DNA of 64,000 bases, taken from assembly GCF_016595525.1 (NCBI RefSeq), contig NZ_JAENII010000003.1, forward strand, positions 310,001 to 374,000. The letters are read 5' to 3'. The notes below the pieces were generated by a model. The model made no database searches. It worked only from the letters and a program-made list of their open reading frames with translations, and was not told the origin of the DNA. Below, piece by piece: positions 1 through 64,000 of the stretch (position 1 is the first letter of the stretch; each line of letters begins with the position of its first letter). This DNA is from Haloferula rosea (GTDB taxonomy: Bacteria > Verrucomicrobiota > Verrucomicrobiia > Verrucomicrobiales > Akkermansiaceae). The translations under genes and the position numbers were made by a program.

Positions 1-1
1 T

Positions 2-385
2 GGCATTGAAACCCACCGCGACGGCCCATGGTGGATCTCCTCGCCCGCCATCGCCAATGTCTGGCCTCGTCGCTGGATGCCCGCCACGGAAGGCAAGAAC
101 CGCCGGTCGGGCGATCCGAAGTGGCTGGGCGACTTCGCCGACGCCTTCGGCAATGACTTCACCCTGCACGCCGTCGCCAACCCGCACGATATCGACCGCG
201 AGCCCGCCCGTTTGTTCGATCGTGCCGTCGGATACAGCGTCATCACCTACAGTCCGTCCACCGGGCACGCCACCCTTGCGAACTGGCCCTACTGGGCTTC
301 CCCCGCCAAGGAAGCACCCGACAACTCGCCCTACCCCGGTTGGCCGATCGTCATCGATCCGAAGTCCGGGAAACGCATTCGCTGA
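2..385 (+). CDS. PhoD-like phosphatase, C-terminal part (5' end outside window)
   Basis: An open frame enters from the left edge and ends at 385, giving about 127 residues with no start codon in the window. It reads through ETHRDGPWWISSPAIANVWP, then GDFADAFGN, LHAVANP and finally YPGWPIVID. This pattern (a tryptophan-rich W-x-x-PAI segment, an aromatic-rich stretch, then a P-G-W-P ending) matches my knowledge of the C-terminus of alkaline phosphatase D-type metallophosphoesterases of Planctomycetes and Verrucomicrobia. These enzymes are usually exported and cleave phosphate mono- or diesters. The catalytic metal-binding part lies upstream and cannot be seen, so activity is inferred. A methionine at 77 lies inside the conserved region and is not the start. 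Confidence 0.6.
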   Translation, partial: GIETHRDGPWWISSPAIANVWPRRWMPATEGKNRRSGDPKWLGDFADAFGNDFTLHAVANPHDIDREPARLFDRAVGYSVITYSPSTGHATLANWPYWASPAKEAPDNSPYPGWPIVIDPKSGKRIR

Positions 386-524
386 GCTTGTTTCCGCGAA
401 CCGCCGACCGCTTCCCCGACTTTTTATCCCCTACGGGGATTGCGGACACCGCCAGCGAATCCCCTTGCCAAGTTGCCCCCTGCCCGTCTAGTCCGTCGCC
501 ACCGCCATTACGGCGACCACTTTC

Positions 525-3077
525 ATGGGTAAGACACTGATCATCGCAGAAAAACCGTCCGTCATGACCGATCTCAGCAAAGCGCTGGGCAAGGTGATGG
601 GCAAATTCGAGAAGAAGGGGCAGGCACGCGACGCCTACTTCGAAAATGACGACGCCGTGATCACTTCGGCCGTCGGTCACCTCGTCGAACTGCGGATGCC
701 CACCGGCCCGAACGGGAACAAGCTTCCCTGGAAGTTCGACGTCCTCCCCGCCATCCCCAAGCGCTTCGAACTCGACCCGATCGAGCAGACCGCCCCGCGG
801 CTCCGCCAGGTCGTGAAGCTTGCCAAACGCAAGGATATCGACCGGATCGTCAATGCCTGTGACGCCGGTCGCGAGGGTGAATTGATCTTCCGCTACATCA
901 TGGACATCGGGAAGATCGACAAGCCCACCCAGCGCCTGTGGATGCAGTCGATGACCCAGGGATCCATCATCTCCGCCTGGGAAAAACTCCGCAGCGACGA
1001 CGAAATGCAGCCGCTTGCCGACGCAGCACGGTGTCGCTCCGAGTCCGACTGGCTGGTGGGCTTGAATGCCACCCGCGCCCTGACCTGTTTCCGCTCCCGC
1101 CACGGCGGCTTCAACATCACCTCCGCCGGCCGCGTGCAGACCCCGACTCTCGCCATCCTCGCGAAGCGCGAAGCCGAGATCCAGGCCTTCAAGCCCGAAG
1201 GCTACTACGAAGTCCACGGCACCTTCGGCGTGCAGGCGGGCAACTACCTCGGCAAGTGGATCGACGAGTCCTTCAAACGGGACCCCTCGAAGCCACACGG
1301 TCGGGCCGAACGCATCTGGGACCGCGAACTCGCCGACGCCATCAAATCCCGCTGTGAAGGCAAGACCGGCACGATCGAGGAAAAGAAGCGCCCTTCCACC
1401 CAGCGCTCGCCCCAGCTCTACGACCTGACCACCCTCCAGCGCGAAGCCCCCTTCTCCGCCAAAGGCACGCTGTCGCTCGCCCAGGCTCTGTATGAGAAGC
1501 ACAAGATGGTCACCTACCCGCGGACCGACTCGCGCTACCTGCCGGAGGACTACATGGCCACCGTCCGCTCGACCATGAGCGAGATCGCCAACTCCAGCCT
1601 GCCCGTCGGGGACTACGCCCGCAAGGTCCTCGAAGAACAGGACGGCGCCAAGCTGACCATGAACAAGCGGATCTTCGACTCCTCCAAGGTCACCGATCAC
1701 TTTGCGATCATCCCCACAGGCCGCGTCGTCAAACTCTCCGAAGCGGAAGAGAAGCTCTACGACATGATCGTGAAGCGCTTCATCGCCGTGTTCTTCCCCA
1801 ATGCCGAGTTCGAGCAGACCACCCGCCTCACCCGCATCTCCACCGATGCCACGGTCGATACCTTCAAGACCGAAGGCCGCGTGCTGGTCAAACCCGGCTG
1901 GCTCGCCGTGCTCGGAAGGAAACCCGGTGTGGCTTCCGGCAAGGATGACCTGACCGCCGTCTCCCCCGGTGAAACCGCGCAGACCGAGGCCATCGAGATC
2001 CTCGAAGAGGAAACCAAGCCACCCGCACGCTTCAACGAATCCACCCTGCTCTCCGCCATGGAAGGCGCCGGCAAACTCGTCGACGACGAGGAACTGGCCG
2101 AAGCCATGTCCGAGCGCGGTCTCGGTACACCCGCCACCCGGGCCGCCATCATCGAGACCCTGATCCGCCAGAAATACATCGCCCGCGATGGTGACGGTGG
2201 ACGCTCCCCCCTCCACGTGACCGGAAACGGCATGCGCCTCATCAAGGTGGTGAACGAAATGGACATCAACGGTCTCGCCTCGCCGCAGATGACAGGCGAC
2301 TGGGAGTACAAGCTCCGCCAGATGGAACTCGGTCAACTCGACCGCGATACCTTCATGGCCGAAATCAAGGCCTACACGACCGACATCGTCGCCAAAGCCA
2401 AGGACCTCGCCCAAGAACTCCAAAGCCGGGTCTTCCCCGACGTCGAGTGCCCCTGCCCCGCCTGCGGTGCCCCCAAGCTCAAACAAACCGATGCCACCTA
2501 CGAATGCTACGAGGCCGACTGCAAGTTCCGCGCCAAGAAGCACATCGCCGGGCGCACCCTCACCGAGGAGGAGGCCAAGCAGCTCTTCACCACCAAATTC
2601 ATCGGGCCCCTCGAAGGATTCCGCAGCCGCTTCAACAAGCCCTTCGAGGCCGCCCTCGAGCTGGACGACAAGTTCAAGGTCAACTTCGTCTTCGACGAGA
2701 GCGACAAGGATGACTTCAACGACCTGACCGAGGATCAGGTCATCGCCACCGAAAAGCTCATCAATGGAGAAGAAGCCAAGATCTACCTCGCTGAAAAGGC
2801 CTACCTCGTCCCTGGCTTCAAGACCAAGAATGATCCGGACGGCCTGCGCCTCGGAAAGGTGATCCTCGAGCGCGAGATCGAAAAGCCACAGGCCGTCAAA
2901 CTCCTGACCGAAGGCAAGACCGACCTGATCAAAGGCTTCATCTCCAAACGCACGAAGCGCCCATTCGACGCCTTCCTGCTGCTCGACCCGAAAACCGGCA
3001 AGGTTGGATTCGAGTTCCCACCCCGCCCGGCCAAAAAAACCGCCAAGAAGGCAGCCAAAAAGTCCGCAAATTCCTAG
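525..3077 (+). CDS. topB: Type IA DNA topoisomerase (topoisomerase III-like)
   Basis: Relaxes or decatenates DNA by cutting one strand through a tyrosyl-DNA bond. The 850-residue product has the TOPRIM domain at the N-terminus (EKPS at 9-12, DAGREGE at 113-119), the GRVQTPT motif at 202-208 and the catalytic tyrosine Y331 in [10 protein letters not shown] single zinc ribbon follows (C642, C644 or C647, C661, C666). Two C-terminal topoisomerase repeats follow at about 690-724 and 800-832, and then a lysine/alanine tail. EKPS and YPRTDSR point to the TopB/topoisomerase III branch, while the zinc ribbon and tail recall TopA; no other type IA gene is in the window, so it may be the main enzyme. 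The ATG at 525 lies directly before the TOPRIM domain. A long minus-strand frame opposite it is a GC-rich shadow. Confidence 0.9.
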
Positions 3078-3157
3078 GTTTTTCGTGGTTGCGGATAATT
3101 ACTGACAGTTAATTACCAGAATTCCTTTGCTTTCCGGCGAGCTTTTCTGGAGACTCT

Positions 3158-3296
3158 GCCCGTCCGCCCCCCCCAACGGGCCCTTTGAACGATCAGTCCG
3201 CTGATCCGCCAATGGAACAGGACACCGTTTCTGTGAAACGTGTGTGTTTAGCCGTCCGGCAGGTCGACCCCCGATCCGCCGGGCGGCTTTTTCTTT
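3158..3296 (+). ncRNA. Candidate structured small RNA downstream of the topoisomerase gene
   Basis: The 319-base gap between the topoisomerase gene and lpxD has no credible protein but holds four successive hairpins on the plus strand. They are GCCCGT/ACGGGC (3158-3181), GATCAG-TCCG-CTGATC (3191-3206), a CGTTTC-TGT-GAAACG stem extended by ACAC/GTGT across one bulge (3222-3245), and a 10-bp terminator stem (3251-3287) followed by TTTTTCTTT. An unusually AT-rich stretch at about 3088-3112 could supply a promoter. The order of hairpins ending in an intrinsic terminator fits a stand-alone small RNA. A long structured 3' UTR of the topoisomerase mRNA is the main alternative. I cannot match it to a known RNA family. 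Confidence 0.4.
3251..3296 (+). terminator. Rho-independent terminator
   Basis: The arms GCCGTCCGGC (3251-3260) and GCCGGGCGGC (3278-3287) form ten pairs with one G-U wobble around a 17-base loop. TTTTT and a further TTT after one C follow. It ends transcription from the topoisomerase gene or from the candidate small RNA. Confidence 0.85.
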
Positions 3297-3396
3297 CCCA
3301 AGATGCCCCCTCTGGACCGCGCGGCGCTGCCGCGCATCACCCGACGCGCAAGGGACGGCGCACGGGATGCCCCCCTGGCCCCCGCAGCTCCACGGC

Positions 3397-4425
3397 TCAC
3401 TCTCCGCCCTTCTCCAGCTGCTTCACGCGTTTGAGCAGCTCAGGCAGACGACGCAGGGCCGCTTTCTGCTTCTGCTCCATGGCGAATGGCTGGGCCGGTG
3501 CACCGCCATACATCTTGCCTCCCTCGATGCTCGCGCTGACACCGGTCCGACCCGCCAACAACGCCTTGTCACCGACCGTGACGTGGCCGGCAATCCCGCT
3601 CTGGGCTGCAATGGTCACGTATTGACCAGTGCGACAGCTGCCCGCGAGTCCGCTTTGGGAAACCACCAGGTTGTGCTCTCCCAGCTGCACGTTGTGAGCG
3701 ATCTGAACCAAGTTGTCGATTTTCGAGCCCTTCCCGATCACCGTCCGACCAAAACGGGCACGATCGATCGTCGTGTTGGCCCCGATCTCGACGTCGTCCT
3801 CGACCACCACAATGCCGATCTGGTCGATCTTCTGATGTCGGCCGTCGACCATCTCAAAACCATAGCCGTCCGAACCCACCACCGCACCGGGCTGCAGAAT
3901 CACCCGGTCGCCGAGAATGCAGCGCTCACGGATCGACACGTTCGCCAGCAGGAGGCAATCCTCACCGATCTCCACCTGCTCGCCCACGACCGCATTCGGC
4001 CCGATCTCCGAGCCATCTCCGATCACCGCGCCGGCCATCACGACCGCGCCGGCATGCACCCGCACCTTGGCAGGGTCCAGCTTGGCCGACTCGTCGACCA
4101 CAGCCCGGGGATGGATGCCGGGGACGAACTTCCGGGCAAAGGCCGAGGTGAAATATTTCACCGCCAGCCCAAAGGCGTAAGAGGGGTTGTCCGCGGCAAT
4201 CAGCGCGACCCCTTCAGCCGGGCCGGCTTCCACGCCACGGGGCACGATTACCACACCTGCAGCCGTCTCGAGAAACTGCTGCTTGTACTTCTCGTTGCCC
4301 AGAAAAGACACCTCTGAGGCAGAAGCTTCATCCAGCGAAGCCACGCCATCGACGACATGAGAAAGCTCGCCCCGGATGATGTCACCATCAACCTGTCGGG
4401 CGAGCTCGGAAAGGGTCAGAGCCAC
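3397..4425 (-). CDS. lpxD: UDP-3-O-(3-hydroxyacyl)glucosamine N-acyltransferase
   Basis: Third committed step of lipid A synthesis: transfers a 3-hydroxyacyl chain from ACP to the amino group of UDP-3-O-acylglucosamine in the cytoplasm. The product has an N-terminal uridine-binding domain (about 1-100) and then a left-handed beta helix of hexapeptide repeats. It shows the LpxD signature GSDGYGF, the catalytic histidine in QIAHNV (H244 from the chosen start) and a helical C-terminus. I chose the GTG at 4425, 13 bases after the ompH stop, because it gives 342 residues, the usual length; a longer frame to 4506 would overlap ompH and add unconserved residues. ompH-lpxD is a classical envelope pair, here without bamA, fabZ or lpxA beside it. 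Confidence 0.9.
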   Translation of the reverse strand: MALTLSELARQVDGDIIRGELSHVVDGVASLDEASASEVSFLGNEKYKQQFLETAAGVVIVPRGVEAGPAEGVALIAADNPSYAFGLAVKYFTSAFARKFVPGIHPRAVVDESAKLDPAKVRVHAGAVVMAGAVIGDGSEIGPNAVVGEQVEIGEDCLLLANVSIRERCILGDRVILQPGAVVGSDGYGFEMVDGRHQKIDQIGIVVVEDDVEIGANTTIDRARFGRTVIGKGSKIDNLVQIAHNVQLGEHNLVVSQSGLAGSCRTGQYVTIAAQSGIAGHVTVGDKALLAGRTGVSASIEGGKMYGGAPAQPFAMEQKQKAALRRLPELLKRVKQLEKGGE

Positions 4426-4438
4426 AATGGAATGGGGA

Positions 4439-5074
4439 TCACTCTCCGCCTTCAGCCGGTGCCTCCGGGGCAGCCGCTTCTTCACCAGCAGGCTCGGCTG
4501 GAGCATCCTTGTTCAGGTCTTCCAGAAGCACAGCCGTGATGTCGGTTGCGTCCTTGGTGTAGAGAAGGAAGGGAACCTGGGAAGTGCTCAGGCCGGATTT
4601 GTCGAACACGTAGTCGTAGTCCTCTTTCTTCGCCTGCTCTTCCACCAGCTTGCGGATCTCTTCGAGGATTCCCTTCATGCGCTGCACCATCTTCTCGTTC
4701 AGAGCCTGGTTGCGGCGCTGGAGGAACTCGCGACGCTCACGATCGAGGGCGATGCCTTCGTTCTGCTTCATCTGCCAGTCACGGTAAACCTCCTGCTTCT
4801 TCGAGTCGGAAATCGAAGGGTCATCGAGTTGCTTGCGCATGTTCTGAAGGTCGGTGTCCAGCTCACGGATGCGGGCAAGACGCTCGTTGTTCTCCTTCTG
4901 GATGCGGGCACGCTCCACGTTGATCTGCTTCTGGGCATCGTTGGTGCGATGGTACTCCTTGAACAGATTCTGCATGTCCACGGTGGCAATCTTCAGTTTG
5001 CCTTCCTGCGCAGCAGCGGTGCCAAGGAGGCCCAGTGCCAGAACGAGAGCGGTGATTCGACGGATAATTCTCAT
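4439..5074 (-). CDS. skp: OmpH/Skp family periplasmic chaperone
   Basis: Periplasmic holdase that binds unfolded outer membrane proteins on their way to the BAM complex. From the ATG at 5074 the product has 211 residues: a signal peptide (RRITALVLALGLLGTAAAQ), then a long charged coiled coil (about 40-150) as in the Skp tentacles, then a beta-forming end. It closes with an alanine/glutamate/proline-rich acidic tail that is not part of the usual domain. The frame extends to a TTG at 5137, but those residues precede the signal peptide. The gene sits upstream of lpxD with 13 bases between them, so co-transcription is likely. The 157-base gap to panC should hold divergent promoters. Confidence 0.85.
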   Translation of the reverse strand: MRIIRRITALVLALGLLGTAAAQEGKLKIATVDMQNLFKEYHRTNDAQKQINVERARIQKENNERLARIRELDTDLQNMRKQLDDPSISDSKKQEVYRDWQMKQNEGIALDRERREFLQRRNQALNEKMVQRMKGILEEIRKLVEEQAKKEDYDYVFDKSGLSTSQVPFLLYTKDATDITAVLLEDLNKDAPAEPAGEEAAAPEAPAEGGE

Positions 5075-5231
5075 GAATTGGATGGTTTCCCGGGTGGGGG
5101 TTGGGGGGACCGTGAACGTATTTTCGGGACCCGTCAACGCCGCCCTTCTTCACACTTCGGGCTGCAGTTTCCCGTCCGCACGACGCCCTCCACCCTTGCC
5201 GCCGGCCGATTCCTGACGAATCCTCGCGCCC

Positions 5232-6056
5232 ATGCGCGTCATCACGCATCCCCATGAGCTCCGTCGCTCCGATCACAAACCGCGTGTGCTGGTTCCGACC
5301 ATGGGGGCACTTCACGAGGGTCATCTCGCCCTCATCCGCCAGGCCCGCACGGTGGCAGGCCCCGATGGGTGCGTGGCCGTCTCGATTTTCGTCAACCCCA
5401 TCCAGTTCGACCGCGCCGACGACCTCGACGCCTACCCACGCCCTTTGGAAGATGACCTTGCTGCCTGCCGCCGCGAAGGCGTCGACCTCGTCTTCGTTCC
5501 GGATGCGGGATCCATGTATCATCCGGACCGCTCCACCAAAGTCCTCGAGACCTCGCTTTCCACCACCCTCTGCGGAGCCACGCGCCCCGGACACTTCGAT
5601 GGCGTCTGCACGGTCGTCCTCAAGCTGTTCAACCTCCTCCAACCGGATCACGCCGTGTTTGGAGAAAAGGACTTCCAGCAACTCGCCATCATCCGACGCA
5701 TGGTCCGCGATCTGGATGTGCCGGTGGAAATCATCGGCCACCCGACCCATCGCGAGCCCGACGGACTCGCCATGTCATCCCGCAACGTCCGGCTCACCCC
5801 GCCGCAACGCGCCGACGCCCCCCGGATCCACCGGGCCTTGTTCAGCGCCTCCGAGGCGGACAGCATCGAGGCAATCCTGCGCACCGCCCAATCGGGCATC
5901 GAGTCCCCACTCAACCGCATCGACTACCTCCAGCTGGTCGATGCCGAATCCCTGCAACCCGTTTCCGACCTCACCCGCCCCAGTCTTCTTGCGACCGCCG
6001 TGTTCTACGACAAGGTCCGCCTGATCGACAACCAGGGCATCCCAGCGAGGCCCTAA
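5232..6056 (+). CDS. panC: Pantoate--beta-alanine ligase (pantothenate synthetase)
   Basis: Condenses pantoate and beta-alanine with ATP to make pantothenate, the coenzyme A precursor. The 274 residues match the family length and show PTMGALHEGH (22-31, ATP-binding HxGH type), SIFVNPIQF (51-59), GEKDFQQ (144-150) and GLAMSSRN (178-185, KMSKS-like loop). The ATG at 5232 lies just before the first conserved strand. nadB follows 14 bases downstream on the same strand, so two cofactor genes probably share a transcript. No panB or panD is visible in the window. Confidence 0.95.
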   Translation: MRVITHPHELRRSDHKPRVLVPTMGALHEGHLALIRQARTVAGPDGCVAVSIFVNPIQFDRADDLDAYPRPLEDDLAACRREGVDLVFVPDAGSMYHPDRSTKVLETSLSTTLCGATRPGHFDGVCTVVLKLFNLLQPDHAVFGEKDFQQLAIIRRMVRDLDVPVEIIGHPTHREPDGLAMSSRNVRLTPPQRADAPRIHRALFSASEADSIEAILRTAQSGIESPLNRIDYLQLVDAESLQPVSDLTRPSLLATAVFYDKVRLIDNQGIPARP

Positions 6057-6070
6057 CCCATCCCTCTTTC

Positions 6071-7684
6071 ATGCAATCCGATTTCCTTGTCATTGGCTCG
6101 GGCCTCGCCGGCCTGTCGTTTGCCCTGCGAGCTGCCGAGCATGGCACCGTCACCCTGATCACGAAGGGCGACGCCCTTGATTCGAATACCAACTGGGCCC
6201 AGGGCGGAATCGCCTCGGTCCTCCCCGACGGCCTGCGCGACGACGGCGACTCGATCGAATCCCACGTCGCCGACACCCTCGATGCCGGAGCCGGCCTGTG
6301 CAACGAGGAGGTCGTGCGCACGCTCATCCGGGAAGGTGCCGAAACCATTGACGACCTCGTGGCCCACGGCACCGATTTCGACCGCGAAGGCGACCGCTAC
6401 GCCCTCGGCAAGGAAGGGGGCCACAGCCACCGCCGCATCCTCCATGCACGCGACACCACAGGGCACGAAATCGCCACCTCACTGGTGGAGGCCGCCAGAA
6501 GGACCAAGAATATCCGGATTCTCGAAAATCATTTCACCATCGATCTCATCACCACCGGCAAGCTCGGCAGCGTGACCGAAGACCGGGTCATCGGTGCCTA
6601 TGTGTTGGAAAAGGAAACCGGCGAGGTCCACATTTTCCGCAGCGACCGCATCGTGCTCGCCACCGGCGGCTGCGGAAAGGTGTATCTCTACACCACCAAT
6701 CCCGACTCCTCGACCGGCGACGGCGTGGCCATGGCCTGGCGGGCCGGTGCCAACATCGCCAACATGGAATTCATCCAGTTCCACCCCACCTGCCTCTACA
6801 ACCCCGCCGCAACCGGACCCGAAGCCCGTTCCTTCCTCGTCTCCGAGGCCGTCCGCGGAGAGGGAGCCATCCTCATCAATGACAAGGGCGAGGACTTCGT
6901 CAAAAAGGCGGATCCACGCGGCTCACTCGCCCCCCGGGACATCGTCGCCCGCGCGATCGACCGCGAGATCAAGAAAACCGGAGCGGCTTGCGTGTATCTC
7001 GATGCCACCCACAAGCCCGCCGGCTTCATGCGGGAGCGCTTCCCCTTCATCTACGAAAAGCTCCGCAGCTTCGGCCTCGACGCCGAAACCCAACCCATCC
7101 CGGTCGTTCCTGCCGCCCACTACCAGTGCGGCGGCGTCGCCACCGATGTCGATGGGAAGACCAGCATCCGCGGGCTCTTCGCCGTCGGCGAGGTCGCCTG
7201 CACCGGTCTCCACGGCGCCAACCGCCTCGCTTCCAACTCACTTCTCGAAGCCAATGCCACCGCGCGACGGGCCCTCGAGCGCATGCTGAAGACCTACCGC
7301 CCGGAACGCGACGCCCCCACCGCACCTCAGATCCCCGCGTGGGAGCACGGCGACACCACCCCCCCCGACGAGCAGGTCATCATTTACCACAATTGGGACG
7401 AACTCCGGCGCCTCATGTGGGACTACGTCTCCATCGTCCGCACCGACAACCGCCTGCGCCGTGCCGGAACCCGGCTCCGGAACCTGAGAAAAGAGGTCCG
7501 CGACTTCTACTGGGGCCACCGGGTGAATGCCGACATCCTCGAGCTGAGAAACCTCGTTGCAGTCGCCTCACTGATCGTCGATTGCGCGATCCGGCGACAC
7601 GAATCGAGGGGCTTGCACCATACGCTAGACTACCCGGGCATTGACGAACGGCTACAAAGAGACACCATCCTCCGCCGCTTCTGA
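6071..7684 (+). CDS. nadB: L-aspartate oxidase
   Basis: FAD enzyme that oxidises L-aspartate to iminoaspartate, the first step of de novo NAD synthesis, passing product to NadA. The 537 residues include the FAD dinucleotide fold (VIGSGLAGLS at 7-16), the NTNWAQGGIAS segment (39-49) typical of NadB, and FIQFHPT, HRRILHA and RGLHHTLDYP motifs. The NWAQGG form and the lack of a quinone-binding partner gene favour NadB over succinate dehydrogenase SdhA. It lies 14 bases after panC and 10 bases before a secreted-protein gene. nadA and nadC are not in the window. Confidence 0.93.
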   Translation: MQSDFLVIGSGLAGLSFALRAAEHGTVTLITKGDALDSNTNWAQGGIASVLPDGLRDDGDSIESHVADTLDAGAGLCNEEVVRTLIREGAETIDDLVAHGTDFDREGDRYALGKEGGHSHRRILHARDTTGHEIATSLVEAARRTKNIRILENHFTIDLITTGKLGSVTEDRVIGAYVLEKETGEVHIFRSDRIVLATGGCGKVYLYTTNPDSSTGDGVAMAWRAGANIANMEFIQFHPTCLYNPAATGPEARSFLVSEAVRGEGAILINDKGEDFVKKADPRGSLAPRDIVARAIDREIKKTGAACVYLDATHKPAGFMRERFPFIYEKLRSFGLDAETQPIPVVPAAHYQCGGVATDVDGKTSIRGLFAVGEVACTGLHGANRLASNSLLEANATARRALERMLKTYRPERDAPTAPQIPAWEHGDTTPPDEQVIIYHNWDELRRLMWDYVSIVRTDNRLRRAGTRLRNLRKEVRDFYWGHRVNADILELRNLVAVASLIVDCAIRRHESRGLHHTLDYPGIDERLQRDTILRRF

Positions 7685-7694
7685 TTAACCCATC

Positions 7695-8555
7695 ATGCGC
7701 AGACTCTACTCGATCCCCCTGATCAGCATCGCGATTGCCGCGTGCTCACCGGTGTGTGGCCAGACCACCTCGAGTTCGGCCACGCTTCCACGGGTGGTCA
7801 TCCCGACCAGTCGTCAGCCCATCCAACCCCAGCCAACCAAGCGTCCCGCCCAGCTCTACCCGTGGCGCCAGAACATCACCGCAACGGTCTTCTGGGTCGG
7901 GGAACAACCGACGCAGAATAACCCCACTCCAAACTGCAAGTCCTCCTGGGACCAGAACTGGATGGAGAACTTCGGGGGCTACGATGACCCTAAGCCGGCG
8001 AACCGGATCGCCGACCATCGCAACTCCGATTTCCGGCCGAAGGCATTCATCCCCAAGCTGAATCCATTCTACATCGCGCTGCCCTACAACGACGTCCGCA
8101 CCTACCGCTCGCACAAGCCGGAGGCCTCGCGGGTGATCCCCTGGTTCAAGCGTGTGAATCCCCGCCCCGGCAGGACCAGCCTCAAGGGCCAGTGGGTCCA
8201 GATCTACCATGGAGGCCGTAGCTGCTACGCCCAGTGGGAAGACTGCGGACCCTGGGTCACCGATGACTGGCACTACGTCTTCGGCAACAGCCCGCCGAAG
8301 AACCGCTCCAACCAATCGGCGGCCATCGACATCTCCCCTTCCGTCCGCGACTACCTCGGCCTGCAGTCGGGGGAAAAATGCCACTGGCGCTTTGTCGAGG
8401 CCGCTCAGGTCCCATACGGCCCGTGGAAGAAATACGGCCATCAGCCGACCGTAGCCGCCGATGGATCGGACTTCGAAGCCAAGCGGAAATACCTCGAGTA
8501 TCTCCGCAAGCTACGGGACGCCCAGTACCAGAAGCAGGGCGGCGCCAGCCGCTGA
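7695..8555 (+). CDS. Putative lipoprotein of unknown function
   Basis: A 286-residue product with an N-terminal export signal ending in IAAC, so C17 could be lipidated. After a proline/serine-rich linker (20-55) comes a compact region rich in W, Y, P and N, with CYAQWEDCGPW and SAAIDISPSVRDYLGL. The pairing of a GPW turn with an A-I-D-I-S-P segment recalls double-psi beta-barrel (RlpA/expansin-like) folds, but the similarity is too weak to assign function. Its end lies 7 bases from the convergent transglutaminase gene. It follows nadB by 10 bases and may be read from the same transcript, although its role looks unrelated. Confidence 0.7.
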   Translation: MRRLYSIPLISIAIAACSPVCGQTTSSSATLPRVVIPTSRQPIQPQPTKRPAQLYPWRQNITATVFWVGEQPTQNNPTPNCKSSWDQNWMENFGGYDDPKPANRIADHRNSDFRPKAFIPKLNPFYIALPYNDVRTYRSHKPEASRVIPWFKRVNPRPGRTSLKGQWVQIYHGGRSCYAQWEDCGPWVTDDWHYVFGNSPPKNRSNQSAAIDISPSVRDYLGLQSGEKCHWRFVEAAQVPYGPWKKYGHQPTVAADGSDFEAKRKYLEYLRKLRDAQYQKQGGASR

Positions 8556-8562
8556 GAACCAC

Positions 8563-10272
8563 CTAGCGCCGTTCCGCCGCCCACGAGCGGATCTGCTTCT
8601 CGAGCGAGGACTCCACGGACCGGTCCCGCTCATGGCCTTCATAGGAAGTGCCGTAGTGATAGTCCAGCAGTGCATCCAGGAACCCCGGAGGCTCCTCCAG
8701 CTTGTCACCGATGGCCCGAAGCGTCGCCCCTCGCGGAGTCGCCACACCCTGACCTCGGCAGGCAGCCAGGAACGCCTTCACATAACCTGACGACCGGGAA
8801 CCTCGCCGACGCACCTGGTCTCCGGCGCGCACCTGTCGACGGAAGGAGCGCAGCACCAGACCGCACAGCAAGGGCAATCCGATGGCCAACAGAGCAAGGG
8901 GTGCCCAAATCCGCAGGCCGTCCACCGTTTCCTCCCCGTCGTCCGACACATGGTCGAATCCCGGAGGTCGTTCATCCTCATCAGCCACCCGGGGAACCGC
9001 AGCCGCCAATCCGTCGGCTGGTGTCGGGTCCAGCACCACCCAGCCCCACCCTTCCAGCAGGACCTCCGTCCACGCATGCGCCTCATTGGTCCGGAATACG
9101 AAGTATCCACTGGTTTCGTAGTAGGTCCCGCCGGTCCATCCGTAGCAAACCCGTGAGGGAATCCCCGCCGCACGGGCCAGCAGGGCGCCCGCCGTGGCGA
9201 AGAACTCACAGTGACCCCGCTGTTCGTAGAAAAGGAAGTTCTCCAAGGGATCCCGGTCATTGGGGTTCTCCGTGACAAGGGAGTAATCGAGTGTGGTCCG
9301 CAGATGGTTGCGGATCCTCAGCAACCGCTCGACCGGGCTCCCCTCGCCCTGCACCACCCGGGCGAGATCCGCGAGCCGGAAGCCCAGTGCCCCGTCCGGC
9401 ATTTCCATGAGCCGAGACGGCACCTCGTCCGGAATCGAAACCTCCATTCCCACCAGATCGTCCAGCAGGGTCGGCCGGGACCGGGAATCATAGCGATAAC
9501 CGTCCTCCCCTTCCTCAAGTCCCTGCAAAAGGTGCATCCCACGATCCACTTCCGTGACCTGATCCACCTTCGCGGCCTCCAGACCCTGAAGGCCCAGCAC
9601 CAGGTTCTCACCGTTCTCCTGATAGCCATGATACATCCGGCAGACGATCTCCTCCTGCTGCGAGTCTTCTCCAAACTCCGCCCATCCGTCCGGCCCGGCA
9701 GGAATTTCCCAGCTCTCCGCAGAACCGATCCTCCACGCTCCATCCCGGAATTCACTCAGACCGAAGGCATGGACATACAACTGCCGCTCGATCAAATCCG
9801 ACGCACGCTCCAAGGGCTGCACGAACACCTCCGGCCGATTGCCCGGCTTCAGATTCGTCCGCTCCGGCAGCGGCCGCATGCGCGTGTTGTTGATCAACCA
9901 GTGACCTCCCCGCGCAGACCCGCCACCTGCCTCCGACTCCTCGACCCGCGCTGCCCCACCCGGCCTCAACCACGCATCGAAACGCTCCGCCACGGCTTCA
10001 AGTCGCGTCGGCATGGCACCGAACACCCCCCACAGCATCAGTTCCAATGCCAGGACCCCGACCCCGAGACCGAGGAAACTTGTCAGCCGAATCGCGGTCG
10101 GTGAAGCCAGCACCGGATCAGTCCGCTCAGGCCGACGCCGCCAGGTCAGGACGCCCAGACCGAGCACCACCACCGCCAGTGCCGACCTCAAGCCGCCATG
10201 CCAACCCTCCGGAAATCCCCGGAGAAGTCCGTAGGCCGCGACCACCGAAAGAACCAATGCCGCGCTACGCAT
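8563..10272 (-). CDS. Transglutaminase-like membrane protein (TgpA type)
   Basis: A 569-residue membrane protein with hydrophobic segments near the N-terminus (about 1-20, 29-44, 62-85), a large extracytoplasmic part and a further membrane segment at about 456-475, then a cytoplasmic helical tail. The transglutaminase core has the full cysteine-protease-like triad: C355 in GHCEFFAT, H399 in NEAHAW and D415 in VVLDPTP. This is the architecture of TgpA-type proteins, although the N-terminal membrane domain is shorter than usual. Its start overlaps the end of the DUF58 gene by 8 bases, so the two are translationally coupled, as in the widespread MoxR-DUF58-transglutaminase clusters. Substrate is unknown. 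Confidence 0.85.
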   Translation of the reverse strand: MRSAALVLSVVAAYGLLRGFPEGWHGGLRSALAVVVLGLGVLTWRRRPERTDPVLASPTAIRLTSFLGLGVGVLALELMLWGVFGAMPTRLEAVAERFDAWLRPGGAARVEESEAGGGSARGGHWLINNTRMRPLPERTNLKPGNRPEVFVQPLERASDLIERQLYVHAFGLSEFRDGAWRIGSAESWEIPAGPDGWAEFGEDSQQEEIVCRMYHGYQENGENLVLGLQGLEAAKVDQVTEVDRGMHLLQGLEEGEDGYRYDSRSRPTLLDDLVGMEVSIPDEVPSRLMEMPDGALGFRLADLARVVQGEGSPVERLLRIRNHLRTTLDYSLVTENPNDRDPLENFLFYEQRGHCEFFATAGALLARAAGIPSRVCYGWTGGTYYETSGYFVFRTNEAHAWTEVLLEGWGWVVLDPTPADGLAAAVPRVADEDERPPGFDHVSDDGEETVDGLRIWAPLALLAIGLPLLCGLVLRSFRRQVRAGDQVRRRGSRSSGYVKAFLAACRGQGVATPRGATLRAIGDKLEEPPGFLDALLDYHYGTSYEGHERDRSVESSLEKQIRSWAAERR

Positions 10273-11443
10273 GCACCCTCCCTCCCAATGCCAGGCGCCG
10301 CCCCTGCTCGAAACGCGTCACATCGATCACCCGGACCTGCGACCGGGACTCGACCACGCTGCTCCACGACACCAGCGGCATGTCGGACATCACCCACACC
10401 TCACCGTCGCATTCATCCAGCCTCGCTTCCAACTCGTGACGCTCGGTTGCCGCCTCCCGCTGGCATCCCGCCAACCGATCTCCCAGCCGACCCAGCTCAC
10501 GACGACTCCGGATCACCGCCGGAACCCACGCCGAAAAATCCGATAGAAACCGGACTTCCACCCCCGCCGCCTGAAGGTGGCCCATCGCTCCCCAGGCCAG
10601 CGAAATCGCCCGCTCAAAGCGATCGGGCCGAATCAACATGCCGTCTGCCGCATACGAGTGAAACACCAGTGTCACCTGCCTCGGTCTCATGCCCGGTGGA
10701 TCCCACTCACGAACCACCAGACCGGTGCCACGCGCCACCGCCCGCAGGCTCGCCGGCCACGACACATCCCGCATCCGGTCTCCGGCACGGAATTCACGCA
10801 TCCCCCGCGGCATCCCGGAACTCTCGCGGTGCAGCGGATCGAAAAGGCCATCCTTCTCCTCATCGGCGCCCCCCTCCAGCAACTCCACCGGCACGATCGG
10901 CCGGGGGAGCACCGTCAGGGCGTGACCCACCTCCCCATCCAGCCCCGCCCTCACCAGACCCCACGGGAAAACCGAGATCATCTGATATTCGAGCACCTTG
11001 CCATCGCCGCGCCCGTCCGACGACACACGAATCTCACCGCCAGCCTGGCCTCCCGCGACCACCCAGGGCACCTCCATCCGCGCTTCCAGTCCACCCGGCC
11101 CGCGAATCTGCAGCTGCACGCCCACGGCATCGAAAAACCGCCGCTCATTCCGCAAAGTCACCTGCAAGCGATAGCTCTCACCCGCACGCACCACGCGGGG
11201 GCCCTCGACCTCCACCCTCAGCCTCCGCAGATTCCAGACCGCAAACAAGGCCGAGAAACCCACCCAGCCCGCAGCCGCCACCCCGAGCGTCAGCAGCACG
11301 CCATCCACACGCAACACCCCGGCCGCCGCCAGTGCCACCGCACCACCCAGCACCACACTGCCACGTGTTTCAATTTTCCTACGCACTCCTTGAGGCACCC
11401 TGCGCCATCCATCACCCCCGCGCAATCCGACATTGCAGCTCAC
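10265..11443 (-). CDS. DUF58 domain-containing membrane protein
   Basis: A 392-residue protein with two adjacent membrane segments (about 29-68), a beta-rich region (80-180) and the DUF58 signature FRAGDRMRDVSWPASLR followed by LVVREWD (about 218-247). The C-terminal part resembles a von Willebrand A-like fold. DUF58 proteins normally act with a MoxR AAA+ ATPase; none is encoded next to this gene, since gltX begins divergently only 48 bases away. The start is a GTG at 11443; a start nearer the first membrane segment is possible. It overlaps the transglutaminase gene by 8 bases. Confidence 0.85.
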   Translation of the reverse strand: MSCNVGLRGGDGWRRVPQGVRRKIETRGSVVLGGAVALAAAGVLRVDGVLLTLGVAAAGWVGFSALFAVWNLRRLRVEVEGPRVVRAGESYRLQVTLRNERRFFDAVGVQLQIRGPGGLEARMEVPWVVAGGQAGGEIRVSSDGRGDGKVLEYQMISVFPWGLVRAGLDGEVGHALTVLPRPIVPVELLEGGADEEKDGLFDPLHRESSGMPRGMREFRAGDRMRDVSWPASLRAVARGTGLVVREWDPPGMRPRQVTLVFHSYAADGMLIRPDRFERAISLAWGAMGHLQAAGVEVRFLSDFSAWVPAVIRSRRELGRLGDRLAGCQREAATERHELEARLDECDGEVWVMSDMPLVSWSSVVESRSQVRVIDVTRFEQGRRLALGGRVHA

Positions 11444-11491
11444 CCAAATTCCCCCTTGTCAGCCGCCCGCTCTTCCTTCGTCCTTCCGCCC

Positions 11492-12802
11492 ATGCAGATC
11501 CGCACCCGCTTCGCCCCGTCCCCGACCGGATACCTCCACGTCGGTGGCGCGCGCACCGCCCTCTTCAACTACCTGTTCGCCAAACAGAGTGGCGGCCAGT
11601 TCGTCCTCCGTGTCGAAGACACGGATCAGGCACGCAATACCGAGGAAGCCCGGGCCGCCATCTTCGACGGCATGCGCTGGCTCGGCCTCGACTGGGACGA
11701 AGGCGAATCCAAGGGCGGCGAGTTCGGCCCCTACAACCAATCGGAGCGCAGCAGCATCTACGACCGTTGGTTCGAAGTGCTTCGCGAGAAGGGCCGCGTG
11801 TACGAGGACGACGGAGCCTGGAGGTTCCGCTTCGAACGCAAGCCGATCACCATGCACGACCTCGTCTGCGGCGAAGTCACCATCGACTACACGAACGTCG
11901 ACAACACACCCGACATGGTCGTTCGACGCTCCGATGGCAGCTACGTCTTCCACTTCGTCAATGTCGTCGATGACCTCGAAATGAAGATCACCCACGTGAT
12001 CCGCGGCGAAGACCACCTGATGAACACCCCGAAGCATCTTCAACTCTTCGAAGCCTTCGGCGTGGACGCCCCGCAATACGCCCACATCCCCCTCATCCTC
12101 AATGGAGACGGCTCAAAGATGTCCAAACGCGACGAAGGCGCCGCCATCGGGGACTACCAGACCCAGGGGTTCCTGCCGGACGCCACCTTCAACTTCCTCG
12201 CCCTCCTCGGTTGGTCGCCCAAGTCCGAGGAAGAGGTGTTCTCACCCGCCGAACTGATCGAGCGCTTCTCCCTTGAGAAGGTCAACCGGGCGCCCGCCCG
12301 CTTCGATGCCGAGAAGTGCGCCTGGCTCAACCAACAGCACCTTCTCAAGCTCGACGCCGGGGCTTTCGCCGACGCAGCCCGACCCTTCGTCGCGTCCGCC
12401 GGCCTCCCCATCGACGAACGTTACCCGGCCGCAGCCGCCGCGGTTCAGGAAAAGGTCAGACTCCTCTCCGAAGTGCCCGCCGCCCTCGATTTCCTGCTCG
12501 TCGATGAGATCGAAACTCAGCCCGACGTGCTCGAGAAAGTCCGCAAGAACGATGCGGCCAAAGCCCTCCTCGAAGCCCTCGCCGGTGCCTTTCGCGAGAC
12601 CTCCGACTGGTCGGCGGACACCGCCAAGGCCGCCATCGGCGACACCGCCAAAGCCAATGGAGCCAAGCCCGGCCAGCTCATGTTCCCCACCCGCGTCGCC
12701 CTTTCCGGGAAAGGCGGAGGACCCGACCTCGGAGACATTCTCGCGCTGCTCGGCCAGAAAACTTCCGCCGACCGCGTCGAGGCCTTCGCCAAACAACTCT
12801 AA
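11492..12802 (+). CDS. gltX: Glutamate--tRNA ligase
   Basis: Charges tRNA-Glu (or also tRNA-Gln if non-discriminating). The class I motifs are clear: FAPSPTGYLHVGGART (HIGH equivalent at 16-19) and SKMSKRDEGA (KMSKR at 209-213), with VEDTDQAR and HVIRGEDHLMNTPKH in between. The ATG at 11492 opens directly on the catalytic fold; the frame runs 305 codons further upstream only because it is antisense to DUF58. At 436 residues it is shorter than the usual 460-500, with a shortened acceptor-binding insertion and a compact C-terminal anticodon domain. aroE follows 26 bases downstream. Confidence 0.93.
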   Translation: MQIRTRFAPSPTGYLHVGGARTALFNYLFAKQSGGQFVLRVEDTDQARNTEEARAAIFDGMRWLGLDWDEGESKGGEFGPYNQSERSSIYDRWFEVLREKGRVYEDDGAWRFRFERKPITMHDLVCGEVTIDYTNVDNTPDMVVRRSDGSYVFHFVNVVDDLEMKITHVIRGEDHLMNTPKHLQLFEAFGVDAPQYAHIPLILNGDGSKMSKRDEGAAIGDYQTQGFLPDATFNFLALLGWSPKSEEEVFSPAELIERFSLEKVNRAPARFDAEKCAWLNQQHLLKLDAGAFADAARPFVASAGLPIDERYPAAAAAVQEKVRLLSEVPAALDFLLVDEIETQPDVLEKVRKNDAAKALLEALAGAFRETSDWSADTAKAAIGDTAKANGAKPGQLMFPTRVALSGKGGGPDLGDILALLGQKTSADRVEAFAKQL

Positions 12803-12828
12803 CAGCGCGATCATCCCGACGGCCAACC

Positions 12829-13716
12829 ATGACGGTTCACACCATCGACGACCTCACCTCCCGCGACCTGTTGGACGCGGGAGGGAAGAAGCCTGCGAAG
12901 CTGGCCGTGATCGGACACCCGGTGAAGCATTCCGCCTCCCCGCGGATGCACCAGCCGGCACTCGATGAGGCCGGGATCGACGCCCGCTACGTGGCCATCG
13001 ACATCGAACCCGGGCAAGTCCGCGAAGCCTTCGCCAGAATGCGCGCGCTGGGCTTCGTCGGCACCAATGTCACCGTGCCGCACAAGTTTGATGCGCTGGC
13101 CGCATGCGACGAGATCGATGAAGCCGCGAAGATGCTTGGAGCCGTCAACACCGTCCGGTTCGATGAGGACGCCATTCGCGGCAGCAACACCGATGGCTAT
13201 GGATTCGAACAGGCCGTCCGCGAGGCCCTCGGCTTTGAATTGAAGGATAGAGCCATCCTCATCGCCGGAGCCGGTGGCGGAGCCGGTGGCGCCATCGCGG
13301 CCCACTGCGTGCTCGCCGGTGCCCGCAAGTTGGTGCTGGCGAACCGCACAGTCTCGAAGATCGAGGAACTCGCCGCCCGTCTCCAGGGTGGTGCCACCGA
13401 AGTCCAGATCCGCGCGCTCGATGATGCCTCCCTGGCCGGGCTGGCCCACGACTGCGACCTGCTCGTCAACACCAGCTCGCTCGGACTCAAGGACGGGGAC
13501 CCATCCCCCCTCGACCCCGCTTGTTTCCGCAGCGGTCAGGCGGTGTTCGACACCATCTACCAGCCCCCTCTCACCCCCTTCCTGATCGCTGCCGGACAGG
13601 CGGGAGCACAAACCGCCAACGGCAAGGACATGCTCCTTCACCAAGGCGTCAAGGCCTTCAACCTCTGGTTCCCCGACACCACCCCGGAAGCCGCCATGCG
13701 CCGCGGATTGGGCTGA
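12829..13716 (+). CDS. aroE: Shikimate dehydrogenase
   Basis: Reduces 3-dehydroshikimate to shikimate with NADPH in aromatic amino acid synthesis. The product has 295 residues. It has VIGHPVKHSASPRMH (27-41), NVTVPHK (80-86, catalytic K86), NTDG (120-123, D122), a glycine-rich GAGGGAGGA dinucleotide loop (147-155) followed by ANRT, and a C-terminal GKDMLLHQG segment that positions substrate. A 20-residue extension precedes the first strand. It follows gltX closely and converges on the zinc-ribbon gene with only 5 bases between the stop codons. Confidence 0.93.
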   Translation: MTVHTIDDLTSRDLLDAGGKKPAKLAVIGHPVKHSASPRMHQPALDEAGIDARYVAIDIEPGQVREAFARMRALGFVGTNVTVPHKFDALAACDEIDEAAKMLGAVNTVRFDEDAIRGSNTDGYGFEQAVREALGFELKDRAILIAGAGGGAGGAIAAHCVLAGARKLVLANRTVSKIEELAARLQGGATEVQIRALDDASLAGLAHDCDLLVNTSSLGLKDGDPSPLDPACFRSGQAVFDTIYQPPLTPFLIAAGQAGAQTANGKDMLLHQGVKAFNLWFPDTTPEAAMRRGLG

Positions 13717-13721
13717 GGGCG

Positions 13722-14819
13722 CTACTCGTCGTCGGGCAGACCCAGCTCGTCAAAGGACATCCAGTGACAGGCCAGCAGCTTGTCGATTTCGAATCCCCAT
13801 TCGCCGTGTTCGTCCTTCTCGGCGCTGCGCCGCAGAACCACCCTGAGCCGGATCATCCCCTTCGGATCCTTCTCGATCATGCGGGTGCCGAAGCCACCGA
13901 CTCCCTCCTCCCGCATCGCGAAGGCCGCCTTGAGCTGCTGTCCGATCTCCGATCCGGGGTCCACACGAACTTCCGGCGAACTGAGACCCGGCTTACCCGG
14001 AGTCCACAGCCGCGGTTCCAGCAGCATCAGACGGGAAACATCCCCCCGGCCCCCGGTTGAATTCGCCCGCCGCCGGGCAAGGACGCGGAACTCACCTACG
14101 TCGGGTCCCGTACCTGAAAGAAACAAGCTCCATGGCTCCGCGGAGTAGCGGCTGAGGTTCTGCCAGTCGATCTTCCACTCCTTCTCCTCATCCTGCACGA
14201 ACACGGCTTCCACCCGCTCGCCGCCAGGCATCTCCCAAGCACTCTCCATCGCGGGCCCCGCCGGTGACTCGAAGCGGTCGAAGAAAAGCATCCTTGGTCT
14301 CTCCTCACCCTCCAGAACCGGCACTCGCTCGGTGGCCCTCGCCATCAGCCCCACCGTTGTCACCGGGTCGAGAACGAAAGCTGAGCGCGCCTCGGGCACA
14401 CCCGCATCGAGGAACTCCATCAGGTTGGAGTAGCACTCGCCGTAAGCCTCCGTCAAAAACTGCCCCTCCTCCCGCTGTTCTGCAAAGGTCTTGTCCCCGT
14501 CGACCTCACGAACCTCACCGCCCGACCGCATCCAAGCGACCAGACCGACCACCATTGCCAGAAAGACCACCCACACCGTCACAAAGACCGCGACCCCCTT
14601 CGACTTCGTGCTCGTCCGCGACCTGTCCAGCCCGGCACTCGATACCGGTGCCGACCCGGGTCGTTCCTCACGGATCCGGCTCGCCAACTTCCCGGCCTGT
14701 ACGAAGGCAAATTCCGACGGGTCCACGACCGGCTGCCCGCCGCATTCCGGACACAGTTGATCCGGAGCGTCCTGAAACAGCCCGCCACAGCGCCCGCAAT
14801 GAAACCATCCCTGACTCAT
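13722..14819 (-). CDS. Zinc-ribbon single-pass membrane protein, function unknown
   Basis: From the ATG at 14819, which shares ATGA with the stop of the upstream gene, the product has 365 residues. It starts with a zinc ribbon (C8, C11, C23, C26), has a flexible linker, one membrane segment (about 75-97) and a C-terminal soluble region of about 265 residues. That region looks related to the C-terminal part of the upstream gene's product: both contain a D-W strand (KIDWQNLSRYS here, ELDWAASFGVGD there), a stretch about surface and value tests and a closing L-R-x-x-L-R-type strand. No known family is recognised. Topology suggests a cytoplasmic zinc ribbon and a periplasmic domain. Confidence 0.75.
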   Translation of the reverse strand: MSQGWFHCGRCGGLFQDAPDQLCPECGGQPVVDPSEFAFVQAGKLASRIREERPGSAPVSSAGLDRSRTSTKSKGVAVFVTVWVVFLAMVVGLVAWMRSGGEVREVDGDKTFAEQREEGQFLTEAYGECYSNLMEFLDAGVPEARSAFVLDPVTTVGLMARATERVPVLEGEERPRMLFFDRFESPAGPAMESAWEMPGGERVEAVFVQDEEKEWKIDWQNLSRYSAEPWSLFLSGTGPDVGEFRVLARRRANSTGGRGDVSRLMLLEPRLWTPGKPGLSSPEVRVDPGSEIGQQLKAAFAMREEGVGGFGTRMIEKDPKGMIRLRVVLRRSAEKDEHGEWGFEIDKLLACHWMSFDELGLPDDE

Positions 14820-15868
14820 CGCTCTCCGTCCCACTGGACCCAGTTCTCGGCGACCACGTCCTCGATGATCAACTGCCTGCGCCCCGTTTCCGGCGTCTTG
14901 CGAAGCCGCAGGATCAAACTCACATCCTTCCTGTCCTCGAGGATCATCGAGTCCTCCCGCAGCACGGTCTCGAGCTGCGCCGCCACGGGAGAACCGATCT
15001 CGGCGTAGCCCCACACCCAGTCCTCATCGAACTGCGGAGTCAGCTTGAAACACCGGTAGCGATCATCATCGATGCTCGACGTGTAATAATGGTCCGCCTC
15101 GACCACCACCCGCATCACCACCTCGCTTGAAGGTTCGATACGATCCAGCTCGCCGAATGGCACATCACCGACACCGAACGAAGCGGCCCAGTCCAGTTCC
15201 ACCTCATCACCCTTCGGCACGAATATCAGATTCACTTTCCGTCCCTCGTCGTCCTCGCCATTCAGCGAAAACCATGCCCGGTCGCCCGCTTCTGCGAAAG
15301 CCAGCTGAAGTCGATCCACCTCCGCGTCTTGCATCCGAAGCGGCTCCCAACGCTGCTTGAGCACTTCCACCCATCGCCCTTGGTCGCGAATCACCGGCAG
15401 GGCATCGGCCACCTCCGTGGCCGCGAGGTAACGTCGGAGCTTCTCCCGGGCCTTGCCCAGATAGTGCTGGGTGTTCGCCGAAAGCTGTCCAAGCCCGGAA
15501 ATCTCACCGTCCCGTTCCACCGCCACGCCTTCGTAGGGAGCCGCCTCGCCCGGAGCTCCATCATTGCGGTTCTGCATCGCGACCACCACACTGAGGAGAA
15601 TCAACACTCCGACACCTCCCGCCATCGCCAGCGTCAGGTGCCGATTGCTCATCTTCTTCCCACGCCGGCGTCGCTCGGGTTCCGGACCGGCCGGGCCGAC
15701 ATCCTCGAGGGTCCTCTTCACCTGAGGGGTCACCTTGTTCTCAAGCCGGACCACCTCTTCTTCCGGTTCGACCTGAACCCACCCCTGAGGCGCACCTCCA
15801 CCGATCACCCGGATTTCAATCCCGGCTGGCTCGGTGGCTTGGCTCTCGTCGCGCTCTTCAGGGTCCAT
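14816..15868 (-). CDS. Single-pass membrane protein, paralogue of its downstream neighbour
   Basis: A 350-residue protein with an acidic, disordered N-terminus (1-60), an arginine-rich patch, one membrane segment (about 78-98) and a C-terminal soluble domain. The domain carries ELDWAASFGVGDVPF and VSLILRLRKTPETGRRQLII, which parallel segments of the neighbour encoded at 13722-14819. The two genes overlap by 4 bases, so they are translationally coupled. The N-terminus replaces the neighbour's zinc ribbon with charged, low-complexity sequence. No known family or enzyme motif is visible. The gene is 69 bases upstream of the oxidoreductase end on the same strand. Confidence 0.75.
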   Translation of the reverse strand: MDPEERDESQATEPAGIEIRVIGGGAPQGWVQVEPEEEVVRLENKVTPQVKRTLEDVGPAGPEPERRRRGKKMSNRHLTLAMAGGVGVLILLSVVVAMQNRNDGAPGEAAPYEGVAVERDGEISGLGQLSANTQHYLGKAREKLRRYLAATEVADALPVIRDQGRWVEVLKQRWEPLRMQDAEVDRLQLAFAEAGDRAWFSLNGEDDEGRKVNLIFVPKGDEVELDWAASFGVGDVPFGELDRIEPSSEVVMRVVVEADHYYTSSIDDDRYRCFKLTPQFDEDWVWGYAEIGSPVAAQLETVLREDSMILEDRKDVSLILRLRKTPETGRRQLIIEDVVAENWVQWDGER

Positions 15869-15937
15869 GGGCCTAGGCCGCGGAGGCTGGACCGAAACCA
15901 GCCCTTCGACAAGTCTCCGCTACGCGGAAAGCGTCAG

Positions 15938-17206
15938 TTAATACTCGATTTTCCAAGGTCCGCGCATCGGCTGATTGACCAGCGCCGTCGCTTCCGGGTC
16001 GTCAAAGGTGAGCGTCTTGGGATCGAACTTCAGGTTCTTGTTCAGACGGTGGGCGATCTTGCCCATGTTCACCATGGTGCACGACCAGAACCCGTTCACC
16101 TCGTTGAGCGCGAACTTCTTGCGCGTCCGCACGCTTTCGTGGAAGTCGGTGATCATCGGCTCGGGATCCGGCAGCTCCTTGATCTTTTTCAAGAGGTCAG
16201 GCACATCCGACTTCATCCGGCGGAAGATCTTGCCCTTCGGCCCTTCCATGAAGGCAGCTTCCTTGTCCCGGTTCTCCCCATCGAGCACGATCTTGCAGCC
16301 GTCCGCATAGGTGAAGGTGATCCGCCGCCATGTACCGACCGCTTCCTTGTCCTGAGGATCGGCATCGATCTCCACCGAGATCGGCGACGTGTCATCCTTG
16401 CCGAGAATGTACTGAACCGGATCCAGATAGTGCTGGCCCATGTCACCAAGTCCCCCACCATCGTAGTCCCAGTAGCCGCGGAAGGTCTGGTGCACGCGGT
16501 GCGGGTGGTAAGGTTTCTTCGGCGCAGGGCCGAGCCACATGTCATAGTCGAGCTCAGGCGGCACCGGTTGCTCCTTGAGCCCCGGTTTCCCCACCCAGTT
16601 GAACTTCCAGTTGAAGCCCGTGGTGGCGGAAAGCGTCACCTTGATCGGCCAGCCGATCAGATCGTGCATCGCCGCCTTCTTCATCATCTGGACCGGTGCG
16701 CTCATGCCGTAGAAGCCGCTCTTGAAGCGGAACCAGGTATTCACCCGGAACATCCGTTCATACTTCGCTGCGGCCTTCACCATCTCGGCACCCTCTCCGA
16801 TCGTCCGGCTCATCGGCTTCTCGCCCCAAACATCCTTCCCCGCCTTCATGGCCTCGATCCCCTGGATCGCGTGCCAGTGCGGAGGAGTCGCCACATGGAC
16901 GATGTCGATATCATCCCGCGCGACCAGTTCGCGCCAGTCCGAGTAGCCCGTGATGCCCTTCGATTCACCACCCGTCTGGGTCATGCGATTGGCAAGGTGC
17001 TTGGAATCCACATCGCACAACGCGAGCAGACGTCCCGGCATTGCCAGGTGGGCGCTGCAGATCCCGCCGCAGCCGATGATGCCCCGGGTGAGTTCTTCCG
17101 AGGGAGGTGTCTGACCGTTGAGGCCCAGCACACGACTGGGAACGATCTGGACAGTGGCAAAGGCGGCGAGGCCCTTCAGTGTTTGGCGTCGGGTCAGTTG
17201 ATTCAT
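15938..17206 (-). CDS. Gfo/Idh/MocA family oxidoreductase with Tat-type signal
   Basis: NAD(P)-dependent oxidoreductase of the sugar/inositol family. The 422 residues begin with RRQTLKG (6-12), a twin-arginine export signal as is typical of the secreted members of this family in Planctomycetes and Verrucomicrobia. The Rossmann loop GIIGCGGI (42-49), the ATPPHWHA segment and the catalytic-loop EKP (129-131) are present. A large C-terminal domain (about 150-400) carries the substrate site. It shares ATGA (17203-17206) with the upstream symporter gene, so the two form an operon and probably handle a nucleoside or sugar derivative. Substrate cannot be read from the sequence. Confidence 0.9.
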   Translation of the reverse strand: MNQLTRRQTLKGLAAFATVQIVPSRVLGLNGQTPPSEELTRGIIGCGGICSAHLAMPGRLLALCDVDSKHLANRMTQTGGESKGITGYSDWRELVARDDIDIVHVATPPHWHAIQGIEAMKAGKDVWGEKPMSRTIGEGAEMVKAAAKYERMFRVNTWFRFKSGFYGMSAPVQMMKKAAMHDLIGWPIKVTLSATTGFNWKFNWVGKPGLKEQPVPPELDYDMWLGPAPKKPYHPHRVHQTFRGYWDYDGGGLGDMGQHYLDPVQYILGKDDTSPISVEIDADPQDKEAVGTWRRITFTYADGCKIVLDGENRDKEAAFMEGPKGKIFRRMKSDVPDLLKKIKELPDPEPMITDFHESVRTRKKFALNEVNGFWSCTMVNMGKIAHRLNKNLKFDPKTLTFDDPEATALVNQPMRGPWKIEY

Positions 17207-18489
17207 TGGATCACTTCAGGTGTTTGAGCTGCTTCTTCCAGGGTTTCATCCACGGATGGCTTCATCCGGTCCCGGAAGACCGCGAGGAAAACGAGGAGGA
17301 TTCCACCCGCCATCATGGCCGGAATCCACCAGAAGGCCGGCCACTTGGCCAAGGCATCGGCACCGGTCGCCCCGGCCAGTTTCTGCGTGAAGAACACGTC
17401 GTTGAGCTTCGCACCGAGATACATGCCGATGCCCTGCGTCAGCACGACAAGAAACCCCTGCGCCTGCCCGCGGATCGCCTCAGGCGCTTTCTTGTCCGTG
17501 TAGATCTGCCCGGTGACGAAGAAGAAGTCGTAGCAGATCCCGTGCAGGAGGATGCCCGTGAAGATCATCCACTTGACCGAATCGGGCGCCGCGACCGCGA
17601 AGAGGGCGTAGCGCAGGACCCAACAGGCCATCCCGATCGCCAGCATCCACTTCACCCCCAATCGCGCGAACAGCAACGGAATGATCAACATGAAGAAGAT
17701 CTCGGAGATCTGCCCCCAGAACATGGTGCCCGCGGCGGAACCGAATCCAGCGTCCGTGATGAAGGTCGCCGCATAGGCATAGTAGGCCTGGAGCGGAATG
17801 CAGATCAGCAGGGACGCCAGCGCGAAGACGAGGAAGTTCAGATCCTTCAACATCCCGAGCGACTCAAGTCCCAGCGCCTGAACCAGCGAAGGCTTCTTGC
17901 CGCGGCTCACCGGCGGCGTGTTCGGCAGGAAAAATGAAAACACCCCGAGCACGAAACTCGATCCAGCGGCAATCTGCAGCGGCAGGGCCGTGGCATCCGC
18001 CTTCAGGATGGTTCCCACCAGGAAACCCGCTGCAATCCAGCCGATGGTCCCGAACACCCGGATCACCGGGAACTGCTTCTCCGAGTCCTCGATGTTTCGC
18101 ATCGCCAGCGTGTTCGTCAGACCAAGCGTCGGCATGTAGCAGAGCATGTAACCCAGCAGTACCCAGAAGAAGAGCCCCTCACGGCCACCCAGCTCCTGCT
18201 GGATCGACCAGGGAACCATCAACATGATGCCCCCGCCGATCAGGTGCAGGATCCCCAGCACCACCTGGGTTGGAAGAAAACGGTCCGCCAGCAAGCCGAG
18301 GAACACCGGAGCAATGATCGCCGCGATCGGACCAACGGAATAGGCCGTGCCGATGCCCGCGGAAAAGTCGACCCCCTGCCTCAGATAGACCCCGATGGTC
18401 ACAAACCATGCTCCCCAGATGAAAAACTCCAGGAACATCATCAGCGAGAGCCGGGGCAGCAAAAGAGGGGCGTCGGGCTTGCGTGTCAT
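17203..18489 (-). CDS. Nucleoside:H+ symporter-like MFS transporter
   Basis: A 428-residue polytopic membrane protein with about 12 hydrophobic segments. The start RLSLMMFLEFFIWGAWFVTI and the mid-protein FPVIRVFGTIGWI segment are characteristic of the Nuc_H_symport branch of the major facilitator superfamily (NupG-like), which Planctomycetes and Verrucomicrobia hold in many copies next to Gfo/Idh/MocA oxidoreductases. It overlaps the downstream oxidoreductase gene by 4 bases. The 258-base gap to the divergent MFS gene at 18748 is locally AT-rich (about 18565-18605) and should carry the promoters. Transport substrate is inferred only from family. Confidence 0.85.
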   Translation of the reverse strand: MTRKPDAPLLLPRLSLMMFLEFFIWGAWFVTIGVYLRQGVDFSAGIGTAYSVGPIAAIIAPVFLGLLADRFLPTQVVLGILHLIGGGIMLMVPWSIQQELGGREGLFFWVLLGYMLCYMPTLGLTNTLAMRNIEDSEKQFPVIRVFGTIGWIAAGFLVGTILKADATALPLQIAAGSSFVLGVFSFFLPNTPPVSRGKKPSLVQALGLESLGMLKDLNFLVFALASLLICIPLQAYYAYAATFITDAGFGSAAGTMFWGQISEIFFMLIIPLLFARLGVKWMLAIGMACWVLRYALFAVAAPDSVKWMIFTGILLHGICYDFFFVTGQIYTDKKAPEAIRGQAQGFLVVLTQGIGMYLGAKLNDVFFTQKLAGATGADALAKWPAFWWIPAMMAGGILLVFLAVFRDRMKPSVDETLEEAAQTPEVIQ

Positions 18490-18747
18490 CGTGGTCTATG
18501 AATCCCCCCAACCCCCGGAGGGGACAAGCAGGAAGTGCCCCCATATTCGGATCAAAGCGACCTCATCTCTCAATTAATCGACATTTTTTAGCGTAATTCC
18601 GCCAAATTCCACCGTCCACCCCATCGAAAGGCACACGACGCGCCATTCGCGTGAATCTCAACGAATCACCGCCCGAAGCGCACAAACCCGCCAAATCGGG
18701 ATTTTCCAATTTCCAATCGGCTCTCACTGCGCTGATCCTCCGCCCCC

Positions 18748-19980
18748 ATGCCATCGCCCATCCCCGGTCAGGAAGATTTCAATCAGCGGGGAAAAACCTT
18801 TCGACTGGAGCTGCTCAGGGCGATGCCCGCCGGATTCGTGGATACCGCCGCGAGCACCTTCGCCCTGTTCATCGCCATCCGGGTGTTCGATCTGTCGCCG
18901 CTCATGAAAGGGGCGATGATCTCCGCCGGCAGCGTGGGCCTGCTGCTCAGCCTGTTCATCGTCCAGATCGCCCGACGCCTCGGGCGACCGGTCAACCGAC
19001 TCGCCGCCTTGATCTGGGTGATCGCCGCTCACGGCTTCGCCATGGCCGCGCTCTCGGAAGGACATGGCAACCGCTACTTCTCGGGGTGCTTCATCGCCTT
19101 CACCGCTCTGGGCATGGGCACCCCCCTGATCGCCCAGATCTATCGCAAGCACTACCCCGACCAATCCCGCGGCCGACTCTTCTCCTTCACCGCCATGATG
19201 CGGGCCAGCGCCGCGGGACTCGTGGCGTGGGGCGTGGGCGCGTGGATCAGCTCCCGCGACGGCGCCTTCTCGCCACTGTTCTGGGCCTACGCGGGAGCCT
19301 GCCTGGCCATGGCGGCATGTGTCACCGCCGTTGCACCGGTCGTTCTGCGACGGACCATCCAGCTGAAATGGTTCGATGCCTTCCGCCACGTCGGCGGCGA
19401 CGCTCCATTCCGCAAACTACTGAAAGTCTGGATGGTCTTCGGTCTCGGCAACCTCATCAGCTGGGCCCTCTTCGTCGAGTTCATCAGTAACCCGGTCTAT
19501 GGCTTCGGGCTGGATGCCGAGAACGTCGCCATCATTTCAAGTACAGTACCCATGGTGGTATTCATCGCCTGCGTCGTGCCCTGGGGGTTCGTCTTCGATC
19601 GCCTCCCCTTCTACTCGGTGCGTGCGCTGGTGAATGTGTTCTTCATCGCCGGCATCCTCATCTTCTTCCTCGGCGGAAACTGGCTCTCCCTGTGCATCGG
19701 CATCGGCCTCCACGGCGTGGCCCGCTCCGGCGGAAACATCCTGTGGACCCTGTGGGTCACCCGCTTCGCCGACAGCGAGCGCGTCCTCGAATACATGAGC
19801 GTCCACACCTTCCTCACCGGTCTCCGCGGCGTGTTCGCCCCCTTGATTGCCTTCACCGCCGCCGAGTTCCTCACCCCGACGTGGGTGGCGTGGACTTCGG
19901 CCAGCCTCATCTTCCTCAGCACTCTCGCCATCCTCCCCGAGATCCGGGAGGAACTGACCCGGAGGAAGGCGAGAGCCTAG
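18748..19980 (+). CDS. MFS transporter
   Basis: A 410-residue protein with about 12 membrane segments and a cytoplasmic N-terminus. It shows an RxGRPVNR loop after the third segment and a central loop with an LKWFDAFR segment. The last segments are followed by a basic tail (RKARA). It is a major facilitator superfamily member without features that reveal its substrate. The region downstream converges on the dehydrogenase gene at 20015. It has no close partner gene; the oppositely oriented symporter upstream belongs to a different MFS branch. Confidence 0.8.
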   Translation: MPSPIPGQEDFNQRGKTFRLELLRAMPAGFVDTAASTFALFIAIRVFDLSPLMKGAMISAGSVGLLLSLFIVQIARRLGRPVNRLAALIWVIAAHGFAMAALSEGHGNRYFSGCFIAFTALGMGTPLIAQIYRKHYPDQSRGRLFSFTAMMRASAAGLVAWGVGAWISSRDGAFSPLFWAYAGACLAMAACVTAVAPVVLRRTIQLKWFDAFRHVGGDAPFRKLLKVWMVFGLGNLISWALFVEFISNPVYGFGLDAENVAIISSTVPMVVFIACVVPWGFVFDRLPFYSVRALVNVFFIAGILIFFLGGNWLSLCIGIGLHGVARSGGNILWTLWVTRFADSERVLEYMSVHTFLTGLRGVFAPLIAFTAAEFLTPTWVAWTSASLIFLSTLAILPEIREELTRRKARA

Positions 19981-20014
19981 ACCGAGAAATCCCCGAGCAG
20001 CGACCCGAAGCCGA

Positions 20015-20917
20015 TCAAAGGCTCTTCGTCACCTCCCTCACGACTTCCGCTGCCTTGAGGAAGGCCACCTCCTCCTCTTGATTGAGGTTGGGATGAATCA
20101 ATCGGACGATCCCCGTCCTGCCGACAACAACCGGCAAGCTCATGCAAACGTCATCGACGCCCAAGAATCCATCAATCCGCACACTCAACGGCAGCGTGCG
20201 GCGCTCATCACGGAGGATGGCTTCCACCACGTGGGCAGCCGCCAGACCAATCGCATAACAGGTGTTCCCCTTCTTTCGAAACACCTCGATGCCGAATCCC
20301 TTCGCCCTCGCGGAGAGCTCGCGGTGGACTGCTGAATCTTCAATTCTCTCTCCTCCCGCCTGAGCCACACTCATCGCCGGAAACTGGTGGTCTCCATGCT
20401 CACCCAGAATGTAGGCCCGGATGTCATCGGGATGAATGCCGACCATTTTCGAAAGCAGCTCACGGAACCGGATCGAATCCACCAGCGTGCCGGTCCCGAA
20501 TACCCGCTGCGGTGGAAACCCGGTCAACTCCAGGGCAAGTGAGGTCAGCGGGTCGACAGGATTGCTCACCATCAGCAGCATGCAGTGAGGGGCGATCTCG
20601 GCGAGCGGCGGGAGAATCTCCCGCATCAAGCGGGCGTTGGCCTCGGCCATCGCATTCCGATCCGTGATGCCCTCCGGCACAGGAATGGACGCACAAACCA
20701 CCACAATGTCACTGGCTGCGACATCCTCCAGCTCACCCGCACGAATGGTGGCCGGAGCCTGAAGAAACGCTTGAGCATGCGACAGGTCCAACGCCTCCCC
20801 CTCGGCCTTCGTTCGGTCTCGTCCGACGAGCACGATCTCTTCCGCCAGTTGTCGCAGCGTCAACGTGTAGGCGAGGGCCATGCCGACCGACCCCGGCCCG
20901 ATGATTGAAACTTTCAT
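20015..20917 (-). CDS. L-lactate/malate dehydrogenase family protein
   Basis: From the ATG at 20917 the product has 300 residues. It has the NAD loop GPGSVG (7-12), SNPVDP, GTGTLVDSIRFR (with the conserved D147 and R150) and the catalytic histidine H174 in ILGEHGDH. The mobile-loop residue that separates lactate (Gln) from malate (Arg) dehydrogenases is a valine here (V80 in ASIPVPEG), and the loop is altered around it. The enzyme is therefore a 2-hydroxyacid dehydrogenase of this fold whose preferred substrate is unclear. A longer frame up to 20998 precedes the first beta strand and was not used. Neighbours are transporters. Confidence 0.85.
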   Translation of the reverse strand: MKVSIIGPGSVGMALAYTLTLRQLAEEIVLVGRDRTKAEGEALDLSHAQAFLQAPATIRAGELEDVAASDIVVVCASIPVPEGITDRNAMAEANARLMREILPPLAEIAPHCMLLMVSNPVDPLTSLALELTGFPPQRVFGTGTLVDSIRFRELLSKMVGIHPDDIRAYILGEHGDHQFPAMSVAQAGGERIEDSAVHRELSARAKGFGIEVFRKKGNTCYAIGLAAAHVVEAILRDERRTLPLSVRIDGFLGVDDVCMSLPVVVGRTGIVRLIHPNLNQEEEVAFLKAAEVVREVTKSL

Positions 20918-21082
20918 ATACTCCACCGCCCAGCAGATGAGGGGCCACTGAAGCCCTGAAGCCGAAAACCCATCAGCGAATCTTTCACGGGCCTCCAAGG
21001 GTTCGAAATCCGACCCTGGCCCGCCTCACCAAGGCCAGATTCGGAGGGGACCGACGCCAATCTTGCCCGATGACCCTTCCCG

Positions 21083-22393
21083 GTGCATAGATCGCGCGTG
21101 TCCTCCCTGATCAAACGAAGCGGCGCTTTCGAGCATCGCAACCCGCGCCTCTTCGTTCTCTTCACGACCCTTTACAATGCCAGGGCCTATTACCCCATTC
21201 TGGCCATCTTCTTCACCGACCTCGGGCTGACGCTGGATCAATACGTGCTGCTCAACTTCGCCTGGGCAGCCTCCATCTTCCTCCTAGAAGTTCCATCCGG
21301 GGCCTTCGCAGACACGCTCGGACGGAAGAAACTGCTGGTCCTCTCCGCGGCACTGATGGTCATCGAAATGGGGCTTCTCCTGTTTGCGCCTAAGGGTGGA
21401 GGGGCCCTCCTCTTCAGCCTGTGTCTGGTCAACCGCATCCTGTCCGGCGCCTCCGAGGCCGCCGCCAGTGGAGCCGACGAGGCCATCGCCTATGATGCCC
21501 TCCCTGAAGAAAACCGTGACAGCCTCTGGGATGACGTCCTCTCGACCGCCATGCGCTGGCGGGCCGGCGGCTTCCTCATCGCCATGACCCTCGGTGGACT
21601 CCTCTATGATCCCTCGTGGCTGACCAAGGTCGGCCTCACCGCCATCCCGATCGACCTCGCCCATCGTCTCCCCATGGCGCTGGTGTTCCTTCAGTCACTC
21701 GTCTGCCTCGGTCTGGCACTGCGTCTGGAAGAAGTCACCGAACCGCACATCGGCGACTCCCTCTCACGCTGCCGCAAAGCCTTCCGACTGACACTCGGCA
21801 CCGCCCGCCATGTCTTCACGACCAAGCGCATCGCCATCGTCCTGATCGGTGGATTGCTGATCGACGCGGTCACCCGGAACTTCGCCACCATCAACAGCGA
21901 ATACTACCGACTGATCGATATCCCGGCTTGGGCGTTCGGATTCATCGGTTCCCTCGTCGCGGTCGGGAACTGGTTCGTCCCCGCCATTGCCAAACGACTG
22001 AACCACCGACTCAGCCCGCTTGGGGTGCTCGGCATCGCCGCCATCGGCACCATCGCATCGCTCTTCCTCCTTGCTCCCGCATGGCCATGGTTCGGGCTCA
22101 TCCCCTCCATCATCGTGATGTCGCTGCTCGGGTTCGTCAGCTTCACCTTGAGCAAATTCCTCCACAGCGAAGCCAGCTCCGACCAGCGGGCCACCATGCT
22201 GAGTGTCAAAGGCCTCGCATTCAACCTCGGCTACGGAGGCTACTCGCTGGCATTCTCCTTCCTCCTCGCCAAGCTCCGCGACGGCTCGGAGGGAGCGCTA
22301 CAAAGTGCCCTCTGGTGGCAGGCAGCCGCCATGACTGCCATCTTGGTTCCCTATTTCCTGTGGGCACGCTGGACCTCGAAGAAGGACGCCTGA
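21083..22393 (+). CDS. MFS transporter
   Basis: A 436-residue polytopic protein with about 12 membrane segments. The motif A region LEVPSGAFADTLGRKKLL between segments 2 and 3 is a clear major facilitator signature, and YNARAYYPILAIFFTDLGL in segment 1 is typical of the branch with this motif. Both the GTG at 21083 and the GTG at 21098 are possible starts; no ribosome binding site decides between them. The gene diverges from the dehydrogenase across 165 bases. An 8-bp hairpin (22440-22459, CGAGGTGG/CCACCTCG) lies between its stop and the convergent lipoprotein gene. Substrate unknown. Confidence 0.83.
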   Translation: MHRSRVSSLIKRSGAFEHRNPRLFVLFTTLYNARAYYPILAIFFTDLGLTLDQYVLLNFAWAASIFLLEVPSGAFADTLGRKKLLVLSAALMVIEMGLLLFAPKGGGALLFSLCLVNRILSGASEAAASGADEAIAYDALPEENRDSLWDDVLSTAMRWRAGGFLIAMTLGGLLYDPSWLTKVGLTAIPIDLAHRLPMALVFLQSLVCLGLALRLEEVTEPHIGDSLSRCRKAFRLTLGTARHVFTTKRIAIVLIGGLLIDAVTRNFATINSEYYRLIDIPAWAFGFIGSLVAVGNWFVPAIAKRLNHRLSPLGVLGIAAIGTIASLFLLAPAWPWFGLIPSIIVMSLLGFVSFTLSKFLHSEASSDQRATMLSVKGLAFNLGYGGYSLAFSFLLAKLRDGSEGALQSALWWQAAAMTAILVPYFLWARWTSKKDA

Positions 22394-22484
22394 CCCACAC
22401 AGTTGCGGGGAAGCTGACCCAAGCGGCCGGTCCCATCGGCGAGGTGGGCATCCACCTCGTTCCATGGGGACCAAGATCACCGGC

Positions 22485-22895
22485 CTACTCGGCCATGCTG
22501 CGCGCCCAGGCAGGACCATTGGCTGCCTCGTAGGCCATGACACGACCCAACTCGCGGCCGGTCCGGCTGTCGAACAACTGCACGGTCGCCGGTCCATGAT
22601 TACCCCGGGACTTCACCACCAGTTGCTCCTGTTCGCTCCACCAGCGCGTCTCCTCGACATTCGGAGAAGCGGTGCGGCAGGTGCCCAGCATTCGACTCCC
22701 TTCCCGAATGGTCACACTTCCCGAACCCTTGGTCGCCGTCAGCGGCTGAGTGAACCCCGCCTGGCTCGCGGAGGGCTGATTGCTCGTTGAGCCGGAAGTC
22801 GATGAGCTACTTCCGTTCTCTTCCACCACGATGCAGGATGGAAGTGCGAAGCTGATGAGTGCGATGGCGGTCGATGTGATCAAATGGTTCTTCAT
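22485..22895 (-). CDS. Small putative lipoprotein
   Basis: A 136-residue product with a signal sequence ending in ALPSC, so C21 is the likely lipid attachment site. A serine/threonine-rich linker (28-50) follows, then a small conserved-looking domain with SVTIREGSRMLGTC and TVQLFDSRTGRELG. I do not recognise a family. The composition and length suggest a periplasmic or outer membrane-anchored protein. The gene stands alone, converging with the MFS gene. The 205 bases upstream (22896-23100) hold no gene I can support. Confidence 0.65.
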   Translation of the reverse strand: MKNHLITSTAIALISFALPSCIVVEENGSSSSTSGSTSNQPSASQAGFTQPLTATKGSGSVTIREGSRMLGTCRTASPNVEETRWWSEQEQLVVKSRGNHGPATVQLFDSRTGRELGRVMAYEAANGPAWARSMAE

Positions 22896-23100
22896 GATGA
22901 CCTAAACATTGATCCGGTCTCGAGGGGATCGCGCAAGCAGGGATTTCCAAACGGGCATCATCGGCACTGCTCAGGACCTGAGATCTACGGAATCCACACG
23001 TGAGCAAGCGTCAAGTTCCCTATTCCCACCAGAGAAGCTCTGAAGCAGGCCCGGGCGGTCGGCCATCCTGATTGCTCGAGGCTCACGGATCTTCAAAAAA

Positions 23101-23190
23101 TGGCGGACAGGGAGGGATTCGAACCCTCGGTGACATTGCTGCCACACACGCTTTCCAGGCGAGCCCATTCGACCACTCTGGCACCTGCCC
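23101..23190 (-). tRNA. tRNA-Ser (anticodon GGA)
   Basis: Read on the minus strand, the 90-base gene starts GGGCAGGTGCC at 23190 and ends with an encoded CCA at 23103-23101. The acceptor stem GGGCAGG/CCTGTCC has seven pairs with one G-U. The D-loop reads AGAGTGGTCGAATGG, the anticodon loop is CTGGAAA (GGA, reading UCC/UCU), a long variable arm typical of tRNA-Ser follows, and the T-arm is GAGGGTTCGAATCCCTC. The anticodon stem has a single U-U mismatch at its second pair. Confidence 0.95.
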
Positions 23191-23442
23191 TTTGAAGGGC
23201 GCGCACCCTAATTAGGCGATCTGAGCTTGGCAACCGGAAACTGAAAGGATCTCGCCTCCCCCCAGTCCGGCCAATCGGACCTGCCCCAGCCCCGAGGTGC
23301 GACAAGGATGACAACCCGGCCATGCTGTCACCCCTGGCTGCGACAACTTGTCCAAATTCCGGCTCACCTGACGACACCGTCCTACCCGCCCATATTCCAT
23401 TTACCCATGACCCTCAACACCTTACGAAACCCAAACCATCGG
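23191..23442. other. Gene-free leader region upstream of dnaK
   Basis: No protein or RNA gene is supported here. It holds inverted repeats that could be operators: GTCCG/CGGAC at about 23266-23281, and GACAA-C-TTGTC at 23342-23352. The second resembles the half-sites found upstream of the gene at 59024 (ACTTGTCC in both). No CIRCE element and no convincing sigma-32-type promoter were found. Confidence 0.4.
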
Positions 23443-23457
23443 TGGCACGGCAGCTGC
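23443..23457 (+). promoter_or_regulatory. Possible sigma-54 (-24/-12) promoter of dnaK
   Basis: TGGCACGGCAGCTGC has the invariant GG (23444-23445) and GC (23456-23457) at the correct 10-base spacing of the sigma-54 consensus TGGCAC-N5-TTGC, with one mismatch in the -12 element. It would start transcription near 23469, giving a leader of about 56 bases with a hairpin GCCCG-ACAAG-CGGGC at 23478-23492. No enhancer-binding protein gene is in the window. Confidence 0.4.
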
Positions 23458-23467
23458 GAAAGAGTAG

Positions 23468-25456
<1,989 letters not shown>

Positions 25457-25469
25457 TCAACCCCTCTTT

Positions 25470-25491
25470 CCACCCCGCTCCGGCGGGGTGG
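25470..25491 (+). other. Intergenic hairpin between dnaK and groES
   Basis: CCACCCCGC (25470-25478), loop TCCG and GCGGGGTGG (25483-25491) form a perfect nine-pair stem with a stable UUCG-like loop. No T-run follows, so it is not a classical terminator. It may be a partial attenuator or a processing or stability element that sets the ratio of DnaK to GroESL. Confidence 0.6.
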
Positions 25492-25529
25492 ATTCTCAAA
25501 CCAACAAACAACAACACAAACTACAGAAC

Positions 25530-25820
25530 ATGGCTAACATCCAACCACTCGGTCAACGTGTGCTCGTCAAGCGTCTCGACGCAGAAGAAATCAGCGCAGG
25601 CGGCATCGTTCTTCCTGACTCCGCCAAGGAGAAGCCACAGGAAGCTGAAGTCATCAGCCTCGGAACCGGCGGCAAGGACGAAGATGGCAAGACCATCGAG
25701 TTCAGCGTCAAGGTCGGCGACAAGGTCCTGATCTCAAAATACGGCGGCACCGACGTGAACGTCGACGGACAGGAACTCATGATCCTTTCCGAATCCGACA
25801 TCCTCGGCATCGTTTCCTGA
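25530..25820 (+). CDS. groES: Co-chaperonin GroES
   Basis: Ten-kilodalton cap of the GroEL folding chamber. From the ATG at 25530 the product has 96 residues, the normal size, with [13 protein letters not shown] at the start, the mobile loop (about 17-33, with [16 protein letters not shown]), [14 protein letters not shown] and the closing [11 protein letters not shown]. The frame extends 14 codons further upstream, into the dnaK-groES gap, but those residues are not conserved. groEL follows 36 bases downstream. Confidence 0.96.
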
Positions 25821-27500
<1,680 letters not shown>

Positions 27501-27542
27501 GCCACCTCGAAGCGGTCTTCGGCCCGCTTCACCGAACCTCAC

Positions 27543-27578
27543 AAAGCCGGGCAGCACACGCTGCCCGGCTTTTTCTTT
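27543..27578 (+). terminator. Rho-independent terminator of groESL
   Basis: AGCCGGGCAGC (27545-27555), loop ACAC and GCTGCCCGGCT (27560-27570) form an eleven-pair stem, extended by flanking A/T pairs, followed by TTTTCTTT. Only the plus strand has the T-run. Confidence 0.92.
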
Positions 27579-27657
27579 GCCCGCGCGGGCGTCCCTACGC
27601 TCTGCGACCCCCGGGCTTTCGTCTTCCCTCGCCTGCCGGGGCGCGCGATGGTGGGGC

Positions 27658-30345
27658 ATGAGTCTGAAGGATTTCCTCCATTGCCTCCGCCCCTCGGCTC
27701 GCTTGCTTCGCATTCCGCTCGCCTCACTCGTCTGGCTTTCCAGCCATGCCGCAGTCGCTCAGGAGCCGCTGCCGGAGAAAGCCTACCAAGAGTGCAGGGA
27801 CTGGTATCAATCGGCGGATTTTCCCTCGATGGCAGATCGACCGTGGGTTCGCGTCGCTACCGGGAATTGGTTTTCGAGCGGCGGGAAGAAGCAGAACACC
27901 TACCTGCTCGGCTTCCTCACTCCGAGCGATGAGACCGCACCCGACGCCCCCTTCGAAGTCACCACCATCGACCGTCAGGTCCTGACATTCACCCCGACCC
28001 CGGCGGATACGGACGAAACAGAGAGAGTTGGATTCGAAAAACTCGATTTTGAAAAATGGCTCGGTGAGCACCTTGGCAACGACGATGAGGGAGACCACGA
28101 TCGTGAACTCGTTCAGGGTAGTCCTTTCGGTGGATCCCCGTCGACGCCGGCACTGACCCTCCTCCATCTCGCGATGGAGTGCGACCAACGCGGACTCAAC
28201 ACCGAAGCGAGAAAACTCATGGCAAGGCTCCCCCAACTCCTCGGCCCCGCCGGAGACGAGGAAATCGATCTCACCCTTGCCGACCGCATGGAGGAACAAT
28301 TCGCGCATGTCATGATGTGGCGGGCTGTTGTTGCCTGCGACTACCCGACCAACAGCAGGCCACAGCTTCTCGACCTATTCACCCAGATCGTCCGGCTCTG
28401 CCCCAAGAGCAAGTATGCCGACCAGGCGGCGCAGATGGCTGAGCGACTCGATACCATGATCCTTGAGGACAAGGCGCACGCAAAGGCCCGCGAGGAGAAG
28501 CCTTTCGAAGCTCTCTCACGAGAGGAGCAGATCAAGGACCTCGTCTTCCAACTGCGCGATCAGGACGGCGCCCAATGGTCCCAGCCAGGTTCCTGCTCGA
28601 TCTTCAGTTTCGGTGAAGAGAAAGACTCTCCGGCCGACAAGCTCGTTGAGATCGGATTCGATGCCGTGCCATTTCTGATAGACGCCTTGGTCGATCGAAG
28701 TCTCACCTACTCGGTCGGCTATCATCGGAATTTCTACTTTTCCCACCGTGTCCTCACGGTCGGCGATGCGGCCACTCAGGTGATCGAGAGAATCACCGGC
28801 ACGCCCCTCCCCGAGCCCCGCAACATCCGCGTCTTCGGTGATGATCCGAAGCAGGATCGCGAGGCCAGGGTGATGGCCGCCAAACAAGAAGCCGCTCTGA
28901 AGTGGTGGCTCGATTTTGAATCCAAGGGCGAGCAGGCCTTCCTCATCGAAGAAGTCTCAAAGGGAGGGCAGGCCGGCAGCAATCTGGCATCCCGATTGAT
29001 CGAGCGCTACCGGGAAGAAGCCCTCAAGCCATGCCTCGACGGATTGGACAAGTCGTCCGAATCCTGGGCATACAGCCGCTACGTCAGGGCCATCGCCCAA
29101 GCCGAGTTTGCCGAGAGTGAAGAAACCATTCGCCGCGTGATTGAGGAGAACCGCTTCTCCGACGGCACCATGACCGCCCTTCACTGGCTGGTGGACAAGG
29201 ACGCTGATGATGCCATGAACCTCGCCGCCGAACTCCTCACTGAAGACGAGTCATGGCGGCGGACCGGCGACTTCAATGAATGCCTTGCCGATGAACTGAT
29301 CGAGTTCCTCATCGAGCAGGATTCCGCGTCCGCCCTGCAGGCCATCGTGAAAGAGTCGGGTCGCTTGAATGTCTCCCAGCGGGTCGACGTGGCCACCGGC
29401 CTCTACGGCGCGGACATCACCGAAGTGACAAGCCCCTTGGCTCAGGAGTTGCTCGTCCTGCTGCTTGAAGACCAGCGCCGCCGCACCGGCATGAGCGGAA
29501 ACGTGGGAGACCTCTCATTCTCCGACCCGAGGGTGTGCGACCTTGCGGGAGCCGCCCTGCACAAGCATTGGCCCACGAAATACGAGTTCGACTATCAGGA
29601 GATCACGAAGCGACGGAACCAGCAGCGCATCGCATGTGCCAACATCTGGAGAAGCGAGCACGGGAAAGAGCTGTTGGAGTGCCACGAGCGGGAAGTCACC
29701 GCCATGACCCCGCAGGACTTCACGCGGATGATCGAAGCCTGCGGCGACCTGACCCAACAAGAGAACCTGGCGAAGCTGTGCCAGACACTCGAGGACTCAG
29801 GCGTATCCGCGCTACCTCCGCTGCTTGCCTTCCTCGAAACCACCGAGGCCCCCGTGAGAGATGTCCTGGCGAAAACGGCCGGGACCTTGGGAAATCGCAT
29901 TGAACGCATCACCCTGCTTCCAGCCGGTGCGAGCTACCCCCCGGTGACGAACTGGATCCAGCAAGCGAAGGGACAAGCACTCGATGGAGCCCGCGTGGTA
30001 TCCCTCCTGTCCGACTTCTTCCGCCAAGCGGACCAACTCGGAGAGCCCTACCGCGGGTTGGAATTCGAAGCACTTCGGCATGGGGATCATTCCGGCATCG
30101 ACGTCACCATCCGGCTGATCGAACGCGAACGACGCAAACAGGAGATCGATCAATGGAGTGGAACCGAACATGTCTCATCCGGCGAAGAGACCACCCACAC
30201 CAGCAGCTACGGCGGAGGACTCAGCAAGGACGACCCGAAGGAGTCCGAGGACCTGCGGGAAGGAGTCGACAAGGCACTCGCCAACCCGCCCGGCACGCCT
30301 TGCGAAGTGCGGTGGGAACTGATTGGTTGGTGGCACGATGATTGA
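27658..30345 (+). CDS. Large secreted protein of unknown function
   Basis: From the ATG at 27658 (chosen because a signal peptide, IPLASLVWLSSHAAVAQ, follows it) the product has 895 residues. After cleavage it is mostly helical with many charged residues and no cysteine pattern, catalytic motif or membrane segment I can identify. Helix-pair-like repeats between about 290 and 760 could be HEAT-type, which is an impression and not a match. The C-terminal part ends with a serine/threonine-rich stretch (SSGEETTHTSSYGGG) and a tryptophan-rich end. The stop overlaps the start of the glycerophosphodiesterase gene. The first 27 codons of the open frame upstream lie in the groEL terminator region. Confidence 0.7.
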   Translation: MSLKDFLHCLRPSARLLRIPLASLVWLSSHAAVAQEPLPEKAYQECRDWYQSADFPSMADRPWVRVATGNWFSSGGKKQNTYLLGFLTPSDETAPDAPFEVTTIDRQVLTFTPTPADTDETERVGFEKLDFEKWLGEHLGNDDEGDHDRELVQGSPFGGSPSTPALTLLHLAMECDQRGLNTEARKLMARLPQLLGPAGDEEIDLTLADRMEEQFAHVMMWRAVVACDYPTNSRPQLLDLFTQIVRLCPKSKYADQAAQMAERLDTMILEDKAHAKAREEKPFEALSREEQIKDLVFQLRDQDGAQWSQPGSCSIFSFGEEKDSPADKLVEIGFDAVPFLIDALVDRSLTYSVGYHRNFYFSHRVLTVGDAATQVIERITGTPLPEPRNIRVFGDDPKQDREARVMAAKQEAALKWWLDFESKGEQAFLIEEVSKGGQAGSNLASRLIERYREEALKPCLDGLDKSSESWAYSRYVRAIAQAEFAESEETIRRVIEENRFSDGTMTALHWLVDKDADDAMNLAAELLTEDESWRRTGDFNECLADELIEFLIEQDSASALQAIVKESGRLNVSQRVDVATGLYGADITEVTSPLAQELLVLLLEDQRRRTGMSGNVGDLSFSDPRVCDLAGAALHKHWPTKYEFDYQEITKRRNQQRIACANIWRSEHGKELLECHEREVTAMTPQDFTRMIEACGDLTQQENLAKLCQTLEDSGVSALPPLLAFLETTEAPVRDVLAKTAGTLGNRIERITLLPAGASYPPVTNWIQQAKGQALDGARVVSLLSDFFRQADQLGEPYRGLEFEALRHGDHSGIDVTIRLIERERRKQEIDQWSGTEHVSSGEETTHTSSYGGGLSKDDPKESEDLREGVDKALANPPGTPCEVRWELIGWWHDD

Positions 30346-31138
30346 TGCTTCCTCTCTCATGCGGGGTTTCCTGCTGCTGTGGTTGGCCGTTTCAGCCCAT
30401 GCCCAACCGCTTCTGATCGCCCATCGCGGAGCATCCGCCGCCGCCCCGGAGAATACCCTCGCCGCCTTCAAGGCAGCGTGGAAGGAAGGAGCCGATGGCA
30501 TCGAAGGCGATTTCCGGCTAAGCCGGGATGGCAAGATCGTCTGCATCCACGATGAAACCACGAAGCGGACTTGTGGCTCGAAACTCACCGTGGCGGAAAC
30601 TCCATGGGAACGACTGCGCCAACTCGATGCCGGATCCTGGAAGGCAAAATCCTTTTCCAATGAACGCATTCCCTTGCTCAAAGACGTGCTGGGGATTCTC
30701 CCTCCCAACAAATACTTCTTCATCGAAATCAAATGCGGCCCGGAGATCATCCAGCCCCTGAAGAAGGCGATGGCAGGTGCGGACCCGAAGTGGGTGATGT
30801 TCATTTCCTTCGACCCCACGGTGGTCAAGGCATGCCGGACCCACCTGCCCCGATTCCAGGCCCATCTCGTGTCAAAGCTCGATGGCATCCACAAGAGCGG
30901 CAACGAGGCCAAGCAACTGCAATGGCTCGACCAGATCGATGCCACCGGCCTGCAATTCAAACATACCGCCAAAGTCAGCAAGGCATTCATGGCCACTCTG
31001 AAATCCACGCCACGCCTTACCGCCTGCTGGACGGTCGACGACGTCGGCACCGCGAGGCGGGTCGCCGCACTGGGTGTCGACTTCATCACCACCAACCGCC
31101 CCGGCATGATCCGTCAGCAGGCCGGCTGGACGAAGTAG
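30338..31138 (+). CDS. Glycerophosphodiester phosphodiesterase family protein
   Basis: Hydrolyses glycerophosphodiesters to glycerol-3-phosphate and an alcohol, outside the cytoplasm here because a signal peptide (FLLLWLAVSAHAQ) is present. The TIM-barrel core shows HRGASAAAPENT with H29 and R30, the metal-binding E56 and D58 in GIEGDF, and H71 in IHDET, the complete GDPD set. The ATG at 30338 overlaps the previous stop by 8 bases; an alternative start at 30359 gives a shorter signal peptide. At 266 residues it matches the single-domain family. It probably follows the upstream unknown gene on one transcript. Confidence 0.88.
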   Translation: MIDASSLMRGFLLLWLAVSAHAQPLLIAHRGASAAAPENTLAAFKAAWKEGADGIEGDFRLSRDGKIVCIHDETTKRTCGSKLTVAETPWERLRQLDAGSWKAKSFSNERIPLLKDVLGILPPNKYFFIEIKCGPEIIQPLKKAMAGADPKWVMFISFDPTVVKACRTHLPRFQAHLVSKLDGIHKSGNEAKQLQWLDQIDATGLQFKHTAKVSKAFMATLKSTPRLTACWTVDDVGTARRVAALGVDFITTNRPGMIRQQAGWTK

Positions 31139-31151
31139 CATCCCGCTAGCC

Positions 31152-33830
31152 TCACTCACCCGCGCGGACGCGGAAAAAGAGGCGATTCGCGGACGACGGC
31201 AGCGCCACCGTGATCTCCGCATCGTTACCGACCTGCGTGGACAGTGGCACCCACGTCACGAGGTCATCGCACCATTCGATCGTGTAGCTGATCCCCGCCG
31301 TCCCGGGGAAACTCAGCTCATGGTTTCCTCCGTCGAAGGCCATGCTGACCGCGAATCTCGACGCCGCATCCAGCGGATCAGAACCGAACGCCAACTCGTC
31401 GAGGTCGTCCATCCCGTCGTTGTCATCATCGACATCCTCCTCGTCCGGCACCCCATCGAAATCCGAGTCCACCAGAAAGGTCAGCTCGATCGAATCGATC
31501 GCGATCCCCTGTGCTGGTGGACCTGGAAGCGAGAAGGTCTGACCCGAATTCAAATCACCATCGGTGTGATCCAAGTCATCGAACCGGGTCCACGAAAAGT
31601 CCGCCGCGAGCGATCCTGATCCGGTTCGGCCAATCGAGTTCTGGGACGGGCTTCCGTTCGGGCTCTGCGCCACACCCACATCGACCGATGTCATGCCCGA
31701 CGCCGGCCCCTCGGTCGCCACGAAGCTTCCCTCGTAGGAAATGAACTCAGCGACCTGGCCATTCACCACCAGAACCATGCCGTCGGGCCCACCATTCTGA
31801 ATCCCCGCAATCTGCTTGGAAAAGATCCGGTAGCCGTCGGCCGTCGTAGCGCCCACGTCGAAGCCACCCAACAGATGACCACTGCCGTAGAGCTCACCAT
31901 TGCTTCCGTTGTAAAGCAACAACTCGACCTGATCGAGGGCACCGAGAAAACCAGGCCCCACCACGACTTCCACGAACTCCCCCGTATCGGAACTCGCATT
32001 GTCATAGTGGAACTCATTGATGAACACCTCGTCGGGCAGCGGTGCCGCTCCGTCGTCGACCACGAAACGGAAGCGCAAATCGAACGACTCTCCCGGATCA
32101 ACCGCCAAGCCCGCCACCCTCGCAGATCGAACATCCGGATCCCCCCCGGCAACCGGACCACTCGGGAGATCGGTCCGCGCGGCGAACGACATCAACGGCA
32201 ACGGGACGACCACCCCATCGGAAACCAATTCCACCTCGATGCCCCCACCCGAACCGCCCGCATTCGAGAGCCATTGCTCCGCCGCATAGGTCAGATCAAG
32301 CATGGTCAGTGGGACCGCGGAATCATTCGTCACACTCGTCGCCATCACCATGGCACTCCCATCACTGAGCCAACCCACCGCGTGCTCGTCGCCGCTGCCA
32401 TAGGCACGGGGACCCGTCGCTGTTAGACCCCCATCGTCCACGCCGAGCCAGCCTACCGCATCGGAGATCCATGGTGCAGGCACCGCGGATCCATCAAACC
32501 CGTCGAAGTGCTCGACCACGGTTTCCCCGGGCTGAGTGAATCGGTAGCCATCATCGGAATCCAGCAGCTGTGCCGCCACCGTGGCCGCCGCATAGCCGAC
32601 CGCGTCCACCGCGAAGGTCACCGTCCTCGACCCATCGGCCGCGTAGTTCCTGCGCGTCAACACCCCGGTGGTCGCCACACTCGCACCCGCAGGGATCACC
32701 ACGCTGCTGTCGATGGGTAGCGCTGCCGGATCACTTGACGAGAACTCGACGGTGACAGGCGAGTCCGCCGGAGCCGCCAGGCTTGCGGTCAGCGTCAGGG
32801 TGCCGGCCGGGTCCCCTTCCATCACGCTCGGGACCGAGCCCGCCAACGCCAGATTGAAGAGCGCCTGGTCGAGTTCGAAGTCCGCGAAAACGGCATAGTG
32901 ATCCGACGCATCGGAGCTGGTCGACGCCGCCAGCGGCGAGCCACTTTTCGGCAAGCCATCGGAGTTCGAGACGTCCAACCCGGAGTTGTAAATCTCCGCC
33001 GCATACGGCCGCCCCGCCAATCCCGCGGAAACCAGCAGCAGGTCGAGCGTCTGACCGAACTCATAGGTTCCGTCGTTGCCATTCATCTGACGTGGATCCA
33101 GCAGCGTCGGAATGGGGCCAGTGAAATAGGACACCATGTTGGTGGAATAGCTGACCGGAAAGCTGACATCCGTCCCCAGAGCAAAGGTCGAAGGCAGACC
33201 CGCAGGCAACTCGGTGAACACCTTGTTGATTCCCGACGGATTGAAGTCACCCAGCACAATGAAGTTATCCGACCCCTCGAAACCCGACGCAGACAGGTAA
33301 TCCGTCAAGCGCCGCATCTCGATTGCACGCCGGAAGCGATCGTCCGTTCCCGTGCCTGACTTCAAATGCGCCGAGATCAACAGCGGGTCAGCGTTGGTGC
33401 CCGGCACATCCACCACAACCGCCGGACAGTGCCGGGCGATCTCCTTCGCTCCAGCCGGCGAGAAAATGGTGTCTGCCATCGTGAAGGGAAACCGGGAAAG
33501 AAACACGACCCGCAAGCTGGTATCGAAGTTTCCTGAATTCGAACCGGCATGGATGTAGGGAAGCCCCAGCGTCGCAGCAAGTTGCTCAACTTCGCTCGGG
33601 CTCCCATTCAGGTCCGCCGTATGGACTTCCTGCAGGGCGACCACATCGGCATCGATCCGAGCCAGGATCGAGGCGACCGAGTCGTGGTCCACCGTCCCCG
33701 GATCCCCGAGCGCGTAGTCCGGCCAGCCGTCGGTATTGCGATGCGTCTCGATGTTGAAGGTCGCGACGCGCAGCCCGACAGCCCACCCTGGAGCGACGAG
33801 GAAAATAAGAAGGCAGACCAGCCGGAGCAT
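31152..33830 (-). CDS. Secreted multidomain endonuclease/exonuclease/phosphatase-family protein
   Basis: An 892-residue exported protein (signal 1-18). Residues 19-320 form an endonuclease/exonuclease/phosphatase fold with all hallmarks: N26 in TFNIETHRN, E68 in LQEVH, H155 in SAHLKSG, D195/N197 in LGDFNP and D310/H311 in SDHYAVF. A Calx-beta-like region (about 324-425) follows. Then come a beta domain and a lamin-tail-like domain (about 605-730, with EVFINEFHYDN). Next are calcium-type thrombospondin-3 repeats (DSDFDGVPDEEDVDDDND) and a closing beta module with YTIEWCDDLVTW...FFRVR. It could degrade extracellular DNA or lipid phosphates. It converges on the phosphodiesterase gene. Confidence 0.85.
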   Translation of the reverse strand: MLRLVCLLIFLVAPGWAVGLRVATFNIETHRNTDGWPDYALGDPGTVDHDSVASILARIDADVVALQEVHTADLNGSPSEVEQLAATLGLPYIHAGSNSGNFDTSLRVVFLSRFPFTMADTIFSPAGAKEIARHCPAVVVDVPGTNADPLLISAHLKSGTGTDDRFRRAIEMRRLTDYLSASGFEGSDNFIVLGDFNPSGINKVFTELPAGLPSTFALGTDVSFPVSYSTNMVSYFTGPIPTLLDPRQMNGNDGTYEFGQTLDLLLVSAGLAGRPYAAEIYNSGLDVSNSDGLPKSGSPLAASTSSDASDHYAVFADFELDQALFNLALAGSVPSVMEGDPAGTLTLTASLAAPADSPVTVEFSSSDPAALPIDSSVVIPAGASVATTGVLTRRNYAADGSRTVTFAVDAVGYAAATVAAQLLDSDDGYRFTQPGETVVEHFDGFDGSAVPAPWISDAVGWLGVDDGGLTATGPRAYGSGDEHAVGWLSDGSAMVMATSVTNDSAVPLTMLDLTYAAEQWLSNAGGSGGGIEVELVSDGVVVPLPLMSFAARTDLPSGPVAGGDPDVRSARVAGLAVDPGESFDLRFRFVVDDGAAPLPDEVFINEFHYDNASSDTGEFVEVVVGPGFLGALDQVELLLYNGSNGELYGSGHLLGGFDVGATTADGYRIFSKQIAGIQNGGPDGMVLVVNGQVAEFISYEGSFVATEGPASGMTSVDVGVAQSPNGSPSQNSIGRTGSGSLAADFSWTRFDDLDHTDGDLNSGQTFSLPGPPAQGIAIDSIELTFLVDSDFDGVPDEEDVDDDNDGMDDLDELAFGSDPLDAASRFAVSMAFDGGNHELSFPGTAGISYTIEWCDDLVTWVPLSTQVGNDAEITVALPSSANRLFFRVRAGE

Positions 33831-33956
33831 GCGCGTTCTCTAAGCCTGATTCGGCTCGAGGTCGAACCACACTTGCAAAAAGTCGACCGCCCCGACCCGA
33901 CCCCACGCGTCACGATTTCCTCGACAGCTTCCCCTTCGGACCCCGGTATGTTCCGC

Positions 33957-34712
33957 ATGTGCTGTTTCAGTATGAATGTCCAGCGGGTCGCCAACACCCG
34001 GATTTTCGCCCGTCGGCTCGACGTTTCCCACCAGGCCATCGCCTACCAGATGGAGTTTTCCGCGGCAGAGGACCTCGCCATGATCCTGCCCATTCCCGTG
34101 ATCCCCGGATCCAGAGAGGACGCCGTGAAATTCATCAACCTCGAGGACTACAGCACCTTTTTCGATGACCTCGACAGCGCCTTCCCCCGCCCCAAATCCC
34201 TCGGCCGAGGCGCCCCCGCCGCCGGCTCCATCGTGCCAAGCGAAACGCTCAAAGTTCAGTCGGTCGGCAGTTTCGAGGCTTCCTTTGTCCCCAGCTCCGC
34301 GGACTTTCGGCGGCTGGACAAGCGCTTCCGCATCGAGCCCGAAACCTGGAACAAGATCCCCGACTATTCGGACTACGGTTTCGCCGTCTTCAAGCTGAAG
34401 AGGGGGGACCACGAAGTCCACCCGATGGCCCTGCGGTTTCCCTCCCGTCATCCGGACAAATTGTTCTTCCCGACGGTTCATATCCACGACGGCGAAGTGC
34501 ACGCGAAGGAGGAGTTCGATCACGAAATCTACTGCCAGGTCGATCGGCCGGGCATGTTTGCCATGACCAAGTGGGAGGAGAGCCCGGGCATCGCGAAGAC
34601 ATCCTGCAAGGTCGACAAAAGCCAGAACCTCCTCAAGGCTGATGCGCACCTTCATCGTCGACGCCTCAAGGGCATGCTCGACAACAAGGACATCATTCTT
34701 GGCACCGCCTGA
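33957..34712 (+). CDS. Conserved hypothetical protein (MCCFS-type)
   Basis: A soluble 251-residue product starting MCCFSMNVQRVANTRIFARR. It has no signal peptide, membrane segment or enzyme motif that I know. Conserved-looking stretches are YQMEFSAAEDLAMILPIPVI, KFINLEDYSTFFDDL and FPTVHIHDGEVHAKEEFDHE, the last with several histidines and acids that could bind a metal. I recall similar proteins in Planctomycetes, all uncharacterised. The ATG at 33948 is an alternative start three codons earlier; the frame is open much further up only because it lies antisense to the nuclease gene. The gene ends 3 bases before the sulfatase start, so the two are probably co-transcribed. Confidence 0.6.
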   Translation: MCCFSMNVQRVANTRIFARRLDVSHQAIAYQMEFSAAEDLAMILPIPVIPGSREDAVKFINLEDYSTFFDDLDSAFPRPKSLGRGAPAAGSIVPSETLKVQSVGSFEASFVPSSADFRRLDKRFRIEPETWNKIPDYSDYGFAVFKLKRGDHEVHPMALRFPSRHPDKLFFPTVHIHDGEVHAKEEFDHEIYCQVDRPGMFAMTKWEESPGIAKTSCKVDKSQNLLKADAHLHRRRLKGMLDNKDIILGTA

Positions 34713-34715
34713 ACC

Positions 34716-36113
34716 ATGCGAACCCTCCTCACCCTCATCCTCGGCCTTTGCGCGGCACATGCCGAGCCCACCAAACCCAACGTCCTGCTCATTTGCGTCG
34801 ACGACCTGCGCCCGGAGCTGAAGTGCTTCGGGGTGGACTACATCCAATCGCCGAACATCGACCGCCTCGCCGGGACCGGCAGGATCTTCACCCACCACTA
34901 CGTCCAGGCCCCGACCTGCGGAGCCTCACGCTTCACCCTGCTCACCGGCCGCTACGACCGCCAGCTCCGAGGCAACGATGCCCTTTTCGCGCGAGCCAAA
35001 AAACTCGAAGAGCCTCCGGTCCAGCCATCCATGCCGCGGTTCTTCCGCGACCACGGCTACACCACGGTCTCGGTCGGAAAAGTCAGCCACCACCCCGGTG
35101 GCCGGGGCGGCGCCAACTGGGATGACGACACCCAACCCGAGATCCCGAACGCGTGGACCCGTCACCTTCAACCCACCGGACCGTGGAAGCACCCGCGCGG
35201 CATCATGCACGGCCTGTCGAACGGCGAAATCCGGGTCACGCGAGGCACCATGGATGTGCTTCAGGCCACCCCGGGACCGGACTCGATCTATCCGGACGGC
35301 CTGATCACCGATCAGGCACTGGAGGAGATCGAAACCCTCGCCAAGGATGACGCGCCATTCTTCCTCGCCGTCGGCATCATTCGTCCGCACCTCCCCTTCG
35401 GAGCTCCGGAAAAATACCTGAAGCTCTACGAAGGCGTGGAGCTCCCTCCCATTCCCCATCCCGCGAAACCCGAAGGCAAAACCACCTGGCATGGCTCGGG
35501 CGAATTCTATGGATACCACCGCTGGGGCAAGGACCCACGAAAGGACGCCGAGTTCGCGACCGAAGTGCGTCGCCACTACGCCGCCTGCGTCAGCTACGCG
35601 GATGCCCAGGTCGGCCGGATCCTCGCAGCCCTCGACGAGACCGGAGAGCGGGAAAACACCGTCGTGGTCCTCTGGGGCGACCACGGCTGGCACCTCGGTG
35701 AGCACGGCATCTGGGGAAAACACGCGCTCTTCGAAGAGTCGCTGCGTTCCCCACTCATCGTCAGTCACCCCGCCGTCGAATCTGCAGGTGAGGCCACCGA
35801 CGCCATCGTCGAAACCGTCGACATCTTCCCCACCCTCTGCGATCTCGCCAAGCTCGACACGCCCGACCAACTCGATGGCCAGAGCCTGATTCCCCAGATC
35901 AAGGACCCACAAGCCTCAGGGTCCATCGCGATCTCCTACCATCGGAAGGGGCAAACCATCCGCACCAACACCCACCGACTGATCGCACACAGCGACGGTT
36001 TCCTTGAACTCTACGATCACCGGACAACCGAGGCGGAGACGAAGAACATCGCCAAAGACCACCCCGAAGTCGCCAGCGAGCTCAAGCAGCGGCTCAAGAA
36101 GGCGCTCAAGTGA
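34716..36113 (+). CDS. Secreted sulfatase (iduronate-2-sulfatase-like)
   Basis: Hydrolyses sulfate esters, probably on sulfated polysaccharides. The 465-residue product has a signal peptide (1-16), the metal-binding pair DD at 29-30, and CGASR at 68-72, in which C68 would be matured to formylglycine; the usual proline of C-x-P-x-R is alanine, a known variant. [15 protein letters not shown] supplies the second set of metal-site residues and is typical of iduronate-2-sulfatase-like (S1_7) enzymes. It begins 3 bases after the MCCFS-type gene. The maturation enzyme is not encoded in the window. Confidence 0.9.
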
Positions 36114-36198
36114 TTGAATCTCTCGCCCCTGGAGTTCGACTCGTAGGGGGGCAGAGGATTCTTGGAATAGGGCCGGACGTCGACCCCACCCCACTCCT

Positions 36199-37533
36199 TT
36201 ACTTCTTCCTCTTCCGCTTCTTCGGTCCTTCCAGAGCCGTGTAGTGCTTCGAAGGCACGTGCTCCCGCTTCATCACCTCTTCCATCGATTTCACCACGTC
36301 AGGAAACTCCGCGGAAAGATCGTTCTTTTCCGCCGGATCCTGACCCAGGTCATAGAGTTCCATCGGAGCCTTCGTGCCTAGGCGATAGCCCTTCCACTTC
36401 CCCATCCGCACGGCCTGCTGGAACGGCCCTGGACCTTCATAGATCTCCCAATACATCGCATCGCGTTTCTTCACCCCGCCCTTGCCGGTCAGCACCGGGA
36501 GCAGGGAAATGCCATCGTTTCCCTGCGCGGGTTTGGTACCGGCAATGTCGGCGCAGGTGGCAAACCAGTCGAGGTGACCGCACAGCAGATCACTTTCGCT
36601 GCCCGCCTCGACCGTCCCCGGCCACCAGGCAACGAACGGCGCACGGATCCCCCCCTCGTGAAGGTGACGCTTCACGCCACGCAGCCCGCCGGCACTGCCC
36701 AAGGGCTTCACGAACTGACCATTGGGGCCGTTGTCCGAGGTAAAGATCACCAGCGTATCCTTCTCGATCCCCAACTCCTTGAGGAGATCCATCACCCGAC
36801 CGGTGTCCGTATCCATCAGGGCGACCATCGCCGCGTAATTCTTCACCGCCTGGGACCACGGCTTGTCGGCGAAAGCCGAGGCATCGGGGATGACGAATTT
36901 CCCATGCGGCGGCGTCCAGCATGCATAGACGAAGAATGGCTCATCCTTGTGCTCGCGAATGAACTTCAGGGTATCATCCGCAATCAGCGTGTGGGTGTAG
37001 GTTTCCTTCTTCCCTCCGGTGTTTCCCGGCAGGGGCACCTTCTCCGAATTCCGGATCAGGTGGTCGGGGTAGTAGTCGTGCGCATGCACCTGATCGTAAT
37101 AACCGAAGAACAGATCAAAACCCTGCTTCTCCGGCACCCCCGTCGTCCCCGGATTGCCAAGCCCCCACTTGCCGAAGCCACCCGTCGCGTAGCCGGCGGC
37201 CTTGAGCGACTCCGCCACCGTGAACTCGCTGTCCGGCAGTGGCAGGAGTCCCACCTTGCTCTGATTCGCCCGCCTCACACAGTGACCCGGATGCTTCCCC
37301 GTCATCAACACACAGCGGGTGGGCGCACAGACCGCACTCCCGGAGTAGGCATTGGTGAAACGCATGCCTTCCTTCGCCATCCGGTCGATGTTGGGCGTGG
37401 GAATATGTTTCCCTCCATAACATCCGAAATCACCGACACCGGCATCGTCGACCATGATGAATATCAGGTTCTTCGGGCGGGCGGAGGCCACCAGCACCAG
37501 ACTGGCCGCCATCAGAATCAATAATCGCTTCAT
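36199..37533 (-). CDS. Secreted arylsulfatase
   Basis: A 444-residue S1-family sulfatase with a signal peptide (1-19), DD at 29-30, the canonical CAPTR motif at 69-73 (C69 converted to formylglycine), SDNGPNG and GGLRGVKRHLHEGG in the active-site region. The basic tail KKRKRKK is unusual. It faces the other sulfatase gene tail to tail across 85 bases, so they are not one operon but may attack the same sulfated glycan. The metallopeptidase gene ends 28 bases upstream of its start on the same strand. Confidence 0.92.
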   Translation of the reverse strand: MKRLLILMAASLVLVASARPKNLIFIMVDDAGVGDFGCYGGKHIPTPNIDRMAKEGMRFTNAYSGSAVCAPTRCVLMTGKHPGHCVRRANQSKVGLLPLPDSEFTVAESLKAAGYATGGFGKWGLGNPGTTGVPEKQGFDLFFGYYDQVHAHDYYPDHLIRNSEKVPLPGNTGGKKETYTHTLIADDTLKFIREHKDEPFFVYACWTPPHGKFVIPDASAFADKPWSQAVKNYAAMVALMDTDTGRVMDLLKELGIEKDTLVIFTSDNGPNGQFVKPLGSAGGLRGVKRHLHEGGIRAPFVAWWPGTVEAGSESDLLCGHLDWFATCADIAGTKPAQGNDGISLLPVLTGKGGVKKRDAMYWEIYEGPGPFQQAVRMGKWKGYRLGTKAPMELYDLGQDPAEKNDLSAEFPDVVKSMEEVMKREHVPSKHYTALEGPKKRKRKK

Positions 37534-37561
37534 CTCGTTTGGTTTTTGGATCTCCGGGGTC

Positions 37562-38275
37562 TCAGGATCTGGAAATCCAGATGCTCTCCATCAGTCGGTA
37601 TATTTCAGGTTCATTGTCCTCAAGATCCGCCTTGTGGAAGGGCTCGAAATCATTCCTGCCGAAGAAGGCCTCCGTCATCTCGGCGAAGAACTCCTTCTGG
37701 TTGGTCAATCCATAGTGCCGGACATCACGACGGTTGATGTGACGACACTTCTCGTACTTGCCGGACTTCCCAAAAGCCTTCCACGCCGCAATCAACCTCG
37801 GTTCATCAAAACCCAACACCTGATCATGATAGGCGTGGGCCAACTCATGCAGCACCGACCACGGCTGGACCTGCTGATGACCCTTCGACACGAAGTTCCG
37901 CGCGCTCTGGATGTGCACCCCTTTCGCCAACTCGACCTCATATCCATTCTCCTCCAGCCACCTCGGGTTCGGGTGATAGCACATGCCGCGCGCTTTGCCG
38001 TATCGCCGATCCAGCCAAATCGGGACTTTGCGCAGGCGTTCCACCTTGTCGGGAGGCAGCAGCAGCACCAAGTCCGCCAAGCGCGCCTCAAGCAAGCGCG
38101 TCGCCCGCGCTCCCAACTCGGCATGCTCCCCCTCGAGAAGACTGCGGTCGATATGAACCGTCCAACCCTCCAAGTCCCGGGTCTCGCGCGACTCCGGCGG
38201 CGTCAGTTGGTCCTTCGCCCCCAACGGAACCACCGCCAGCATGAGCGCCACCCATCGAATCCCTGCTCTGATCAT
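37562..38275 (-). CDS. Secreted HExxH metallopeptidase
   Basis: From the ATG at 38275 the product has 237 residues: signal peptide (1-20), then a zinc-peptidase domain with HELAHAYH at 143-150 and, about 50 residues later, FFAEMTEAFFG whose E199 is placed as the third zinc ligand of the gluzincin type. The protein has no cysteine pairs beyond C99 and C177. It is probably an exported zinc peptidase; the substrate is unknown. It lies upstream of the arylsulfatase on the same strand and could be co-transcribed with it. The promoter side faces the PATR gene across 195 bases with repeated TTCTCAA. Confidence 0.75.
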   Translation of the reverse strand: MIRAGIRWVALMLAVVPLGAKDQLTPPESRETRDLEGWTVHIDRSLLEGEHAELGARATRLLEARLADLVLLLPPDKVERLRKVPIWLDRRYGKARGMCYHPNPRWLEENGYEVELAKGVHIQSARNFVSKGHQQVQPWSVLHELAHAYHDQVLGFDEPRLIAAWKAFGKSGKYEKCRHINRRDVRHYGLTNQKEFFAEMTEAFFGRNDFEPFHKADLEDNEPEIYRLMESIWISRS

Positions 38276-38342
38276 GGGGAATCCATACCTGCGGGATGCT
38301 TGACTCCTTTCGCGATTCGAGACCAACCCGTGCTCCCATCTC

Positions 38343-38374
38343 CCCCTCAACTTCTCAAATTCTCAACTTCTCAA
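38343..38374. repeat. Direct repeats TTCTCAA with 8-base period
   Basis: TTCTCAA occurs at 38352-38358, 38360-38366 and 38368-38374, and a partial copy (CCTCAA) precedes them. On the minus strand the unit is TTGAGAA. The run sits in the divergent gap between the metallopeptidase and the first PATR gene, which suits an operator for a regulator that binds direct repeats, but it could be simple slippage. Confidence 0.5.
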
Positions 38375-38470
38375 CCCCTCATCACGAAAATGGAGGGTCA
38401 ATGTGGTTTGATATCAAAACCAGTCACGACCGATTGCCAGAACCCACGTGCGCTCTCTAAATGGTGTTCT

Positions 38471-41182
38471 ATGTCCCGCCACCACTCCCCCCTTAGAGTC
38501 CTTCTCCTCAGTGCCGTGCCGATGGGAACCTGCCTCGCCGTGGACATCCTGAAGGACGACAATGCCACGGACCTGAATGTCGGAGGAAGCTGGGTCGGCG
38601 GCACCGCGCCGGGGTCTGGTGACGTGGCCGTCTGGGACAGCACCGTCACTGGCACGAGTACGACAAGTCTCGGGGCCAACCTGGGATGGGTCGGGCTTCG
38701 CATCGAAGATCCGGCGGGCGACGTGACCATCCAAGGGAGCAACAGCCTGACGATCGGAAGTTCCGGGCTGGACACCGGGGCGACCGCCAACCTGACCTAT
38801 TCCTCGTCAGGCACCATCACCCTGAACGGTTCACTCGCCGGAAGCACCAGCTTCACCATCGACAATGCCGCCACCAAGAACTGGTCAGGCATGAGCGCCA
38901 CCAATTTCACCGGCACGCTCACCCTCCGCGGTGGATCCGGATCATCGGGGAGTTTCGCCGGCAACTGGTTGGCTTTCGGATCATCCTCGGTCTCCCAGAC
39001 AGGCGCCTTCCATCTGGACACAGGGGCCTCACTTGCCGACCGAGGGGATTTCATCGTCACCGACGGCTGGGGGGATGGAACCACCAAACCGAAGCTCGCG
39101 CTGGCCTCCCTGACCGGATTCGGTGATTTCAGGAGTGACTGGGGAAGCAACACCTTCCGCACGGTAGCTGTCGACCAAGCCACCGACACCACCTTCCAAG
39201 GACGTCTCGTCAGCAGCAACGCATCGCGGGGCATCGACCTCGAGAAACTGGGAACCGGAACCCTGACGCTGACCGGAAACAACGCGCACCGGAACACCAC
39301 GGTCAGCGGCGGCATCCTGCAGGTCGGCAACGGCGGCACCACCGGGTCACTCGGTGGTGGGCTGGTTTCCATCGAAAGCGGTGGCGAACTCCGGTTCAAT
39401 CGCTCGAACACCATCGGCCTCACCGGAATCGAGTTCATCGGACCCGGCACCCTGAGCCTCCGCGGAGGAAGCGCCGCTTCAGGAAGCTACTCAGGGAACT
39501 GGATCAGCTTCACCAACACGGACACCGGAGGATTCCATCTGGACACCGGTGCTAGCCTCTCTGACCGCGGTGAAATCGTCTTTGGTGATCAGTGGGGTGA
39601 CGGCACGACCAAACCGAAGTTCTCGATCTCATCCCTTTCCGGCTACGGTGACTTCCGTAGTGACCTTGGATCCACCGGCAATCGCACCATCTCCGCGGAC
39701 CAATCGGTCAACACCGAGTTCCAGGGAAGGATCAATCAATTCAACGATTCCACCCGAAGCGTCCATCTTGAAAAACTCGGTGCCGGCACCCTGACACTGT
39801 CCGGCGCGAACAACTATCAGAACACGATCATCGGCGGCGGCACACTGGAGATCGGCAATGGGGGCACCACCGGGGAAATCGGCTTCGGAACCGTCAGTAT
39901 CGCCTCTGGCGCCACACTCCGCTTCAACCGCTCCGACCTCATCGACTACAACGCCAGCGCCAGGATGAGGGATGTCTCGGGAGCTGGAAACATCGTGATC
40001 GACGGAGGAGGAACCTTTTACAACTACACCGGCGCGGGCCTCGGATTCAATGAGGCCGGATCCTGGTCGGGACTCTCCGGCAATCTGACCGTCCGTGGCG
40101 GATCGGAGTTCCAGACGATCCGCAACGGCGCCACCGCCATGGGAACCGGAACCGTCATCCTCGGCGATGCCACATCCAGCGGCACCCTTTCCCAGATCCA
40201 GGGCAACTGGACATGGACCAACGACATCGAGGTCATCGGAGCGGACAATACCATCGCCAACAACTCAACCGGATCCGATCGATCCCTGAAGCTCCAAGGG
40301 GACATCTCGGGCACCGGAGGACTCACCTTCAGTGACACCACCGGAGCCATGAACAATCTGGACAATGGCTTCGTGCTGACAGGAACCAACACCATGACGT
40401 CCTTCACCATCGAAAGCGGGGCACTGGTGCGGGTCGGCGGCGTGGGAGGCAACAGCGCATCCCTGTCCGCAGGAACGGATGGATCCATCGGTTCTGCCTC
40501 GGTCACGAACCACGGAACCCTGACCTTCTCCCGCTCGGACACCCACTCCCTCTCCGCCAGCATCGGAGGAAGCGGAAATGTCCGGATCGGATCCACAGGC
40601 ATCAGCGGTTCGGAAACCCAGCAGGTCACCTTCTCCACAACGCACACCTACACCGGCACGACCGAAGTCAATGCAGGAACCCTCTACGTGACCGGAGCCC
40701 TCGCCAATACATCTTCGGTCGCTGTCGCCAACGGCGCCACCCTCGGAGGCACCGGGTCCATCGCAGGAGCCACCACCATCAACTCCGGCGGCACGCTCGC
40801 ACCCGGAACTTCCGTGGGGACCCTGACCATCGACAACGAACTCGGGATCAACAGCGGTGGCCTGCTGCTTTTCGAAATCAACAGCCTCGCCTCGTTCGAC
40901 CGACTCATCGGCCTGACGGATTTCACCATGGATGGCATCCTCGGACTGGACCTGAATGGCTACAACCCGTCCGAAGGAGACAGCTTCGATCTGGTCGACT
41001 GGGTTTCAGGCACTCCTTCGGGAAGTTTCACTCTCGACGACTCCCTCGCCCCGCTCGACCCCGGTCTCTCGTGGGATACATCCAGCTTCCTGAGCACAGG
41101 ATCCGTCGCCGTGATCCCCGAGCCGCGGGCCAGCCTACTGCTGATTCTTGGCGTGGCCCTACTCATTCATCGGCGGAGATAG
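38471..41182 (+). CDS. PATR (autotransporter-associated beta-strand) protein with PEP-CTERM tail
   Basis: A 903-residue exported protein: signal peptide (1-23), then repeated beta-strand segments of the autotransporter-associated type (GTLTLTG...N...TTVSGGILQVGNGGTTGSLG pattern). The tail is a PEP-CTERM sorting signal (VIPEPRASLLLILGVALLI, then basic RRR). Two consecutive long repeats of about 175 residues carry FHLDTGASLxDRG and WGDGTTKPK at about 178 and 355. The ATG at 38471 fits the signal; upstream codons in the same open frame are antisense to other genes. The tail suggests processing by an exosortase, which is not encoded here. Function is likely surface structure or adhesion, not catalysis. 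Confidence 0.85.
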   Translation: MSRHHSPLRVLLLSAVPMGTCLAVDILKDDNATDLNVGGSWVGGTAPGSGDVAVWDSTVTGTSTTSLGANLGWVGLRIEDPAGDVTIQGSNSLTIGSSGLDTGATANLTYSSSGTITLNGSLAGSTSFTIDNAATKNWSGMSATNFTGTLTLRGGSGSSGSFAGNWLAFGSSSVSQTGAFHLDTGASLADRGDFIVTDGWGDGTTKPKLALASLTGFGDFRSDWGSNTFRTVAVDQATDTTFQGRLVSSNASRGIDLEKLGTGTLTLTGNNAHRNTTVSGGILQVGNGGTTGSLGGGLVSIESGGELRFNRSNTIGLTGIEFIGPGTLSLRGGSAASGSYSGNWISFTNTDTGGFHLDTGASLSDRGEIVFGDQWGDGTTKPKFSISSLSGYGDFRSDLGSTGNRTISADQSVNTEFQGRINQFNDSTRSVHLEKLGAGTLTLSGANNYQNTIIGGGTLEIGNGGTTGEIGFGTVSIASGATLRFNRSDLIDYNASARMRDVSGAGNIVIDGGGTFYNYTGAGLGFNEAGSWSGLSGNLTVRGGSEFQTIRNGATAMGTGTVILGDATSSGTLSQIQGNWTWTNDIEVIGADNTIANNSTGSDRSLKLQGDISGTGGLTFSDTTGAMNNLDNGFVLTGTNTMTSFTIESGALVRVGGVGGNSASLSAGTDGSIGSASVTNHGTLTFSRSDTHSLSASIGGSGNVRIGSTGISGSETQQVTFSTTHTYTGTTEVNAGTLYVTGALANTSSVAVANGATLGGTGSIAGATTINSGGTLAPGTSVGTLTIDNELGINSGGLLLFEINSLASFDRLIGLTDFTMDGILGLDLNGYNPSEGDSFDLVDWVSGTPSGSFTLDDSLAPLDPGLSWDTSSFLSTGSVAVIPEPRASLLLILGVALLIHRRR

Positions 41183-41355
41183 GCGCAGGGATCAGACCAC
41201 GCCTGGCACCCGACTCGCAAGCACGTCGGCCACAGTCGACCGCTGCACCAGCGCGCCATCTCACCCAACTGGTGGCCACACACAACCAGCGCGGCCAATT
41301 TGAAGCCACTCATCTGCCGACCTATCTTCCACTTGTAACAACTTCCGACCGAACC

Positions 41356-44169
41356 ATGAAAAGAACCTCCATCCTCCTGGCCCTCATCTCCTCCACTTCC
41401 CTGGGGCAGGCAGCCATCACTTCCAGCAAGGCATCCGTCGACTTCACCTATCTCTACGAGATGGATGTGAATCCGTCGTCGCAGGACCTCGACAGCAATT
41501 CGACCAGTGACTTCTTTACCGGCACTGTCAGCGGAATCACCTCTCCCCAGACCTACAGCGGTGGCGTGGCCGCCTCGGATCTGGCCAACGGAGAACAACT
41601 GTTCCGTACTGACTACGGCGGAAGCATCACCCGGGCCATACTCGCCACGGACACGCCCTACACCCTTGAGCTGAGCGTTGAGAAGACCGCAGGAACCCAA
41701 GGGTCCCAAGGGTGGTTCTCTCTCGCCCTCCAGTCTCCCGGAGCCACTCAATCCGCCCGCTTTTCATTCAAGGACGACGTGGTGACGTTCCGCACGACGG
41801 GTGGCACATTCACCGAATATCTCTCGGGAACGGACTTCACGAGTGGACAGCAAGTCGTCCGCATCGCCTACGAGGGCAGCAACAACTACTACATCTGGGT
41901 CAACGAAACCCTCCTCAACGCCGATCTCTCGACCCCCATCAATGGCGGAAACGGAAGTTTCAACACTGGCGGATCTTGGTTCATCGGCAATTTCTCAGGT
42001 GATACCGGCGGCGATTGGGAAGTCGACTTCCTGCGCTTCGACAACACCGGCGCATTCGAACCCGGTGACCCCATCGTCCCCGACGACCTCACTTGGACAG
42101 CAGCCACCGACAGCAACTGGGATGACCTCACCAACAACTGGCAACTCACGGATACCACTCCCACCGCCTTCAGCGACTCCGACAATGTCACCTTCGACGA
42201 CACGGCGGCTTCAGGAGCTGTGACCATCGTCGGCACGCCCTCGCCCGACAGCATTCTGGTCAACAATGATGTCCTCCCTTACACCCTCGGCGGATCCACC
42301 ATCATCGGACCTGCCACACTGACCAAGGATGGCCCCGGCAGCCTTGCCCTCACGGCCGACCACGCCTACTCCGGTGGAACCACCTTGACCATGGGAACCA
42401 TCACCGCGGGCGATGGCGCAACCGCCGGCGAAATCGGGGCGGGCCCTGTCTCTCTGGCGTCAGGCACCACACTGACCATTTCACGCAGCGACTTCCTCGA
42501 CTACAAGGCCACCGCGAAGATGCGCAATGTCTCCGGAGCAGGCGACATCGTCATCGATGGTGGAGGCACCCTATGGAACTACACGGGTGGCGGCGTCGCC
42601 TTCGCCTCACCGAATACCTGGTCAGGCTTCTCAGGCACTCTCACTGTCCTCGGCGATTCCGAGTTCCAGACGATCCGTAATGGAGCAACGGCGATGGGCA
42701 CCGGCACCATCATCCTCGGTGATGCCACCACCTCGGGCACGCTTTCACAAATCGAAGGCAACTGGACATGGACCAATGACATCTCGGTCGTTGGCCCGGC
42801 CAATCTCATCGCCAACAATTCGGCGGGCGCCGGCCGGAGTCTCAAGATTCAAGGCACACTCACGGGCGACGGCTCACTGAGCTTCGACGACTCAACCGGC
42901 GCGATGACCAACCTGAACCGCGGTTTCATCATCACCTCGGATCTTGCTCTCACCTCGCCGCTGGGCATCACACTGGACACTCCCGTTCGTATCGGTGGCG
43001 TCCCTGGTGACAGTGACAGCCTCGCCGCCGACAGCTTTGGCTCGCTCGGCACCACGGCGGTGAACAACGAAGGCACGCTGACCTTTACCCGCACCGATGA
43101 TCACTCCGTCGATGCCATCATCAGCGGTGGTGGCAACGTCAGGATCGGCGCCCCATCGACAGGCGGCATCGGAGACACCTCCACTCAAATCGTCACCTTC
43201 ACCAGTTCCCAATCCTACACCGGCAGCACCACGGTCGAATCAGGGCGTCTCGTGATTCCTTCCGGGACCACCCATGCTGCGAGCACGGTATTTGCAGCGG
43301 ATGAGGGAACCATCTCGGGCGAGGGCACGATCAACGGCTTCCTGGACATCGAAGGCACCCTCGCCCCAGGCAGCAGCGTTGGCACCCTGACCACCCTTTC
43401 ATCGCTGACTCTCTTCGGAGACGCCATCTACGAATGGGAAATCGGCGCCTGGAACCCCGCTTCCGCCGACCTCGTTCAAGCGGACTCGATCGACATCTTC
43501 GTCGGTGGCGATGGACCGGTGACCATCGCGGTCACCCCGGACTCGATTGCCGACTTCGCCGAGACCAGCGAGAGCTTCATCATCGCCACTTCGGCCAATC
43601 CCATCACTGGATTCACCAGTGGGGACATCATCGTCGATGACAGCGCCTTCGCCGCCGCCACCGGGTCGATCGGCACCTGGAGCGTCGACCTGACCGGTGA
43701 CTCACTCGGAATCGAACTTACCTACACCCCCGGCGACCCGAACAGCTACGCCGGATGGATCAGCGGCTTCTTCCCCGGGGAAACCGATGAGCTGATCATC
43801 GGAATCGATGCCGACCCCGATGGCGATGGTGTCGACAACGGCGTCGAGAACTTCCTCGGAACCGACCCCAGCACCTTCAGCGCCGGCCTCGTTCCGGTCT
43901 CGGCAAGCGGCGGAAGTCTGACCGCCAGCCACACGCGATCCAACAGCCTCGCCACCGACCTGAGTGCCACCTACGAATGGTCCTCCGACCTCGTGAATTG
44001 GAATGACTCCGGCGAAACGGACCCGAATGGCGTCAGCGCCGACATCACCACCGTCGTCACCGACGATCAGGATGCACCGCTCAACGATACGGTCGAAGTG
44101 ACCGCGGCCATTACGGCCGGATCCACCCAGCGGGTCTTCCTTCGCGTCCATGTGACCGAGCTGCCCTGA
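41356..44169 (+). CDS. PATR protein with type-3 repeat and beta module at the C-terminus
   Basis: A 937-residue exported protein (signal 1-19). It begins with a domain of about 200 residues (TYLYEMDVN...) that resembles a lectin-like sandwich, continues with PATR segments (SGGTTLTMGTITAGDGATAGEIG and others) and ends with an acidic DADPDGDGVDN repeat. A final beta module, YEWSSDLVNW...QRVFLRVHV, follows. A central block of about 150 residues with EFQTIRNGATAMGTGT is closely similar to the preceding gene's block. There is no PEP-CTERM tail, so it must be anchored or released differently. It starts 173 bases after the first PATR gene and ends at a terminator. Confidence 0.83.
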   Translation: MKRTSILLALISSTSLGQAAITSSKASVDFTYLYEMDVNPSSQDLDSNSTSDFFTGTVSGITSPQTYSGGVAASDLANGEQLFRTDYGGSITRAILATDTPYTLELSVEKTAGTQGSQGWFSLALQSPGATQSARFSFKDDVVTFRTTGGTFTEYLSGTDFTSGQQVVRIAYEGSNNYYIWVNETLLNADLSTPINGGNGSFNTGGSWFIGNFSGDTGGDWEVDFLRFDNTGAFEPGDPIVPDDLTWTAATDSNWDDLTNNWQLTDTTPTAFSDSDNVTFDDTAASGAVTIVGTPSPDSILVNNDVLPYTLGGSTIIGPATLTKDGPGSLALTADHAYSGGTTLTMGTITAGDGATAGEIGAGPVSLASGTTLTISRSDFLDYKATAKMRNVSGAGDIVIDGGGTLWNYTGGGVAFASPNTWSGFSGTLTVLGDSEFQTIRNGATAMGTGTIILGDATTSGTLSQIEGNWTWTNDISVVGPANLIANNSAGAGRSLKIQGTLTGDGSLSFDDSTGAMTNLNRGFIITSDLALTSPLGITLDTPVRIGGVPGDSDSLAADSFGSLGTTAVNNEGTLTFTRTDDHSVDAIISGGGNVRIGAPSTGGIGDTSTQIVTFTSSQSYTGSTTVESGRLVIPSGTTHAASTVFAADEGTISGEGTINGFLDIEGTLAPGSSVGTLTTLSSLTLFGDAIYEWEIGAWNPASADLVQADSIDIFVGGDGPVTIAVTPDSIADFAETSESFIIATSANPITGFTSGDIIVDDSAFAAATGSIGTWSVDLTGDSLGIELTYTPGDPNSYAGWISGFFPGETDELIIGIDADPDGDGVDNGVENFLGTDPSTFSAGLVPVSASGGSLTASHTRSNSLATDLSATYEWSSDLVNWNDSGETDPNGVSADITTVVTDDQDAPLNDTVEVTAAITAGSTQRVFLRVHVTELP

Positions 44170-44196
44170 GCACCCGACTCGACCCACTCGTATCAG

Positions 44197-44233
44197 GAAG
44201 CCCGTTGCAGGTTCCCCTCAGCGGGCTTCTTTG
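44197..44233 (+). terminator. Rho-independent terminator after the second PATR gene
   Basis: GAAGCCCGTTG (44197-44207) and CAGCGGGCTTC (44219-44229) form an eleven-pair stem with one G-U wobble and an 11-base loop, followed by TTT and, 5 bases later, TTTT. It separates the PATR genes from nanA. Confidence 0.8.
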
Positions 44234-44276
44234 ATCCTTTTAATCAAACCGGCATCCACACTACTTTCCCTACTTC

Positions 44277-45194
44277 ATGATCACGCCCCTGCATGGCCTC
44301 GTTGCAGCCACCCACACTCCCTTCCACTCCGACGGATCACTGGCTCCGGAGGTGGTCCCTCTCCAGGCGGCACACCTGTCCAAGCAGGGGGTGAATGCCG
44401 CCTTCATCACCGGCTCCACCGGGGAAGCCCACTCGCTCACCCGGGATGAACGGGTGACCCTCTACCAAGCATGGGCATCTGCTGCCCCCGACCACGGCAT
44501 CCGGGTCATCGCCCATGCGGGAAGCAACTGCCTCGAAGACGCCCGCCACTTCGCGGCCGTCGCGCAGGATCTCAACCTCTTCGCCGTTTCAGCGCTGGCA
44601 CCCAGCTACTACAAACCTCCGACTTTGACGGCATTGGTCGATTGGTGTGAATCCATCGCCTCGTCGGCTCCGAACCTCCCGTTCTACTACTACGACATTC
44701 CCGTCCTCACCGGCGTCGAGTTCCCCATGGACGCCTTCTTGAAGGAAGCGTCGCCACGCATCCCCAACCTTGCCGGCATCAAGTTCACCAATCCCGACCT
44801 GAACGCCTTCGAAAAGAGCCTCGGCGCCGATGACGGTCGCTTCGATGTCCCATGGGGGATCGACGAGAATCTGATCGATGCCCTCAAGCTCGGAGCCAAA
44901 GGAGGCGTCGGGTCTTCCTACAACTTCGCCGCTCCGCTCTACCAGGAACTCATCGACGCCTTCCATCAGGGTGACCTCGAAACCGCTCAAGAGCTTCAGC
45001 GTCGCTCGGTCGAGATGATCGAGGCCATCGCCTCCATCGGTTACCTCGGGGCCGCCAAGGCCATCATGGGCACCCTTGGCGTCCCCGTCGGCCCAGCCCG
45101 CCAACCCATTCCCAACCCGACAGCTTCGCAAATCGAAGCCCTCCTCCCCAAACTCCACGAAATGGGCGTCCTCGGGGAACTTTCCTGTCGGTAG
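44277..45194 (+). CDS. nanA: N-acetylneuraminate lyase / dihydrodipicolinate synthase family
   Basis: Class I aldolase with a TIM barrel. The product has 305 residues. GSTGE (46-50) binds the carboxylate, and the tyrosines in FYYYDIP (136-142) and the Schiff-base lysine K169 in GIKFT follow. YYDIP-x-L-TGV and GIKFTNPDL agree better with N-acetylneuraminate lyases (including eukaryotic ones) than with DapA, so cleavage of sialic acid to N-acetylmannosamine and pyruvate is favoured. There is no sialidase, nanK or nanE beside it. The assignment as NanA is an inference, since related lyases act on other ketoacid sugars. Confidence 0.75.
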   Translation: MITPLHGLVAATHTPFHSDGSLAPEVVPLQAAHLSKQGVNAAFITGSTGEAHSLTRDERVTLYQAWASAAPDHGIRVIAHAGSNCLEDARHFAAVAQDLNLFAVSALAPSYYKPPTLTALVDWCESIASSAPNLPFYYYDIPVLTGVEFPMDAFLKEASPRIPNLAGIKFTNPDLNAFEKSLGADDGRFDVPWGIDENLIDALKLGAKGGVGSSYNFAAPLYQELIDAFHQGDLETAQELQRRSVEMIEAIASIGYLGAAKAIMGTLGVPVGPARQPIPNPTASQIEALLPKLHEMGVLGELSCR

Positions 45195-45490
45195 ACGCGA
45201 CTGAGGAGTCGGCCTCGCAAAGGAGGCACGACCCAATCATCGTCAAAGCCCACGCCGGAAGACCCTGACCTGTCGAACCGACAAAACAACGGCTCAGGAG
45301 ATTCCCTCCGCGGGCCGCTCCCGCCCGTACGGGACCCAACTCCGCTCTTTCCGCACCACGAACCCTCTGATGCAAGCTGGAGGGCACTCAGGCCACTCAC
45401 AGCGAGACAAACTCAGACCCCGGCAAACGATACTCATCGACTTCAGCCATGCCGCGGTGTCGACGCCACGATCGGTCTTTGCCTGGACAC
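45195..45490. other. Gene-free stretch after nanA
   Basis: No gene is supported. It has only short stems, for example CGACT-GAGG-AGTCG and GCCTC/GAGGC soon after the nanA stop, neither followed by a T-run. Confidence 0.4.
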
Positions 45491-45527
45491 AAAAAAGCCC
45501 TGCAACTGAGACAGTTGCAGGGCTTTT
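45491..45527 (-). terminator. Rho-independent terminator of tRNA-Arg
   Basis: GCCCTGCAACTG (45497-45508), loop AGA and CAGTTGCAGGGC (45512-45523) form a perfect twelve-pair stem. On the minus strand it is followed by TTTTTT (45496-45491); on the plus strand only by TTTT. It lies just after the tRNA gene. Confidence 0.93.
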
Positions 45528-45533
45528 GAAAAG

Positions 45534-45610
45534 TGGTACACCCGAAGGGAGTCGAACCCCTAACCTCCTGATTCGTAGTCAGGCACTCTATCCAATTGAG
45601 CTACGGGTGC
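45534..45610 (-). tRNA. tRNA-Arg (anticodon ACG)
   Basis: Minus strand: starts GCACCCGTAGCTC at 45610, D-loop AATTGGATAGAG, anticodon stem CCTGA/TCAGG with loop CTACGAA (anticodon ACG, normally edited to ICG), T-arm with GGTTCGACTCC, and an encoded CCA at 45536-45534. The acceptor stem has seven pairs with a G-U at position 1. Total length 77 bases. Confidence 0.95.
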
Positions 45611-45758
45611 TCTGTTGTTTCCGTGCCGCTCGCGGCGCGGGCGGGAGGAAAGCGTCTGAACGGGGCCACTGTCAAGGAATTCACTCAGAAAATCAAGGAA
45701 AGGATGGATCTCCCGCCACCATTCCCCGGTGGGCTTGTTGCTCGATCCTCCCGGGACA

Positions 45759-47138
45759 TCACGCCATCCGCTCCACATCCGGAAATTTCTCCTCTCGGAT
45801 CGGACCATAAACACCAGCAGCTTCGAGGCATGCATGGCGCGTTTCGACGTCTTCAGTCATTCGCCTTTGCCAGCCATCAGGAAATGCTGCTGGCACCAGT
45901 TCCGCTCCTCCGACACGCCGCATGTGGGCCTTCAGGAGACTGCAGGGAGGCCCCGCCTGTCTCACCACGTCGTAGTTGGCCGGTAGTGGCCGCTGCAGCA
46001 CGCTGTTGCTGGTCACAAGGAGCCTACCATCCGCCGTCCAGCTCCTGAAGGTGGTCTCAAGGACTTCCTGCACCACCCCCGCCGTGGTCAGGCGGACCAC
46101 CGCAAAAACCAGCGCATGCTCATTCCCCGGACTCACCAGGGTCATCCATTCACTGTGAAGGTCACCGAGCGGAGAACCCAGCTTCCGACTCGCCAGTAGC
46201 CGCCAGCCCTCGAACGCCTCGTCACCCTGCAAACCGTCCCAAAGCTTGCGCAGCTTCGGATCCCACTCGGAGGACTTCAGTTCCTCGGCCTCGGAGTGGG
46301 CAAAGCACTCACGGGTCAGGAACCTGGACCGGGTGAGCTTGTAGATCATGATCAACAGCAGCGCGACCGGGTTCCACGCCTGCTTGCCGGCAAGGACACG
46401 TGCAGGAGAACGAAAGAGAAAGGCCGTGAACACCCGTCGGGTCCGCGTCCGGCGCTGCTGCCACCGCTCCATTTCATCGGGCTGCTGCGAAGCCAACTCT
46501 GTCAGCACATCCGGCATCAGGCCCTTCAGCACGAACCAGCCGTCCCGCCCCGAACGGCAGACCAAACGACCACCCACGCGGTTGACCACCACCGTGACAA
46601 GCCACGACACGGCCAGCCCCGACCAACCGAGCCAGCGAGGCACCACGTCCTCCAGGAAAATCGAGGTCAAAAGCAGTCCGGTGGCCACCAGGCTGAATCG
46701 AGCGGCCCATTGCCGGCGCTTCAAAGCGCGGGCTTCAACTTCGGCATCGACCCACCACCTCAGCCGCACCCGCTGACGGCATCGTTCTGCGACAATGCCC
46801 GAAATCACGAAGAGCATGACACACGAGCCCAGAATCCAGACCGACGAACTGTAGTATCCCTTCGACACCGCGAAGAGTGCTCCTCCGAACATGCCGAACA
46901 GCAGAGCCACGCGGATCAGCGAGGGAAGCATGCCAGCGAACCCAGTCCGGACCACGAACTCACTGGATGCAGGTGTTAGAGGAATGTCCCGTCGGCCACT
47001 TCGGATGTCGAGTTTCGGCAGCTGCGCTCCATCACGAAAACTCAGCACGCCGGCTTCCACCTTCCAGAAGCCCTCCAACCCGGGTACCTCGGTTTGCGCG
47101 GCCTCGCTCGGTGCCTGATAGGGATTGAAGTCACTCAT
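45759..47138 (-). CDS. NPYQAP-type membrane protein, function unknown
   Basis: From the ATG at 47138, which overlaps the previous gene by 8 bases, the product has 459 residues starting MSDFNPYQAPSEAA. It has about four or five membrane segments (first pair near 75-120, second pair near 145-190, one more near 290) and a soluble C-terminal domain of about 160 residues. Its N-terminal half is similar in order to the upstream protein: a short beta segment (LPKLDIRSGRRDIPL), membrane pairs and a DGWFVLKGL segment. N-terminal NPYxxP motifs are common in uncharacterised planctomycete and verrucomicrobial membrane proteins. No enzyme motif is visible. Confidence 0.7.
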   Translation of the reverse strand: MSDFNPYQAPSEAAQTEVPGLEGFWKVEAGVLSFRDGAQLPKLDIRSGRRDIPLTPASSEFVVRTGFAGMLPSLIRVALLFGMFGGALFAVSKGYYSSSVWILGSCVMLFVISGIVAERCRQRVRLRWWVDAEVEARALKRRQWAARFSLVATGLLLTSIFLEDVVPRWLGWSGLAVSWLVTVVVNRVGGRLVCRSGRDGWFVLKGLMPDVLTELASQQPDEMERWQQRRTRTRRVFTAFLFRSPARVLAGKQAWNPVALLLIMIYKLTRSRFLTRECFAHSEAEELKSSEWDPKLRKLWDGLQGDEAFEGWRLLASRKLGSPLGDLHSEWMTLVSPGNEHALVFAVVRLTTAGVVQEVLETTFRSWTADGRLLVTSNSVLQRPLPANYDVVRQAGPPCSLLKAHMRRVGGAELVPAAFPDGWQRRMTEDVETRHACLEAAGVYGPIREEKFPDVERMA

Positions 47139-47805
47139 GCTCCCGATACGAGTCGACCGCATGCTGTCTCCAGGCAAGAGAACGCAGACCTTCATCCGGG
47201 ATGCCCTCGAGAACGAACCATCCATCGTGCTCACCGGTGCACTTCAACCCACCGGGGGCGAGGCGCACCACGACCAGCATCACCAGGCACGAACTCATGA
47301 CCCCGAACCCCCAGAACATCCACTTCAGTGAGTCGGTGAACACCGTCCCCAGAAAGAAGCCGATCCCCACGGTCGCCAAGGCCAACTGAAGCCACCTGCG
47401 CCAGTTCGGCCCGGACGGTTCCTGCTCTGCCATGTGGAAATGGATCACACCACAGGCCACCGACCGCTTCACCAGAAGCCCGATCAGGTAGGACACCGCA
47501 ATCAATCCGGCAATCGCGAGGATCAGATTCAGATCCACCGCCCGACGCACCGCGACCGCCGTCACCGCCAGAGCCATCACCCCCACATAGAGCCACGCCG
47601 AGCGCCCGCCGGACGTGGCCTCGAAGACCCGTGTCGAGGAAACCAAGGGCACATCCTCCCTGCCGGTCAGGAGATCCACTTCGGGCAGCACCGCCTCATG
47701 ACGGAACAACAGCCGCCCATCCTGCACGAACCAGGTGCCCGCGGGCGCCTCGTCCGCCATGTCGCAGTGCGGAGTCGCGTAAGGATCAAGTTCAGGATCG
47801 TCCAT
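47131..47805 (-). CDS. Membrane protein paralogous to its downstream neighbour
   Basis: From the ATG at 47805 the product has 224 residues (MDDPELDPYATPHCD...). It contains the beta segment LPEVDLLTGREDVPL, about four membrane segments and DGWFVLEGIPDEGLRSLA near the end. These match the order and sequence of the first half of the downstream protein (LPKLDIRSGRRDIPL, DGWFVLKGL), so the pair arose by duplication and the downstream copy gained an extra C-terminal domain. An 8-base overlap couples their translation. No function can be assigned. Confidence 0.7.
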   Translation of the reverse strand: MDDPELDPYATPHCDMADEAPAGTWFVQDGRLLFRHEAVLPEVDLLTGREDVPLVSSTRVFEATSGGRSAWLYVGVMALAVTAVAVRRAVDLNLILAIAGLIAVSYLIGLLVKRSVACGVIHFHMAEQEPSGPNWRRWLQLALATVGIGFFLGTVFTDSLKWMFWGFGVMSSCLVMLVVVRLAPGGLKCTGEHDGWFVLEGIPDEGLRSLAWRQHAVDSYREHE

Positions 47806-47891
47806 CCGTGGCCTATCAAGCACGAGCCTCCCTCCCATCGCAAGCTTTCCACTTCTTGCGGTGAGGGCGGATTCATGGTCATCTGCTCAGG

Positions 47892-48752
47892 ATGAAGCTC
47901 TTCTCCTTACTGATCATCCCAGTTCTTCTCTGCCAATGCGGTGGCGGCTTCGGCGGCACCAGCGTGGCCGACTCACCCGCAGTGCTCAATGTTTCCGGCT
48001 GGGATCCGAAGGAAGTCCAACGCGGCGGCCAGCGCTACACCGAGCACAACGTCGCCCCCATGCGCCAGAACGGAGCAAAGGGCCTGATCGCCCGCTCCGC
48101 CAAGGGCAACGAACTGGACACCAAGTTCGCCAGCTTCATCCGCTCCGCCGACCGCGAAGGCATGCTCGTCGGCGCCTACCACTTCGTCACCATGAGCCCC
48201 AGCCCGGAAGCTCAGGCCGACGCCTTCGTCAGCCGCGTACGCGCCACCGCCCGCAGCCAGGGGCTCTCACGCCGGAAGATCCTCCTCGTCGGCGATTTCG
48301 ACACCAAATCCACCCCTGACCGATTGGTGAGGTTCATCCAGCGGGTCGAGAAAATCTGCGGAGTCACCCCGGTTGTCTACCTTGAGAACAGTGCCGCGCT
48401 CCGGACCCAGTTGAGCAACGCCAGCGCCAGCCAGAAGCGGATCATACGGCGGGCACCGTACTGGATCGCCCTTTACGGCCCCAGCGGCACCGAACGCAGC
48501 ATGGGCCGGGGCGACCTGACACCCGACGGGCTGATGGAGCAATACGACATCTGGGACGAGTGGGCGATGTGGCAGTATGGCGGAGTGCTCTGGCAGAATG
48601 GCCGCTCCAACGCCAAACACTACAGCACCTCTTCATGGCGCAGTCCGCGTTACTTCGGCAACCTCTCCCAGCCCACCGAGCGGAATGTCTTCAAAGGCAG
48701 CGAAAAGGAGCTCTACGCATTCTGGGATCGCCACGGTTTGGCATGGTGGTGA
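47892..48752 (+). CDS. GH25-like (lysozyme-fold) secreted protein with degenerate active site
   Basis: A 286-residue exported protein; C16 in LLCQCGGG may be lipidated. The fold order is that of glycoside hydrolase family 25: a first strand LNVSGWDP (32-39), GLIARSAKG, GAYHFVTM (94-101), ILLVGDFDT (130-138), PVVYLEN, YWIALYG and WQYGG. In active GH25 enzymes the first strand has D-V-S and the later motif is D-x-E; here they are N-V-S (N33) and D-F-D (D135, D137). It could be a pseudoenzyme that binds peptidoglycan or an enzyme with an altered mechanism. It stands alone, diverging from the NPYQAP pair by 86 bases. Confidence 0.72.
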   Translation: MKLFSLLIIPVLLCQCGGGFGGTSVADSPAVLNVSGWDPKEVQRGGQRYTEHNVAPMRQNGAKGLIARSAKGNELDTKFASFIRSADREGMLVGAYHFVTMSPSPEAQADAFVSRVRATARSQGLSRRKILLVGDFDTKSTPDRLVRFIQRVEKICGVTPVVYLENSAALRTQLSNASASQKRIIRRAPYWIALYGPSGTERSMGRGDLTPDGLMEQYDIWDEWAMWQYGGVLWQNGRSNAKHYSTSSWRSPRYFGNLSQPTERNVFKGSEKELYAFWDRHGLAWW

Positions 48753-48773
48753 GGCAGGTCGCCCCTGCCATGG

Positions 48774-50591
48774 CTATCGAGTAAGAACCGGATCCAGCCA
48801 GAAACCCCAGTCACTGCCCTTGCCGTCCCCGGCATCCTCGACCCGGAGTTCAAGTTCCTTCACTCCGGTCAAATCAAGGCTGTAGGATTGCACCTCCTGC
48901 CCCTGGAGCTTCTTGGAGCGCCACACCTGCTTGCCATCCGCGAAGACGACGAACACACAGCTGCCCTGAGAACCGGCCGAAACCAATCCGACATCCCCTT
49001 CGATCTTCATCCACTTCCCGCCGAGGTTCCAGCGGTGCACCGCCGGAGCGTGAGCGTAGAGACCCCGCGCATAGAGTTTCCCACCTGCCTGGATCAGGGC
49101 CTTCGGATCCGGCACCCGGTTTACCACCGGACTCCCCCACCCGACCTTCACCTCGACCGGCTTCACCACCGTCAGCGACAGCTCCCCCTCGTCAGTCGTC
49201 AGCGGATCCACCCACTTCTGTTCGTCCAGGGTGCCGACCAGAGTGGACGCCGCCTGGAGACTCCCTCCATCCACCCCCGCTTCACGGAGCCGCTCGAGCT
49301 CGCGACGGGCACCATCCTTGTCCTTGGCATTCACCTTCCCGATCAGGGTTTCGAGCAACTGCGACGACTGATGGAGTGACAGATCCACTTCCCCCGACGG
49401 CCCGACGGAATACGGAATCTCCCACGGGCTGTTCGACCCCACATAGGTCGAGCTCGCCCCGTTCACCTGGCACGCAACAATCCGGAATTCCTGGTTCCCG
49501 CCGGGGACCAGCGCATTCGCCTCGAGGACGAAGCGGCCATCGGCATCCGGCACCGCCGTGCAGGTCGTGGCGTCATAGTCGCCTCCACCCGCCGGATCCA
49601 TGTAGCCGATCAAGGCGTGGACCGGCGGATCCGCTGTCACCTTCCCAGTCACCCTGAAACCTTTCCCGACCGGCTCCACCACCAGGTCGTCGATCTTCGC
49701 CGTGGACCCCTGATCCATGCGCTTCACCGAGCCGCTGAACATCGGATGCGCCGCCAGCTTCAGCGCATGAGCGAGAGTCAGGAACGACCCCCTTCCCTCA
49801 TTTCTACGGTCTTCACCGTACGTCCGGTTTCCCGAGCCCATGAGCGCCGTGCCGAATGCCTCACGCTCGTCCGGTCGTTCACGGTTGTGGGGAAGCCCCA
49901 GGGCGTGCCCCAGTTCGTGGCAGACACCACCGATGAAGATCGAATTGTAGCGACCGATCGAGATGTGCCCGTACTGCCCGTCCCGGACTTTCGGATTCTT
50001 CTTGGCCAGACTGCCGAGTTCGAGGATCGGTGAGTCCACCTGCCAAGCGGTTCCATTGCGGTGGGAGCCACCCGCATAATATGGGCTGTTCTGATTGATC
50101 CTGCCTTTCGCCGGATCCCAGTTCGACATGTTGCAGAAGATCACGACGGTCTCCTTCCCGGGATCGATGCCCGCGGCACGCAGCGTCGGGAGACTCTCGT
50201 TCCGGATCTCCCCGCCCGAGCTTGGCCCATAGGCCGGGTAGTCCTTCCGGCCCTTCACCAGATGGATGTTGAGAAGCCCGTCATCGGAATAATCCAGACC
50301 GATGGTCCGCGGGCCGAACCCGATCCGCTGCATCTCACCCGCGTAGAAATCCCGGATGTCTTCGAGAATCGCCGTCAGACGCTCACGATGCTTCGGCGAC
50401 GGCTCACGGTCCTTGGGCGTCCAGTAGACAATGTGCAACTTGCGCTCCCCTTTCTCCGGGGACTCCTGTTCCCATTTCTCGAGGATGGCCAAGGCCGCGG
50501 GCACCTTTGCCTTGATCTCCTCTTCCGGGGACATCGCCCCCGTCACGAGAGGACAAATGCCCAGTCCGAATGCCACTAAAAGTCGTTTCAC
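48774..50591 (-). CDS. Secreted metzincin-type metallopeptidase with NPCBM module
   Basis: I chose the GTG at 50591 because a signal peptide (KRLLVAFGLGICPLVTGA) follows; the frame also has a TTG at 50627. The 605-residue product shows the full zinc motif HELGHALGLPH (H225, E226, H229, H235), the HExxHxxGxxH form of metzincins. After a middle domain of beta type and a helical stretch, the C-terminal region (about 480-605) has WGSPVVNR...GLYAHAPAVHRWNLGGKW, a recognisable NPCBM carbohydrate-binding module. A role in attacking glycoproteins or cell wall-bound proteins is inferred. Confidence 0.8.
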   Translation of the reverse strand: MKRLLVAFGLGICPLVTGAMSPEEEIKAKVPAALAILEKWEQESPEKGERKLHIVYWTPKDREPSPKHRERLTAILEDIRDFYAGEMQRIGFGPRTIGLDYSDDGLLNIHLVKGRKDYPAYGPSSGGEIRNESLPTLRAAGIDPGKETVVIFCNMSNWDPAKGRINQNSPYYAGGSHRNGTAWQVDSPILELGSLAKKNPKVRDGQYGHISIGRYNSIFIGGVCHELGHALGLPHNRERPDEREAFGTALMGSGNRTYGEDRRNEGRGSFLTLAHALKLAAHPMFSGSVKRMDQGSTAKIDDLVVEPVGKGFRVTGKVTADPPVHALIGYMDPAGGGDYDATTCTAVPDADGRFVLEANALVPGGNQEFRIVACQVNGASSTYVGSNSPWEIPYSVGPSGEVDLSLHQSSQLLETLIGKVNAKDKDGARRELERLREAGVDGGSLQAASTLVGTLDEQKWVDPLTTDEGELSLTVVKPVEVKVGWGSPVVNRVPDPKALIQAGGKLYARGLYAHAPAVHRWNLGGKWMKIEGDVGLVSAGSQGSCVFVVFADGKQVWRSKKLQGQEVQSYSLDLTGVKELELRVEDAGDGKGSDWGFWLDPVLTR

Positions 50592-50799
50592 GGCCCCAAA
50601 ACGACGCCAACCGACCAACTTATTCAAGAGTCCGTGGAATTCCCCTGCATTTCTACCGATTGGCCGACAATTGCACCCGATTCCGCCATATCCCGCGATA
50701 TCGACCGCCCACGGACCCGGTCAGCACCCCGGTGACTCGGGAATCTCCTGCCGTTTTGCGGCTTTCCTCATCGCGCATGATCGGATAGCTTTGCGGGTG

Positions 50800-51300
50800 A
50801 TGCATGAGGCCCCGGCAGACCTTTCGAACTTCCTGATCGCCAGCGTGCTCATCGCCTGGCCGACGGCCCTGCTCATGACCTGGTGGCTTCGCCGCCGCTG
50901 TGCCCGGAAACTCGAGCGCATCGGAGAAGCGAGCTCCGAGGAAATCCTTGCCGAGCTCGACACCGCCTATGCGCCCCAGAGCGGCATCACCATCCGCACC
51001 CAGACCGAGTACCTCCCCTACCTCGTCGAAACCATCCGCGAGCAGATCGATCACGGTCTCGGCGACCAACAGGTCCAATCCCTCATCGAGCGCATCGACC
51101 ACCAACGACCTCATCATGAACGACATGCGGTCTTTCCCGTCGAGAACAAGGGAGTCACCAGCAATCTGAGCCTCCAGTGGGTCCGCGACGCCCAGGACCG
51201 CATCGAACTCAAAGTGCGCGCCGCCCCCGGCATCATCCGCGCCCTGCGCAGTCACAAGAAAAGGATTCCACGAGCCAAACCCGCGCGGGTGAAAGGCTGA
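50800..51300 (+). CDS. Small single-pass membrane protein, function unknown
   Basis: A 166-residue product with one membrane segment near the N-terminus (about 9-30, NFLIASVLIAWPTALLMTWWL) followed by a charged, mainly helical or mixed domain. No family motif is visible. The ATG at 50800 precedes the hydrophobic segment; the frame runs further upstream only because it lies antisense to the metallopeptidase start. The end is 54 bases before mgtE, so co-transcription is possible. Confidence 0.6.
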   Translation: MHEAPADLSNFLIASVLIAWPTALLMTWWLRRRCARKLERIGEASSEEILAELDTAYAPQSGITIRTQTEYLPYLVETIREQIDHGLGDQQVQSLIERIDHQRPHHERHAVFPVENKGVTSNLSLQWVRDAQDRIELKVRAAPGIIRALRSHKKRIPRAKPARVKG

Positions 51301-51354
51301 GCGAATCCACCCGCTGGGCTTGCTCCGCACAGACAAGCCCCTCATGCTCCGACC

Positions 51355-52755
51355 ATGTCGGAAGAGGCAGTCATCCAGCCTGCGGAGGAGCTCGCCCGCG
51401 CCATCAAAGCCGAGGACCAAAGCGCAGTCCTCGCGGTCGCTGGCGATCTCCACTACGCCGACCTCGCCCTGGCCTACCAGGATCTCGACGAAGAACAGCG
51501 GATCATGCTGCTGAAGTCCATCGGCCCGAATCTCGCGGCCGACATGATCGTCGACCTGCCCGACTCGCTCATCGAGGAAGCCCTCGACGCGTATCGTCCG
51601 GCGGAACTCAAAGTCCTCTTCCGCGACCTTTCGGACGATGACCGCGTGGACATCCTCCAGGCCGTCGGTGATGAAGCCCGCCTGCGTTTCCTCGGACTGC
51701 TCGGACCCGAGGACGAGGAACTCACCCGTGGCCTCCTTCGCTACGAACCCGAGACCGCCGGCGGCAGGATGACCACCGGCTTCGGGCGCCTGCTCGCCTC
51801 GATGACCGTAAAACAGGCCATCGACGACCTCCGCCACAAGCAAGAGAACACCGAAACCCTGAGCCGGATGTATGTGGTCGATGCCAAGGGCCACCTGATC
51901 GGCCGGGTCCGCCTGCGCGACCTGGCTTTCAACACATGGGACACTCCGATCCGGGACATCATGGCCGAGGTGCCGCCGGAACAGCGCGTCCTCGCCACCG
52001 CCGACCAGGAGGAAGCCGCACAGATCCTCATGAAGTACGACCTCGTCGTACTTCCCGTCGTCGACGAATTCGACCACATGCTGGGCATCATCACCCACGA
52101 TGATGCGATGGACATCCTTCAGGAAGAGAGCACCGAGGACATCGAGAAGCTCGCCGGTATCGCCGGGGAGCAGGTCGAGGACACCTACCTGCAGACCAGC
52201 GTGATGACCCACTTCAAGCGGCGCTTCATCTGGCTTCTTGGTCTCGGCATGCTGGCCATCGCGTCCGGCTACGTGATGCTGCGCTTCGAAGACACCCTCA
52301 CCCAGGTCTTCCTGCTCTCGCTGTATCTGCCCATGGTTGTCGCCGCCGGCGGAAACACCGGCGGACAGGCATCCACCATGGTCATCCGCGCCATGTCGCT
52401 GGGCGAGCTCGACCCCGGCACCGCCCGCGAGGTCCTGTGGAAGGAACTTCGACTCGGCTCCCTCCTCGGCGTCCTGCTGGGCGCCTCCATTGCCGCCGTC
52501 ACCATCCTCATCCTCCCCGCCTTCCGGCCGGAGCTTCCCGAGGGTGTGAGCTTCGCCCGCTTCGGCTGCACCGTCGCCCTCGCCCTCACCGCACAAGTCA
52601 TCACCTCCACCGTCGTTGGCGCCCTGCTTCCAATCGGAGCCCGGGCCATCCGCCTGGACCCCGCCGCCGTCGCCGCACCCGCCATCACCACGCTCGTCGA
52701 TGTTTCCGGGATGGTGATTTACTTTACCATCGCCCAAGCCCTTCTTCACCTCTGA
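51355..52755 (+). CDS. mgtE: Magnesium transporter MgtE
   Basis: Mg2+ channel of the inner membrane. The 466 residues have the cytoplasmic N domain (about 1-130, with helical repeats), two CBS domains (about 140-265, including SRMYVVDAKGHLIGRVRLRDL) that sense cytoplasmic Mg2+, a connecting helix and five C-terminal membrane segments (about 290-466). PMVVAAGGNTGGQAST is the typical pore-lining segment. A 136-residue kinase-like gene begins 4 bases after its stop. Confidence 0.95.
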   Translation: MSEEAVIQPAEELARAIKAEDQSAVLAVAGDLHYADLALAYQDLDEEQRIMLLKSIGPNLAADMIVDLPDSLIEEALDAYRPAELKVLFRDLSDDDRVDILQAVGDEARLRFLGLLGPEDEELTRGLLRYEPETAGGRMTTGFGRLLASMTVKQAIDDLRHKQENTETLSRMYVVDAKGHLIGRVRLRDLAFNTWDTPIRDIMAEVPPEQRVLATADQEEAAQILMKYDLVVLPVVDEFDHMLGIITHDDAMDILQEESTEDIEKLAGIAGEQVEDTYLQTSVMTHFKRRFIWLLGLGMLAIASGYVMLRFEDTLTQVFLLSLYLPMVVAAGGNTGGQASTMVIRAMSLGELDPGTAREVLWKELRLGSLLGVLLGASIAAVTILILPAFRPELPEGVSFARFGCTVALALTAQVITSTVVGALLPIGARAIRLDPAAVAAPAITTLVDVSGMVIYFTIAQALLHL

Positions 52756-52759
52756 CCTC

Positions 52760-53170
52760 ATGAGAGAACTCAAAGACGGAATTCGCGCCCACGTTCGCCT
52801 CGACTGGATGAACCGCGTCCACAAACGCTTCCGCGGCACGGATGCGGACAAACGCTACGCCACCGAAATCGAGGTGCTCAAGGAGTTGGAGAAACGCGGC
52901 TGTCCCAACGTGCCCAAGGTGCTCGAGGAATATCCGGAGGAGAACTATTTCGTCAGCACCTCCTGCGGCAAACCGGCGCCGAACATCAGCAAGAAGCGCG
53001 CCGCCGAACTCTTCGCCGAGCTGGAAGCCAAATACGGCGTGCGCCACCTCGATGCCGCGCCGCGCAACATCACCTACGACCCGCATGCCGGTCGCTTCTG
53101 CATCATCGACTTCGAGCTCGCCGAGATCCTTCCCGACCCAAGCGAGCCAGCTGAAGAAACCTCGCTGTAG
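52760..53170 (+). CDS. Minimal protein-kinase-like protein
   Basis: A 136-residue cytoplasmic protein that looks like a reduced kinase fold. It has a possible beta-3 lysine (K22 in VHKRF), a helix-C glutamate (E36 in YATEIEVLKEL), a hinge-like segment (ENYFVSTSCGKP) and HLDAAPRN at 96-103, where D98 and N103 fit the catalytic loop. DFEL at 117-120 takes the place of the DFG magnesium motif. The glycine-rich loop and the whole C-terminal lobe beyond the activation segment are missing, so catalysis is uncertain. It starts 4 bases after mgtE. Possible roles are as a regulator or a small phosphotransferase. Confidence 0.6.
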   Translation: MRELKDGIRAHVRLDWMNRVHKRFRGTDADKRYATEIEVLKELEKRGCPNVPKVLEEYPEENYFVSTSCGKPAPNISKKRAAELFAELEAKYGVRHLDAAPRNITYDPHAGRFCIIDFELAEILPDPSEPAEETSL

Positions 53171-53227
53171 CCAAGTTGAAGGGACCCGGTTCACCCCCAC
53201 GACGCAACCCCTCGGTTCCACCCCCGA

Positions 53228-53453
53228 CCCCAACCGGGCGTCATCCCCCAGCCCCAACGGGGCGACACCCCTCAGCCCAGGGCAACGCCCTGGGTAACCA
53301 TCCCGCACCATTCCGGAGCCCTGAAGGGGCGACATCCCATCGCAAACCCCGCATCGCCCAATAGATCGCCCTTTCTTTCAGGGCTCCAATCCCGCGACCC
53401 CCCCCAATCCCAGGGCGGTGCCCTGGGCTAATGAATCTTGCCCCTTTGGGGCA
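53228..53453. repeat. Composite palindromic repeat island (REP/BIME-like)
   Basis: The gap between the kinase-like gene and thrB carries a series of short palindromic units. Left half: CCCCAACCGGGCG (53230-53240), GCCCCAACGGGGC (53251-53263), CCCAGGGC-AAC-GCCCTGGG (53276-53294) and GCCCTGAAGGGGC (53318-53330). Right half, inverted: CGCCC...CAGGGCTCC (53367-53386), CCCAGGGC-GGT-GCCCTGGG (53409-53427) and GCCCC-TTT-GGGGC (53440-53452). The order A-A-B-C then C'-B'-A' makes the island a large inverted repeat. Such units recur in Planctomycetes and Verrucomicrobia genomes. No transposase is nearby. The rest of the gap (53171-53227, 53454-53636) shows nothing. Confidence 0.75.
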
Positions 53454-53636
53454 GGCCCCGGCGTCCGACCGCTGCAACCGGTTCCAACACCACCTTTCCC
53501 GCGCCACCCGTCCGATCCTCGATCGACCCTGTTGCGGATCCGGACCGGTGCCCCTCACGCCTCCCCCAGCCCGTCCCTGTCATCCCCGCACCCGGGATTC
53601 GACAATCCTGCGCCTTGCTGCTAAGCACCGCGCCCC

Positions 53637-54599
53637 ATGCTCAAAGAAGCCGTTCAGGAAGTGCGCGTTTTTGCCCCGGCCACCGTGGCAAATGTCGCTT
53701 GTGGCTACGACGTCCTCGGATTTGCGATCGACTCGCCCGGGGATGAAGTGGTCGTCCGCCACTGTGACAAACCCGGCCTGCACATCACCTCCATCACCGG
53801 AGACGACGGCAAGCTGCCCAAGGCCCCCGAAAAGAACACCGCCGGCGTCGCCGCCCTCGATCTGCTCCGCCACCTCGGCATGACCGATCGCGGCATCGAG
53901 ATGGAGATTCACAAGAAAATGCCCTTCGGCTCCGGCCTCGGCTCATCCGCCGCTTCCGCCGTCGCCGGCGCCTATGCGGTGAACAAACTCATCGGCGAGC
54001 CACTGTCCAAAAAGCAGCTCCTTCCCTTCGCCATGGCCGGGGAAGCCTCGGCCGATGGCGCATGGCACGCCGACAACGTCGCCCCCTGCCTTCTCGGTGG
54101 CATCGTCTTCATCCGCAGCAACGACGAACTCGACGTCTCCCAGCTCCCCGCCCCCGACAACCTCTGGGCCGCCGTCGTCCACCCCGACATCGAGATCCTC
54201 ACCAAGGTCGCGCGTGAGATCCTGCCCGTCGACATCCCCGTCGCCAACGCCACCCAGCAGATCGGCAACCTCGGCGGCCTGCTCTGCGGCATCATCCAGT
54301 CTGACTACGGCCTGATCTCCCGCTCAATCCACGACGTCATCGCCGAGCCGCGCCGCCAAAAGCTCATCCCCGAGTTCTACAAGGCCAAGCGGGCCGCCCA
54401 AGGCGCCGGAGCCCTCGGCTTCTCCATCTCGGGTGCCGGCCCGTCCGTCTTCGCCCTGTGCGAAGGTGAAGAGACCGCACAAAAGGTAGGCGCCGCCGTT
54501 TCGAAAGTGTTCACCGACATCAAGCTCGGCAACCAGACCTACGTCTCGAAGATCAATCCACACGGCGTGCACGTGGTGGAGGAAAAGGCATCCAGCTAA
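53637..54599 (+). CDS. thrB: Homoserine kinase
   Basis: GHMP kinase that phosphorylates homoserine on the way to threonine. The 320 residues include VFAPATVANVACGYDVLGFA (11-30), the GHMP phosphate loop MPFGSGLGSSAASAVAG (95-111) and GAGALGFSISGAGPSVFAL (about 261-279), the third GHMP motif. The ATG at 53637 fits the family start. It is followed by thrC after 9 bases, so the two form an operon. The upstream repeat island separates it from mgtE. Confidence 0.95.
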   Translation: MLKEAVQEVRVFAPATVANVACGYDVLGFAIDSPGDEVVVRHCDKPGLHITSITGDDGKLPKAPEKNTAGVAALDLLRHLGMTDRGIEMEIHKKMPFGSGLGSSAASAVAGAYAVNKLIGEPLSKKQLLPFAMAGEASADGAWHADNVAPCLLGGIVFIRSNDELDVSQLPAPDNLWAAVVHPDIEILTKVAREILPVDIPVANATQQIGNLGGLLCGIIQSDYGLISRSIHDVIAEPRRQKLIPEFYKAKRAAQGAGALGFSISGAGPSVFALCEGEETAQKVGAAVSKVFTDIKLGNQTYVSKINPHGVHVVEEKASS

Positions 54600-54608
54600 G
54601 CCGGACCG

Positions 54609-55901
54609 ATGCTCTACCATTCCACCAACGACCCCTCCCACCGCGTCCCGCTGAAGGAAGCCATCCTGCGCTCCCTGCCACCGGACAACGGCCTCTACAT
54701 GCCCGATACCCTGCCGGTCCTCGGTGAGGACTTCTGGAAGGTCTGGCGGGACCTGTCCTTTCAGGAAATCGGCTACGCCGTGGCTGAAGCCTTCTTCGGT
54801 GAGGATGTGCCGGAGGATGCACTCAGCGAAATCGTCGATGGCACCCTCGAGTTCGACGCCCCGCTCGTCGCCATTGGCAAGGACAACCACGTCCTCGAGC
54901 TTTTCCACGGCCCCACACTCGCCTTCAAGGACTTCGGGGCGCGCTTCATGGCCCGCCTGATGAGCTGGCTCACCCGCGACGAGGACCGCATGCTGACCGT
55001 GCTCGTCGCCACCTCCGGTGACACCGGCGGAGCGGTGGCCTCCGCCTTCCACAACGTCCCCGGCACCCGCGTCGTCATCCTTTACCCGAAGGGAAAAGTC
55101 TCCGGACTGCAGGAGAAGCAGCTCACCACCCTTGGCGGCAACATCGAGGCCATCGAGATCGACGGCACCTTCGACGACTGCCAGCGCCTGGTGAAGTCCG
55201 CCTTCCTCGACCGCGAGCTGTCCGAGCGTCTGAACCTCACCTCGGCCAACTCGATCAACCTCTCGCGCCTCGTCCCGCAGTCTTTCTACTACATCCATAG
55301 TGCGAAGACCCTGGACAACCCGCCGGCCTTCGTCATCCCGTCCGGCAACTTCGGCAATCTGACCGCCGGCCTGTTGGCCCGCCAACTCGGACTCCCCGTC
55401 GCCAAGTTCGTCGCCGCGACGAACATCAACGACGTCGTCCCGAGCTACCTCGCCAGCGGCGAATACCAACCCCAGCCCAGCCAGTCGACCATCTCGAACG
55501 CGATGGACGTCGGAGCCCCCTCGAACTTCGCCCGCATGCAGGCCCTGTTCGGCGATTCATGGGATGAGATGGCAGCCGTCATTGATGGTCTCGCCTTCAA
55601 CGATGAGGAGACCCGTGCGATGATCCGCCGGACCCACGTGGAAAGCGGCTACGCGATCGACCCGCACGGAGCCGTCGGCCTGCTCGCGGCAGAAGCCTGG
55701 CGACTCGCCCATCCGGGCACCCCGACCATCACCTTGGAAACCGCGCATCCCGCCAAGTTCCTCGACGTCATGGAGCAGGAACTCGGAACCGGCAGCGTCG
55801 CGATCCCCGAACGTCTCGCCATCCTCGCGGACCGGGAAAAAGTGGCGGGATCGATGGGAGCCGACGAATCAGCCTTCAAGGACTGGCTGCAAACGCGCTA
55901 A
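54609..55901 (+). CDS. thrC: Threonine synthase
   Basis: PLP enzyme that converts O-phosphohomoserine to threonine. The 430 residues have GPTLAFKDFGARFM with the PLP lysine K107, the phosphate-binding ATSGDTGGAVASAF segment, and IPSGNFGNLTAG, the PLP ring-binding loop. The N-terminus (MLYHSTNDPSHRVPLKEAIL) is that of the E. coli-type enzyme. The start is 9 bases after thrB. The next gene starts 8 bases after its stop. Confidence 0.95.
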   Translation: MLYHSTNDPSHRVPLKEAILRSLPPDNGLYMPDTLPVLGEDFWKVWRDLSFQEIGYAVAEAFFGEDVPEDALSEIVDGTLEFDAPLVAIGKDNHVLELFHGPTLAFKDFGARFMARLMSWLTRDEDRMLTVLVATSGDTGGAVASAFHNVPGTRVVILYPKGKVSGLQEKQLTTLGGNIEAIEIDGTFDDCQRLVKSAFLDRELSERLNLTSANSINLSRLVPQSFYYIHSAKTLDNPPAFVIPSGNFGNLTAGLLARQLGLPVAKFVAATNINDVVPSYLASGEYQPQPSQSTISNAMDVGAPSNFARMQALFGDSWDEMAAVIDGLAFNDEETRAMIRRTHVESGYAIDPHGAVGLLAAEAWRLAHPGTPTITLETAHPAKFLDVMEQELGTGSVAIPERLAILADREKVAGSMGADESAFKDWLQTR

Positions 55902-55909
55902 GCTCCGGC

Positions 55910-57010
55910 GTGGCTGTCCTGCGCTCGCTCCTCTTCCTCTTCCTGCTTGGGCTTCCCCTGCGCGCCCATGTCGTCGAGCAATTCTACGTCAAAGTCCTGA
56001 CCCAAACCGAGGGTTGGCAGCTCGAAGTCTTCTTCGACGTCGGCTATGCCAACCCCGACTGGCGCGGCGAACCGGACACCCCACAACCCACACGCGACTG
56101 GCTGCTCGCACGCACCCCTGCCGAGCACGCGGCATTCCGAGCCGAGACGGAAACCTACCTGCGCGACTGCATGGGCTTCAACGGCTCCGACGAACCGCTC
56201 GAAGTCGTTTACCGCTTTCCGGACTTCGACAGCACACCGCCCGATTTCCCCGAACGACTCACCGGTGGCGCCTACTATCGGGTGCTGATCGAGCCAGCCA
56301 CCGCCCTTCCTTTCGAAAGCCGGATCTGGATTGCACAAACCGACACCCCGGACTTCGTCCTCGAGGTGCCTGATGCATCGCTGGGAGACTCGGGCTTCGT
56401 CACCCTGTCACCCGGCGACTCCATGCCACTGCCGCGGGCGAACGAAACCGCCCCCGCCACCCGCGGCGCGCAGACCCACGCCTTCATCGAAGGATTCCGC
56501 CACGTCGTCCCTCTCGGCCTCGATCACATCCTCTTCATCCTCGCCCTCTTCCTGCTCCAGCGCTCGCTGCGCCCCCTGCTCTGGCAATCCCTGACCTTCA
56601 CGGTCGCCCACACGGTCACGCTGGGATTGACCGCATCCGGGATCATCTCACCACCCGCCCAGTGGATCGAGCCCATCATCGCGCTCAGCATCGTCGCCCT
56701 CGCGGTTGAAAACCTCATCGTCAAGGAGCCCAGCCGCTGGCGCTACCTCATGGTCTTCCTCTTCGGGCTGATCCACGGCATGGGCTTCGCCAATGCGCTG
56801 GCCTCCATCGTCAACGTAGGCGATGGCTTCCTGGCCCGCCTGGTGGCCGCCAACCTCGGCGTGGAATGCGCCCAGGTCGCCATCCTCGCGGCCGCGTGGC
56901 TGCTGACCATCGGCTGGCACCGGAAATCCAGCTACGACCGGCTACGCGCGGGAGCCAATATCGCCATCGCAGGCATCGCGCTGATCTGGTTCGTCCAGCG
57001 CATCGCCTGA
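55910..57010 (+). CDS. HupE/UreJ family membrane protein
   Basis: A 366-residue protein with a signal-like N-terminus, an extracytoplasmic domain of about 185 residues, and a membrane region with about six segments. The HVVPLGLDHILFILALFLL segment (about 200-220) matches the histidine-rich family motif seen in HupE/UreJ proteins, with further histidines in FTVAHTVTLGL and LIHGMGFANAL. HupE/UreJ members are associated with nickel or cobalt uptake; the domain with the extended N-terminal part is less well known. It starts with GTG 8 bases after thrC, which may be chance. It converges on the amidase gene after 7 bases. Confidence 0.8.
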   Translation: MAVLRSLLFLFLLGLPLRAHVVEQFYVKVLTQTEGWQLEVFFDVGYANPDWRGEPDTPQPTRDWLLARTPAEHAAFRAETETYLRDCMGFNGSDEPLEVVYRFPDFDSTPPDFPERLTGGAYYRVLIEPATALPFESRIWIAQTDTPDFVLEVPDASLGDSGFVTLSPGDSMPLPRANETAPATRGAQTHAFIEGFRHVVPLGLDHILFILALFLLQRSLRPLLWQSLTFTVAHTVTLGLTASGIISPPAQWIEPIIALSIVALAVENLIVKEPSRWRYLMVFLFGLIHGMGFANALASIVNVGDGFLARLVAANLGVECAQVAILAAAWLLTIGWHRKSSYDRLRAGANIAIAGIALIWFVQRIA

Positions 57011-57017
57011 GCAGGGA

Positions 57018-57752
57018 TCAGGAACCCGGTGGATCCGTCGGCCGGCTGGGTGGTTGATTCAGCGGACGTGGCCGCGGACCGGTTCCGGCATCCCCACTCC
57101 GCTGCTGATCGACGATCGCACGCGCCATGGCCGACGCCAATTTGTCCCGGTAGCCCGGGTCGTTGCACAGCCGCGCTTCCGCGGCGTTGCTCAAGTATCC
57201 GCACTCGACCAGCACGCACGGCACGTCCGGGTTCCGAGTCAGTCGGAGGCGGCGCCGCTTCTTGCCGAGGTTCCCCGATTCTCCGGGCACGACCTTTTCC
57301 AGCTCGCGCTGGATCCGCGTCGCCAGACCGTGGCTGTCGACACGCCAATAATACGTTTCGGGCCCGCGGACATGGGAGGGACCCGAGTTGTAGTGGATGC
57401 TCACGAGAATCGCTCCATCCTTGCGGCTTGCCTTCACCACGCGATCGTCGAGGTCCACGAAGGTGTCCCCCTTGCGAATCAGAACCGTCTTCACCTTCCC
57501 CGAGAGCTTCCGCTGCAGGCGCTTGGCGGTATCAAGCGCAAGGTCCTTTTCCCGGGCCCCGGTGTGGCGGGACACAGCGCCCGGATCCCTCCCCCCGTGT
57601 CCTGCATCGATGATCACCGTCGTGAACCCCTGAGGCCCGGGCCGGTGGCCCCACTCATCACGCTTCCAACTCACGGTATTTCCACCACCACTGCTGCCGC
57701 AGCCCACCAGCAGGAAAGCCGTCGTCAGGATCAAAGCCAATCGCACCAACAT
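57018..57752 (-). CDS. N-acetylmuramoyl-L-alanine amidase (Amidase_3), lipoprotein
   Basis: Zinc amidase that cuts the bond between N-acetylmuramate and the stem peptide of peptidoglycan. From the ATG at 57752 the product has 244 residues, with a lipobox ending LVGC (C18). The Amidase_3 zinc ligands are all present: H52 in DAGHGG, E68 in REKDLALD and H120 in SIHYNSG, and the catalytic E182 in VLVECGYLSN. The frame extends 19 codons further upstream without a better start. A proline-rich tail follows the domain. It likely takes part in daughter-cell separation or cell wall recycling. Confidence 0.9.
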   Translation of the reverse strand: MLVRLALILTTAFLLVGCGSSGGGNTVSWKRDEWGHRPGPQGFTTVIIDAGHGGRDPGAVSRHTGAREKDLALDTAKRLQRKLSGKVKTVLIRKGDTFVDLDDRVVKASRKDGAILVSIHYNSGPSHVRGPETYYWRVDSHGLATRIQRELEKVVPGESGNLGKKRRRLRLTRNPDVPCVLVECGYLSNAAEARLCNDPGYRDKLASAMARAIVDQQRSGDAGTGPRPRPLNQPPSRPTDPPGS

Positions 57753-57926
57753 GCCTGCATGGCTAGCGCCTGAGCCAGCAACCTGCAAACCCTGAATCAG
57801 AACCGCCATGAGCCGCCGGCACCGACCCAGCAGAACACCGAAGCTCCCCTACCTCCTTCCCAAGGTGGAACGCGCAGCACGAAACTGGACTCTTTCCACA
57901 CCGCCGATTGTCTGCATCATTTCCCC

Positions 57927-58388
57927 ATGCTCGTCCTTGTCACCATCGCGGCAGCCCTCTTGATCCTCAACTTCATCATTCAGTTGGGACTGGTGAGCAC
58001 GTGCATCCACTACCTGATCTTCGCGGCGAAGAAGCGCCCACTGGGGGCCAGCCAATGGGGGGACAACACGACTCTGGCCGTGATCCTCCTCATGGTCCTC
58101 GCCGCCCACTTGCTGCAGATCGCCCTCTGGGCCGTTTCCTTCATGTGGATCGGAGAATTCGAACTCTTCCGCGACGCCTTCTATCACTCGGCGGTCAACT
58201 TTGCCTCCCTCGGCTACGGAGACGTCGTGATGAGCGAGGAATGGCGCTTGCTTGGAGCCCTCGAAGCCGCTGCCGGTGTCATGATGTTCGGTGTCTCGGC
58301 CGCCCTGCTTTTTGCCATCCTGAGTAAATTGATCCGTGTTCAACTCGAAAAGCACGGTCTGAACCTGAAAGCCGGATCGAGCGAATGA
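57927..58388 (+). CDS. Two-transmembrane ion channel (potassium channel-like)
   Basis: A 153-residue membrane protein with an N-terminal hydrophobic segment (3-24), two further membrane segments (about 49-72 and 107-133) and between them a pore helix with NFASLGYGDVV (91-101). S-L-GYGD corresponds to the T-V-G-Y-G-D selectivity filter, so it is a probable potassium or cation channel of the Ion_trans_2 type, with a substitution at the first two filter positions. The gene overlaps the deaminase start by 4 bases. Confidence 0.8.
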   Translation: MLVLVTIAAALLILNFIIQLGLVSTCIHYLIFAAKKRPLGASQWGDNTTLAVILLMVLAAHLLQIALWAVSFMWIGEFELFRDAFYHSAVNFASLGYGDVVMSEEWRLLGALEAAAGVMMFGVSAALLFAILSKLIRVQLEKHGLNLKAGSSE

Positions 58389-58855
58389 ACCCCGAGCCCT
58401 TCATGAGGCGGGCCATCGAACTCGCCCGCAATGGCATGCAACGCGGCGATGGTGGCCCCTTCGGCGCGGTGGTCGTGCGCGACGGCACCATCATCGGCGA
58501 AGGGTGGAATCGCGTGGTCGCCGACAATGATCCAACCGCTCATGGCGAAGTGACCGCCATCCGCGATGCCTGCACGAAACTGGGGAATTTCGACCTGACC
58601 GGATGCGAGATTCACACCACCGGCGAACCCTGCCCGATGTGCCTGGGCGCCATCCACTGGGCACGAATCGGACGCATCTACTACGGTTTTCGCATCGAGG
58701 ATGCCGCTCGCGGCGGCTTCGACGATCTGAAATTCTACGACACCTTCGCTCGGCCGGCCGGGGATTCTCCGATTCCCGCCTCCGAACTGCTGGCACAGGA
58801 AGCCAACCTGCTGATTGACGAATTCCTGAAGTCCGAGAACCGGAAGAATTACTGA
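58385..58855 (+). CDS. Nucleoside/guanine deaminase-like protein
   Basis: Zinc-dependent deaminase of the cytidine deaminase fold. The 156 residues show TAHGEVTAIR (H53, catalytic E55) and EPCPMCLGAI (C83, C86), and a C-terminal helix with the FYDTFARPAGD segment; overall order is that of the GuaD-type guanine deaminases. The HGE in place of the common HAE is a mild variant seen in related deaminases. It overlaps the ion channel gene by ATGA, so the two are co-translated. Conversion of guanine to xanthine is the family inference. Confidence 0.82.
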   Translation: MNPEPFMRRAIELARNGMQRGDGGPFGAVVVRDGTIIGEGWNRVVADNDPTAHGEVTAIRDACTKLGNFDLTGCEIHTTGEPCPMCLGAIHWARIGRIYYGFRIEDAARGGFDDLKFYDTFARPAGDSPIPASELLAQEANLLIDEFLKSENRKNY

Positions 58856-58917
58856 GCCCCGAACGATGACTGAATTGTCCGGCCACCCTCATGTTCTGGG
58901 CCCTCAAAGACCAACTT

Positions 58918-58947
58918 GGGACACTTGTCCCTGAAACGAGGGACAAG
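58918..58947. promoter_or_regulatory. Cluster of GGGACA/TGTCCC half-sites (operator candidate)
   Basis: GGGACA-CT-TGTCCC (58918-58931) is a perfect palindrome, and the second half also pairs with AGGGACAAG (58939-58947) across a six-base spacer: CTTGTCCCT...AGGGACAAG. Three half-sites are thus spaced within 30 bases, about 80-105 bases upstream of the gene at 59024. A similar ACTTGTCC box lies upstream of dnaK at 23346-23353. Confidence 0.5.
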
Positions 58948-59023
58948 ACAGGAATCGGTTCCCTTGTATACACCTACCCTATCGCTTTGGCCCATCGAAG
59001 CACCACGAAACGTATCCTAAACC

Positions 59024-61393
59024 ATGAAAACCCACGAACCGACTCCTCGGTGGACGTCCGGCCTACGGCCCCGTCGCACTCCGTCCCACCATTCTCGAAT
59101 TTCACCCACCGTGGGCGCTGCGGCGCTCGCCTTGGGCATCATCTCAGCCCCCATGGCATCGGCGGAAGTCGTCGCCGGATGGGACACTTGGGACAGCGTT
59201 ACGGCTCCCACCGTTTCCGTGGCCGCCACGGGCGTGACCGCCAGCGCAACCGCTTCTGCAGTTGGAGGAACACAAAACTGGTCCCTAGAAGGTGGCTCAA
59301 ACGCAGGCCGCGGCTCCAGCGGTGACGGCACTTGGGGATCCTTTGCAGCGGGCGTTGCTGCAAGCTCGGAGACCGAGCTTTTCTCTTCGAACATCACCCT
59401 CACCAACGGCAAAACGGACGGAGAAATCACCTTCACCATCATCAACAATGGCGCGACCGACCTTGACCTGAACGAGTTCAACTTCGACGCCTATGCTTTT
59501 CGTCCCAATGCCGCCCGCACTTACGCCCTGAACGTTCTGGCCGGTAGCGACATCACCGTCGGCAATGTTTTCACTTCTACTGAAGACGAGATCACCAGCG
59601 TTGGCAGCGCCGGTGATCACACCGTCCACGATGAGATCGACATCGATCTCACCGGGCTACTAGATTCGACTCTTGAGGTCGGAGGAACCGCCATCATTCA
59701 GTTGGCCTTCTCAGACGGAACTGGCTCCGGCGGTGGCCACCACCTGTTCCTGGACAACGTCGCGCTGACCACCGCGTCCTCGCTGACCGACAAATTGGTG
59801 ATTACCTCGGCACCCGCCAGCGCCGATGCCGGGGCCGACTTCTCGGTCACTGTCGAAGCACAGAATGCGGGTGGAAGCCCCATCGCCGTGACTCAGGATA
59901 CCACCGTCAGCCTGTCCTCTTCAGGCGAAGGGATCCTCGCTGGAGCCACCGGGACCATCCTCACGGGCACCAGCTCGGTGGTCCTTGGCACCGTCTCTAG
60001 CGATGTGGCGGAAACCATCACGCTCACCGCAACCAGTACTGCAGGAGATCCATTCATCCCCAGTGTCCCAAGCGCACCGATCGATATCCTTGCAGGTCCA
60101 GCCACGGACCTCTTCGTCGAAACTGCCGCCGATGGTAGCGGAGAAGCGGTAGGCCCGGTTTCCCTGCTTTTGGGAGCGACCATCGACGTCTTCGCGATCA
60201 CTCGTGATGCCCTTGGAAACTTCGTCGCCAATGACCCTGCGGCCACCTTCACCCTCACCAACATCACGGGAGCAATTCTTCCAGAGGACTTGGTGGATAA
60301 CCTGGATGGCAGCGCCAACTTCGAAGCCTTCGATGTCGGCACCTGCAACATTTCCGCGAGCTTGAGCGGCTTCACTGATGCGGAAAGCGGCCTGATCACC
60401 ACCGAGGAATTGACCGCCAAGTGGGATCGCACCGGAGGAAATTCATCCTGGGATCTCGCAGCCAACTGGGTGGGTGATGTGTTGCCGGCATTCGACAACC
60501 AGACCGACCTCTTCCTCTACGACCCCATCGCCGACGATGAGGGCAAGGTGAACACCTACATGGCCGCATCACGGACGATTCGTTCCTTGAACTACACGGC
60601 AGACGCCGACGCCAACTTCAACTTCCGCACCACCGTGAGTGGCACCACCGGCGCCGCCGATCTGATCTTCGATACGGATTCCCTCGTGGACCCCGCCGAA
60701 CTCAATGTCGATGCTGATGCCACCGGCACCTTCAAGATCGGAAACGTCGCCAACGATCCGGAGAGGGTTCACGGCGACGTGGTCCTTGAAGACGAACTCA
60801 AGGTCGTCCACCTCGGAAGCGGCACCGTCATCATCGATGCCAACATCCGTGACGGCGCAGCTTCTCATGGTATCACGCTCGATAGCACCAGCACCGGCAC
60901 CGTGGATTTCCGCGGCACCAACAGCTTCACCGGAGCCACCAACGTCAACGGTGGTGTGCTGATCGTAAACGGCGGGTCCATCGACGACACTGCGTCGCTC
61001 TCCATCGATGGCGGCGTTGTCGACGTCGCTGCCGATGAGACCGTGGGTCAACTGAGCCTCGGAGGCGTGGTTCAACCCGATGGCATCTACGGAAGTTCCG
61101 CTTCCGCCGCCCCGGTCCCTGACGACGTGAACTTCTCCGGCACCGGAACCATCACCGTGGGCACACCTCCAGTGGCCGAGACCATCGTCATCGACTCGAT
61201 CACCAAGACGGGAACCAACGCGACCATCACCTTCACATCCTCCTCCAACGTGGATGTGTATCGGTCCACCGACCTGATCAACTGGGGAACCGCGTATGCC
61301 ACGAACCAACCTTCGGGTAGCTACACGGACACCTCCGCCAACGGCACCAAGCACTTCTATGTACTGGTTCCTACAGGGGACCCTGGCCCATGA
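59024..61393 (+). CDS. Secreted beta-strand-rich protein with PATR segment
   Basis: A 789-residue exported protein with a long signal (1-48, hydrophobic core VGAAALALGIISAPMASA). A first beta domain (49-250) resembles a Verrucomicrobia extracellular module. An Ig-like/filamin-type pair (about 255-450) follows, with repeated VETAADGSGE- and ITRDALGNFVANDP-type strands. Then there is a PATR segment (about 620-660, GTNSFTGATNVNGGVLIVNGGS). It ends with a beta module containing VYRSTDLINWGTA and HFYVLVPTG. There is no PEP-CTERM tail. Paralogues lie at 38471 and 41356. A cluster of inverted repeats stands upstream and a hairpin region follows. Confidence 0.8.
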   Translation: MKTHEPTPRWTSGLRPRRTPSHHSRISPTVGAAALALGIISAPMASAEVVAGWDTWDSVTAPTVSVAATGVTASATASAVGGTQNWSLEGGSNAGRGSSGDGTWGSFAAGVAASSETELFSSNITLTNGKTDGEITFTIINNGATDLDLNEFNFDAYAFRPNAARTYALNVLAGSDITVGNVFTSTEDEITSVGSAGDHTVHDEIDIDLTGLLDSTLEVGGTAIIQLAFSDGTGSGGGHHLFLDNVALTTASSLTDKLVITSAPASADAGADFSVTVEAQNAGGSPIAVTQDTTVSLSSSGEGILAGATGTILTGTSSVVLGTVSSDVAETITLTATSTAGDPFIPSVPSAPIDILAGPATDLFVETAADGSGEAVGPVSLLLGATIDVFAITRDALGNFVANDPAATFTLTNITGAILPEDLVDNLDGSANFEAFDVGTCNISASLSGFTDAESGLITTEELTAKWDRTGGNSSWDLAANWVGDVLPAFDNQTDLFLYDPIADDEGKVNTYMAASRTIRSLNYTADADANFNFRTTVSGTTGAADLIFDTDSLVDPAELNVDADATGTFKIGNVANDPERVHGDVVLEDELKVVHLGSGTVIIDANIRDGAASHGITLDSTSTGTVDFRGTNSFTGATNVNGGVLIVNGGSIDDTASLSIDGGVVDVAADETVGQLSLGGVVQPDGIYGSSASAAPVPDDVNFSGTGTITVGTPPVAETIVIDSITKTGTNATITFTSSSNVDVYRSTDLINWGTAYATNQPSGSYTDTSANGTKHFYVLVPTGDPGP

Positions 61394-61411
61394 ATAAAAC
61401 CAACTGAGGCT

Positions 61412-61469
61412 CCGTAGCTGATCTACGGCCCTTCCTTTCCGGCCCGGCGATTTTTCGTCCGGGCCGGAA
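61412..61469 (+). terminator. Double hairpin after the 59024 gene (probable terminator)
   Basis: CCGTAG-CTGAT-CTACGG (61412-61428) and TTCCGGCCCGG...CCGGGCCGGAA (61437-61469) form two perfect stems. The second has eleven pairs and a loop CGATTTTTCGT. No clean T-run follows, so termination efficiency is uncertain. The 250 bases up to the next gene contain nothing else I can support. Confidence 0.5.
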
Positions 61470-61643
61470 TTGCGTTCCACCCCCAGAACCATGCACACCG
61501 GCACCACCCAATCACCCGCTCTTTCCCATGGATCGAGACCTGCCGGGCGCCATCCCCTCCACCCCGAAGCCACTCGACTCAGCGGAAATCCACAGATCGA
61601 GAAGGAATTGACCGACAAGCTCCACGCCATGTCCAGCCCGACC

Positions 61644-64000
61644 ATGAAGCCCGCGAGAGTCTCAGCATGGCTTGCCATCTGCTGGATCTCCTCCCTGTGG
61701 ATCATCCCCCTCGATGCAGAGGTATCCATCAGCAGGATCGGACAATCCCTCGTGCACGACCGGGCACAGCCGCAGAACGTCTCGAAGCCACTCAATCTGC
61801 GCTCCCACCAGGACGACGCCATCACCAGCTTCAACGGCCACCAGTACTGCGTCTTCTATTCCTACGCCAATGCCAACACCGCCCAGCGGTTTGTCACCCT
61901 CGGGCGCCGGGCCCTTCCATCCGGCAGCTGGGAAACCATCGTATTCACCGACTACACCCAGACACGGAACGACCCCCACAATGTCATCGCCATTGGCATC
62001 TGCCCCGGAGATGGAACCATCCACCTCGCCTTTGACCATCACAACGAAGACCTGAACTACCGGGTCTCGGTGCAGGGCCTCGCCACCAATCCGGGTTCTC
62101 ACGCATGGGTCGCGAGCAAGTTCAATGCGGTTCGCGACAGCCTGCCCGGGCTGAGCTCCTCCGTCACCACCGGTTTCACCTACGCACGCTTCGCACCGAA
62201 ACCCGATGGTGACCTCCTCCTCATCCGTCGGAAAGGCTCGGCCATCGCCGGGAAAAGCATGATCTACACCTACGATCAGAACGATCACGACTGGAGCAGC
62301 CACGGCGTCTACATCGACGGAACCCAGGTCCTCTACACCAACGACGCGGGCAACGACACCAAGCTCAATGGCTACCTGAACGGCATCACCTACGGTGGCA
62401 ACCGCCTCCATGCGAGTTGGGTGTGGCGGACGGAGGGACAGACTTCGAATCAGAACTTTGATTTCATGTACGCCTACAGCGACGACCATGGAATCACGTG
62501 GCGGAACAACGCCGGCCAGATCGCCGGCACGACCAACAGCGACGCCATCACCTATGACAATGATCCGCCGGTCAAAGTCCTCGACTACCCGGAAGGGACC
62601 GGCCTCGTGAACCAGGCGGGACAAGCGGTCGATGCCGCCGGCCGCGTCCATGTCGTCCAAAGGAAGAACGGAAAATTTCTCCACATCCATCGCGACACCA
62701 GCGGCACCTGGAACCAGAATCTCACCACCATCGACGGAGGGCGCCATAAGATCACCACCGACCCATCCGGCAATGCCTACCTGATCACTTCGAGTGCGCG
62801 AATCTATGCCGCCACTCCAGAGAATGATTTCGATGACTGGAGCCTCGTCTACAGCGCCGACTCGGGGAACTTCGCCGGTGAACCGCTGTTCGACGAAGAG
62901 CGGATGAGGAACGAGGGCGTCCTGACCCTGCTGGTTGCCGAACCCGGTTCATCCCAGAACCTTCACACCCTCGATCTGCAGATCTCCCCCGTCAGCACCG
63001 GACCCATCCCCCAGGACGTTGACCTTCAGTCGTGGGAAGACCCGACCACATGGGATCCGGACGGCACTCCCCATTTCAGCCGGCACTACACCACCACGAT
63101 GCGCCTTCGCACACCCGGCACCACGGCCACCTTCCCCGGAGCCTCCCTCACCCTCTTCGACGGCGGCCAACTACAACTCCGCAACACCGGCACGGACGTC
63201 ACCACGGTGGACACCCTCATCCTCGATGGTGGGAACATCTACGCCGGAACCGGGAGCAACGTCACCAGCATCCTCGACGGCGGCATCGACGTCGCTTCCG
63301 ACTCCGAACTTCGCGGATACTGGAGCGGCACCAGCGGACGCAGCCTTCGCATCGATTCTCAGATCGAAGGCAACGCCACCCTCACCAGCACTGCCTCGGA
63401 TCCTGACTCATCGCACCAGCTCCTCATCACCCATCCTGCCAACACCTTCGCCGGCACCTGGATCAGCGAAGCCGGCATTCTGGAATTCCAATCACCCGAG
63501 TCCATCGGCAGCGGCAGCATCGAAGTGAAGGAACATGGCTCACTGATCATCCATGGGGAGTGGGATGGAACCGCAACCGGGTCGACCCTGACCGTCGCCG
63601 ACAGCCCGGAGGCACAGGTCCAACTCGGAGCAAACCACTGGGCCGTCACCGCACTGAACCTCGGCGACATCGCCATGCCCCACGGACACTACACCGCATC
63701 GGGCCTCAACTTGATCGCTTCCCATCCCGTATTTTCAGGATCCGGCTCCATCCGCGTCGGACCACCTCTCGCCGCCCTTCTGATCAGTCAACCCGAGGAC
63801 GCCAGCGTCCGGGAGAACCCTGACGTCGTCGACCAATCCTCCACCACCACCCTGCTCGGCACCGGCGGATCCTCCCCTTGGGTCGATCGATGCACCGTAT
63901 TCGTTTTCCGGCTACCGGACCTCGGAGACTCGGCCGACCCCTTCTTGACCAGTGCATTGACCTTCAACTACCAGAGCAAGCAGGGTGACCTCTACAACAA
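61644..64000 (+). CDS. Secreted BNR_4-type protein with PATR segments (3' end outside window)
   Basis: The frame stays open to the right edge, giving at least 785 residues. From the ATG at 61644 a signal peptide (MKPARVSAWLAICWISSLWI...) is followed by a beta-propeller-like region. HQYCVFYSYAN, FVTLGRRALPSGSWETI, GICPGDGTIHLAFDHH and GITWRNNAG belong to the BNR_4 type known from ulvan and other polysaccharide lyases. After about 440 residues autotransporter-associated beta strands appear (TLILDGGNIYAGTGSN, LGAN..TALNLGDI). ATG codons at 61491 and 61629 are in frame but lie before the hydrophobic signal. Lyase activity is inferred from the fold; catalytic histidines cannot be confirmed. Confidence 0.75.
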   Translation, partial: MKPARVSAWLAICWISSLWIIPLDAEVSISRIGQSLVHDRAQPQNVSKPLNLRSHQDDAITSFNGHQYCVFYSYANANTAQRFVTLGRRALPSGSWETIVFTDYTQTRNDPHNVIAIGICPGDGTIHLAFDHHNEDLNYRVSVQGLATNPGSHAWVASKFNAVRDSLPGLSSSVTTGFTYARFAPKPDGDLLLIRRKGSAIAGKSMIYTYDQNDHDWSSHGVYIDGTQVLYTNDAGNDTKLNGYLNGITYGGNRLHASWVWRTEGQTSNQNFDFMYAYSDDHGITWRNNAGQIAGTTNSDAITYDNDPPVKVLDYPEGTGLVNQAGQAVDAAGRVHVVQRKNGKFLHIHRDTSGTWNQNLTTIDGGRHKITTDPSGNAYLITSSARIYAATPENDFDDWSLVYSADSGNFAGEPLFDEERMRNEGVLTLLVAEPGSSQNLHTLDLQISPVSTGPIPQDVDLQSWEDPTTWDPDGTPHFSRHYTTTMRLRTPGTTATFPGASLTLFDGGQLQLRNTGTDVTTVDTLILDGGNIYAGTGSNVTSILDGGIDVASDSELRGYWSGTSGRSLRIDSQIEGNATLTSTASDPDSSHQLLITHPANTFAGTWISEAGILEFQSPESIGSGSIEVKEHGSLIIHGEWDGTATGSTLTVADSPEAQVQLGANHWAVTALNLGDIAMPHGHYTASGLNLIASHPVFSGSGSIRVGPPLAALLISQPEDASVRENPDVVDQSSTTTLLGTGGSSPWVDRCTVFVFRLPDLGDSADPFLTSALTFNYQSKQGDLYN

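Follow-up and report, generated by a model that had tools for sequence, protein, structure and literature searches.

A mini-kinase of Haloferula rosea linked in its relatives to a PP2C phosphatase and type II glutamine synthetase: a candidate switch on nitrogen assimilation in Verrucomicrobiae

A small gene of Haloferula rosea that starts just behind the magnesium transporter gene mgtE encodes a kinase-like protein whose relatives are strongly linked, at the genomic level, to a PP2C-type phosphatase and to a type II glutamine synthetase (GSII). Among 288 genomes of the phylum, the kinase (E<1e-40), one PP2C subfamily (E<1e-79) and close GSII (E<1e-150) were all found in an identical set of 52, with cut-offs that were set afterwards, in gaps seen in the results. 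We consider it probable, though with considerable reserve, that a minimal ATP-dependent kinase (the writer) and the PP2C (the eraser) make up a switch on nitrogen assimilation, most likely acting via GSII. The analysis started from a stretch of 64,000 nucleotides (hereafter, the window), in which the following features are relevant.

51355-52755, plus strand: mgtE, magnesium transporter gene and upstream neighbour; 466 aa with MgtE_N, CBS and MgtE domains
52760-53170, plus strand: mini-kinase gene, the subject of this report; open reading frame of 136 aa with a Pfam APH match
52823-52825, plus strand: codon of K22, the expected beta3 lysine (VHK); invariant, in strand 19-24 of the model
52865-52867, plus strand: codon of E36, the expected helix-C glutamate; invariant, in helix 29-45 of the model
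53045-53068, plus strand: catalytic-loop-like motif HLDAAPRN, residues 96-103; H96, D98, R102 and N103 invariant
53108-53116, plus strand: DFE motif replacing DFG, residues 117-119; D117 and E119 invariant, F118 in 112/113

The upstream product matches Pfam families PF03448, PF00571 and PF01769 as well as TIGR00400 (E 7e-92), and the string TGA-CCTC-ATG joins its stop codon to the kinase start, 4 bases apart. The coordinates of the open reading frame thus agree with the first-pass annotation, which had described a kinase-like protein of 136 residues starting 4 bases past mgtE. The mini-kinase gene is a real gene rather than a chance open reading frame, since homologues are present in 53 of 57 related genomes (weakest E 1.2e-29). 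The protein scores 27.8 bits against Pfam APH (cut-off 23.2), a family matched by 21/21 class-wide kinase members at E<=0.01, and 16.7 bits against Pkinase (PF00069), which is under the curated cut-off of 31.7. Conservation was assessed in an alignment of 113 rows out of 122 extracted loci plus the window; several rows are near-copies, and 112 are distinct, as the window protein and that of locus L136 are identical and were counted twice. K22, E36, H96, D98, R102, N103, T105, Y106, D117 and E119 never vary in these rows. HLDAAPRN and the DFE in place of DFG, both named in the first-pass annotation, were located in the protein, and K22 and E36, its proposed lysine-glutamate pair, lie where it had put them and are invariant in 113/113 aligned rows.

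An AlphaFold2 model built from 51 sequences (49 of the 80 named loci introduced below, the window and locus L120) reached a pLDDT of 93.2 and a pTM of 0.86. It consists of three N-terminal strands, helix 29-45, two further strands, a helix at 78-92 that corresponds in position to helix E, the catalytic loop and strands flanking DFE, and it ends at strand 121-123 with no later element. Neither a Hanks-type glycine-rich loop nor an activation segment nor helices F to I is seen in the model of the 136-aa protein. The earlier statement that the glycine loop is lacking therefore holds as far as GxGxxG is concerned, but a beta1-beta2 hairpin with a short turn (residues 7-9) exists; likewise, the C-terminal lobe, which had been described as lacking, is missing in part: there is no activation segment and there are no helices F to I, but the model does contain helix 78-92 and the catalytic loop, as well as strands on both sides of DFE. 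Structure prediction, which had been suggested as a check, yielded a kinase fold that solved kinases match over almost its full length. Foldseek returned CK2 alpha, the archaeal RNA kinase ArkI and PRPK/Bud32 at E of about 5e-6 to 1e-5. When Foldseek's own matches were re-aligned, 1000/1000 of these preselected chains had Z>=5, the best being CDKL1 (Z 13.5, 119 residues, 3.0 A), followed by a pre-40S chain and PRPK (both Z 12.8), and the top re-alignments cover 112-126 residues. ArkI (8yv4/8yv5, 171-173 aa; Foldseek E 5e-6 to 9e-6) has a TM-score of 0.67-0.68 by query and 0.54-0.55 by target and Z 12.0 over 112 residues; other kinases score alike. A sequence search against solved structures gave weak matches only, mostly in the catalytic-loop region (CDC7, CK2 and others). 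Conservation and the predicted structure together support a kinase-fold protein with an apparently intact ATP/metal-site signature, and the mini-kinase may well be catalytically active. That it phosphorylates proteins is not certain, since neither a glycine loop nor a lower lobe for substrate binding is present.

The first recurrent partner is the phosphatase. In several genera the kinase forms the N-terminal third of a protein of ~400 residues, the remainder of which is a PP2C phosphatase. PF13672 was found in 3/3 fused proteins scanned, and the PP2C motif residues D57, G58, D219 and D259 are invariant in 10/10 aligned sequences. For the fused protein of Roseibacillus persicicus (8 sequences), one AlphaFold model had a mean pLDDT of 84.9 and the other four 65-68; the phosphatase part of the best model aligned with PstP and tPphA at Z 28-29 (29.1 to PstP). 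When the PP2C was compared by profile with solved structures, the best matches were chains titled tPphA, a homologue of cyanobacterial PphA. Among the named loci, which are the best 80 of 302 relatives, a PP2C is present in 56, seven times fused and once about 2.7 kb off. A kinase-PP2C fusion also occurs in L120, a contig filed as viral; it looks chromosomal, with a glutamine synthetase and a gene that by eye is ribonucleotide-reductase-like, and it may be bacterial chromosome, so that it was dropped as phage evidence. Across the 57 relatives, the PP2C subfamily (counted as present at E<1e-30) occurs in 52 of the 53 genomes with the kinase and in 0/4 of the others; the lone exception is 61% complete, and G019 and G040 carry weaker PP2Cs only. 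Of the 52 genomes that hold all three genes, 48 have the PP2C gene fused to the kinase gene or directly downstream of it. The four remaining cases (G000, G003, G010 and G026) are all mgtE-linked. There, the PP2C is divergent from GSII at 214-244 bp by match coordinates and holds the place beside GSII that the kinase has elsewhere; in the window's genome, the two genes lie together at G000:C2:19199-21238.

GSII completes the trio. Kinase matches were obtained in 53/288 genomes, the weak one being G256 (E 1.9e-9), and the next PP2C match below the 52 has E 1e-60. GSII without the kinase was found in 6/288 genomes, outside the class, at 60-63% identity and E 1e-126 to 1e-139, which leaves a modest gap to the 52 GSII genomes (2e-156 vs 1e-139). 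In 38/52 genomes the synthetase gene lies upstream of the kinase, less than 600 bp away and divergent from it; in 5/52 it is co-directional behind kinase and PP2C, and in 9/52 it is away from the kinase, so that it neighbours the kinase/PP2C pair in 43/52. Families f1, f9 and f14 each mix genomes having all three genes with genomes having none. In the set of 57 relatives, GSII is present in 52 of the 53 that carry the kinase (the one missing is 69% complete) and in 2/4 others, G021 and G033. A glutamine synthetase occurs in 48 of the best 80 loci of 302, while four of these loci have none of mgtE, PP2C and glutamine synthetase and two have glutamine synthetase only, some being cut by contig ends. 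The genomic link between kinase, PP2C and GSII is strong, in searches centred on the window's phylum and with co-occurrence statistics that are inflated by clade-level sharing. As a separate observation, locus L172 (G256:C239), outside the class, has a distant DFE-type kinase-like domain at the C-terminus of what looks by eye like a 455-aa methyltransferase-like protein.

That the synthetase belongs to type II was examined for one representative: its best model by a wide margin is NF041605 (GlnII; E 4e-111), where its 371 bits stay below the equivalog cut-off of 500, and its 16 PDB matches, of 344-423 residues, are all named glutamine synthetase and are, we assume, type II enzymes. GSII is the sole PF00120 match (E<=1e-10) in 37 of the 53 relatives with the kinase, including the window's genome; 12 have an extra, longer glutamine synthetase, two have two GSII-like copies and two incomplete ones have none. 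PF00120 scores GSII at only about 1e-11 to 1e-18, and divergent glutamine synthetase genes may escape this count. When 75 GSII sequences from kinase-bearing genomes were compared with 7 others, 19 positions set the two groups apart. Of these, three (T236, Y247 and Y311) are threonine or tyrosine in 74-75 of the 75 and differ in 7/7 others, with Y247 being T in 3 of these 7. Such residues are at most a hint and are too few to name a phosphosite.

Nitrogen assimilation has its gate in glutamine synthetase, a textbook target of covalent enzyme regulation through GlnE, the classical modifying enzyme, which adenylylates type I glutamine synthetase. GlnD is present in 52/52 genomes with the trio. 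GlnE is found in 2/52 of them vs 13/16 genomes that have GlnD but not the trio (Fisher p 1.7e-9, uncorrected for phylogeny), after exclusion of a GlnE match in G271 that sits inside that genome's GlnD reading frame. The trio and GlnE are thus nearly complementary. Given these counts, a kinase/PP2C pair in the place of GlnE would be a coherent reading. The mini-kinase would phosphorylate, and the PP2C dephosphorylate, a target that is most likely the GSII encoded next to them, or else another nitrogen-control protein, and this switch would stand in for GlnE in these bacteria. The proposal resembles the GlnE system in that it posits reversible covalent control of glutamine synthetase in cells with GlnD, but it differs in the enzymes, the chemistry and the type of synthetase, and its kinase and PP2C domains are separate or fused. 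That GSII, rather than PII or another protein, would be the substrate is something we infer, and PII, the PP2C itself or an unlinked protein are possible alternatives. The input signal might be PII/GlnD, 2-oxoglutarate or ATP/Mg2+, and the effect on the target could run in either direction. PII control of GSII could suffice by itself, GlnD and PII both being present. For a verrucomicrobial methanotroph, glnA, glnB, glnD and glnK have been listed (PMC3404531).

Instead of GSII, the pair might modify PII. In cyanobacteria, PphA removes the phosphate from PII (Ser49), and the PII kinase was unidentified according to a 2015 review (PMC4285133). The likeness lies in a closely matching PP2C fold, reflected in the tPphA-titled profile matches, and in the nitrogen-control setting. 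PII is moreover encoded in 54/57 relatives, its T-loop reads YRGSEY in the six genomes looked at, and in three genomes of the window's genus (G007, G009 and G012; loci L173, L174 and L175) the mgtE-kinase pair has a PII gene some 4-6 kb away. However, PII with an identical T-loop is present in G021 and G040, both of which are without the kinase, and GlnD, the usual PII-modifying enzyme, accompanies the trio throughout. Kinase and PP2C are mostly located at GSII, so that the genomic partner differs from that of the cyanobacterial system, and a candidate kinase is present here. We therefore regard PII as an unlikely target.

It is also rather unlikely that the mini-kinase, in the manner of Bud32 or a pseudo-enzyme, regulates the PP2C as an ATP-binding subunit or serves as its ATPase, with no phosphate transfer to GSII. 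Such a role would fit the repeated fusion to PP2C, the missing substrate-binding lower lobe and the structural similarity to PRPK/Bud32 and RIO kinases (Z 10-13). Most pseudokinases, however, do not keep all catalytic residues, and here none of these residues, the catalytic Asp included, varies among the 112 distinct sequences.

A role in the regulation of MgtE or of magnesium homeostasis, one of two options put forward in the first-pass annotation, draws on gene order. An mgtE gene lies within 200 bp upstream of the kinase in 16/18 genomes of the window's genus and also in G026, and it is directly upstream in 18 of the best 80 of 302 loci, in five of which the mgtE stop overlaps the kinase ATG by eye. 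Glutamine synthetase, PP2C and kinases, furthermore, all use Mg2+. Conservation of the mgtE pair, which had been suggested as a check, does not extend through the class, and partners elsewhere are PP2C and GSII; neither a PP2C nor a glutamine synthetase gene is present in any of the 18 mgtE-linked named loci. Among the 57 relatives, mgtE (E<1e-100) occurs in 41/53 genomes with the kinase vs 3/4 without it (Fisher p=1.0), where three of the 12 kinase-bearing genomes lacking mgtE are incomplete assemblies. From the counts in these relatives it follows that the kinase tracks PP2C and GSII better than mgtE. In the kinase tree, the mgtE-linked genes fall into two groups inside one family, but the tree is short and poorly resolved: 52/106 inner branches are open, the mgtE label has to change no fewer than five times, and L111 was scored as not mgtE-linked although it begins 52 bases from a contig end. 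No Rfam family reached the gathering threshold within 50500-54700, the region around mgtE, and a magnesium riboswitch was dropped from consideration. Co-occurrence and gene context led us to demote an MgtE-specific regulator: dedicated control of MgtE appears improbable, the mini-kinase gene can be accounted for without a direct effect on MgtE, though one may occur, and the other option in that annotation, a regulator of another protein, proved the better half of the guess in view of the association with PP2C and GSII.

The position next to mgtE, seen in the window's genus and in a neighbouring lineage, looks derived. A simple history would be that the kinase gene left the interval between GSII and PP2C and ended up behind mgtE, and the proposed switch would then operate in these bacteria with the PP2C and GSII genes together elsewhere. 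As the pair with mgtE is kept in nearly all genomes of the genus, selection has likely favoured, or at any rate tolerated, its co-expression. Two genera in which kinase and PP2C are fused (loci L165 of G023 and L166 of G032) have mgtE on the strand of the fused gene, some 6.2 kb upstream of it and separated by genes that by eye encode a Rex repressor, a sigma factor and others; mgtE may have been a distant neighbour first and adjacent later. At loci L043 and L039, which are possible intermediates, the kinase and glutamine synthetase genes converge, and at L043 the PP2C lies beyond the synthetase gene, facing away from it.

In known cases, PP2C enzymes are protein phosphatases, and with PP2C as the usual partner it is highly improbable that the mini-kinase phosphorylates RNA or a small molecule, in spite of the APH matches and of ArkI being a small kinase fold among the nearest solved structures. 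ArkI phosphorylates tRNA (U47) and has KptA as its reported eraser, a PP2C partner not being mentioned in the accessible part of that report (PMC9095486).

Other known systems and origins were compared as well. The kinase-kinase-phosphatase (KKP) modules of prophages likewise pair kinases with a PF13672 PP2C phosphatase but comprise two kinases, both PF00069, along with FHA and CSD domains (PMC11341870), whereas here a single kinase of 130 aa lies next to a housekeeping gene. A phage 'kinase' family, PHROG 3297 (profile of 160 positions), matches residues 18-121 of the window protein at E 3.7e-5; this is a phage family, and the window protein has no convincing phage relative by tblastn. A phage origin was rejected, tblastn in phages having given matches at E 7-8 only (18 records), as was a defence system, for which PADLOC matches were weak and partial. 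A literature search judged on titles and abstract openings, with subscription papers mostly outside its scope, found no description of the kinase-PP2C-GSII trio.

Several features of the neighbourhood are recorded in their own right. Two perfect GC-rich palindromes, CCCAGGGC-NNN-GCCCTGGG, at 53276-53294 and 53409-53427 of the window (0.07 expected by chance in the window), lie in the gap between the mini-kinase gene and the homoserine-kinase-like gene; among 181 loci, they matched just two copies of this same locus. Downstream, 53637-57010 encodes a GHMP kinase, presumably homoserine-kinase-like, threonine synthase and a HupE/UreJ protein. On the minus strand, 48774-50627 encodes a protein of 617 aa that has an NPCBM domain and matches metallopeptidases weakly.

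In its fullest form, our proposal is that a dedicated kinase of ~130 residues and a PP2C, sometimes on one polypeptide, exert phospho-control over GSII in Verrucomicrobiae as a GlnD/PII-fed counterpart of the GlnE cascade, and that operon wiring with mgtE couples Mg2+ uptake to nitrogen assimilation in the window's lineage; we put this forward tentatively, as a scheme that could well fail in part. In the sampled set, 50/52 genomes of the class that carry this GSII do so without GlnE, and the co-inherited kinase/phosphatase pair, mostly encoded beside GSII, provides two named candidate enzymes for its control. The mini-kinase would add a very small conserved kinase domain that bears on how little of the fold phosphotransfer may need. 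Taken as a whole, the trio suggests a switch, undescribed as far as we found, for the control of nitrogen assimilation in a large bacterial group.
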